Of a stretch of 35,096 bases of DNA, positions 1-35,096 are shown piece by piece. The stretch comes from Lentisphaeria bacterium (GTDB lineage: Bacteria > Verrucomicrobiota > Lentisphaeria > Victivallales > Victivallaceae): assembly GCA_017504435.1 (NCBI GenBank), contig JAFVRD010000015.1:1-35096 (forward strand). Direction: 5' to 3'. A program made the position numbers and the translations under genes. The notes beneath the pieces are model-generated. The model searched no databases, was not told the origin of the DNA, and saw only the letters and a program-made list of their open reading frames with translations. Position 1 is the first letter of the stretch. Every line of letters starts with the position of its first letter.

Positions 1-2769
1 AAGGTTTTTAACGATTTCGCCGCCGGTAACGGTGGTGGTGATTTTACCGTCCACACCTTTTTCACTTCCGGCAAAGACCGTTCCCTGTTTCAACCCGGAA
101 GCGATCGTCTGGGTGATATTGGTGCCGTCATTGGCTTCTGAACCGCCGCCATATACTGAACCACTGGAGTTTTCTTCCAGAACACCGTCTTTGACAATGT
201 TCAATATCAGATTGCCGTTTTCATCAATTGTCAGATAACCATTCTCGACGTTGGCAACTGTATCATCTTCACCAAGCGTTCCGGTGACGCCAGTGGCAAC
301 GACTGTCCCTGTTGTCAAATCCGCACCATCCACAGTGATGGTAACTTTGCTGACATCCAAACCGGTGAAATTGACCTGCGCACCGTTGAAAGTCAGAGTA
401 TTGGTGCCGCTGAGGGTTATCGCCGCGAAGTTTATCGCATCGGCATTGCCGAATGTGAAGTTAACATTTTCACCGTAAACTGCTGCACTGTCAGCACTGG
501 AGACCGTGGCATTCAAAGTATTTTTTCCGGTAAACTTGAGCATACCTCCGGCAATGTGAATCGTGTCGGAAGCGGTGGCAAAAGTAGAACCACTGATAGT
601 GGTGGTTCCGGCTTTAATGTAAATCGCACCGCCGAGTTTTGCGGTAGTGTTGCCTGAGAAGAAAGAATCACTGACATTCAGGTTGCCTTTTTCCACAAAA
701 ACAGCTCCGCCGCCATAACCACCTGATATTGCCGCCGCGTTGTCAGTGAATCGGGAGGATGAAATATCCAGTGTCTTGTTGCTATAAAGATAAATCGCAC
801 CTCCATCACGGGTAGTGGCTTTATTTCCGGAAAAAACCGAATTGGCAATCATACTATCAGTGTTTCCTGCGATCCAAATCGCACCGGCATGATAGTTGGT
901 AGATTTATTATTGGTGAAATCTGCATTCGTGACATTAAGACCGTCAGCAGCATAAATTGCTCCTCTGCCTTGGGCAGTGTTGGAATCAAAAACACTTCTG
1001 TTTTTTTCAGAGCCGGAGATGGTGATAAATGAGTTCGAATAAATCACACTGCCGCTGGCATGACCATTGTTCCCGTATCCGGAAACCTTGTTGTTTGCAA
1101 ATGTACTGCCGTAGATGACCGCAGAGGCATCGGCTGCCACTACCCAGGCTGCACCATCTCCATTGGGAGTTGCGGACTGGGGGTTGGTTAAAGTCACACC
1201 GGAGAGAGTCGTCCGGTCAAAAACGATAGTGCCGCCATTGAGGAAAATACGTTCATCGGCGGAGAGCTGACTGATCACGGCAGTGTTTCCGTCCCAGACC
1301 GTCGGGGCGGCATTACCTTTATTGACACCTGTATAAAGGACACCGTTTACAGATATCCGGTCGCTTCCGGCGGCACCGTAGATGGTGGCTGAAACTGCAC
1401 CTTTCTCATCAATGATTCCGGAAAATCCGTTATAGCCGGCATTTTTGAAATCTTCGTACGTGGCAAATGAATCAAATCCATTGCCTGAATCATAGCCGAT
1501 TTTGATCTTATCGGCAGTTCGCAGAGTCAATGCCTCATCCGCAAAGGAAAGCTGCTGCAGATATTGGGAATCTTGGGCAACATAAGCACTGCCATTGAGA
1601 ACGGCATCCATGCCATTAACAGAGATAGTTTGCGGAATTTCGCTGAAAGATATTCCGTCGGCAACAGTCAGAGTTCCGGCCATGTACGGAACATCAATGG
1701 TGATATTCACTCCGGTGAGATCCTGGGATGAGAAAGTAACGGAATTACTGCCTTTGAAGTTGATGGTTTTTTCCGCAGATGTGATATTCAGTGCCGGGAT
1801 TTCGATAGCTTCACTGTTGATGAAGGTCATGATCCCGTCGACCGTGACTGCAGAAGCAGAAACAATATCGGCACCGATCAGGTTTTCTCCCGACAATTTG
1901 AGCGTACCTGCGTTGTTGTATATAGTATCACTGTCTTGGGCAAAAGTAGAACCGGAAATCGTAACTTTTGCTGTGTTGATGTAAATCGCTCCGCCGAGTT
2001 TTGATGTTGTGTTGCCGTCAAAAAGCGAGTCACTGATAGAAACATTGTTTTTGTAGGCATGAATTGCTCCGCCGCCTATGCCATTTGAAGCGCTGGCGCC
2101 GGCATTACCGCTGAATGTTGAACCGCTGATAGTTGCAGAGTTATTCAAATATATGGCTCCGCCATCCCTGGCGGATGTATTTTTATAGAACATCACATCG
2201 GTCAATGTCGCCGTTGAACCGGCAGCCACTGCCCCGCCATGATATTGTTTTGATTCGTTGTTTGCAAATGTTGCTCCGGTAATAGTTGCTGTACCATTGG
2301 CATAAACAGCACCGCCTTGTCCCTGAGCTTGGTTGCCGATAAAATAACTATTTTTTCCTGACTCGGATGCGTCGATGGTTATTGCACTGGCTGCATGAAC
2401 CGCACCACCATACGCATGACCATACGCACCCCATCCCGCGATGGAATTGCTGCTGAATGTCGTCCCGAGCAGAAACAATGTACCGGAAGCATTCAACGCA
2501 CCTCCGTCACCTCCGGGAATCTTATTCCCGTTAGGATTTGTTGTTTTCGATGAACTGATGACCGAATCATTCCAAAGCAATGCTTGCGTACTGAGTCTGA
2601 TTCCGGATACCGAAATTTGGTCAATAACACTGGTATTGGTCAATGTGCCACCTTCCAGTGTATTACCGACATATTTTCCGGAATTTCCGAGTTCAAACGT
2701 GTTGCCAAGATAAGTGAACTCAGTTTCTTCTTGCGGAGCATAAAAATCAGTGTTGGTATAAGTTGCCAT
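1..2769 (-). CDS. Pmp-like beta-helix adhesin, 3' end beyond window
   Basis: The frame stays open from ATG 2769 to the window edge (923 codons, no stop). The start is fixed by AAGGAGG just upstream and an in-frame TAA at 2781-2779. The protein is low in Cys and rich in Gly, Asn, Ser and Thr. It carries two blocks of the chlamydial polymorphic-membrane-protein type repeat (GGA[I/V] followed by FxxN), for example DGGAIYLNNSATISGSTFSG, at about residues 85-275 and 510-730. The two blocks are joined by a beta-rich spacer. This repeat family forms right-handed parallel beta-helices on cell surfaces. No signal peptide is visible at the N-terminus (MATYTNTDFYAPQEE), which is odd for a surface protein. 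The end seen here (GTVFAGSEKGVDGKI...) starts another beta-rich repeat type. The gene begins 24 nt after the GH36-like gene and is probably in the same operon. Function (adhesin or substrate binding) is inferred. Confidence 0.8.
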   Translation of the reverse strand, partial: MATYTNTDFYAPQEETEFTYLGNTFELGNSGKYVGNTLEGGTLTNTSVIDQISVSGIRLSTQALLWNDSVISSSKTTNPNGNKIPGGDGGALNASGTLFLLGTTFSSNSIAGWGAYGHAYGGAVHAASAITIDASESGKNSYFIGNQAQGQGGAVYANGTATITGATFANNESKQYHGGAVAAGSTATLTDVMFYKNTSARDGGAIYLNNSATISGSTFSGNAGASASNGIGGGAIHAYKNNVSISDSLFDGNTTSKLGGAIYINTAKVTISGSTFAQDSDTIYNNAGTLKLSGENLIGADIVSASAVTVDGIMTFINSEAIEIPALNITSAEKTINFKGSNSVTFSSQDLTGVNITIDVPYMAGTLTVADGISFSEIPQTISVNGMDAVLNGSAYVAQDSQYLQQLSFADEALTLRTADKIKIGYDSGNGFDSFATYEDFKNAGYNGFSGIIDEKGAVSATIYGAAGSDRISVNGVLYTGVNKGNAAPTVWDGNTAVISQLSADERIFLNGGTIVFDRTTLSGVTLTNPQSATPNGDGAAWVVAADASAVIYGSTFANNKVSGYGNNGHASGSVIYSNSFITISGSEKNRSVFDSNTAQGRGAIYAADGLNVTNADFTNNKSTNYHAGAIWIAGNTDSMIANSVFSGNKATTRDGGAIYLYSNKTLDISSSRFTDNAAAISGGYGGGAVFVEKGNLNVSDSFFSGNTTAKLGGAIYIKAGTTTISGSTFATASDTIHIAGGMLKFTGKNTLNATVSSADSAAVYGENVNFTFGNADAINFAAITLSGTNTLTFNGAQVNFTGLDVSKVTITVDGADLTTGTVVATGVTGTLGEDDTVANVENGYLTIDENGNLILNIVKDGVLEENSSGSVYGGGSEANDGTNITQTIASGLKQGTVFAGSEKGVDGKITTTVTGGEIVKNL
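622..1190 (-). repeat. Second copy of the GGA/FxxN block inside the adhesin gene
   Basis: This stretch is a diverged copy of the block at about 1976-2510. Matching DNA includes the run around 622-645 against 1978-2003 (AAATCGC-CCGCCGAGTTTT). The encoded segments align in order: GGAIYIKAGTTTISGSTFA here against GGAIYINTAKVTISGSTFA there. Boundaries are approximate because I aligned by eye. Confidence 0.6.
1976..2510 (-). repeat. First copy of the GGA/FxxN block inside the adhesin gene
   Basis: About seven GGA(I/V/L) units are followed by FxxN-like turns, spaced roughly 25-35 residues apart. The block is copied at about 622-1190, indicating a segmental duplication within the gene. Edges are approximate. 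Confidence 0.6.
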
Positions 2770-2793
2770 ACGTCCTCCTTATAATTAGTTGTT

Positions 2794-5193
2794 TTATAAC
2801 TCACTGATTGGTTCTTCACTGCCAATTATTTCCATGCGCGAACAGCACGGAAATCCCAATGGATATTGCGGAACCGGAATAATATTTTTCATTTCCGGAC
2901 CGCAATCTGCACTTGCGCGGGAACGGGATTCATGACCCGAAGCCCACAATTCGATATCACACTCTCTGTTATCCAGTTCCAAGCGGAAAAAATCATTGCC
3001 TCCGCAGGGGATCTGAGCATGGAAAAACCTGCCCCATGCTATTTTAATTTCGGGGTTCTGGTATTCGCCGCGTCCTTCATTGCCGCTGAAAATTTCGGTC
3101 AGCGGTACTGCGTAACAGTTTCCGGTTGCGCGTGCATCTCTGGACAAATAGAGTTTCGCGGTACATTTTTCAGCAGACTTTCCGGTGATACGGAATGTCA
3201 ATGCACAATTATTCATCCGGTAAGGAGCGCGCAACTTGAACCAGTAACGTTTGCCGCCCGGGATGAGCTGATCCATGCCATCGGTGATTTTGAATTCGGG
3301 AATTTGGTAAACTTCTGCCACCATCGGTGCGATTTTCTCAGAAACCGTCGCTGATGCCGGATAAAAATACTCTCCGTCAATATATTGGAAGGGCAGGGGA
3401 CCGAAATCAATTTTTTCAGTGGTCTTCTGCAAAATTTTTACTTCATGCGGAGCAAATACCAGTTCCGTTCCGGTCGTCCGGCAATCAGGGTAGATCTGCA
3501 GCAATGTTTCATTTGCACCACGTTCCGGAGCCGCGCAGGTTTGCGGTATCGGCAGCGGATTGCGCAATGCAACAAGTTCACCGTTGTCCAACGGATGGAC
3601 AAAACCGTAAATTTCGCCATGCCGGGGATTGCCGCCGGTCATGGTGCATTTGCCGTTGAAAATGATGTGTTCAAAATTTCTGGCAAAAGTCATCGTATCA
3701 CGCAAAATTTTGCATTGTCCGTCAGTTAATGCTTCCGGTTGAAGTGTCCAAGGCTGATAACTGGTTCCCCGCATTACCGCCCAGAGCGCGCAATTGCTCC
3801 ATACGCCGTCATCACCCATGAATGGATTGCGCGGAGCCTGCGGAAAATCGTGGTTGTCAATGCAATTTAAAGGTACCATACTGCCGTCTCTGCGGAAGTG
3901 GTGATAATACTGGATATCCCGGGCGGTAAATGTGCAATCCCGCTGATTGAGAGACGGTATCGAACAGTATTCACAATCTCCGGAATCGGCGAGAAACAGA
4001 TGTTCAGCATAGCACAACTGCCACGGAGACGGCCACCAGCCGTGCCGGAGTTTGACGTTTTTATTGGCTTTGCGGATTGCTGAAGCGATCCGGTTCTGGA
4101 CATTTACCGATGCTTCCCGGACGTGGTTGCGGGTGGGATATTTGGTTTTGAATTCATCATTGGTGGCACAATCATTGTCCCAATCCATTTTCAGATGTAC
4201 AGCACCGATATCGCCACTGACCAATTCACAGAAGCGTTCAGTGAGCATTTTTTCCAGTTTTTTATCCAACAGCACGCCGAAACCTTTACCGCGGTAGGTC
4301 GAACTCATGCCGCTGCCGACGGCAATGCCGATGCTTTGCAGATAATCCGGATTCATTCCCATCGGACCGTTGTGAGATACCCACAAACTTAAATCTGCGT
4401 GATTTGCTTTGAATAATTTTTTCAATTCGATCAATCCGGCTTCACCACCTGCGGCGGCTTTGGCTTGAAATATCGAATCGCGATCCTGCCATCCGGCATC
4501 AAGCGTGTAGATATCCGGAGTCAGATCCAATTGCGAAAATGCTTTGACAAAACTCCGGTAGTTGTCGCCGCCGATGATGTATTCATAACTTCCGGTATAC
4601 GGTTCGCTCCAGAATGAGCAAAAACTGAACAGAGCTTTGTCTGCTCCGGGCAGTTTTATTGAATCAAGATAATTGCGGAACGCCCTTTCAGGATCATCGG
4701 CTTTGCCGTATATAGCACTGATCGTGACCAATCTGCCGTTTTCCCAAACCGGATGCTGGCGCAATTCCCAAGTGCTGGAATGCTCATTTTGAGCGCGGAC
4801 GATGTTGAAACCGGCCTGATGTTCCAATGCAGCGAAATATTTTTTTCCGATCAAAGGATAACCGCATCCGGGCATGACGCCGCCGCCTTCTTCATCGGAT
4901 AACTCCATGGACAACTGACTGCATGAAGCTGCATAACCGCGCATTTTCAAATCCGGATCATCAACCGTTTGCCGGTCGATCACCAGATAATCGGGGGTCG
5001 GATATTCCGTTTCTGAGGTTATCTCCACGGTTTTCCGGAAAAATCCCTCCTGAGAAGTTATGTTTACGGACATGAAAATATCTCCGGAACGGAATTTCCC
5101 GTTGCCGAGAGATTCCCATTTGCAGATATTTCCGGCAATGCTCAATTCCACAGCCGGATGATCCGCTATGTTTTGCTGCAGTTCGAGTGACAT
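2794..5193 (-). CDS. GH36-like (clan GH-D) cytoplasmic glycosidase
   Basis: The protein has 799 aa and no signal peptide, so it probably acts in the cytoplasm on imported oligosaccharides. The middle (about 195-480) is a TIM barrel with features of alpha-galactosidase-like clan GH-D enzymes: YTLDAGWQDRDS near 235-245, LWVSHNGPMGMNP, then HLKMDWDND, whose aspartate is at the place of the usual KxD nucleophile. A later DSGDCEYCS could hold the acid/base Asp. The N-terminal part is beta-rich, and the C-terminal 200 residues look like beta-sandwich domains. ATG 5193 is preferred because GGGAGA lies about 10 nt upstream; an in-frame TTG at 5211 would add six residues but has no such site. It lies 33 nt after the secreted GH42-like gene. 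Substrate specificity cannot be read from sequence. Confidence 0.7.
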   Translation of the reverse strand: MSLELQQNIADHPAVELSIAGNICKWESLGNGKFRSGDIFMSVNITSQEGFFRKTVEITSETEYPTPDYLVIDRQTVDDPDLKMRGYAASCSQLSMELSDEEGGGVMPGCGYPLIGKKYFAALEHQAGFNIVRAQNEHSSTWELRQHPVWENGRLVTISAIYGKADDPERAFRNYLDSIKLPGADKALFSFCSFWSEPYTGSYEYIIGGDNYRSFVKAFSQLDLTPDIYTLDAGWQDRDSIFQAKAAAGGEAGLIELKKLFKANHADLSLWVSHNGPMGMNPDYLQSIGIAVGSGMSSTYRGKGFGVLLDKKLEKMLTERFCELVSGDIGAVHLKMDWDNDCATNDEFKTKYPTRNHVREASVNVQNRIASAIRKANKNVKLRHGWWPSPWQLCYAEHLFLADSGDCEYCSIPSLNQRDCTFTARDIQYYHHFRRDGSMVPLNCIDNHDFPQAPRNPFMGDDGVWSNCALWAVMRGTSYQPWTLQPEALTDGQCKILRDTMTFARNFEHIIFNGKCTMTGGNPRHGEIYGFVHPLDNGELVALRNPLPIPQTCAAPERGANETLLQIYPDCRTTGTELVFAPHEVKILQKTTEKIDFGPLPFQYIDGEYFYPASATVSEKIAPMVAEVYQIPEFKITDGMDQLIPGGKRYWFKLRAPYRMNNCALTFRITGKSAEKCTAKLYLSRDARATGNCYAVPLTEIFSGNEGRGEYQNPEIKIAWGRFFHAQIPCGGNDFFRLELDNRECDIELWASGHESRSRASADCGPEMKNIIPVPQYPLGFPCCSRMEIIGSEEPISEL

Positions 5194-5226
5194 ATTCAAA
5201 AATTCTCCCAATCAGAACCCCCCAAA

Positions 5227-8200
5227 CTATTTTTGCGGCTTCAACAGTTTAAACCAGCGGGTTTCGCCATATTTCATCGCAATGGTGATACTTTGGCAAT
5301 TCTTTTTAATTATTTTTACTTCGGATTTGCCGTTAACGATCGCCGCTGTTGCCAGATCTGCCACGTCTGCAGGCTCAGCCCATTGCAGAGTTTTTTCTCC
5401 GTCAGAGGTTGCATGAATGGCAATAATACCGTTTCCAGCATAGGAAATTTCTCCCAGCGGGGCAAACGGAACGATCCCGGTTTCCAGAGCCAGCTGCCGG
5501 AAAAATCCCGGATCGACCGCCAAACCCAACGGAATACTCAAGTACACCGCAGTCCAGTTTTTGTGCCGCTTGACGGCTGCACCAACCAGTCCCGTGCGGG
5601 CCAGATATGCCAGCGGTTTGGCTCCCGGGTCATCGACATAATATAACGGTATGGCAAATGGACCGGCAGATATCGGAGCTGCGTTTTTGATAAAACGGGA
5701 TAACGGATCGGAGAAACGTTCCGGACCGAATGCCGCCAATCCCGTCATATTGTTGGGGGCGGATTTGACATCCATCCCGGTCAGACGGCGGATATTTTTC
5801 TCAAAACCTCCCGGTGCAGTGCGTCCGGCATCAAAAACGAATACCAGAATGTTTCCATTTTTTTGCAGATTCTTTTCAACAAATGCGATCTGTTCTTCGG
5901 TCATGGTCGTTCCCAACGCGAAAACATTGATTTTCGCAGCTTTGCGCTCCGGATGGGTGAGGTCGCTGAGCAAATATTGCTGAACACCGACTCCGGATTG
6001 GAAAAGTACGCGCTGACCCTGATGAGTGGAGTGCTGATCGACAGACCAACCGAAACGGTCTCCCATCATCGTCCGGGCTTCTTCGTCCCAGAAAAATGCG
6101 ATCTGATCATCCAATTCGATCGTTGGCGCATCATGTTTGGCTGCGGCGAATGATTCCCGGATGGTATCGCCCATCTCATATTGGTAGGATGAATTACCAC
6201 CGATAGTCAAATACCAGTAGCCTTGACGGTTGGTGAGTGCCGGTGCCGCCATTTTACGGGTCATGTTGAGGAAGCCGTCCGGGCCGTGTTCAACTCCGTT
6301 CCAACGGATGGCATTGCTGGTGCCGTAGACGGCGACCGGGGAATAACTGGTACGCAGGTCAAGTTCATCCAGATATACTTTTTTATGCAATACTGCAGAT
6401 GCAGGAGGCTGATGCACCCGTCCGACTGCACCATGCAGACGGCTGACCCCGTAGGGCGGCACGCTGACCATGATATCAAACGGGGAATGTTTCAGCAAAT
6501 GTCCCATGGAAGTACCGAAATAATAACGGGACTTCAACAGTTTTTTGCCCATTCCGCGTTCAAATTCGGTGGTGCAAAATCCGAGTGTATCAGTGATGAC
6601 TTCCGGATAAAGTTTGATGAAGTCAATGATTTTTCTCGCTTCCGGATCATTCGGATCACGCAGAAACCGGTGACGGTTGTATGCTTCTTTGGTCGGAAAC
6701 GTAATAGTTTCAAAAGTGAGTTTTTCATCGCCCCATGCTTTGCGGAGCGCATTGACATCGTTGCGGTAATATTTGCGGATGGCATCTTTCATTGCCGCCA
6801 GATTGCCCGGTGAACGATCCATCATTTCAGCGAAATCGTTTTTGCGCGGGCGGTAGAACCACTGACCGTCTCCGCCACCGAAAACATGAATACCCACTAC
6901 AGCTTTGCCCCACGGTTTGGTTTTCAGATATTTCCCGAGCGCAAAAAGGAATTTGCCGCATTCCCGGCGGAAATCCGGAGCTGTAAAAGAAACGTAAGGA
7001 TATTTTTGTCCTTTGCGTTCCGGATAATATCTGGCATCCGGCGGATTCATGTAAGCTATTTTATCATTGATATCCCGCCATGCTGCATCTGGATAGACAT
7101 TGCCGAAATCCAGAGCCGGATCAATACCGATCATCAATGCCACATTGGCATCCGGCGCATACGAAAGCGCATGCAGTAATTGATTGTCTACCTGAGAAAA
7201 GTCGTAAGTTCCATCACTTTGCCATGCCGGTACTCTGCGGCGGTTATCGATATTGATTTTAATAAAATGGATATCGGCATGACACTGTGCCATCAATTTG
7301 TAGATATTGCCGTCATATCCGGCGACACCGCTCATCGGGAAAAACGGTTTCATTTCCGCGGTCTGCCGCCGGTTCAAGTGGTCGAGCAGAGCCTGTCCGG
7401 TCAGCAGCCGTTCCCGGTCGGTATCGCGGGGCATGGGTTGATAAACATTGTTGGGATATTCCCGCAAAGCCAGATCGGCAAGTGCGATTTTGCATTGGGC
7501 GGCATCGGAGATCAATTCGACCTGTAAAGTTAATGGCAAATTGGATTTCCGGGTATTGAACTGCAGCGGAAGCAGTGTCCATTTGCCGTTCTTCCGCAGC
7601 GGTGTGACCGGGTTGTACTGACGGAAAGTCTGGATGACTTTGCCGTTTGCCATAACTTTGACCTGCAGAATAAGACTGCCGCCGGAGACCGAATCTTCCA
7701 GGACTTTATGGTATACCGTTAACAAATAACGGGTATCGGGGCGTATCGCAGTACCGGAATTGACCAGCTGCAGCATCCCGGTGTTGCGGTTGCGTTCCAT
7801 AATTACGGTTTTTTTGCCGTTGAAAAGCAGCGCATCACCGGCGATGATTCGGTCATCATTCAGTGTCGGGACAATGGGTTTTTCTGTCGGCAACACCGGA
7901 ATATCCTGTGATTTCCCGGTATATCCGGGGACGTTTACGGCTGTCCAATTGACAGGATAATTTTCCAAAGCTGCATTTTTGAGCAAATTACCTTTGTCCC
8001 GGCGGATTTCGACCCGGTTGCTGTAAGATTCCGGCAGATCAAGAAGCAATTCGCCTGCTTTTTCTGCGGTAATTATCATCGGATCTCCGGCGCTGTGGAT
8101 CAGGAAAAATTTATCGCCGGGAGCGACGGACATCCGCGGTGTCACCCGCAATTTTTGAGCTGCGCCATGAGCGAAGTAATCAAAGGTGATATAATTGTTG

Positions 8201-8802
8201 TTATTTGACCGGACGGTGAATTTCAACGGTTTGCCATTCAACTGCTGTACCGGGCAGGGACGGGGACGGTCAAGGATAATATTGCGGAGCATCCCGTCCG
8301 GATTGCCGCCGAGGATAAAGGTGTCTGCGATCGGCAGGATATCGCGTTTCAGAGAAATGAGTTCTTTATCATCGACTTTGACAGAAACAGAACCGTTCTG
8401 CCAGAGCAATTCAATTTCGTACCACACCGCCCATTGAAATTTTGCCGGTGCAGAGAAGGTTTCTTTACCGATATGCAGAGAGATATCATCTTCAGTCAGA
8501 CTGAGTGCGACCGGACCGCTGGCAAAAAAGGTTTTTCTGCCGGGGGTTGAGAAATGGGGATAATAGTCAATATTGAATTTGCCGCATTTTTGATCTGCCT
8601 GTCCGGAAACTTTTACTTCCAGCGGATCATAATCGCCTTTGCCGGTTGCATCGATCGCTGAAAAACTGGTATGCGGCATTGCTTCCGCCTGTCCGGAAAT
8701 AATCATGCCGCCCGGTCGTACCGGTGCAGATGTCGGCACAGTTACCGCGCTGTAACAACATGCACCGGCAAGAAAAATTGTGGAAACAAATATTTTTTTC
8801 AT
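5227..8802 (-). CDS. Secreted multidomain GH42-like glycosidase
   Basis: The protein has 1191 aa and a clear Sec signal peptide (MKKIFVSTIFLAGACCYSA), so it is exported. Residues about 25-200 look like a concanavalin/LamG-type beta-sandwich, and 200-480 like further carbohydrate-binding-type sandwiches. About 480-880 resembles a GH-A TIM barrel of the beta-galactosidase (GH42) sort, with a possible nucleophile Glu in KVYLDELDLRTS. About 900-1080 resembles the glutamine-amidotransferase-like trimerisation domain of GH42 (INVFALGTTMTEEQIAFVEK). The usual acid/base Asn-Glu pair is not evident: the equivalent strand reads GIHVFGGGDGQWFY. The Shine-Dalgarno is weak (AAGG, 2 nt before ATG), so translation may be coupled to the pseudopilin gene 23 nt upstream. 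It could equally be a divergent, unclassified GH-A family. Confidence 0.6.
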   Translation of the reverse strand: MKKIFVSTIFLAGACCYSAVTVPTSAPVRPGGMIISGQAEAMPHTSFSAIDATGKGDYDPLEVKVSGQADQKCGKFNIDYYPHFSTPGRKTFFASGPVALSLTEDDISLHIGKETFSAPAKFQWAVWYEIELLWQNGSVSVKVDDKELISLKRDILPIADTFILGGNPDGMLRNIILDRPRPCPVQQLNGKPLKFTVRSNNNNYITFDYFAHGAAQKLRVTPRMSVAPGDKFFLIHSAGDPMIITAEKAGELLLDLPESYSNRVEIRRDKGNLLKNAALENYPVNWTAVNVPGYTGKSQDIPVLPTEKPIVPTLNDDRIIAGDALLFNGKKTVIMERNRNTGMLQLVNSGTAIRPDTRYLLTVYHKVLEDSVSGGSLILQVKVMANGKVIQTFRQYNPVTPLRKNGKWTLLPLQFNTRKSNLPLTLQVELISDAAQCKIALADLALREYPNNVYQPMPRDTDRERLLTGQALLDHLNRRQTAEMKPFFPMSGVAGYDGNIYKLMAQCHADIHFIKINIDNRRRVPAWQSDGTYDFSQVDNQLLHALSYAPDANVALMIGIDPALDFGNVYPDAAWRDINDKIAYMNPPDARYYPERKGQKYPYVSFTAPDFRRECGKFLFALGKYLKTKPWGKAVVGIHVFGGGDGQWFYRPRKNDFAEMMDRSPGNLAAMKDAIRKYYRNDVNALRKAWGDEKLTFETITFPTKEAYNRHRFLRDPNDPEARKIIDFIKLYPEVITDTLGFCTTEFERGMGKKLLKSRYYFGTSMGHLLKHSPFDIMVSVPPYGVSRLHGAVGRVHQPPASAVLHKKVYLDELDLRTSYSPVAVYGTSNAIRWNGVEHGPDGFLNMTRKMAAPALTNRQGYWYLTIGGNSSYQYEMGDTIRESFAAAKHDAPTIELDDQIAFFWDEEARTMMGDRFGWSVDQHSTHQGQRVLFQSGVGVQQYLLSDLTHPERKAAKINVFALGTTMTEEQIAFVEKNLQKNGNILVFVFDAGRTAPGGFEKNIRRLTGMDVKSAPNNMTGLAAFGPERFSDPLSRFIKNAAPISAGPFAIPLYYVDDPGAKPLAYLARTGLVGAAVKRHKNWTAVYLSIPLGLAVDPGFFRQLALETGIVPFAPLGEISYAGNGIIAIHATSDGEKTLQWAEPADVADLATAAIVNGKSEVKIIKKNCQSITIAMKYGETRWFKLLKPQK

Positions 8803-8825
8803 AGCCTTATGTATTCTTAAATTTA

Positions 8826-9695
8826 TTATTGGAACAAAACGCTGCTTCCTTCATATTTGCCGTATGCAACATCCGGGATCCAGGCTTCTTTCACAGCTGC
8901 GGCATGACCATCGGAATAAGAGATATTTGCCTTGCCTTTATGTTTGTAATCTATTGCCCGGTCGGTAACGTTTTCCAGTTTCAGGTGCTTTAACTCTGAT
9001 GCTTTATAATTTAAGGCATTGCCGTCAAAAATGAAAGCACTTTTGGCATGATTTTTGACTACTGAATTTTTACGGGCTGTAACGGTAAGACTTTCTCCAT
9101 TTTCATAATATTGTCCCAACAGAGTATCGTTGTAGGAATAGTTGAACGCATTGCATTTGTTTTTACCATAAGTTCCGCCTTTGCTGGGATCGGAATATAT
9201 CCAGTTCCGGACATTGCCATTGCCGTCATTGCTCTCCACCGGGCAGATAAACATTTGGAAATATTTCCTTTTCAGATCATAGTCTGCATGAGTTTCATAG
9301 GGAGCGAAATTGTCATAAATATACTTTACATCGCCTTTTAAGCGGTAAGTGCTCAACAAAATGGAGTAAGAACCAATACTGCCGCCGGTGTTGAGCCTCA
9401 TGTAGCCGAGGGGAAAATAAGAGTTATAATCGTTTTGATACATAGTACTGTATTTCCCGATTTCCCCCATTTGAGACAGACAAGTGGAAGCTTTGGCGCG
9501 GCTGCGGGCCTGCTGCAGTGCCGGCAGCAGCATTGCTGCCAGAATAGCGATGATGGCAATTACCACCAAAAGTTCAATCAGCGTAAAGCCGACTTTGGAG
9601 GTGCTGCCTGTAAACCCAAACGGGTTTACTCTCCTGATGTCAGGAGAGTAAACCTTTTTATCATTTGTTTTTTTCGGAACCGGATATGCTATCAT
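8826..9695 (-). CDS. Type II/IV pseudopilin-like protein with H-x9-DG C-terminal motif
   Basis: The protein has 289 aa. The prepilin cleavage and N-methylation motif is unmistakable ([20 protein letters not shown]), followed by a hydrophobic helix. Near the C-terminus, [12 protein letters not shown] is an exact H-x9-DG motif, typical of the large prepilin-like families of Lentisphaerota and Planctomycetota. The leader before the cleavage Gly is unusually long, about 36 residues. It contains a stretch ([10 protein letters not shown]) encoded by a perfect inverted repeat. ATG 9695 is supported by GGAGAGG about 7 nt upstream. The gene lies 25 nt after the acetyl esterase and 23 nt before the GH42-like gene. 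The family is known only by processing signals, so a role in surface display or secretion of the degradative enzymes is inference. Confidence 0.85.
9623..9654. repeat. Perfect 32-nt palindromic element inside the pseudopilin leader
   Basis: Two perfect 15-nt arms (GGTTTACTCTCCTGA and its reverse complement) are separated by 2 nt. It lies in frame between the start codon and the prepilin cleavage site, and codes [10 protein letters not shown] on the minus strand. It overlaps a second, shorter inverted repeat (TAAACCC 9611-9617 with GGGTTTA 9622-9628). In mRNA the two hairpins cannot form fully at the same time. I see no second copy in this window. Confidence 0.85.
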
Positions 9696-9720
9696 AAAAT
9701 TACCTCTCCGGAATAAAATT

Positions 9721-10974
9721 TTATTTGTTGTCCGGCAGACGATCTACCCAGACACGCATTTTTCCAAGCGAATTTCCATAACTGGAACGGCTGCTGTGTC
9801 CCATTCCCGGTTCCAGAATCAGAACTTTTTTAGCGGAGGGGATTACGTTGAAAGCCGCACATATTCCGGACGGCGGACAGGTGGTGTCGGCAAGTCCGGC
9901 GATCATCCAGACCGGAACATTGATTTTTTTGCAGAAATTGATGACATCATAATATTTTGCAGTTTCGCCGGTGGCAGCAATTCGTGAGTGAACCAACCGG
10001 GGCCATCCTGAACGGCGTCCGACGGTAAAGCCGTGATGATCACAGAGCGCAGTGACATTGAGACACAGTGCTTTGATCGAAGGATTGAATGCCGCCAGCA
10101 TCGCCAGTATCCCGGCACCCTGACTTTCACCGAATGCACTGATTTTGTTTTTGTTGATTTCAGGACGTTCTGCCACAAAATCGATCAGACGGCCGAGACC
10201 GCTGACTGCGCGGTAGAAATAATATGTTTCTCTGGATTCCCGTCCTGCAAACCGGTAGTGCAGCGGTCTGCAGACTTGGTCATACGCTTTGCTGCGTTCT
10301 GAACCGCTCAGAGTCGGTTGGAAGCTGTGAACGCTCATCCACAAAATTGCATACCGGTTGCCGAACTGATTGAGTACCGGAATATTTCTGCCTGAACCGC
10401 TTTGGTCTACAGAGAGCAGCAGCGGATATTTTTGATTGCCTGCCGGAATCGTCAGCATACCATAGACTCTGCCGCCGGGAGCGGCAACACTTACTTCGTA
10501 GCATGTTTGTTTCTCATTGGACCACTTATCTAATTTCACAACTTTGGGATCAAGCGGCAATTTTTTGGCTTCAGCAATGGCATTTTCCCAGAATTTGTCA
10601 AAATCAGCCGGAGTCTCTGCCGCCGGAGTGATTTTTTCCGGGTCATAAGCTGCGCCGGAAATGACATTGACTTTTTTGCCGTTCAGCACTCCGGAAACAT
10701 GCAGTTGCAGCACGCCGGGGGCATCCAGTTTGGCAGTGATCTTGCCGCCCTGGGCAGAATCGATTTCCGTTTCAGAAATTTTTTTGCCGCCATCCAGAGA
10801 CAATACCGCTTTGAGTTGAGTGGCAGGAGCTTCGGTATCTGGAGAGACTGTGAAAGTTGCTTCTTCGCCGCTTTTGTAAATGGCATTGCTGCGGTCAGTG
10901 GTGATCGTTATCGCTCCACTGAGGGCAAAAAACATTGCCACAGATACGGACAGAAATACATGTTTGAGGTTCAT
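9721..10974 (-). CDS. Secreted acetyl xylan esterase / CE7-type carbohydrate esterase
   Basis: The protein has 417 aa with a signal peptide ([21 protein letters not shown]), so it is exported. After a beta-rich N-terminal domain (about 22-115) comes an alpha/beta-hydrolase of the AXE1/CE7 kind. The nucleophile Ser is in GESQGAG (near 270), the Asp in [12 protein letters not shown] (near 365) and the His in GMGHSSRSS (near 396). The segment [17 protein letters not shown] is typical of the family's entrance to the hydrolase domain. CE7 enzymes remove acetyl groups from xylo-oligosaccharides and similar substrates, which would help the co-encoded glycosidases. The start has AGAAAGGG 9 nt upstream. 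It follows the aminotransferase gene by 30 nt. The exact substrate is unknown. Confidence 0.85.
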
Positions 10975-11004
10975 AAGTCAAAACCCTTTCTACTTTCAGA
11001 AATT

Positions 11005-12315
11005 TTATTTCAACAATTCACCCCGGTTGTCGATGACCTTCTTAATGGTGGCAACAAACCGGTCGATCTCGTTTTTGTATTCCAGAGAGACAAAGCGTGA
11101 GAAGCGGAAAACTCTGCTTCTTGCCGCTTCAGCTACCGGCAGTGCGCCTTTGCCCTGACGGACATCGCGCTGACCGAATGCCAGTGCGGTCGGTTTACCC
11201 TGGAAAAATACATCCGCTTCGTTGAATACCGGATGCAAATGCAGCGGGAAGTTGCCCAGAGGACCAACCGGCAGATTTTCGGCAACCATTGCGGCAATAA
11301 ATTTATCCAGACTCAAGCCGTCAAGCTCTTCGGGATTGTAGTGGCACGCAGAGCTGTACCATGCACCTTTGGTAGTGCCGGAACCTTTCGCGGGACGGTG
11401 GGTGCACAGACCGGGGAGTTTATCCATTTCATCACAGAGATACTGCATGGCTTCTTCGATTTTAGCGACCCGTTCCGGGAAATATTTGAGCTGTACCAAT
11501 CCGAGGGCGGAACACCACTGATTCATGCGGTCTTTTCTGCCGCCGATGGGCACCCCGGCAAAATGAATAAGTTCCGGATCAGTGATGAAACGTTCACTGC
11601 TGTTGAAGTTATTGGCAACTCCGGTACGTTCATAATGGCCGTAGGAAATGCAGCGTTCATACAGATCGCGGTTGTTGGTGATGATGACACCGGCTTCGCC
11701 GAGAGCGAAAGATTTTCCGGTCATCATGCTCTGTCCGGCGATATCACCGATCGTTCCGGTCATGGTGCCTTTGTAGAGACAGGCATGGGAATGGGAAGCA
11801 TCTTCAATAACTTTAACATTATGTTTACGGGCGATCGCCATGATTTCATCCATATCCGCCGGATGTCCGAGGTAATGCACAACGATGATCGCTTTAGTGC
11901 GCGGTCCGATGCGGTGCTCGATATCTTTGGGATCGATGCAGAGCGTCACCGGGTCGATATCGGCAAAGTTCACTGCAGCGCCGAGGGATATAGCTGCTGC
12001 ACAGGTCGCCCAGTAGGTCAGGGACGGCGCAATGACTTCATCACCTGCACCGACGCCGCATGCCCACATCGCCGCATGCAAAGATGCGGTACCGCTGCAG
12101 TAACCAAGTACGTGTTTTGCGCCGACATATTCGGCATAAGCTTTTTCAAATTTTTTCGTGATTTCCGAACCGCTCATCTGCCGGTTGCGGAGAACTTCAA
12201 GAATAGCATTTTCATCTTCAGAGGTATAGACCGGCCACAAAGTGGCTTTATTGCTGCTGTTCCAATCAGAAGCGTTGTATTCGGCTTTACCGCCATTGAT
12301 TGCTAAAATACTCAT
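11005..12315 (-). CDS. DegT/DnrJ/EryC1/StrS-family PLP aminotransferase
   Basis: The protein has 436 aa and is cytoplasmic. It has the fold-type I architecture of sugar aminotransferases: CSGTASLHAAMWACGVGAGD (phosphate/PLP contact, near 75-90), VIEDASHSHA (Asp for the pyridine nitrogen) and TGKSFALGEAGV, whose Lys near 200 should bind PLP. A C-terminal small domain follows. The family normally transfers amino groups to keto-sugars in nucleotide-sugar pathways, so its place at the head of a degradative operon is unusual. It could pair with the divergent Gfo/Idh/MocA dehydrogenases, which make keto-sugars, but this is inference. The start is well supported: GGGAGGA 7 nt before ATG, with promoter TTGACA-17-TATCTT at 12403-12375. 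It appears to be the first gene of the six-gene operon. Confidence 0.85.
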   Translation of the reverse strand: MSILAINGGKAEYNASDWNSSNKATLWPVYTSEDENAILEVLRNRQMSGSEITKKFEKAYAEYVGAKHVLGYCSGTASLHAAMWACGVGAGDEVIAPSLTYWATCAAAISLGAAVNFADIDPVTLCIDPKDIEHRIGPRTKAIIVVHYLGHPADMDEIMAIARKHNVKVIEDASHSHACLYKGTMTGTIGDIAGQSMMTGKSFALGEAGVIITNNRDLYERCISYGHYERTGVANNFNSSERFITDPELIHFAGVPIGGRKDRMNQWCSALGLVQLKYFPERVAKIEEAMQYLCDEMDKLPGLCTHRPAKGSGTTKGAWYSSACHYNPEELDGLSLDKFIAAMVAENLPVGPLGNFPLHLHPVFNEADVFFQGKPTALAFGQRDVRQGKGALPVAEAARSRVFRFSRFVSLEYKNEIDRFVATIKKVIDNRGELLK

Positions 12316-12374
12316 TTTTTTGTCCTCCCATTTTATTATGGTTTTACAGTGTTGTTTTTTTAGAGTTTATCTAT

Positions 12375-12403
12375 AAGATAGCACTGTAAAAAATATTTGT
12401 CAA
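12375..12403 (-). promoter_or_regulatory. Promoter of the six-gene carbohydrate operon
   Basis: On the minus strand TTGACA (12403-12398), 17 nt and TATCTT (12380-12375) form a strong sigma70-type promoter with TGC directly before the -10. An inverted repeat TATCT-ATA-AGATA (12368-12380) overlaps the -10 and could be an operator or a start-region hairpin. Confidence 0.75.
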
Positions 12404-12407
12404 GCCT

Positions 12408-12435
12408 TTGGCATAAAATTTTGCATCTTGGCATA
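12408..12435. promoter_or_regulatory. Two TTGGCATA motifs upstream of the operon promoter
   Basis: TTGGCATAAAAT (12408-12419) and TTGGCATA (12428-12435) sit just upstream of the -35 of the aminotransferase promoter, 20 bp apart (two helical turns). The same 12-mer occurs exactly at 13662-13673, in the leader of the divergent operon. This suggests a shared regulator site; binding is untested. Confidence 0.4.
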
Positions 12436-12473
12436 TTTTTGAGCTGAAAATATCCGGAAAATTTTTCAAAAAT

Positions 12474-13526
12474 TTAATTTGTTATAACGCTGGACCTTTC
12501 TATAAGCTCGCCGATAAGGAGTTCTGTCTTTATCGGTGCGTTTGTATCCATTGCTTTGCACAAAGCATTTATTGCCGCCTGTCCGGTTTCAAATGCAGGC
12601 TGGGCAAATGTGGTCAAGCCGGCTTTTGCTGCTTCCGGCCAGCTGACATTGTCATTGCTGATAATGGAAATATCTTCCGGGATGTTGAGTTTCAGTTCTT
12701 TACTGCACTCATATATCAATTGTGCGATGTGGTCACGTCCGGCAAATACCGCGCCTTTGCCGGAGTGTTTTTTGAGCATGTCCATAACGCACTGTTTCCG
12801 TTCTTTCTGGGAAAGTTTGGAATCTATTTCCAGTGAAAGTTCTGCATCAGGGGTCAAGTCATCTTCCGCCAGTGCCCCTTTTAATCCGGCAAGCATTTCC
12901 CGGTAGATGAAATTTTCATGGGAACCGCCGACAAAGCCTACTTTTTTGTGACCGTTTCCGACCAGATAACGTCCGGCATTTCTGCCGATCTGGCGGTAGT
13001 CCACCCGTATGGCAGGTACATCGGCATCCTGCTCCTCGTAATTGGCGACTATGTAAGGCAGGGAGAATTGCTTCATCGCTTCCCGGATGCGGGGAGGGAA
13101 TTTCTCCAGAAAGATGATCCCGTTCAGGTTGTCATCGGTCAGCCGTTCATTCAAGCGGCGGTCGATAAAGTCGTTGTGGTAAAAGAACAAAACGATTTCA
13201 GCCCCCTGTTCATCTGCAGCAGTAGCCACTCCGCGGAGCAATTCAAAGTACTCGGTCACATTGAGACTTTTTCCATTGATGATGACCAGAAATTTTTTCC
13301 AGATGGCATCTTCGTTCCGGGTCAGTATTTTTACGCCTTTGCCGGGAACACGGCAGACCAATCCCCTGGCCGTCAGCTCATCTATGACTGTCTGCAATGC
13401 ACCGCGTCCGATATTCAGCTGCCGGCAGATGTCCCGTTCTGCCGGCAGAAATCCGGATACACCGACTTCGCCGTAGCGGATAAGTTTCTCAAGTTTTTCC
13501 AAAGCATCAACAGTTTTTTGGTGCAT
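12474..13526 (-). CDS. GntR-HTH / LacI-type sugar-binding transcriptional regulator (AraR-like architecture)
   Basis: The protein has 350 aa. Residues about 10-70 form a GntR-type winged helix (FLPAERDICRQLNIGRGALQ, then GLVCRVPGKGVKIL). The rest is a LacI/GalR periplasmic-binding-like effector domain (FLVIINGKS near 78, VGNGHKKVGFVGGS near 185, ISIISNDNVSWPEA near 295). This combination is the architecture of Bacillus AraR, a repressor released by a sugar. The start ATG has AGGAAAG 7 nt upstream, and its own promoter (13597-13569) overlaps a perfect palindrome, so autoregulation is likely. It sits between the aminotransferase operon and the divergent oxidoreductase operon and probably controls both. 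An AT-only inverted repeat (12459-12475) covers its stop codon. The effector is unknown. Confidence 0.85.
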   Translation of the reverse strand: MHQKTVDALEKLEKLIRYGEVGVSGFLPAERDICRQLNIGRGALQTVIDELTARGLVCRVPGKGVKILTRNEDAIWKKFLVIINGKSLNVTEYFELLRGVATAADEQGAEIVLFFYHNDFIDRRLNERLTDDNLNGIIFLEKFPPRIREAMKQFSLPYIVANYEEQDADVPAIRVDYRQIGRNAGRYLVGNGHKKVGFVGGSHENFIYREMLAGLKGALAEDDLTPDAELSLEIDSKLSQKERKQCVMDMLKKHSGKGAVFAGRDHIAQLIYECSKELKLNIPEDISIISNDNVSWPEAAKAGLTTFAQPAFETGQAAINALCKAMDTNAPIKTELLIGELIERSSVITN

Positions 13527-13568
13527 CGGTTGACTTTCCTGTATGATTGTAATATATTAACATATAAT

Positions 13569-13597
13569 AATATATACCGGTCTTTGCAAATTTGCAA
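13569..13597 (-). promoter_or_regulatory. Promoter of the regulator gene
   Basis: On the minus strand TTGCAA (13597-13592), 17 nt and TATATT (13574-13569) fit a sigma70 promoter about 40 nt before the regulator's ATG. The -35 lies inside the 16-bp palindrome. Confidence 0.65.
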
Positions 13598-13598
13598 A
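13583..13598. promoter_or_regulatory. 16-bp perfect palindrome, candidate operator
   Basis: TTTGCAAATTTGCAAA equals its own reverse complement and covers the -35 of the regulator promoter, 27 bp from the -35 of the divergent promoter. AraR-type regulators bind palindromes of this length, so autorepression is plausible. Confidence 0.55.
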
Positions 13599-13624
13599 TT
13601 TTTGTTTGGAATTAAAAAAACAAC

Positions 13625-13653
13625 TTGCAAAAAACAAGCCATTGTGCTATATT
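13625..13653 (+). promoter_or_regulatory. Promoter of the oxidoreductase/amidohydrolase operon
   Basis: TTGCAA, 17 nt and TATATT, with TGTGC immediately before the -10 (extended -10). It lies 38 nt upstream of the first start codon. A copy of TTGGCATAAAAT (13662-13673) falls within the transcribed leader. Confidence 0.75.
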
Positions 13654-13661
13654 ATCTGCCA

Positions 13662-13673
13662 TTGGCATAAAAT
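13662..13673. promoter_or_regulatory. TTGGCATAAAAT motif in the leader of the divergent operon
   Basis: This is an exact 12-nt match to 12408-12419 upstream of the other operon. It sits just downstream of the expected transcription start, where a bound repressor would block elongation. Confidence 0.4.
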
Positions 13674-13691
13674 AATTCAGGAGAAATTTTT

Positions 13692-14684
13692 ATGAAAAAG
13701 CTTCGTTTTGCTTTTGCCGGATTCCGGCACGATCATATCACCTCGCTTTATCGCCGGATCTCATCCCGGCAGGATTGCGAAATAGTTGCTGCAGCAGAAG
13801 CAGATGAAAATACCCGTAATAAACTTGCGGCATCCGGAAAAGCCGTTATAACCCATTTTTCCATACCGGAGATGTTGGATACGGTGGATTGCGATGTGGT
13901 TGCGGTCGGCGATTGTTACGGACTGCGGGGGAGAACGGTTATTGATGCTTTGAAACGCGGCAAACATGTTATTTCAGACAAACCGCTTTGCACTTCGCTG
14001 GAGGAACTGGCGGAGATCCGGAAACTGGCTTCTGAAAAAAATCTTTCAGTCGGCTGCATGTATACGCTGCGGGATTCAGCGGCAGTTGCCGGAGTCAAAG
14101 AGCTTGTCGATGCCGGTAAACTCGGAGAGATCATGCAGGTGCAATTTACCGCTCAGCATCCGTTGATGCGCAATTCCCGGCCGGGCTGGTATTTTGAAGA
14201 CGGCATGCATGGCGGTACGATCAATGATATCGGTTGTCATGCTTTTGACATCATTCCTTATCTGACCGGTTCACCCATCAGGAAAGTGGTTGCCGCCCGT
14301 TGCTGGCAGGCACTTGAAAAGGACAGCAATTTTGCTGATGCCGGTCAGTTCATGCTGGAACTTGCCAATGGCTGCGGGGTGATGGGGGATGTTTCCTATT
14401 CCGCTTTGAATGTGGCAGGATATTCGCATCCGGCTTACTGGAGATTTAATTTGTGGGGAACGAAAGGAATGGTTGAATTTCACCACACATCCGAAAAGTT
14501 GAGTTGCTTTTTCAACGGTACGACCGGCGAATCCCAGCTTGCTGTTCCTGCGGTGTCCGGAGAGGGATATCTGGAAGGCTTTTTGCGGGAGATCGCCGGT
14601 GAAAAGGCGGTGGTTTCCACCGAAAGTGTTCTGGAAGCCGCATATTGGAGTTTGTCAGTTCAGGCAATTGCCGATGCTGAATAA
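13692..14684 (+). CDS. Gfo/Idh/MocA-family oxidoreductase
   Basis: The protein has 330 aa. The N-terminal Rossmann domain (about 1-120) starts RFAFAGFRHDH, replacing the usual GxGxxG with a looser GFRHDH turn, as in several divergent members. VISDKPLCTS carries the family's catalytic Lys in DKP (usually EKP). The C-terminal alpha/beta domain has GGTINDIGCHAFDIIPYL, where the His is the usual substrate and proton-relay residue. The family oxidises or reduces sugar hydroxyls with NAD(P). It has AGGAG 9 nt before ATG and its own promoter at 13625. It leads a three-gene operon with an amidohydrolase and a second family member. Substrate is unknown; given the operon, a keto-sugar intermediate is likely. 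Confidence 0.85.
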   Translation: MKKLRFAFAGFRHDHITSLYRRISSRQDCEIVAAAEADENTRNKLAASGKAVITHFSIPEMLDTVDCDVVAVGDCYGLRGRTVIDALKRGKHVISDKPLCTSLEELAEIRKLASEKNLSVGCMYTLRDSAAVAGVKELVDAGKLGEIMQVQFTAQHPLMRNSRPGWYFEDGMHGGTINDIGCHAFDIIPYLTGSPIRKVVAARCWQALEKDSNFADAGQFMLELANGCGVMGDVSYSALNVAGYSHPAYWRFNLWGTKGMVEFHHTSEKLSCFFNGTTGESQLAVPAVSGEGYLEGFLREIAGEKAVVSTESVLEAAYWSLSVQAIADAE

Positions 14685-14726
14685 GCAAATGTCTTACCGA
14701 ATTTGATTCTGCGAAAGGGTATGAAA

Positions 14727-15599
14727 ATGAAGATCATTGATGCACACAATCACCCGGATTGGCTGGGTATTGACCTGCCGCGTTTTTTGAAAAACATGGA
14801 TGAGTACGGTATTGATAAAACCTGGCTGCTGGGGTGGGAGTGTCCCCGGAACGAATACCATGACGGCACTCCGTCGGTGGTGGCAGGTCCGCTGCTTGGG
14901 GTGTCGACCGGTCCGATACCGTTTGCCAGATGTGTATCTTATGCCGAGCGCGCTCCGGAACGTTTCATTCTCGGTTATGCCCCTGATCCGCGGGATGAGG
15001 ATGCCTGCCGCAAACTTTGTGCAGCCAAAGAGATTTACGGAGCCAAAATCTGCGGTGAAGCCAAGTGGCGTATGATGTACAATAATCCGGATTGTCTGCG
15101 TTTGTTCCGCACTGCCGGAAGACTCAAAATGCCGGTAACGATGCATTTCGGGTATGATTTGCAATTCACCTATGAAGATCGCCGCCGGGAGTGGTTCGGT
15201 GGCACGATCGACACTCTGGAAGATGTGTTGAGATCCTGTCCGGATACAAAATTTCTGGGGCATGCGCCGGGATTCTGGGTGCATATTTCAGATGATGAAC
15301 TTTGGAAAGGTTGTGAATATCCGGAAAATGCTCCGGTTATCAGGGATGGCAGAATTGCTCAATTACTGCGTAAATATCCCAATTTATTCTGTGATATTTC
15401 CGCCGGTTCCGGATTGTATGCATTGTCGCGTGATCCGGGACATGCCAAAGATTTTATATTGGAATTTCAGGATAGAATATTGTATGCCAGGGATTGTTTT
15501 CATAACCGGCATCAGGATTTTATCAACTCTCTGGAACTGCCGGAAGCGGTGCTTGCCAAACTTTATCACGGTAACGCAGAACGTTTGCTGGAGGAATAG
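14727..15599 (+). CDS. Amidohydrolase-2 family metal-dependent hydrolase/decarboxylase-like protein
   Basis: The protein has 290 aa from ATG 14727 (MKIIDAHNHPDW). This start is chosen over ATG 14721 because AAAGGG (14714-14719) is then 7 nt away instead of 1. It is a TIM-barrel amidohydrolase of the PF04909 type: DAHNHP gives the first metal-binding HxH, TMHFGYD and FLGHAPGFW give later His residues, and ILYARDCFH holds the Asp near strand 8. PF04909 includes decarboxylases, lactonases and uncharacterised hydrolases. A sugar lactonase role next to two oxidoreductases would make sense but is inferred. It begins 42 nt after the first oxidoreductase and is followed by the second after 3 nt. Confidence 0.75.
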   Translation: MKIIDAHNHPDWLGIDLPRFLKNMDEYGIDKTWLLGWECPRNEYHDGTPSVVAGPLLGVSTGPIPFARCVSYAERAPERFILGYAPDPRDEDACRKLCAAKEIYGAKICGEAKWRMMYNNPDCLRLFRTAGRLKMPVTMHFGYDLQFTYEDRRREWFGGTIDTLEDVLRSCPDTKFLGHAPGFWVHISDDELWKGCEYPENAPVIRDGRIAQLLRKYPNLFCDISAGSGLYALSRDPGHAKDFILEFQDRILYARDCFHNRHQDFINSLELPEAVLAKLYHGNAERLLEE

Positions 15600-15602
15600 G
15601 TC

Positions 15603-16643
15603 ATGGCTGAAAAAATTGGTTTCGGTATTATCGGCAGCGGCATGATCGCCGATGTTCATGCCGCTGCGTTCCAGCACACTGAATCTGCAGAATTAATTGC
15701 CGTTTACGGCAGAAATCAGGAAAAAACCGCGGCATTGGCGGCAAAATACAATTGCCGTGCCTGCACCTCACTGGAGGAGCTGCTGGCAATCCCGGAAATC
15801 CAGGCTGTGACTGTGGCGACTCCATCTGGAGCGCACCTTGAAACTGTATGTGCCGCTGCCCGTGCCGGCAAACATGTGCTTTGTGAGAAGCCGTTGGAAA
15901 TATCATTGGAACGGGTCGATGCCATGATTAAATGCTGTCAGGAAAATGCGGTGGTATTATCCAGTATTTTTCAAACCCGTTTCTACCGTGCGGTAGAGTT
16001 GGTGAAAAAAGCCTTTGATGCCGGACGTTTCGGCAAGATGGTGCTGAGCAGTATGCAAATGCGCTGGTTCCGCAATGAAGATTATTTTGCAAAATCTTCC
16101 TGGCACGGCACCTGGCAGATGGATGGCGGCGGCGTGTTGATGAATCAGGCGGTGCACTCTCTGGATATGATGCTCTATATCAATGGTGCGCCGTCGGAGG
16201 TGTTTGCTTTTTCCGGTACGCTCACTCATAATATCGAAGTCGAGGATAATCTGTGCGCAGCTGTCCGCTATAAGAATGGTTCTCTGGGAACTATCGAAGT
16301 CAGTACCTCATGTGAACCTGGCTTCCCGCGCCGGGCGGAATTTTCCGGAACCGGAGGATCGGTAACGATTGAGGAAGACACGATCACCCGTTGGGAATTT
16401 GTCGATGCTCTGCCGGAAGATGCGGATATCCGCCGTGAATTCGGCGGAGTCGCCGATGCCAAAGGCGGGTCATCCCCTGCCAATGTTGCTGTTGACGGTC
16501 ATGCCTTGCAAATTGAAATGCTGGCAAAAAACATCCGAACCGGCGGCAGTTTGCTTATGGATGGCAGTGAAGGACGCAAGGCGGTGGAACTGGTCTGCGG
16601 TATTTATGAATCGGCACGCAGCGGCAAACCGTTTCGCTTTTAA
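15603..16643 (+). CDS. Gfo/Idh/MocA-family oxidoreductase (second copy, canonical motifs)
   Basis: The protein has 346 aa. FGIIGSGMIADVHAAAF is the NAD(P)-binding glycine turn and VLCEKPLEIS holds the catalytic Lys in EKP. GGGVLMNQAVHSLDMMLY is the substrate-site helix. The beta-sheet half follows (IEVEDNLCAAVRYKNGSLG). It is more canonical than the homologue at 13692, so the two are not recent duplicates and may act on different steps. Its Shine-Dalgarno GGAGGA lies across the end of the amidohydrolase gene, whose stop is 3 nt from this ATG, so translation is probably coupled. It is the last gene before a strong terminator. Confidence 0.88.
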   Translation: MAEKIGFGIIGSGMIADVHAAAFQHTESAELIAVYGRNQEKTAALAAKYNCRACTSLEELLAIPEIQAVTVATPSGAHLETVCAAARAGKHVLCEKPLEISLERVDAMIKCCQENAVVLSSIFQTRFYRAVELVKKAFDAGRFGKMVLSSMQMRWFRNEDYFAKSSWHGTWQMDGGGVLMNQAVHSLDMMLYINGAPSEVFAFSGTLTHNIEVEDNLCAAVRYKNGSLGTIEVSTSCEPGFPRRAEFSGTGGSVTIEEDTITRWEFVDALPEDADIRREFGGVADAKGGSSPANVAVDGHALQIEMLAKNIRTGGSLLMDGSEGRKAVELVCGIYESARSGKPFRF

Positions 16644-16663
16644 AAAGTTTCCGCAATTTGACC

Positions 16664-16701
16664 GGATGGGTTCGGACATGACCGGATCCATCCTTTTTTT
16701 T
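16664..16701 (+). terminator. Intrinsic terminator of the oxidoreductase operon
   Basis: A 12-bp stem (GGATGG-GTT-CGG paired with CCG-GAT-CCATCC, with two G-U pairs), loop ACATGA, then eight T. It starts 20 nt after the stop codon. Confidence 0.85.
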
Positions 16702-16747
16702 ATTTTATTTACCAGCAGTTTACCGCTGAATAAATTTTATTTTCTAC

Positions 16748-16776
16748 TTGAAAAACCCTCTTTAACGGTGTATTTT
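16748..16776 (+). promoter_or_regulatory. Promoter for the structured leader and SLOG gene
   Basis: TTGAAA, 17 nt, TATTTT. This predicts transcription from about 16783, leaving a 5' region of about 280 nt before the SLOG-protein start. A small hairpin CCATCC/GGATGG (16846-16865) lies early in that leader. Confidence 0.5.
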
Positions 16777-16869
16777 TACAATGAGATCATCAAAAGTAAA
16801 TATTGGAGAAATACTCAAAAAAGTAAGTTTTTGAAAATCGCATAACCATCCTGTTTTATGGATGGAAAA

Positions 16870-17015
16870 ACATATCGCGCACCAACGAAACCGCCAAAAT
16901 TTCAACAACAGCGCGTCTCAGGTCAGTCCGTTCTATACGGCCCGACTCTTTGCGCTGTTGTGGGCCTTGGCGGGCCTCGTTGGTACATTGAGTCGGGACC
17001 GTTTTTTTTGTCCCG
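16870..17015 (+). ncRNA. Candidate structured leader RNA / riboregulator
   Basis: Three nested stems form one long arm: ACCAACGA (16881-16888) with 16977-16984, CCGCCAA (16891-16897) with 16967-16973, and ACAACAGCGC (16905-16914) with 16952-16961. That is 25 perfect pairs. The apical loop contains CCCGACTC (16941-16948), which is complementary to GAGTCGGG (16990-16997) just outside the arm and directly before a U8 run (17002-17009). GGGAC of that segment can alternatively pair with GTCCC (17010-17014), which would bury the U run in a loop. Such exclusive pairings look like a transcription attenuator or pseudoknot riboswitch. I cannot match it to a known class. It could also be an independent small RNA. 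Confidence 0.5.
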
Positions 17016-17036
17016 GAGATGAGGAGAGGCTGTCTG

Positions 17037-17069
17037 ATGAAAAAGTTTATTTCGGGAGTTTCGGCATGA
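17037..17069 (+). CDS. 10-codon leader ORF before the SLOG gene
   Basis: ATG 17037 follows GAGGAGAGG by 7 nt and reads MKKFISGVSA then TGA. The stop overlaps the next start as ATGA (17066-17069). The strong ribosome site and the overlap suggest a leader peptide that couples translation to the downstream gene, although the downstream gene also has its own GGGAG 7 nt upstream. It may simply be chance. Confidence 0.35.
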   Translation: MKKFISGVSA

Positions 17070-17509
17070 AACTTGGTATTACCGGGAGCCGGAGCAATAC
17101 CGAATTTGATTTTACGGCACTGTTCAGCCGTCAGGTCAAAGAGTTCAATTTTTTTCTTGGCAGACGGCGTATAACATCGCTCATTACCGGTGGGGCCTCA
17201 GGAATTGATACTCAGGCAGAAAAATGTGCAAAAAAGTTGAATATTCCGTGTCAGATAATCCGGCCGGATTATTCCAGATACCATCGCAACGCACCATTGA
17301 AACGTAATTTGCAAATCATCGAAAAATGTGATGCGTTGTTGGTGATCTGGAACGGCAGTCCTGCCAGCCGTGGTACTGTTTATACGGCCAGTCATGCTCT
17401 GAAATCAGGCAAGCCGGTATTTGTCATACTTGCCGCCGGAAAAAATATTGCTGCTTGTATCTGTAATATTCACGATGATACGGTATTTGATATCCGGTTT
17501 CAGAAATAA
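17066..17509 (+). CDS. SLOG/DUF2493 (YspA-like) Rossmann-fold nucleotide-binding protein
   Basis: The protein has 147 aa. MKLGITGSR opens a small Rossmann-like domain, followed by SLITGGASGIDTQAEKCAKK and RNLQIIEKCDALLVIW, ending with GTVYTASHALKSGKPVFV. This pattern is that of the SLOG superfamily (DprA/LOG-like), specifically the DUF2493/YspA branch, thought to bind nucleotides or ADP-ribose-like ligands. Start ATG 17066 has GGGAG 7 nt upstream. The frame is open further upstream to 16862, but that stretch is the structured leader. It ends 10 nt from the convergent dtd gene with no evident terminator. Its biochemical role is not known. Confidence 0.75.
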   Translation: MKLGITGSRSNTEFDFTALFSRQVKEFNFFLGRRRITSLITGGASGIDTQAEKCAKKLNIPCQIIRPDYSRYHRNAPLKRNLQIIEKCDALLVIWNGSPASRGTVYTASHALKSGKPVFVILAAGKNIAACICNIHDDTVFDIRFQK

Positions 17510-17519
17510 CCGTCAATTA

Positions 17520-17987
17520 TCAGACCAGAGTGATTTTTCCCGAATCATTGCGGCGTGCTTCCAGCATGATCGTGACCGGGCCGTCGTTGCACAAAGACAC
17601 TTGCATGTCAGCTCCGAATATGCCGCATTCCACCGGAACAAATTTGGCGGCATCGCTTTTGAAATTTTCATAAAGCTGATTCGCCAGATCCGGTGCAGCG
17701 GCATTGCCGAAATAAGGACGGCGTCCCTGAGTGGTATCTGCAAACAGCGTAAATTGAGAGATGACCAGCATTGCTCCATTTACATCAGTCAGCGAACGGT
17801 TCATTTTGCCATTTTCATCCTCAAAAATACGCAATGCGGCACAGCGTTCCGCCAAATATTTCCCGATATCAGCATCATCTTCAGGTGCTATTCCGAGCAG
17901 GATCAGTAATCCCTGACCGATTTTTCCGGTGATATTGCCGTCAATTTCCACTGAAGCGTGACGGACACGCTGGATCAACGCTCTCAC
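17520..17987 (-). CDS. dtd: D-aminoacyl-tRNA deacylase
   Basis: The protein has 155 aa, close to the usual 145-150. It matches Dtd throughout: [17 protein letters not shown] at the N-terminus, the [15 protein letters not shown] motif that carries the catalytic-site residues, and [20 protein letters not shown] with the Gly-Pro motif that reads chirality. Dtd frees tRNAs mischarged with D-amino acids or glycine, protecting translation. It starts with GTG 17987, whose GTGA overlaps the folE stop, so it is translated as part of the rhaA-folE-dtd operon. Confidence 0.95.
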
Positions 17988-18529
17988 CGTATCAACCGGG
18001 TAAATTCGTTGCGGGTTGCCAGTTCACGCCGGAAACTGCCCAGCATGGAACTGGTGGTCATGACGGAATTTTGTTTTTCCACTCCCCGCATTTGCATGCA
18101 CAAATGGCGGGCATCCATGACCACTCCGACACCTTCTGCATCCAGAATATCTGAAAGAGCATGGGCGATCTCTTTGGTCAAACGTTCCTGCACCTGCAAA
18201 CGGCGGGAAAACATATCCACGATACGGGCTATTTTGCTGACTCCGATGATTTTCTTTTTGGGGATATATCCGACATGACATTTGCCGAAAAACGGCAGCA
18301 TGTGATGTTCGCACATACTGAAAAATTCAATATCCCGCACGATCACCATGTCATCAGATTCAGCTTCAAACAAAGCTCCGTTGACAACATCTTCCAATTT
18401 CTGATGATATCCTCTGGTCAGAAAACGGAGGCTGCGATCCACTCTTTCCGGCGTTTTTATCAAACCTTCACGTTCCGGGTCCTCGCCGAGTTCAACGAGG
18501 ATATCCCGGATCATTTCCTGCATTTCCAT
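17984..18529 (-). CDS. folE: GTP cyclohydrolase I
   Basis: The protein has 181 aa from ATG 18529. It converts GTP to 7,8-dihydroneopterin triphosphate at the start of folate (and pterin) synthesis, as a decamer in the cytoplasm. Signature pieces are all present: [22 protein letters not shown] (zinc Cys and catalytic His), [20 protein letters not shown], and [12 protein letters not shown] with the second zinc Cys. This makes it the zinc-dependent type IA. A TTG at 18541 would add four residues and overlap the rhaA stop as TTGA; ATG 18529 is preferred, with GAGTG about 6 nt upstream. dtd overlaps its 3' end. Confidence 0.93.
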
Positions 18530-18537
18530 AATATCAC

Positions 18538-19782
18538 TCAACCGCGTTTGCTCAAAACATCATTTTCATATTTACGGATACGTTCCAGCACTTCAAAACC
18601 GCCGGGAACGCCGCAACGATCGCAATATTCTGCCCAAATGGGGGCAAAAGGCAGGTTTTTCAACTCTTCAAGCAGCAGCAACCGGGCACTGCGGTCATTT
18701 TTCTTTTCGGCTTCTGCGAGCAGTTCGGCCGGTTCAAGCAGCGCAAAAAGCAGGGCTTTATAAGTATTGCGCATACCGATGCTCCATGCTGCCAGCCGGT
18801 TGATCGAAGCGTCGAAATAATCCAGTCCGATGTGGACACGTTTTTCAAATCCGTGACGGATGATTTCCGAGGCGATCGCCTGCAATTCATTATCCCAGCA
18901 GACCACATGGTCACTGTCCCAGCGGACACCGCGGGAGACGTGCAGCAGTACATCTTCTACAAAAAGCAGCGCACTGGAGATTTTGTCGGAAATAACTTCA
19001 GTCGGATGGAAGTGACCGGCATCCAGACAGAGAGCTTTGTTGTTGGCAACGGCGTATCCCATATAGAATTCATGAGAACCGACCGTACAGCTTTCCGCAC
19101 CGATGCCGAAAAGTTTGCACTCCACTGCATCGATATTGTATTTGCGGTCGATCGTTTCGGCAAACATGGCGTCCAGAGAATCTTTCAAACGCCGGCGGGG
19201 GGCAAGCCGGTCGTAAGGAGTATCTTTGGAACCGTCCGGAATCCAGAAGTTGGTTACGCAAGTATTGTTGAGACGTTTGCCGAATGCTTCCGCGATTTTG
19301 CGGCAGGCAATGCCGTGTTCGACCCAGAATTTGCGGACATTGTCATCTGCGGAAGAGAGTGTTCCTTCGGTTGCCAGCGGGTGAGCAAAGAAAGTGGGGT
19401 TGAAATCCAATCCCAGATTTTGCTCCTCTGCAAAATCCAGCCAGTTGGCAAAATGGGAAACATCCAATTCGTTGCGGTCGACTTTTTTGCCATTGGTTTC
19501 TGCGTAAATGGCGTGGATATTGAGCCGTTTTTTTCCGGGAATGAGTTTCAGCACTTCAGCTATGTCCGCCCGCAATTCTGCGGCGTTGCGGGCGCGGCCG
19601 GGATAATTTCCGGTGACTGCCAGACCTCCGTCCAGAGAACCGGCATTTTCAAATCCGGCAACATCATCACCCTGCCAGCAATGCATGCTGACCGGAATTT
19701 CATTCAAACGGGCAAATGCCGCTTCCACATCAACACCGATACCGGCATAAAATTTTTTGGCATTTTCAAAACAGTTGCTCAT
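18538..19782 (-). CDS. rhaA: L-rhamnose isomerase
   Basis: The protein has 414 aa, typical length. It isomerises L-rhamnose to L-rhamnulose. Characteristic segments are [17 protein letters not shown] near the N-terminus, [37 protein letters not shown] (metal ligands) and [17 protein letters not shown] lies 6-7 nt before ATG 19782. No rhaB, rhaD or rhamnose regulator is beside it; instead folE and dtd follow with overlapping or near-touching ends. This fits scattered rhamnose genes in a bacterium that degrades plant or mucin glycans. Confidence 0.93.
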
Positions 19783-19841
19783 TTTCAGCCTCTTTTGTGT
19801 GGTTAATAAATCCTTATTGTTTTATTTCTTTCATTTGAGGT

Positions 19842-19850
19842 AATATAGCA
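19842..19850 (-). promoter_or_regulatory. Extended -10 of the rhaA promoter
   Basis: Minus-strand TGC-TATATT about 60 nt upstream of rhaA. The -35 position holds only a weak GGTGAA, so this promoter would rely on the extended -10. The rest of the 214-nt rhaA-hydF spacer is AT-rich with no clear further feature. Confidence 0.5.
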
Positions 19851-19996
19851 CCGAAAAAAGTTTTTTCACCCTTTTTTATTTACCAGACAAAAATTTTTTT
19901 GCAAAATTCCTGTTTTTTGCACTTTTTTCCTGCACGGATGAAGGTTATATTTAGTCTTTGACAGTATATTGAAATCAACGCTAACTTTGACAGATC

Positions 19997-21250
19997 ATGG
20001 AAAATACTCCGAAATCACTGCGGCTGCATTTTGCGATCGCCGGCAGAATCAATGCCGGTAAATCCACTTTGTTCAATCTTATTTCCGGTCAGGATGCCGC
20101 CATTACTTCGTCTGAACGCGGAACGACGACAGATGTGGTGGAAAAGGCAATGGAACTGCGTCCGCTGGGGGCGGTCGTACTGCTGGATACTGCAGGTACC
20201 GATGATGATTCGGCACTTGGAGCCAGCCGTTTTGAACGTACTGCCAAAGCACTTGACCGGGCGGATCTTGTTGTTTTGACCGTTGTGGCAGAGCAGTGGG
20301 GAGCTCCTGAGGATTCTCTGGTTTTGGAGGCCGGAAGGCGCAAAATTCCACTTTTACCGGTGATAAATTTGCAGGACGGTCATCCGGTCAATGGGGAATT
20401 TATAAATTTGGTTCAGCAAAAATGCGGTGTTGTTCCGCTGCATGTCAATGCCGCTGACCGGAGTGAACGTGCCGTTTTTCTTGACAAACTGACTGATGCA
20501 GCAGGGGTGCTGCTGCCGGAAGAAAAGAGCGTACCGCCGCTGTTGAGAGATTTGCTTGCGCCCGGAGCATTGACGGTATTGATGACTCCGATCGATCTTC
20601 AGGCCCCGAAAGGGCGGTTGATCCTGCCGCAGATTCAGGCTATCCGTGATGTTTTGGATGGAGACGGGGTGGTGGTCACTGCCAAAGAAAATGCGTTCCC
20701 GGCGGTTTACAGTAAGTTGACTGCTTTGCCGGATCTGGTCGTCTGCGATTCTCAGGCGGTAAAAATAATGATTGAAACCACGCCGTCGCAAGTGCCGCAA
20801 ACGACTTTTTCTATTTTGATGGCGCGAATGAAAGGAGATCTCAATATCCTTGCTGCCGGATGTGCGGCGATAAATTTTTTGCGTCCGGGAGACCGGGTGC
20901 TGATTGCGGAAAGTTGCACTCATCATGCCGGAAATGATGATATCGCCCGTGTGAAAATCCCCCGTTTGCTGGAGAAAAAGGTCGGTGGCAAACTGCAAAT
21001 AGATTTTGCATCCGGAGCCGACTATCCCGCCGGGTTGTCCGGTTACAAACTGATTGTTCACTGCGGAGGATGCATGCTCAATCGCAGAGCCATGCTGAAC
21101 CGGTTGAAAAAGGCGGAACAAGCCGGCGTTGCCATTACCAATTTCGGGATGTGCATATCCTGCTGTACCGGTGTGCTCGAAAAGGTGCTTTCACCATTCC
21201 GGGATGCGCTGAAATCGTATCGGAATGCTCTTGACAAAAATGGATTTTGA
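19997..21250 (+). CDS. hydF: [FeFe]-hydrogenase maturation GTPase HydF
   Basis: The protein has 417 aa. The N-terminal GTPase domain has a P-loop AGRINAGKSTLF (near 14-25), GTTTD and LLDTAGTDD. The middle dimerisation domain is followed by the 4Fe-4S domain, with ligands in ESCTHH, HCGGCMLNRR and TNFGMCISCCTGVL near the C-terminus. This is the CxH...CxxC signature of HydF. It is the scaffold that carries the di-iron precursor to HydA, so a functional [FeFe]-hydrogenase should be encoded elsewhere; hydE, hydG and hydA are not in this window. No strong Shine-Dalgarno is seen before ATG. It is placed directly upstream of the transhydrogenase genes. Confidence 0.93.
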   Translation: MENTPKSLRLHFAIAGRINAGKSTLFNLISGQDAAITSSERGTTTDVVEKAMELRPLGAVVLLDTAGTDDDSALGASRFERTAKALDRADLVVLTVVAEQWGAPEDSLVLEAGRRKIPLLPVINLQDGHPVNGEFINLVQQKCGVVPLHVNAADRSERAVFLDKLTDAAGVLLPEEKSVPPLLRDLLAPGALTVLMTPIDLQAPKGRLILPQIQAIRDVLDGDGVVVTAKENAFPAVYSKLTALPDLVVCDSQAVKIMIETTPSQVPQTTFSILMARMKGDLNILAAGCAAINFLRPGDRVLIAESCTHHAGNDDIARVKIPRLLEKKVGGKLQIDFASGADYPAGLSGYKLIVHCGGCMLNRRAMLNRLKKAEQAGVAITNFGMCISCCTGVLEKVLSPFRDALKSYRNALDKNGF

Positions 21251-21259
21251 GTGTAAATT
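21231..21259 (+). promoter_or_regulatory. Promoter of the transhydrogenase operon
   Basis: TTGACA, 17 nt, TAAATT, straddling the hydF stop codon. It lies 67 nt before the NuoE-like start, so the three-subunit operon can be transcribed apart from hydF. Confidence 0.6.
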
Positions 21260-21326
21260 ATCCGAGTGAAGAAGTACAATATTTTCTGCAGTAAAAACAT
21301 CAATATATTTTTTTGAGAGGATTTGA

Positions 21327-21779
21327 ATGAAAACAGAATTTGATTTTCTGAAAAGTATTGCTCCTGAACCGGGCAATCTGATCAAAGGTCTGCAGTTGAT
21401 TCAGGCCACGGAGGGATACATCTCTGAAGATGGTATCCGTGCCGCGGCTGAATATTTCGGCAGACCGGAAGCTGATGTGGAGGGCGTGGTCTCTTTTTAC
21501 GCTCAGTTCAAGCGGGTCAAACCCGGGAAATTCCAAATTTCTGTGTGTGATGGAACGGCGTGCCACCTCAAAGGGGCACCTTTGGTTCACGAATGGCTCT
21601 ATCAGGATTTGAAACTTAAACCCGGTGAAACCTCTCCGGACGGATTGTTTTCTCTGGAAACAGTTGCCTGCCTCGGCTGTTGCAGTCTGGCTCCTGTCAT
21701 GAGTGTCAACGGCAGAGTCTACGGTAAACTTGAACGTAAAACCATGATGAAGATTCTGAAGGAGTATGCCGACAAATGA
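21327..21779 (+). CDS. NuoE/HydC-like 2Fe-2S subunit of transhydrogenase (StnA-like)
   Basis: The protein has 150 aa. It is the 24-kDa NuoE/HndA/HydC fold: a helical N-terminus (GLQLIQATEGYISEDGIRAA, VEGVVSFYAQF), then a thioredoxin-like domain with 2Fe-2S ligands in CDGTAC and CLGCC. In bifurcating complexes this subunit relays electrons to or from the NuoF-like flavoprotein. GAGAGG lies 6 nt before ATG. Its TGA overlaps the next ATG (ATGA). Named StnA-like because the gene order NuoE-NuoF-GltD matches the Sporomusa Stn complex; HydC of a hydrogenase is the alternative. Confidence 0.85.
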   Translation: MKTEFDFLKSIAPEPGNLIKGLQLIQATEGYISEDGIRAAAEYFGRPEADVEGVVSFYAQFKRVKPGKFQISVCDGTACHLKGAPLVHEWLYQDLKLKPGETSPDGLFSLETVACLGCCSLAPVMSVNGRVYGKLERKTMMKILKEYADK

Positions 21780-23491
21780 GTAAGATCGTTGCCATTAAAA
21801 TCGGACTTGCCAGCTGCGGTATAGCTGCCGGAGGTGAGGCGGTTCTCGCTGAATTGAAAAAAGCCACTGATCTGCCGGTCATTGAAGTCGGTTGTATCGG
21901 ACACTGCTACGCTGAACCGCTGGTTGAGGCATGTCTGGACGACGGAAGCAGTGTGATTTACGGCAATGTCAAGGCTACTGAAAAGGATATTCAAAATATT
22001 CTTTCACTTGCCGAAGAAGGACGTTTTGAGATCCCGGCTGCCCGTAAAGCCAAAGAATTGGTGAAAGTTCTCGCGCTTGCCGGAAAAATTTCTCCGGTAG
22101 ATTTTGATGATTACACTGCCAACGGCGGTTATGAAGGTTTGAAAAAGGCCCGGATGATGAAACCGGAAGAGGTCATCGAGGAGATCAAACTTTCCGGATT
22201 GCGCGGTCGTGGCGGCGGCGGATTTCCTACCGGTATGAAATGGGGATTTCTTGCTGCCAAACCCGGTTTTGATAAAACTGTTATCTGCAATGCTGACGAG
22301 GGTGACCCGGGAGCATTCATGGATCGTTCCCTTATGGAAAGCGTTCCGCATCAGGTTTTGGAAGGTATGCTTATTGCGGCATACGCTACCGGGGCCAGCC
22401 GCTTGATAATCTATTGCCGTGCGGAATATCCCATGGCGATCAAGCATCTTAAAATCGCCATTGAACAGATCAATGCCCACAAGATCAACTGTTTTGATGA
22501 CCGCACCATAGAAATTTCCATCAAAGAAGGTGCCGGAGCGTTCGTATGCGGTGAGGAAACTGCACTGATTGCCTCTCTGGAAGGTCAGCGTGGTATGCCG
22601 CGTTTCCGGCCGCCGTTCCCGACCGACAGCGGTTATCAGGGTAAACCGACCATGATCAATAACGTGGAAACGTTCGGAAATGTTCCGATCATTCTGCGTG
22701 AAGGCGGCAAAAATTTTGCCTCCGTCGGTTCTGAAGGCGGAAGGGGAACCAAACTTTTTGCTCTTGCCGGGGATCTTAAATATCCCGGTTTGGTTGAAGT
22801 TCCCATGGGAACCACCCTCCGGGAAATCGTTTTTGAGATCGGCGGAGCTGATCCGGATCATGTCAAAGCTGTTCAGACCGGAGGACCTTCCGGCGGATGT
22901 ATTCCGGTGGAAATGTTTGATACGCCGGTGGATTATGATTCACTGCGTTCTCTCGGTGCGATCATGGGGTCAGGCGGTATGATCGTGATCGGCAATGACC
23001 GCTGCATGGTGGAAACCGCCCGTTACTTCCTTGACTTTACCCACCGTGAAAGCTGCGGCAAATGCACGTTCTGCCGGGTGGGAACGACCCGGATGTTTGA
23101 GATACTTGAACGTATTGTCGCCGGAAAAGGTTGTGAAGCCGATCTGGACACTCTTGAAGATCTCGGTAAAAAAATCAAAGCCGGTTCGCTTTGCGGATTG
23201 GGACAGACAGCTCCCAATCCGGTGCTGGCGACATTGAGATATTACCGTCACGAATATCTGGAACACGTCAATGAAAACAAATGCCGTGCCATGCAGTGCA
23301 ACGCGCTGGTGGATATCTATATCAACAAAGACAATTGTGTCAAATGCAAGATGTGCCTGCGCAGCTGTCCGGTCAATGCGATCAGCGATGACTTTGTTGT
23401 CGATCCGGCAGTTTGTACCAGATGCAACAGCTGTCTGGACAGTTGTCCCAAGAAAACCATCATCCGTGTTGCCAAAGGAGAAGCTAAATAA
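21776..23491 (+). CDS. NuoF/HydB-like FMN, FeS flavoprotein subunit (StnB-like)
   Basis: The protein has 571 aa. Residues 1-90 are a thioredoxin-like 2Fe-2S domain in which I find Cys14, Cys41 and Cys45 but no classical fourth Cys in the first motif (ASCGIAAGGE). The NADH/FMN core follows, with LRGRGGGGFPTGMKW and CNADEGDPGAFMDR. HRESCGKCTFCRVGTTR binds 4Fe-4S. The C-terminal 60 residues hold two ferredoxin-type clusters (CVKCKMCLRSCP and CTRCNSCLDSCP). This is the domain order of HydB, HndC and StnB, the bifurcating flavin module that handles NADH. It overlaps its neighbours by 4 nt upstream and 1 nt downstream (TAATG), which implies coupled translation and equal stoichiometry. Confidence 0.9.
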   Translation: MSKIVAIKIGLASCGIAAGGEAVLAELKKATDLPVIEVGCIGHCYAEPLVEACLDDGSSVIYGNVKATEKDIQNILSLAEEGRFEIPAARKAKELVKVLALAGKISPVDFDDYTANGGYEGLKKARMMKPEEVIEEIKLSGLRGRGGGGFPTGMKWGFLAAKPGFDKTVICNADEGDPGAFMDRSLMESVPHQVLEGMLIAAYATGASRLIIYCRAEYPMAIKHLKIAIEQINAHKINCFDDRTIEISIKEGAGAFVCGEETALIASLEGQRGMPRFRPPFPTDSGYQGKPTMINNVETFGNVPIILREGGKNFASVGSEGGRGTKLFALAGDLKYPGLVEVPMGTTLREIVFEIGGADPDHVKAVQTGGPSGGCIPVEMFDTPVDYDSLRSLGAIMGSGGMIVIGNDRCMVETARYFLDFTHRESCGKCTFCRVGTTRMFEILERIVAGKGCEADLDTLEDLGKKIKAGSLCGLGQTAPNPVLATLRYYRHEYLEHVNENKCRAMQCNALVDIYINKDNCVKCKMCLRSCPVNAISDDFVVDPAVCTRCNSCLDSCPKKTIIRVAKGEAK

Positions 23492-25518
23492 TGAATATCG
23501 AATTTTTTCTTGACGGCAAAGCGGTTTCCGCCCAGCCCGGTCAAACTGTAATGGATGTCGCTAAAGCCAATGGAATTTCCATTCCCGGACTTTGCGGTGA
23601 AAAACGAATCAGTAAAACCACCAGCTGTTTTGTTTGTGTGGTGCGCGATAAGAAAACCGGCAAGTTTCTGCCGTCCTGCTCTGCCCGTCCGGTTCCCGGT
23701 CAGGAAATCGAGGTGACTCATCCGGATGTGCTGGAAATGCGCCGTACTGCGCTCAACTTGCTTTTGAGTGAACACAACGGGGATTGTGAAGCACCCTGTA
23801 CACTTGCCTGTCCGGCCCATGCGGCTGTGGAGGAATATGTGCGTGCCGCTGCCAACGGTGATTTTCAGGAGGCTCTGCGGATCATAAAAGAGCGCATTCC
23901 CATGCCGATGACCATTGGTCGGGTCTGCCCCCGTTTCTGTGAAAAACAGTGCCGTCGCAATGTGGATGGCGAGCCGGTGGCGATCAATGAATTCAAAAGA
24001 CTTGCGGCTGACAAGTGCTATGAATCATACATGGAGGAACTTCCGGTTTCATGCGGTAAACATGTCGCTGTAGTCGGCGGCGGTCCTGCAGGGGTGGCGG
24101 CGGCATATTATCTGCGCCGTCTGGGAATCGATGCCACGATTTTTGAAATGATGCCCAAAGCCGGAGGAATGACCCGTTACGGTATTCCGGAATACCGGAT
24201 GCCCAAAGATTTGCTGGACAAAGAACTTGCCCATCTGGAAAAAATGGGGGTCAAGTTTGAATTCGGAAAAAAACTCGGCGAAAATCTTCAGTTGGATGAA
24301 TTGCAGAAAAAATATGATGCTGTCATCGTTGCTGTCGGCTGCTGGCAGGCATCCGGTATGCGCTGTGAAGGAGAAGAATTGGCAGTTGCCGGTATTGATT
24401 TTCTGCGCGATGTGATTGAGAATGATTGTCACGCTGCCAACCCCGGCAAGGTACTCGTTGTCGGCGGCGGTAACACCGCGATGGATTGCGTGCGTACCAG
24501 TGTCCGGCTCGGTTCTCCTGAGGTTTACTGCATTTACCGCCGTTCCGAAGCGGAAATGCCAGCTGAAAAAATTGAAATCCACGAGGCAAAAGAAGAGGGC
24601 GTCAACTTCCAGTTCCTTACCGCTCCGGTGAAATTGGAAAAACGCGGCGATAAATTGGTTTTGACCTGTCAGAAAATGGTTCTCGGTGAACCTGATGCCT
24701 CCGGACGGCGCAAACCGGTTCCGGAAGCCGGCAGTGATTTTGAGATCGAAGCCGATACCGTTATTGCTGCCATCGGTCAGAAAACTGCGGCTCCTGCCGG
24801 ATTGCCGGTGAATCGTTACGGATGTATTGAAGTTGGTGCCGATGCTGTAACTGTTGCTGAAAAACTTTATGCGGCAGGTGATTGTGTTTCCGGTGCGGCA
24901 ACTGTCGTTGAAGGTGTTGCCTCCGGACGGCGCGCTGCTCTTGCTGTTGCCAGAGATCTGCTGGGCATGCCCATGCCGGAAGAACCGTCAATCAATGTTT
25001 CCCGCGGCAAATGGCAGGATTTGACCAGAGATGAATTGGTCGTTCTGCGCGATAATCTTTCAGATGCTCCCCGCGAAAAACTCAATTATATTCCGTTGAC
25101 GGAACGCAAAACGACTTTCAAAGAGGTCTGCTCCACTATGACTCCAGAGCAAATAGCTGCTGAAGGGAAACGGTGTATTGAGTGCAGCTGTTCGGACAAA
25201 CATGATTGTAAACTCCGTCAGTTTGCTGAAGAAGCCGGATGCAAAACGGATGCCTACTCCGGTGTCCGTCAGGCGGCGGTTTATGATGTCCGTCATCCGG
25301 AGATCATTCAGGATCGCGGCAAATGTATCAAATGTGGCGTTTGCGTGAAGATCTGCAAAGAGGTGGTCAATAAATCGTTGCTTTCCTTGCAGAAACGCGG
25401 ATTCAAAAGCTGTGTGAGTACTGCATTCGGAGTGCCGCTGCCTGACTCCTGCCGGGAGTGTGGAGAGTGCATCAATGCCTGTCCGACCGGAGCTTTGGAT
25501 TGGCGGAAAAAACGTTGA
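23491..25518 (+). CDS. GltD/NfnB-like FAD, FeS subunit with N-terminal 2Fe-2S ferredoxin domain (StnC-like)
   Basis: The protein has 675 aa. Residues 1-85 are a 2Fe-2S ferredoxin/NuoG-type domain (PGLCGEKRISKTTSCFVCVV). About 95-170 is the GltD-type 4Fe-4S domain (CEAPCTLACPAHA, GRVCPRFCEKQC). About 185-490 is a two-dinucleotide-fold FAD/NADPH oxidoreductase (VAVVGGGPAGVAAAYYL, VLVVGGGNTAMDCVR, YAAGDCVSGAAT). A C-terminal region has further Cys clusters (CIECSCSDKHDC, CIKCGVCVKIC, CRECGECINACP). No H-cluster motif is present, so it is not hydrogenase HydA despite hydF nearby. Fused to NuoE/F-like partners, this fits a complex reacting with NADPH, NADH and ferredoxin. Confidence 0.85.
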   Translation: MNIEFFLDGKAVSAQPGQTVMDVAKANGISIPGLCGEKRISKTTSCFVCVVRDKKTGKFLPSCSARPVPGQEIEVTHPDVLEMRRTALNLLLSEHNGDCEAPCTLACPAHAAVEEYVRAAANGDFQEALRIIKERIPMPMTIGRVCPRFCEKQCRRNVDGEPVAINEFKRLAADKCYESYMEELPVSCGKHVAVVGGGPAGVAAAYYLRRLGIDATIFEMMPKAGGMTRYGIPEYRMPKDLLDKELAHLEKMGVKFEFGKKLGENLQLDELQKKYDAVIVAVGCWQASGMRCEGEELAVAGIDFLRDVIENDCHAANPGKVLVVGGGNTAMDCVRTSVRLGSPEVYCIYRRSEAEMPAEKIEIHEAKEEGVNFQFLTAPVKLEKRGDKLVLTCQKMVLGEPDASGRRKPVPEAGSDFEIEADTVIAAIGQKTAAPAGLPVNRYGCIEVGADAVTVAEKLYAAGDCVSGAATVVEGVASGRRAALAVARDLLGMPMPEEPSINVSRGKWQDLTRDELVVLRDNLSDAPREKLNYIPLTERKTTFKEVCSTMTPEQIAAEGKRCIECSCSDKHDCKLRQFAEEAGCKTDAYSGVRQAAVYDVRHPEIIQDRGKCIKCGVCVKICKEVVNKSLLSLQKRGFKSCVSTAFGVPLPDSCRECGECINACPTGALDWRKKR

Positions 25519-25526
25519 ATTATTGC

Positions 25527-26804
25527 ATGAAACGTGCATTATTTATTACTTTGGGGTGCCGGCTCAATCATGCCGACACCGCATTGCTTGTGACCCGGCT
25601 GAAAAATGCCGGGTACGCTCCGGTTGACGGTGATGAACCGTCTCCGGATTTGATTGTTCTCAACAGTTGTGCCATTACAGCTGAAGCTGAAAAAAAAAGC
25701 CGTCAGCAAATCCGTCGGTTGCGCCGGGATTTCCCCGGTGCGGAAATTGCGGTTGCCGGATGTGCCGCCGAATTGGATCCGGAAAAAATGTTTGATTGCG
25801 GAGCTGATTTTGTATGGAGCAATCCGGACAAAAAAAATGTGTTCCGGCAATGTTCCGGACAAAAAAGCAATACCCTGAATGCCGACAGTTTTTCCGAGAA
25901 TGTGTTTGCGGAATTTCCATTCCGGACCCGGGCATTTATAAAAATTCAGGAAGGTTGTGACAATCATTGTTCCTATTGTATTGTTCCCACGGTACGCGGA
26001 CCTTCACGATCCCGAAAGTTTTCCGAATGTATTGCCGATTGCCGTCATGCAGTAGAGTCGGGATTTCCGGAGATAGTTCTGACTGGGGTTAATACCTGTA
26101 ATTATTGCGATGACGGTAAAAAACTGCCGGATTTGATTCGCGAGATCGCGGCATTACCGGGGGATTTCCGGATCAGATTGAGTTCCACTGAACCGCATCC
26201 TGATGATTTGACGCTGCCGCATTTGATTGCTGATCCGGCCAATAAATTGTGCCGTTTTCTGCATTTGTCCATGCAGCATGGCAGCGACCGGATACTGAAG
26301 GCGATGTACCGTCGTTATACAGCGGAGCAATTTATGGATTTTGTGGATTTTGTCCGTAAAATCGTGCCGGATATCCATATCGGGACTGATTTTATTATTG
26401 GTTTTCCCGGAGAAAACGAGCATGACTTTGCTGAAATGCTGAATGTGGCAGAGCAAGTTGCATTCGCTAATATCCATGCGTTTATATATTCGCCGCGTCC
26501 GGGGACACCTGCGGCTGAATTGCCAGACCGGATCGCTCCGGAAGTTGCGAAGCAGCGGATGCAGCAGCTCCGGCGCATTGCTGAAATAAATTCACGGGAA
26601 TTTGCGCTCAGTCAGCTGGGCAGGGAGACCCCGGTTATTTTTGAAAGGGCGCATGGCGGAATGCTGCATGGATGGAGTGATAATTATCTGGCAGTATCGG
26701 TGCCGGAGGGGACTTATCCGCAGGGTAAGATCATTTTGTTGAAAGCTGATGAAAAAAATCTGGCGGAAAATTTGCAAAGTGTGGTTTCCGGCGATATGTT
26801 ATAA
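25527..26804 (+). CDS. mtaB: tRNA t6A37 methylthiotransferase MtaB
   Basis: The protein has 425 aa. It is a radical-SAM methylthiotransferase that makes ms2t6A at position 37 of tRNAs. The N-terminal UPF0004 domain supplies the auxiliary cluster Cys in ITLGCRLN, LNSCAIT and AGCAAEL. The radical-SAM triad is in GCDNHCSYCIVP, and a TRAM-like C-terminus follows. TLGCRLN rather than TFGCQMN points to MtaB rather than MiaB, and no long TRAM typical of RimO is seen. ATG 25527 is used because upstream starts would overlap the transhydrogenase gene; no good Shine-Dalgarno is visible. It starts 8 nt after that gene, possibly by read-through. Confidence 0.88.
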   Translation: MKRALFITLGCRLNHADTALLVTRLKNAGYAPVDGDEPSPDLIVLNSCAITAEAEKKSRQQIRRLRRDFPGAEIAVAGCAAELDPEKMFDCGADFVWSNPDKKNVFRQCSGQKSNTLNADSFSENVFAEFPFRTRAFIKIQEGCDNHCSYCIVPTVRGPSRSRKFSECIADCRHAVESGFPEIVLTGVNTCNYCDDGKKLPDLIREIAALPGDFRIRLSSTEPHPDDLTLPHLIADPANKLCRFLHLSMQHGSDRILKAMYRRYTAEQFMDFVDFVRKIVPDIHIGTDFIIGFPGENEHDFAEMLNVAEQVAFANIHAFIYSPRPGTPAAELPDRIAPEVAKQRMQQLRRIAEINSREFALSQLGRETPVIFERAHGGMLHGWSDNYLAVSVPEGTYPQGKIILLKADEKNLAENLQSVVSGDML

Positions 26805-26807
26805 GAT

Positions 26808-27533
26808 ATGAAAAACATTATTACATCTCTCACATTAACAGGTTTGGTTCTCTTTTTTTGCGGTTGCGGCAAAGAGCATAAAGCTCCGCCCACTCAGAAA
26901 TTGGAATTGACCGTTCGTTTTTTCCGCAGTATTGCGAAAAAAAATTCTGTTGCGGCGGTACAACAGGGGCGCAAGTTGTATGCCCTTGATCCGAAGCAGG
27001 ATTATATTTTGCGGCTCATCAGTATTCAAGAGAGTAATGAGAGCGTTTTCAATGCCCAGACGTTGATTCGTCAGGGGCGAATCCAGGAGGCGTTGCCGAT
27101 CATTGCCAGTGCCGCAAAACAATATCCGGAAAACCGTATGCTGGTGTCTGCATATCCCAAACTGGTTCAGCTGCGCAATGCCGAAAAGTTGCTGATTGCT
27201 ATGAAAAATGCCAAAAATGCTTCAGCTATGAGAGGTGCAAGAATCGCTGCACGGGCAGGATTATCCAGAAATCTGACTCCCCAGTTGCGTAAATATTTGC
27301 AGGAATACGAGAAAATGGAGCAACGTATTACAGATAAAGAACGTCAACACACTCTGGATGCCAATGTCAACGCCAAACAAGATATCAAAAAAGCTCAGCA
27401 AGCTGCAGTTGAACGTGTTGCTAACGAGCGTTTTTATCAACAACAAACTGCGGAGAAACACGCAGAAGGCGAGGATGTGCGCCGTGAAGCCGGAGCTGTA
27501 CCGTTTGAAAATACGGAGCAAAAAGTCAAATGA
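26808..27533 (+). CDS. Putative lipoprotein with TPR-like helical region
   Basis: The protein has 241 aa. A lipoprotein signal peptide is visible: MKNIITSLTLTGLVLFFCGC, with the likely lipidated Cys at position 20 (FCG-C lipobox, slightly atypical). The mature part is alpha-helical, with TPR-like pairs (QTLIRQGRIQEALPIIASAA). It ends in a charged, Gln/Glu-rich helix around 170-220 that may form a coiled coil. I do not recognise a family. It starts 3 nt after mtaB and overlaps rsmG by 4 nt (ATGA), so it is co-expressed with tRNA and rRNA modification genes, probably by genome packing rather than function. Confidence 0.7.
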   Translation: MKNIITSLTLTGLVLFFCGCGKEHKAPPTQKLELTVRFFRSIAKKNSVAAVQQGRKLYALDPKQDYILRLISIQESNESVFNAQTLIRQGRIQEALPIIASAAKQYPENRMLVSAYPKLVQLRNAEKLLIAMKNAKNASAMRGARIAARAGLSRNLTPQLRKYLQEYEKMEQRITDKERQHTLDANVNAKQDIKKAQQAAVERVANERFYQQQTAEKHAEGEDVRREAGAVPFENTEQKVK

Positions 27534-28183
27534 GTTTTTCTCTTGCCGCTTTTGCTGCCCGGTGTAATATTATTGAACCGGATAGATTTGCCGTCCGGTG
27601 TGAAAAATTACGCTGTTTTCTGGAAGATTACAATCACAATGTGAATTTGACCCGGATCACCGGCAAAGAAGATTTTGAACTTAAACATGCTGCTGATTCG
27701 CTGAGTATTTTTCTGCAATTTCCGGAACTGCTGAAAAAAAGTATCCGCATTGCCGATATCGGATGCGGAGCAGGTTTTCCCAGTCTGATACTTGCGTTGG
27801 CGGTTCCGGAATGGGATATTACGGCGATTGATTCGACCGGCAAAAAAATAACTTTTGTCAACAGTGCAGCTGGATATCTTGGATTGAAAAATCTCCGGAC
27901 GGTGCATGGACGGGCAGTAGAATTGAATTGCAAAGCTGAATTCCGGCAGCAGTTTGATATCGTGACCGCCCGTGCGGTGGCGCCGTCTCCGAAAATATAT
28001 AATGAGACCAAAAATTTTCTCCGGCATAACGGACGTTATATATTTTATAAAACTCCATCTCAGGCGGAAGAAGAGTTTCCGGAGCTTGCCAGAATAAAGA
28101 ATGTCAGCTGGCAGTTGGGTGATGTTTTTGAATTGCCGCAGGACAGTGGCTGCCGCCGTTTTATAATCGGTGTACCCCGGTAA
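27530..28183 (+). CDS. rsmG: 16S rRNA m7G527 methyltransferase
   Basis: The protein has 217 aa, the usual size for RsmG (GidB). Typical segments are YNHNVNLTRITGKEDFELKHAADSL near 35-57, the SAM-binding IADIGCGAGFPSLILAL near 72-88, ITAIDSTGKKITFV and FDIVTARAVAPS. It methylates G527 of 16S rRNA; loss gives low-level streptomycin resistance in other bacteria. It overlaps the lipoprotein gene by ATGA and ends 4 nt before the membrane protein gene. Confidence 0.93.
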   Translation: MSFSLAAFAARCNIIEPDRFAVRCEKLRCFLEDYNHNVNLTRITGKEDFELKHAADSLSIFLQFPELLKKSIRIADIGCGAGFPSLILALAVPEWDITAIDSTGKKITFVNSAAGYLGLKNLRTVHGRAVELNCKAEFRQQFDIVTARAVAPSPKIYNETKNFLRHNGRYIFYKTPSQAEEEFPELARIKNVSWQLGDVFELPQDSGCRRFIIGVPR

Positions 28184-28187
28184 GTAT

Positions 28188-29507
28188 ATGAGCAAAAAAG
28201 GAAAGATATTATTTTTCATTTTTTGTCTGGCTGCGGCTGTATTGCTGGTGGTGACTGCCGCAGTTGCCTCCAACGTTCCGGAACGGCTCATTCGTCCGGA
28301 TTCTGACGGATATCTTGCTCCTGCCCGTGCGCTGTCAGAAAATTTATCTTATCCAACTACAGTAAGACCGCCGGGGTATCCGGTGCTGGCGGCATTGATA
28401 TATGCATGCGGCGGCAGTAATACGGCGTTGGCATTTACCGGTATACTGATTGCTGCCGGAGCATGTGGAGTTATTGGTTTTGCAGCCCGGAAATATACCG
28501 GGGACAGTCGGATCGCGGCTTTGGCAGTGCTTTTGACGGGGTTTAATATTACGATGATCGCCAATGCTCCGTTGTTGTTGAGTGACACATTGTTTTTTTT
28601 ATTTGCCGCCTGGCAATTCTGGTGGTTTGCCGGATTTTGGCGGGATTCAGGAATCCCGGCATTGTGGGGGTGTGCATTTACTGCGGCATTGGGAGTGTTG
28701 ATCCGGCCGATAAATATACTTTTTATAATTCCACTTATCGTATTGGTTTTGGTTCACGAAAAATTGCTGTTCCGTAAAAAAATCATAGCGTCAGTTGTGG
28801 CGGCAGGGATATTTTTTGCGGTAATAACACCGTGGATGTTTCGCAATTACAGTGCCGGAATGACATTTTCAATAGATACCAACACCGGAGCGATGCGTCA
28901 CCAGAATGGTGCGATGCTGATGGCGGAGGTCAACGGGACAGATTTTGAGAGTGAAAAAAAACGTTTGCTCAAAGAAGAATCAGAAATGATTTTTCCCGAT
29001 GCCGGCAGCCGGGAAAGGTGGCGGATCGCAGAATTCCGGAAAATGGTTGAACGTCATCCGTTTATATACCTGAAACAGCATTTTGACTGGCAGATATTAT
29101 TGCCGGATGCACCGACATTTCTGGAGAATTTCGGTATGACATCTGCCAACCGCGGCACGATGGGGGTATTGAAGAAATCCGGAATTCTGGCGGCAGTGCG
29201 TTATTATTTCGGTGAAAATTATCTGATGATTTTATTTGCATTGCTGCCGTTGTTGGCAATAACGCTGCTGCTTTATGCCGGAATGTTTGGCAAGTTGGTA
29301 ACTGATGCGGTGAATTTCAGGAGTAATTGGCGGGAATTGATTATTTTTCTGGCATTTTGTGAATATTATCTTTTTCTGCCCGGGGCGATAACTGCTCCGC
29401 GTTATCAATTACCAGCATTACCATTTATGTCAACGTTAGCGGCATGTGCATTGATTGGATTATGGGACAAAATCCGTGGTTTCCGCGATTTGAAATCAAA
29501 AAATTGA
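28188..29507 (+). CDS. Multi-pass membrane protein, GT-C (GT39/ArnT-like) glycosyltransferase-like
   Basis: The protein has 439 aa from ATG 28188; a GTG at 28170 would lie inside rsmG. There are roughly 10 hydrophobic segments. After the first helix, a periplasmic loop holds RPDSDGYLAPARAL and TVRPPGYPVLAALIY, the kind of acidic loop and following motif seen in GT-C transferases that use polyprenyl-phosphate sugars. Later come GVLIRPINILFIIPL and a soluble loop of about 90 residues. ArnT-like enzymes sugar lipids or proteins at the outer face of the inner membrane. Acceptor and donor here are unknown. Its 3' end overlaps comEC. Confidence 0.6.
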   Translation: MSKKGKILFFIFCLAAAVLLVVTAAVASNVPERLIRPDSDGYLAPARALSENLSYPTTVRPPGYPVLAALIYACGGSNTALAFTGILIAAGACGVIGFAARKYTGDSRIAALAVLLTGFNITMIANAPLLLSDTLFFLFAAWQFWWFAGFWRDSGIPALWGCAFTAALGVLIRPINILFIIPLIVLVLVHEKLLFRKKIIASVVAAGIFFAVITPWMFRNYSAGMTFSIDTNTGAMRHQNGAMLMAEVNGTDFESEKKRLLKEESEMIFPDAGSRERWRIAEFRKMVERHPFIYLKQHFDWQILLPDAPTFLENFGMTSANRGTMGVLKKSGILAAVRYYFGENYLMILFALLPLLAITLLLYAGMFGKLVTDAVNFRSNWRELIIFLAFCEYYLFLPGAITAPRYQLPALPFMSTLAACALIGLWDKIRGFRDLKSKN

Positions 29508-31555
29508 CCGCAATTGCCATCGGTTCCGGCATTGGTGCCGCATTGGGGTATGGGTTGCTGCCGTGGTATGTAGGGATACCGGTATTGCTGTTTGTACGGC
29601 TTATCCCGTCCCCGGTAAGAGCGAGGTATATTGCTGCGCTGGCAATATGTATTGTTTCCGGTGTAATCCATAAATACTTTGATGATCAGCAAATGGCACA
29701 GATCCCGCGGCATGCGTGCTGCTGGGATGGGATTGTTACTGTTGCGGATAAGAGGTTGACGATTCATGAGGCATTGCCGCAGCCGAGAGTTATCAATGCC
29801 GAAATATCCGCCTCCGGCAAAAGTTTTGCTGCAGCAGTTATTTTTCCGGCAGATTTTGGCAGAGTATTTTATGGAGACCGGTTCAAGGTCAGCGGTTCTT
29901 TGATACCGGCAGCTCCGGGCGGAATTGATTTTGACGGCTGCAAATTTGCCGGTCTGTTGCCGCCGTTATATGGCGGGCGTCCGCTGCTGATTATCCGCAA
30001 TGTGGAAAAAGTGCCGGAAACTTTCAATATGTTCCGGATATTTTTCCGGCTGCGGGAAGTTTTGCTTGAACGGATGCTGAAATATATAGATGATCCTGAA
30101 GCCGGTGCCATGGCGGCACGGATGTTTTTCAGTGCTTCGACCGGAGCATCCCGGCAGTTGAACCGTAATTTTGTAATTACCGGGACGGTACATTTATTTT
30201 CAGTTTCCGGAATACATGTATCCATTCTGGCGGGTATAATATTACTGTTGCTGCGTTTTGTACCTTTTGAATGGCGTTACCGGATCACCGCGTTTATTAT
30301 TCCGGTATATGTGATGTGTACCGGAGCATCGATCCCGGCGATCCGGGCGGGAACAATGATCGTTATCTGGTGTCTGATGCGAAGTATGCTTTATTATGCT
30401 CCGGGTTGGAATGCGATGATGTTGTGCTGGAGTGCATTTGCATTTCTTGCCCCGGAAACGGTGGGAGATCTTGGGGCACAATATTCTTTCGGGATCACGG
30501 CGGCGTTGATTTTGCTGATGGATAAATTACGTATTTTGAAACAGAAAGATCAGGAAATTCTGGAACTTATGCCTCCGCGTGATGCGTTGACCGGGCGCAA
30601 ACGAAAAATTTTCCGCCGGACACATCAAATCCGGGGGTTGCTGGCGGTTCCGCTGGTGGCGTTTGTTGCCGGCAGCGGCTTATCGCTGTTGCGTCAGAAT
30701 TTGTTTGTTCCGGGAAGTATTCTGACCAATTTTCTACTGCCGTTTTTGACGCCACTGCTTTTCCCGGGATTGATATTCAAACTGACTGCCGGAATGTTGC
30801 ATCCGGCGATAGACCGCTGCGGAGCATGGATTCTGGAAAAGTCATTTCAATTGCTCAGCTGCACAGTTTCATTTATGGCAGAGATCTTTGTGCCGTTTGC
30901 CGCGATCGATCCGCCCGGGTGGAGTGTGGCATTGTTTTATATTCTGCTGTTTACAGCTCTGAGTCATCGTAATCACAAACTGTGTTTCTGGTGTGTTGCC
31001 GGAATTTTATTATTACTGGGAGCGGCACCATTGTTGAAGTCTGATGCTCCGGGGCATATTTCCGTTATCAGCCGCGGGGCAGGGACTCCGGCGCTGCTGG
31101 CATATATACCCGCCGGAAGCAGAACGGCATGGATCGTGGACGTTCCGGATAATGTCAGTGCCAATATCGCAGGACGGAATTTGGCAAAATCCGGTGTTTT
31201 GTATTGCAATGTGGGTTTTTCTGCCGGAACTGGAACAAACTCTTATGGTCTGGAAATGCTGACCCGCCAATTATCATGTATCGTCTATCCGCCTGAAACG
31301 CGCCGGTCAAAAGCGTTTACCCGTAATATAACGCGCAGTAATGCGGTGATTGATCCGGTGAATAAGCTATTCCAAATATCCGCTTCGGGGAGAGGGGTGC
31401 TGCAATGGCAGACCGCAGATGGCGTGCAGATATTTGCAAGATCCACAGCAGAAGGCCGTCATATTTCTGTAAAATTACCCTCCGGGCGTAATATCGAAGC
31501 GTTGCTGCCGTGGTGTTCGATCCCGGTAGTGTGGCAATTGGAAATACCCAGATGA
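29462..31555 (+). CDS. comEC: ComEC/Rec2-family DNA-uptake channel protein
   Basis: The protein has 697 aa from ATG 29462; ATG 29444 would add six residues with a longer overlap into the upstream gene. It has N-terminal membrane helices, an OB-like segment (about 85-180), then the competence domain with HLFSVSGIHVSILAGI (about 240) and further helices. ComEC carries single-stranded DNA into the cytoplasm during transformation. The C-terminal region (about 510-690) keeps the strand pattern of the metallo-beta-lactamase-like domain (ISVISRGAGTPALLAYIPAG, WIVDVPDN) but has no HxHxDH motif, so nuclease activity is unlikely. No other com genes are in the window. Confidence 0.85.
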   Translation: MGQNPWFPRFEIKKLTAIAIGSGIGAALGYGLLPWYVGIPVLLFVRLIPSPVRARYIAALAICIVSGVIHKYFDDQQMAQIPRHACCWDGIVTVADKRLTIHEALPQPRVINAEISASGKSFAAAVIFPADFGRVFYGDRFKVSGSLIPAAPGGIDFDGCKFAGLLPPLYGGRPLLIIRNVEKVPETFNMFRIFFRLREVLLERMLKYIDDPEAGAMAARMFFSASTGASRQLNRNFVITGTVHLFSVSGIHVSILAGIILLLLRFVPFEWRYRITAFIIPVYVMCTGASIPAIRAGTMIVIWCLMRSMLYYAPGWNAMMLCWSAFAFLAPETVGDLGAQYSFGITAALILLMDKLRILKQKDQEILELMPPRDALTGRKRKIFRRTHQIRGLLAVPLVAFVAGSGLSLLRQNLFVPGSILTNFLLPFLTPLLFPGLIFKLTAGMLHPAIDRCGAWILEKSFQLLSCTVSFMAEIFVPFAAIDPPGWSVALFYILLFTALSHRNHKLCFWCVAGILLLLGAAPLLKSDAPGHISVISRGAGTPALLAYIPAGSRTAWIVDVPDNVSANIAGRNLAKSGVLYCNVGFSAGTGTNSYGLEMLTRQLSCIVYPPETRRSKAFTRNITRSNAVIDPVNKLFQISASGRGVLQWQTADGVQIFARSTAEGRHISVKLPSGRNIEALLPWCSIPVVWQLEIPR

Positions 31556-31596
31556 AATCTGTTCTGAAATATCGGGTATTAAGGCGGTATTTTTTT
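31542..31596 (+). terminator. Possible terminator overlapping the comEC stop
   Basis: AAATACC (31542-31548) can pair with GGTATTT (31586-31592), followed by four more T. A small internal hairpin CAGAT-GAA-ATCTG lies in the loop. The long loop makes it weak. Confidence 0.35.
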
Positions 31597-31612
31597 ATCG
31601 GGGCAAAAAAAA

Positions 31613-31688
31613 TGGAGCGAGTGACCGGAATCGAACCGGCGACAATCACGTTGGCAACGTGATGCTCTACCAACTGAGCTACACTCGC
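31613..31688 (-). tRNA. tRNA-Gly(GCC)
   Basis: This 76-nt cloverleaf is on the minus strand. Acceptor GCGAGTG pairs with CACTCGC, the D-arm has AGCTCAGTTGGTAGAGC, and the anticodon stem ATCACG/CGTGAT encloses loop TTGCCAA with anticodon GCC. The T-arm is GCCGGTTCGATTCCGGT. CCA is encoded and followed at once by eight T. It runs against the comEC and uppS genes. Confidence 0.95.
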
Positions 31689-31701
31689 ATCATGTTATAA
31701 T

Positions 31702-31729
31702 AATATAGCATTGCTTGAAAAAAATGCAA
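31702..31729 (-). promoter_or_regulatory. Promoter of tRNA-Gly
   Basis: Minus-strand TTGCAT, 16 nt, TATATT with TGC before the -10. It predicts a start only a few nt upstream of the tRNA 5' end. Confidence 0.7.
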
Positions 31730-31809
31730 ATAAAAAAAACTTTTTTTTGAAAAATTCCTGTTGAATGTGTCCAAATTCGTCCGGATAGTTTCCGGATCGT
31801 TCAAAGCTA

Positions 31810-31838
31810 TTGACAAAATCCGTACTTGATAGTATCTT
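31810..31838 (+). promoter_or_regulatory. Promoter of uppS-dxs
   Basis: TTGACA, 17 nt, TATCTT. It lies 38 nt upstream of the uppS ATG. The spacer between this and the tRNA-Gly promoter is AT-rich with no other feature. Confidence 0.75.
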
Positions 31839-31876
31839 ATATGGCAGAACATTTTTTTTACGAAAGGATTTATTTT

Positions 31877-32587
31877 ATGATTCAGCATGTAGCGATAATC
31901 ATGGACGGAAACGGACGCTGGGCGACCAGTCGCGGTTTGAGCCGTTCCGATGGACACCGGGCGGGGGCAAAACAAATATCTGTAGTTGCAGATGCTGCCA
32001 GAAAAATGGGTATCAAATATATGACCATTTACGCGTTTTCAACAGAAAACTGGAAACGCCCGCAGCCGGAAGTTGCGACACTGATGTCTTTGCTCCGCGA
32101 GTTTACTACCGACACACTGGATCAGATGATGGAAAACAATGTCCGTTTCTGTATCAGCGGCAGAGTTGAAGATATCCCGTTGATAGCCCGGAATTCGGTT
32201 TTCAATGCCATTGAAAAAACCCGTAATAATGACGGATTTACAATCAATGTCGCATTCAGTTACGGCGGACGTGCCGAAATTGTATATGCAGTGAATAAAA
32301 TTCTTAAGGAGCGCAAATCCGATAAACCGGTCACCGAAGAGGAGTTCAGAAACTATCTCTATCATCCGGAAATTCCCGATCCGGAACTGATGATCCGTAC
32401 TGGCGGAGAGTTGCGGATCAGCAATTTTTTGCTTTGGCAGATCTCTTATGCAGAACTTTACGTTACTCCGGTTTTTTGGCCAGATTTCGGAGCAGATGAA
32501 CTTCGCAAAGCGTTGGAGTCATTTGCGGGACGGGATCGTCGTTTCGGGGGATTGAATTTGCCGTCCGGTGATGCAGTTGATAAATAA
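31877..32587 (+). CDS. uppS: Undecaprenyl (polyprenyl) diphosphate synthase
   Basis: The protein has 236 aa. It is a cis-prenyltransferase that builds the C55 lipid carrier for cell-wall and surface polymers from FPP and IPP. Family landmarks are all present: IIMDGNGRWA (catalytic Asp), GHRAGAK, IYAFSTENWKRP, FSYGGRAEIV, and RTGGELRISNFLLWQ before FWPDF. ATG 31877 is chosen because AAAGGA lies about 8 nt upstream; an earlier in-frame start at 31826 would fall across the promoter -10. dxs overlaps its 3' end by 17 nt. Confidence 0.95.
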   Translation: MIQHVAIIMDGNGRWATSRGLSRSDGHRAGAKQISVVADAARKMGIKYMTIYAFSTENWKRPQPEVATLMSLLREFTTDTLDQMMENNVRFCISGRVEDIPLIARNSVFNAIEKTRNNDGFTINVAFSYGGRAEIVYAVNKILKERKSDKPVTEEEFRNYLYHPEIPDPELMIRTGGELRISNFLLWQISYAELYVTPVFWPDFGADELRKALESFAGRDRRFGGLNLPSGDAVDK

Positions 32588-34406
32588 TTTGCACGAATTG
32601 CGGGCATTGCCCAAAGAAAAACTGCCGGATCTGGCCCGTGAATTGCGGGAAGAGATCCTCAAAACCGTAAGTGCAAATGGAGGGCATCTGGCTTCCAATC
32701 TTGGGGTTGTGGAGTTGACGATCGCTTTGCACAGAGTATTCGATACGCCACGTGAACGGATTTTTTTTGATGTCGGACACCAGTGCTATGCCCATAAATT
32801 ACTTACCGGCAGAAAATCCGGACTTGAACGTTTGCGCCATTTTGACGGGGCAAGCGGTTTTACAACTCCGGCAGAATCTCCTTATGATCCGGTTGTTTCC
32901 GGACATGCAGGAGTCGCGTTGTCGGCGGCCCAGGGGTTTGCCGCCGCCGATCCGGATGTGAATGAGAAAATAATCGCTGTCATCGGAGACGGTTCCGCCG
33001 GAAACGGCGGTACACTGGAAGCATTGAACTATGCGTCTTCATGTCCCGGTAAAAAGCGGCTCATCGTTATTCTCAACGACAACCGGATGTCCATTTCTGA
33101 AAATGTCGGCGCAGTATCACAGATGTTGAATCGGGTCATTGCCGCAAAATCATATAACCGGATCCGCAAAAAACTGCGGAATCTTCTGGTCAGACGTTCC
33201 CGGATAAAGGCATTCTTTTCCAGAATATATGAAGCGGTCAAGTCGTTGCTGCTGCCGCCGTCGTTGCTCTTTGAATCTTTGGGATTCCGCTATTTCGGTG
33301 CATTGAATGGTCATGATTTCGGACAGTTGCTGCCTGTATTTGAAAAATTGCGGCAGATCGACGGGCCGATATTGGTCCATGTTATCACTGAAAAAGGTCA
33401 CGGAGTCGAATTTGCCAGCAATTTTCCGACTCTTTATCATGGGATATCCGGATGTGATCCGGATACCGGAGAGATGAAATCTGCTCCGGGCGGTTTTTCT
33501 GAAGCATTCGGCAATGCCATGTTAAAAATAGCTTCCGAAAGAGATGATATCGTAGCGGTATCTCCGGCTATGCTGGTCGGGACCGGATTATCCGATTTTG
33601 CCAGAGAATTTCCCGAACGTTGTCTGGATGTCGGAATTGCTGAAGGGCACGCATTGACTTTTGCTGCCGGTCTGGCGGCAGCCGGGAAACGTCCGGTATG
33701 TGCCTTCTATGATACATTTATGCAGCGGGCATTGGATGCGGTGTATCATGACATTGCTTTGGCAAAGCTGCCGGTTGTCATAGCTCTTGACCGTTCCGGA
33801 GCAGTTCCCGACGGGCCGACGCATCACGGGATATATAATTGCGGTTTTTTGCGTGCGGTTCCCGGTTTGACGATCATGACTCCCGGGAATGAAACTGAGA
33901 TAGAACCGATGCTGCGTTTTGCTGTTGATCTTGCGGCACCGGTGGTGATCCGGTATCCGCGCGGCAAATCGGCACGGAAGTTTCCGTGTGTGCCTTTGCA
34001 AATGGGGCAGGCAGTTATCAGGCGGCATGGTAATGATCGCGACCCGGTGATATGGAGTTGCGGTGCAGAAGTTTCTGTTGCCGTCGATGTCGCGGAAATA
34101 TTGACTGGTAAAGGAATGGATTGCACAGTTGTAGATGCCCGGTTTCTCAAGCCTTTTGACAGCGAAAAAGCTTTCATATTTGCCGGACGCAGGCAGTTTA
34201 CGATCGAAGATCATTGTGTTTCCGGAGGATTGGCTTCGGCTTTACGGGAGAGTCTGGATGGAATAAATCATGCTCCGGTTACGTCATTTGGTTGGAGTGA
34301 TAATGAGGTGATCCCGCATGGAGAACCCGATGTGTTAAGATGCAATTTCGGGTTGACTGCAGAACAAATTGCGGAAAAAATCATTAATATCTGTAAAAAA
34401 GTCTGA
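32571..34406 (+). CDS. dxs: 1-deoxy-D-xylulose-5-phosphate synthase
   Basis: The protein has 611 aa. It is a TPP-dependent enzyme that condenses pyruvate and glyceraldehyde 3-phosphate, the first step of the MEP isoprenoid pathway. GGHLASNLGVVELTIALH and FDVGHQCYAHKLLTGR are typical of the N-terminal domain. GDGSAGNGGTLEALNYAS with LNDN is the TPP/Mg site, MSISENVGAVS follows, and DRSGAVPDGPTHHG with IRYPRGKSA lies in the later domains. It overlaps uppS, putting precursor supply and polyprenyl synthesis in one operon. ATG 32571 follows a GTG, and the ribosome site is poor, so coupling with uppS is likely. Confidence 0.95.
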   Translation: MQLINNLHELRALPKEKLPDLARELREEILKTVSANGGHLASNLGVVELTIALHRVFDTPRERIFFDVGHQCYAHKLLTGRKSGLERLRHFDGASGFTTPAESPYDPVVSGHAGVALSAAQGFAAADPDVNEKIIAVIGDGSAGNGGTLEALNYASSCPGKKRLIVILNDNRMSISENVGAVSQMLNRVIAAKSYNRIRKKLRNLLVRRSRIKAFFSRIYEAVKSLLLPPSLLFESLGFRYFGALNGHDFGQLLPVFEKLRQIDGPILVHVITEKGHGVEFASNFPTLYHGISGCDPDTGEMKSAPGGFSEAFGNAMLKIASERDDIVAVSPAMLVGTGLSDFAREFPERCLDVGIAEGHALTFAAGLAAAGKRPVCAFYDTFMQRALDAVYHDIALAKLPVVIALDRSGAVPDGPTHHGIYNCGFLRAVPGLTIMTPGNETEIEPMLRFAVDLAAPVVIRYPRGKSARKFPCVPLQMGQAVIRRHGNDRDPVIWSCGAEVSVAVDVAEILTGKGMDCTVVDARFLKPFDSEKAFIFAGRRQFTIEDHCVSGGLASALRESLDGINHAPVTSFGWSDNEVIPHGEPDVLRCNFGLTAEQIAEKIINICKKV

Positions 34407-34414
34407 TTTTGCAT

Positions 34415-34442
34415 TTGCATTTTGCAATGTCAGTGCTATATT
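34415..34442 (+). promoter_or_regulatory. rpsO promoter
   Basis: TTGCAT, 16 nt (or TTTGCA, 17 nt), TATATT with AGTGC before the -10, just after dxs. The leader to rpsO is about 85 nt and contains a small stem TGTCC/GGACA (34477-34501). Confidence 0.65.
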
Positions 34443-34532
34443 AGGTACAAACGATCTGCTTGGTACGGTTTCTGATTGTCCGGGACTGTTGCTGAGGGAC
34501 ACGGGGAAAGAGTAATAAAGGAGAACAGGAAA

Positions 34533-34802
34533 ATGGACAAAGCTGTCAAACAGGAAATCATCAAAAAATATGCGCGTAAAGAGGGTGACACCGGATCTCC
34601 GGAAGTTCAGATAGCTCTGCTCAGCTCTCGCATCAGCACGCTGACCGAGCATTTGCGTGCCAATAAAAAAGATCACAGCACCCGTCGCGGTCTGTTGGCG
34701 ATGGTTGCCCTGCGTAAAAAATTGTTGGCTTATTTGGCCCGCGAGAACCGCGCCAGATATATTTCTCTGACAGATGAGCTTGGCATTCGCCGTGCGAAAT
34801 AA
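34533..34802 (+). CDS. rpsO: 30S ribosomal protein S15
   Basis: The protein has 89 aa, the standard length. [40 protein letters not shown] and [12 protein letters not shown] are the helices that grip the 16S three-way junction. ATG 34533 has AAGGAG 9 nt upstream. An apparent longer frame from 34476 runs through the leader and is not used. In many bacteria pnp follows rpsO; here tRNA-Ser follows. Confidence 0.97.
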
Positions 34803-34861
34803 GTCAGTTGAAAAATTGATTTCAGTCTTGCGGTAGTGACTGTAAAAATTTACCGTATTGC

Positions 34862-34949
34862 GGAGAGATGGCTGAGTGGCCGAAAGCACAGGTTTGCTAA
34901 ACCTGCGACGGGCAACTGTCCGAGGGTTCGAATCCCTCTCTCTCCGCCA
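34862..34949 (+). tRNA. tRNA-Ser(GCU)
   Basis: This is an 88-nt class II tRNA with acceptor GGAGAGA/TCTCTCC, anticodon arm CAGGT-TTGCTAA-ACCTG with anticodon GCT (codons AGC/AGU), a long variable arm and T-arm GAGGGTTCGAATCCCTC. G discriminator and encoded CCA are present. It lies 59 nt after rpsO. Confidence 0.95.
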
Positions 34950-34999
34950 TTTTTATGCTCAAATTTTAACAAAATGTCCCCACTTTTCCCCACTTGGGG

Positions 35000-35028
35000 T
35001 TGCAAAATGCCCATTGTTGTGCTATAAT
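35000..35028 (+). promoter_or_regulatory. Promoter of the gene entering at the right edge
   Basis: TTGCAA, 17 nt, TATAAT with TGTGC before the -10: the closest to consensus in the window. It is 30 nt from the ATG at 35059. Confidence 0.8.
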
Positions 35029-35058
35029 CAGCCATAACCTGTTATTTTAGGTATTCGT

Positions 35059-35096
35059 ATGGCAAAAGCAAAAAACAAGGTTGAGTCTGTGAAACT
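35059..35096 (+). CDS. Start of an unidentified protein, cut by window edge
   Basis: Only MAKAKNKVESVK is visible. AGGT about 8 nt upstream and the consensus promoter at 35000 support a real start. The Lys-rich N-terminus is not enough to name a family. Confidence 0.55.
   Translation, partial: MAKAKNKVESVK

Follow-up and report, generated by a model that had tools for sequence, protein, structure and literature searches.

The window analysed here, i.e., the whole stretch of 35,096 nucleotides from a Lentisphaeria bacterium, carries a structured element in the interval between an oxidoreductase gene and the gene of a SLOG-like protein (Table 1). Since the upstream gene ends in an intrinsic terminator of its own, the RNA represents a separate transcription unit, whose transcription presumably starts at about position 16783. 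The protein encoded behind the element matched the Pfam families DprA, cpYpsA, YAcAr and LDcluster4, all of them below the curated cut-offs, and PHROG 289 with an E-value of 3e-17. The possible short leader reading frame in front of its gene is itself preceded by a purine-rich site.

Table 1. Features of the element and of its flanks, with positions in the window.
Feature	Position	Strand	Evidence or remark
Intrinsic terminator belonging to the upstream oxidoreductase gene, with T8 behind it	16664..16693	+	Terminator scan
Promoter TTGAAA-17-TATTTT (TTGxAA...GGTGTATnTT in homologues)	16748..16776	+	Conserved in homologues
Shine-Dalgarno-like purine tract GGAGA, no start codon	16805..16809	+	Similar place in 82/104 members
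Leader hairpin P0, CCATCC/GGATGG	16846..16865	+	Counterpart in all four further sequences of the first alignment
P1, 5' strand	16881..16888	+	Partner 16977-16984; MFE fold and covariation
P2, 5' strand CCGCCAA	16891..16897	+	Partner 16967-16973; covariation
P3, 5' strand	16906..16915	+	Partner 16951-16960; MFE fold and covariation
Apical hairpin P4/P5, antiterminator candidate, 3' half common to PT	16921..16947	+	MFE fold and family analysis
PT (putative terminator helix), 5' strand, apical CGGCCCGACTC...	16938..16952	+	Own-versus-foreign pairing, strand overlap
Mini-hairpin P2', GGCC-TTGGCG-GGCC, with the P2 3' strand as its loop	16963..16976	+	Covariation; outside the search model
P1, 3' strand	16977..16984	+	MFE fold and covariation
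PT, 3' strand CATTGAGTCGGGACCG	16986..17001	+	Own-versus-foreign pairing, strand overlap
U8 tract, presumed site of termination and 3' limit of the conserved module	17002..17009	+	Homology between related loci usually stops here
Third hairpin around the U-run, facultative	16994..17015	+	Present here, only in a subset of the family
Possible 10-codon leader reading frame MKKFISGVSA, stop overlapping the SLOG start (ATGA)	17037..17069	+	Read from the sequence
SLOG-like protein gene, 147 aa	17066..17509	+	Pfam below cut-offs; PHROG 289

Minimum free energy folding of the element (-60.2 kcal/mol, z-score -4.9, with none of 200 shuffled sequences folding equally well) agrees with the 25 perfect base pairs originally predicted at 16881-16984, which are arranged in three nested stems of 8, 7 and 10 bp. 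The other two parts of that proposal are likewise present in the sequence, namely the U8 and an apical CCCGACTC (16941-16948) that is complementary to GAGTCGGG at 16990-16997, outside the nested stems. CGGGAC (16994-16999) can moreover pair with GTCCCG (17010-17015) in a hairpin that encloses the U-run. In the window the opposite strand folds slightly better (z-score -7.2), and among the first five homologues four fold more stably in the given sense; the promoter, the U-run and the downstream gene of the window all point in the direction of the given strand. That the fold exceeds chance follows from the homologues, in which compensatory changes preserve its pairs.

A DNA search within the genus revealed three clear relatives, one of which (G021) precedes a SLOG gene as in the window, while the other two (G005 and G013) precede a secreted DNA/RNA non-specific endonuclease that is unrelated to it. 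The RNA thus accompanies varied genes. Searching with the SLOG protein added a further RNA-bearing locus (in genome G061) and two SLOG genes lacking an obvious element. A covariance model built from five sequences (R1) detected the RNA in 36 of the 78 genomes searched in the family, and its refined version (R2) detected it in 88 of 198 class genomes, spread over 40 of 86 genera, in 87 of 388 genomes of a Verrucomicrobiota sample that includes those of the class, in 14 of 294 Planctomycetota and, as a control of specificity, in none of 299 Pseudomonadota genomes; some matches that lie at contig ends were set aside from judgement. The assemblies that carry members are labelled almost exclusively as Lentisphaerae, Lentisphaeria or Victivallaceae and stem largely from gut metagenomes. 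Clear members were also noticed in assemblies labelled Clostridia or Bacteroidales (L188, L176 and L219), which may be mis-binned contigs. The genome of the window holds a single copy, and a repeat search of the window found no mobile-element copies of it. Phage records returned short A/T-rich matches only. Six pattern matches in viral contigs were examined, four of them reaching 20.8 bits and two giving nothing, and they were treated as chance; L273, the one that was read out, has neither PT nor U-run. In one contig of G061 (contig 104, locus L055), two different copies of the RNA stand in tandem at 134-269 and 507-639, the first with just a 68-aa reading frame between it and the second.

A covariance search of related genomes, by which the original prediction can be checked, found compensatory changes across the whole family. 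Among 89 distinct sequences, 96.2% of the alignment cells of P1, P2, P3 and P2' are paired, and double changes occur in 24 of the 26 base pairs (658 cells); with the partners slid by 1-3 columns as a control, pairing dropped to 35-43% and the covariation score from 0.734 to 0.06-0.08. P1 is paired in 97.4% of cells with double changes in six of its seven pairs, P2 in 99.6% with double changes in all of its pairs, and P2' in 96.9% with strong two-sided covariation in two pairs. Twenty members from other Verrucomicrobiota families, which had been left out of model building, showed 96.3% pairing and a score of 0.908, and in these P2 is paired throughout (100%) despite being rewritten as CCUGAGAA/UUCUCAGG, ACGACAA/UUGUCGU and others. 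The mini-hairpin P2' varies in the same manner, from GGCC-UUGGCG-GGCC in the window to GGCA/UGCC, GGUA/UACC or GGCGC/GUGCC elsewhere. Since MAFFT alone misaligned P3, the alignments were fitted to models containing P1-P3, a procedure that is biased in favour of P1-P3 and not of P2' or PT; the covariation of P2' is independent of the search models, because P2' is absent from them. One column of alignment A6 (column 182) agrees with its partner in P2 as well as with its partner in P2', which hints at competition between P2 and P2' or at a triple. Between P1 and P2 stand two A residues, whose conservation is 97-98%.

These data bear directly on the trivial reading of the locus, by which its stems would merely decorate a common intrinsic terminator or the region would be translated as an extension of the SLOG protein. 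The frame that continues the SLOG gene upstream is indeed open in the window from 16862 onwards, but several in-frame stops interrupt it at two other SLOG loci, so that the region is not coding in relatives. Nor does an ordinary terminator account for the family-wide covariation of five helices including P2', or for PT, a long-range helix which a local terminator scan misses. Contradicted already by the covariation and the in-frame stops, this reading retains hardly any credibility.

The upstream flank of the core was compared among the members as well. The purine tract lies about 70 nt before the core, and a start codon is found nearby in only 26 of the 82 members that possess it; no reading frame following the tract is conserved among them, and a leader peptide was not retained as a general feature of the family. 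Ser/Thr protein kinases, encoded at L080, L081, L097, L113 and further loci, account for 17 of the 71 genes situated directly upstream of the RNA. At some loci the kinase gene stands beside one that resembles ECF-type sigma factor genes.

The helix PT joins the 3' strand of the apical hairpin with the segment lying between P1 and the U-run. Over 89 members its mean pairing energy is -25.6 kcal/mol with the own partner versus -15.6 kcal/mol with foreign ones, and the own partner ranks in the top 10% against foreign tails in 70 of the 89; in other Verrucomicrobiota the difference is weaker and of the same direction (-28.2 versus -19.8 kcal/mol, median rank 0.08). PT comprises 13 bp in the window and about 17 bp on family average, and it ends at the P3 arm on one side and at the U-run, which it directly abuts, on the other. 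Of its 5' strand, 77% is also paired in P4/P5, a hairpin with a z-score of -3.7 relative to shuffled sequence. Because PT shares the apical strand and stops at P3, PT and P4/P5 are mutually exclusive, whereas either could in principle coexist with P1-P3. The loop-to-downstream pairing with its U-run, as originally noticed, is thus part of an exclusive arrangement of putative terminator and antiterminator that is conserved across the family. At equilibrium the nested fold is better than the PT fold without pseudoknot by ~14 kcal/mol on average, so termination would need either an outside trigger or a pseudoknotted state combining P1-P3 with PT, the pseudoknot being a model. The hairpin enclosing the U-run, proposed as a third exclusive structure, is present in the window, but its own partner ranks in the top 5% in just 17 of 107 members (where ~5 would be expected), the median rank being 0.41, and it was rejected as a feature of the family.

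The genes that follow the RNA lie preferentially in its own direction. At 74 loci the gene that comes next shares the strand of the RNA and at 5 it lies on the opposite one, as counted with a simple gene caller that left 32 further loci unscored, and the distance from the U-run to this gene varies from 0 to ~400 nt. The products include secreted endonucleases, zinc-ribbon, TM2 and Sel1 proteins, EcoRI-type and Eco57I-type methyltransferases and a protein matching PDC-M09B, and strong matches to JukA were obtained at L095 and L127. The weak match to pVip at L093, 300 nt downstream of the RNA, was not accepted and is probably another radical-SAM protein. The SLOG gene is therefore one among many accessory genes found downstream, a part of which serve phage defence, and the RNA occurs also in genomes that lack it; the element is not specific to SLOG. 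When 59 downstream proteins, with the strong JukA and methyltransferase matches among them, were screened with PADLOC alongside an upstream control set, the latter likewise produced many matches, because protein kinases match many kinase models; hence no statistical enrichment of defence genes is claimed.

The same orientation data can be held against the possibility that the element is a stand-alone, trans-acting small RNA of ~230 nt that carries a promoter and a terminator of its own and lies upstream of genes by chance. The promoter and the U-run, the compact conserved fold and the presence of several different copies per genome would suit such an RNA. In the single-contig genome G076, however, which has five copies (L130-L134), every copy has behind it, at a distance of 69-77 nt, a paralogue of one and the same small protein, probably a secreted one, and the bias to a close same-strand gene is strong. 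Competition of a terminator and an antiterminator for one strand would also be unneeded by a simple small RNA, and we regard this explanation as unlikely.

Comparison of related loci revealed a sharp boundary at the 3' end of the RNA. Among 42 locus pairs that share 120 nt or more of homology upstream, and which are not independent of one another, homology stops within 5 nt of the RNA 3' end in 24 and continues beyond 100 nt, through the downstream gene, in 9. Homology thus usually stops at the U-run, with different genes standing behind the same module. In two pairs (L062/L088 and L085/L122) the homology picks up again behind a single extra gene, so that a gene has been gained or lost exactly at the U-run. 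At L057, two copies in one genome are 100% identical over 410 nt to 3 nt past the RNA and are then followed by different genes. Boundaries at the U-run with different or extra genes were also seen in the comparisons L085/L090/L122, L080/L081 and L155/L156.

Such a boundary, the presence or absence of a gene exactly at the junction and the identical copies with different genes behind them could also be expected of a recombination or insertion site acting at the DNA level, integron-like or repeat-like, whose hairpins would serve gene exchange. The conserved promoter, the U-run and the terminator/antiterminator competition fit transcription instead; reading of the sequence found no counterpart of the element on the distal side of the genes inserted at L088 and L122, and no shared recombinase adjoins the loci, with one resolvase among the 71 upstream genes. 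An integron attI/attC site was rejected on the same ground, as no repeated element flanks the inserted genes. A DNA-level site as the primary nature of the element is accordingly quite improbable. The boundary itself may have arisen by insertion, by gene conversion affecting the module, or by loss.

We consider it probable, from comparative sequence data, that the element attenuates transcription in cis and belongs to a new RNA family of Planctomycetota and Verrucomicrobiota. An attenuator-like way of working is well supported by its anatomy and evolution, that is, by conservation, covariation, the competition of PT and P4/P5 for one strand and the orientation towards the gene. Transcription would begin at the module's own promoter, and in the nascent RNA P4/P5 would form first, followed by P1-P2-P3. 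The segment just 5' of the U-run might then capture the 3' strand of P4/P5 to build PT, which, abutting the U-run, would act as an intrinsic terminator; if P4/P5 holds, polymerase would read into the downstream gene. The highly conserved core of P1, P2, P2' and P3 is probably the sensor that tips this balance, and P2', which takes the 3' strand of P2 into its loop, seems to be part of the terminator state. In this scheme we infer termination itself, the direction of switching, and that a trigger of some kind, be it a ligand or a protein, exists at all. More tentatively, the family might represent a riboswitch-like class that senses a common cellular signal, possibly linked to phage or stress, and serves as a portable "promoter plus switch" for swapped accessory and defence genes.

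Little work has been devoted to the regulatory RNAs of Lentisphaerota and related bacteria, and a family of which well over 100 members were detected, which covaries overwhelmingly and whose anatomy is clearly that of a switch, offers a direct target for ligand search. The secreted nucleases, JukA, restriction-modification, zinc-ribbon and SLOG proteins encoded downstream, along with the frequent kinase upstream, make the signal of particular interest, and the sharp boundary at the U-run provides a handle on the exchange of accessory genes under one retained control module.

The original prediction had recognised no known riboswitch class in the element, and our searches bear this out. Against the window, Rfam 15 returned two tRNAs only at the gathering threshold; against the element, only chance-level matches under the gathering scores appeared at E<=10, and none at E<=1 against 27 loci holding divergent members. 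A literature search found no description of such an RNA, an earlier mention in the supplement of a survey being possible, and the family is apparently undescribed. A structured RNA motif has been reported from Lentisphaerae before, as the Acido-Lenti-1 motif (RF01687) is listed for Acidobacteria and Lentisphaerae (PMC2864571). RF01687 matches neither the window nor the 27 divergent loci.

The arrangement proposed here, in which P4/P5 as the early hairpin and PT as the later helix before the U residues contend for one strand, corresponds to that of attenuators whose antiterminator and terminator exclude each other, such as trp-type leaders or riboswitches that act by termination. In contrast to that class, the members examined here yielded no conserved leader peptide, and we know of no attenuator with a core like that of P1, P2, P2' and P3 with its overlap of P2 and P2'. 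In the HMP-PP (thiS) riboswitch, the sensor is merged with the terminator stem, and the intrinsic terminator and its U-run precede the controlled gene (PMC6478431), two traits that recur in the layout proposed here. That riboswitch combines a tiny aptamer with one kind of target gene and a known ligand, whereas the present element spans ~130 nt, comprises five covarying helices plus PT and stands in front of diverse genes.
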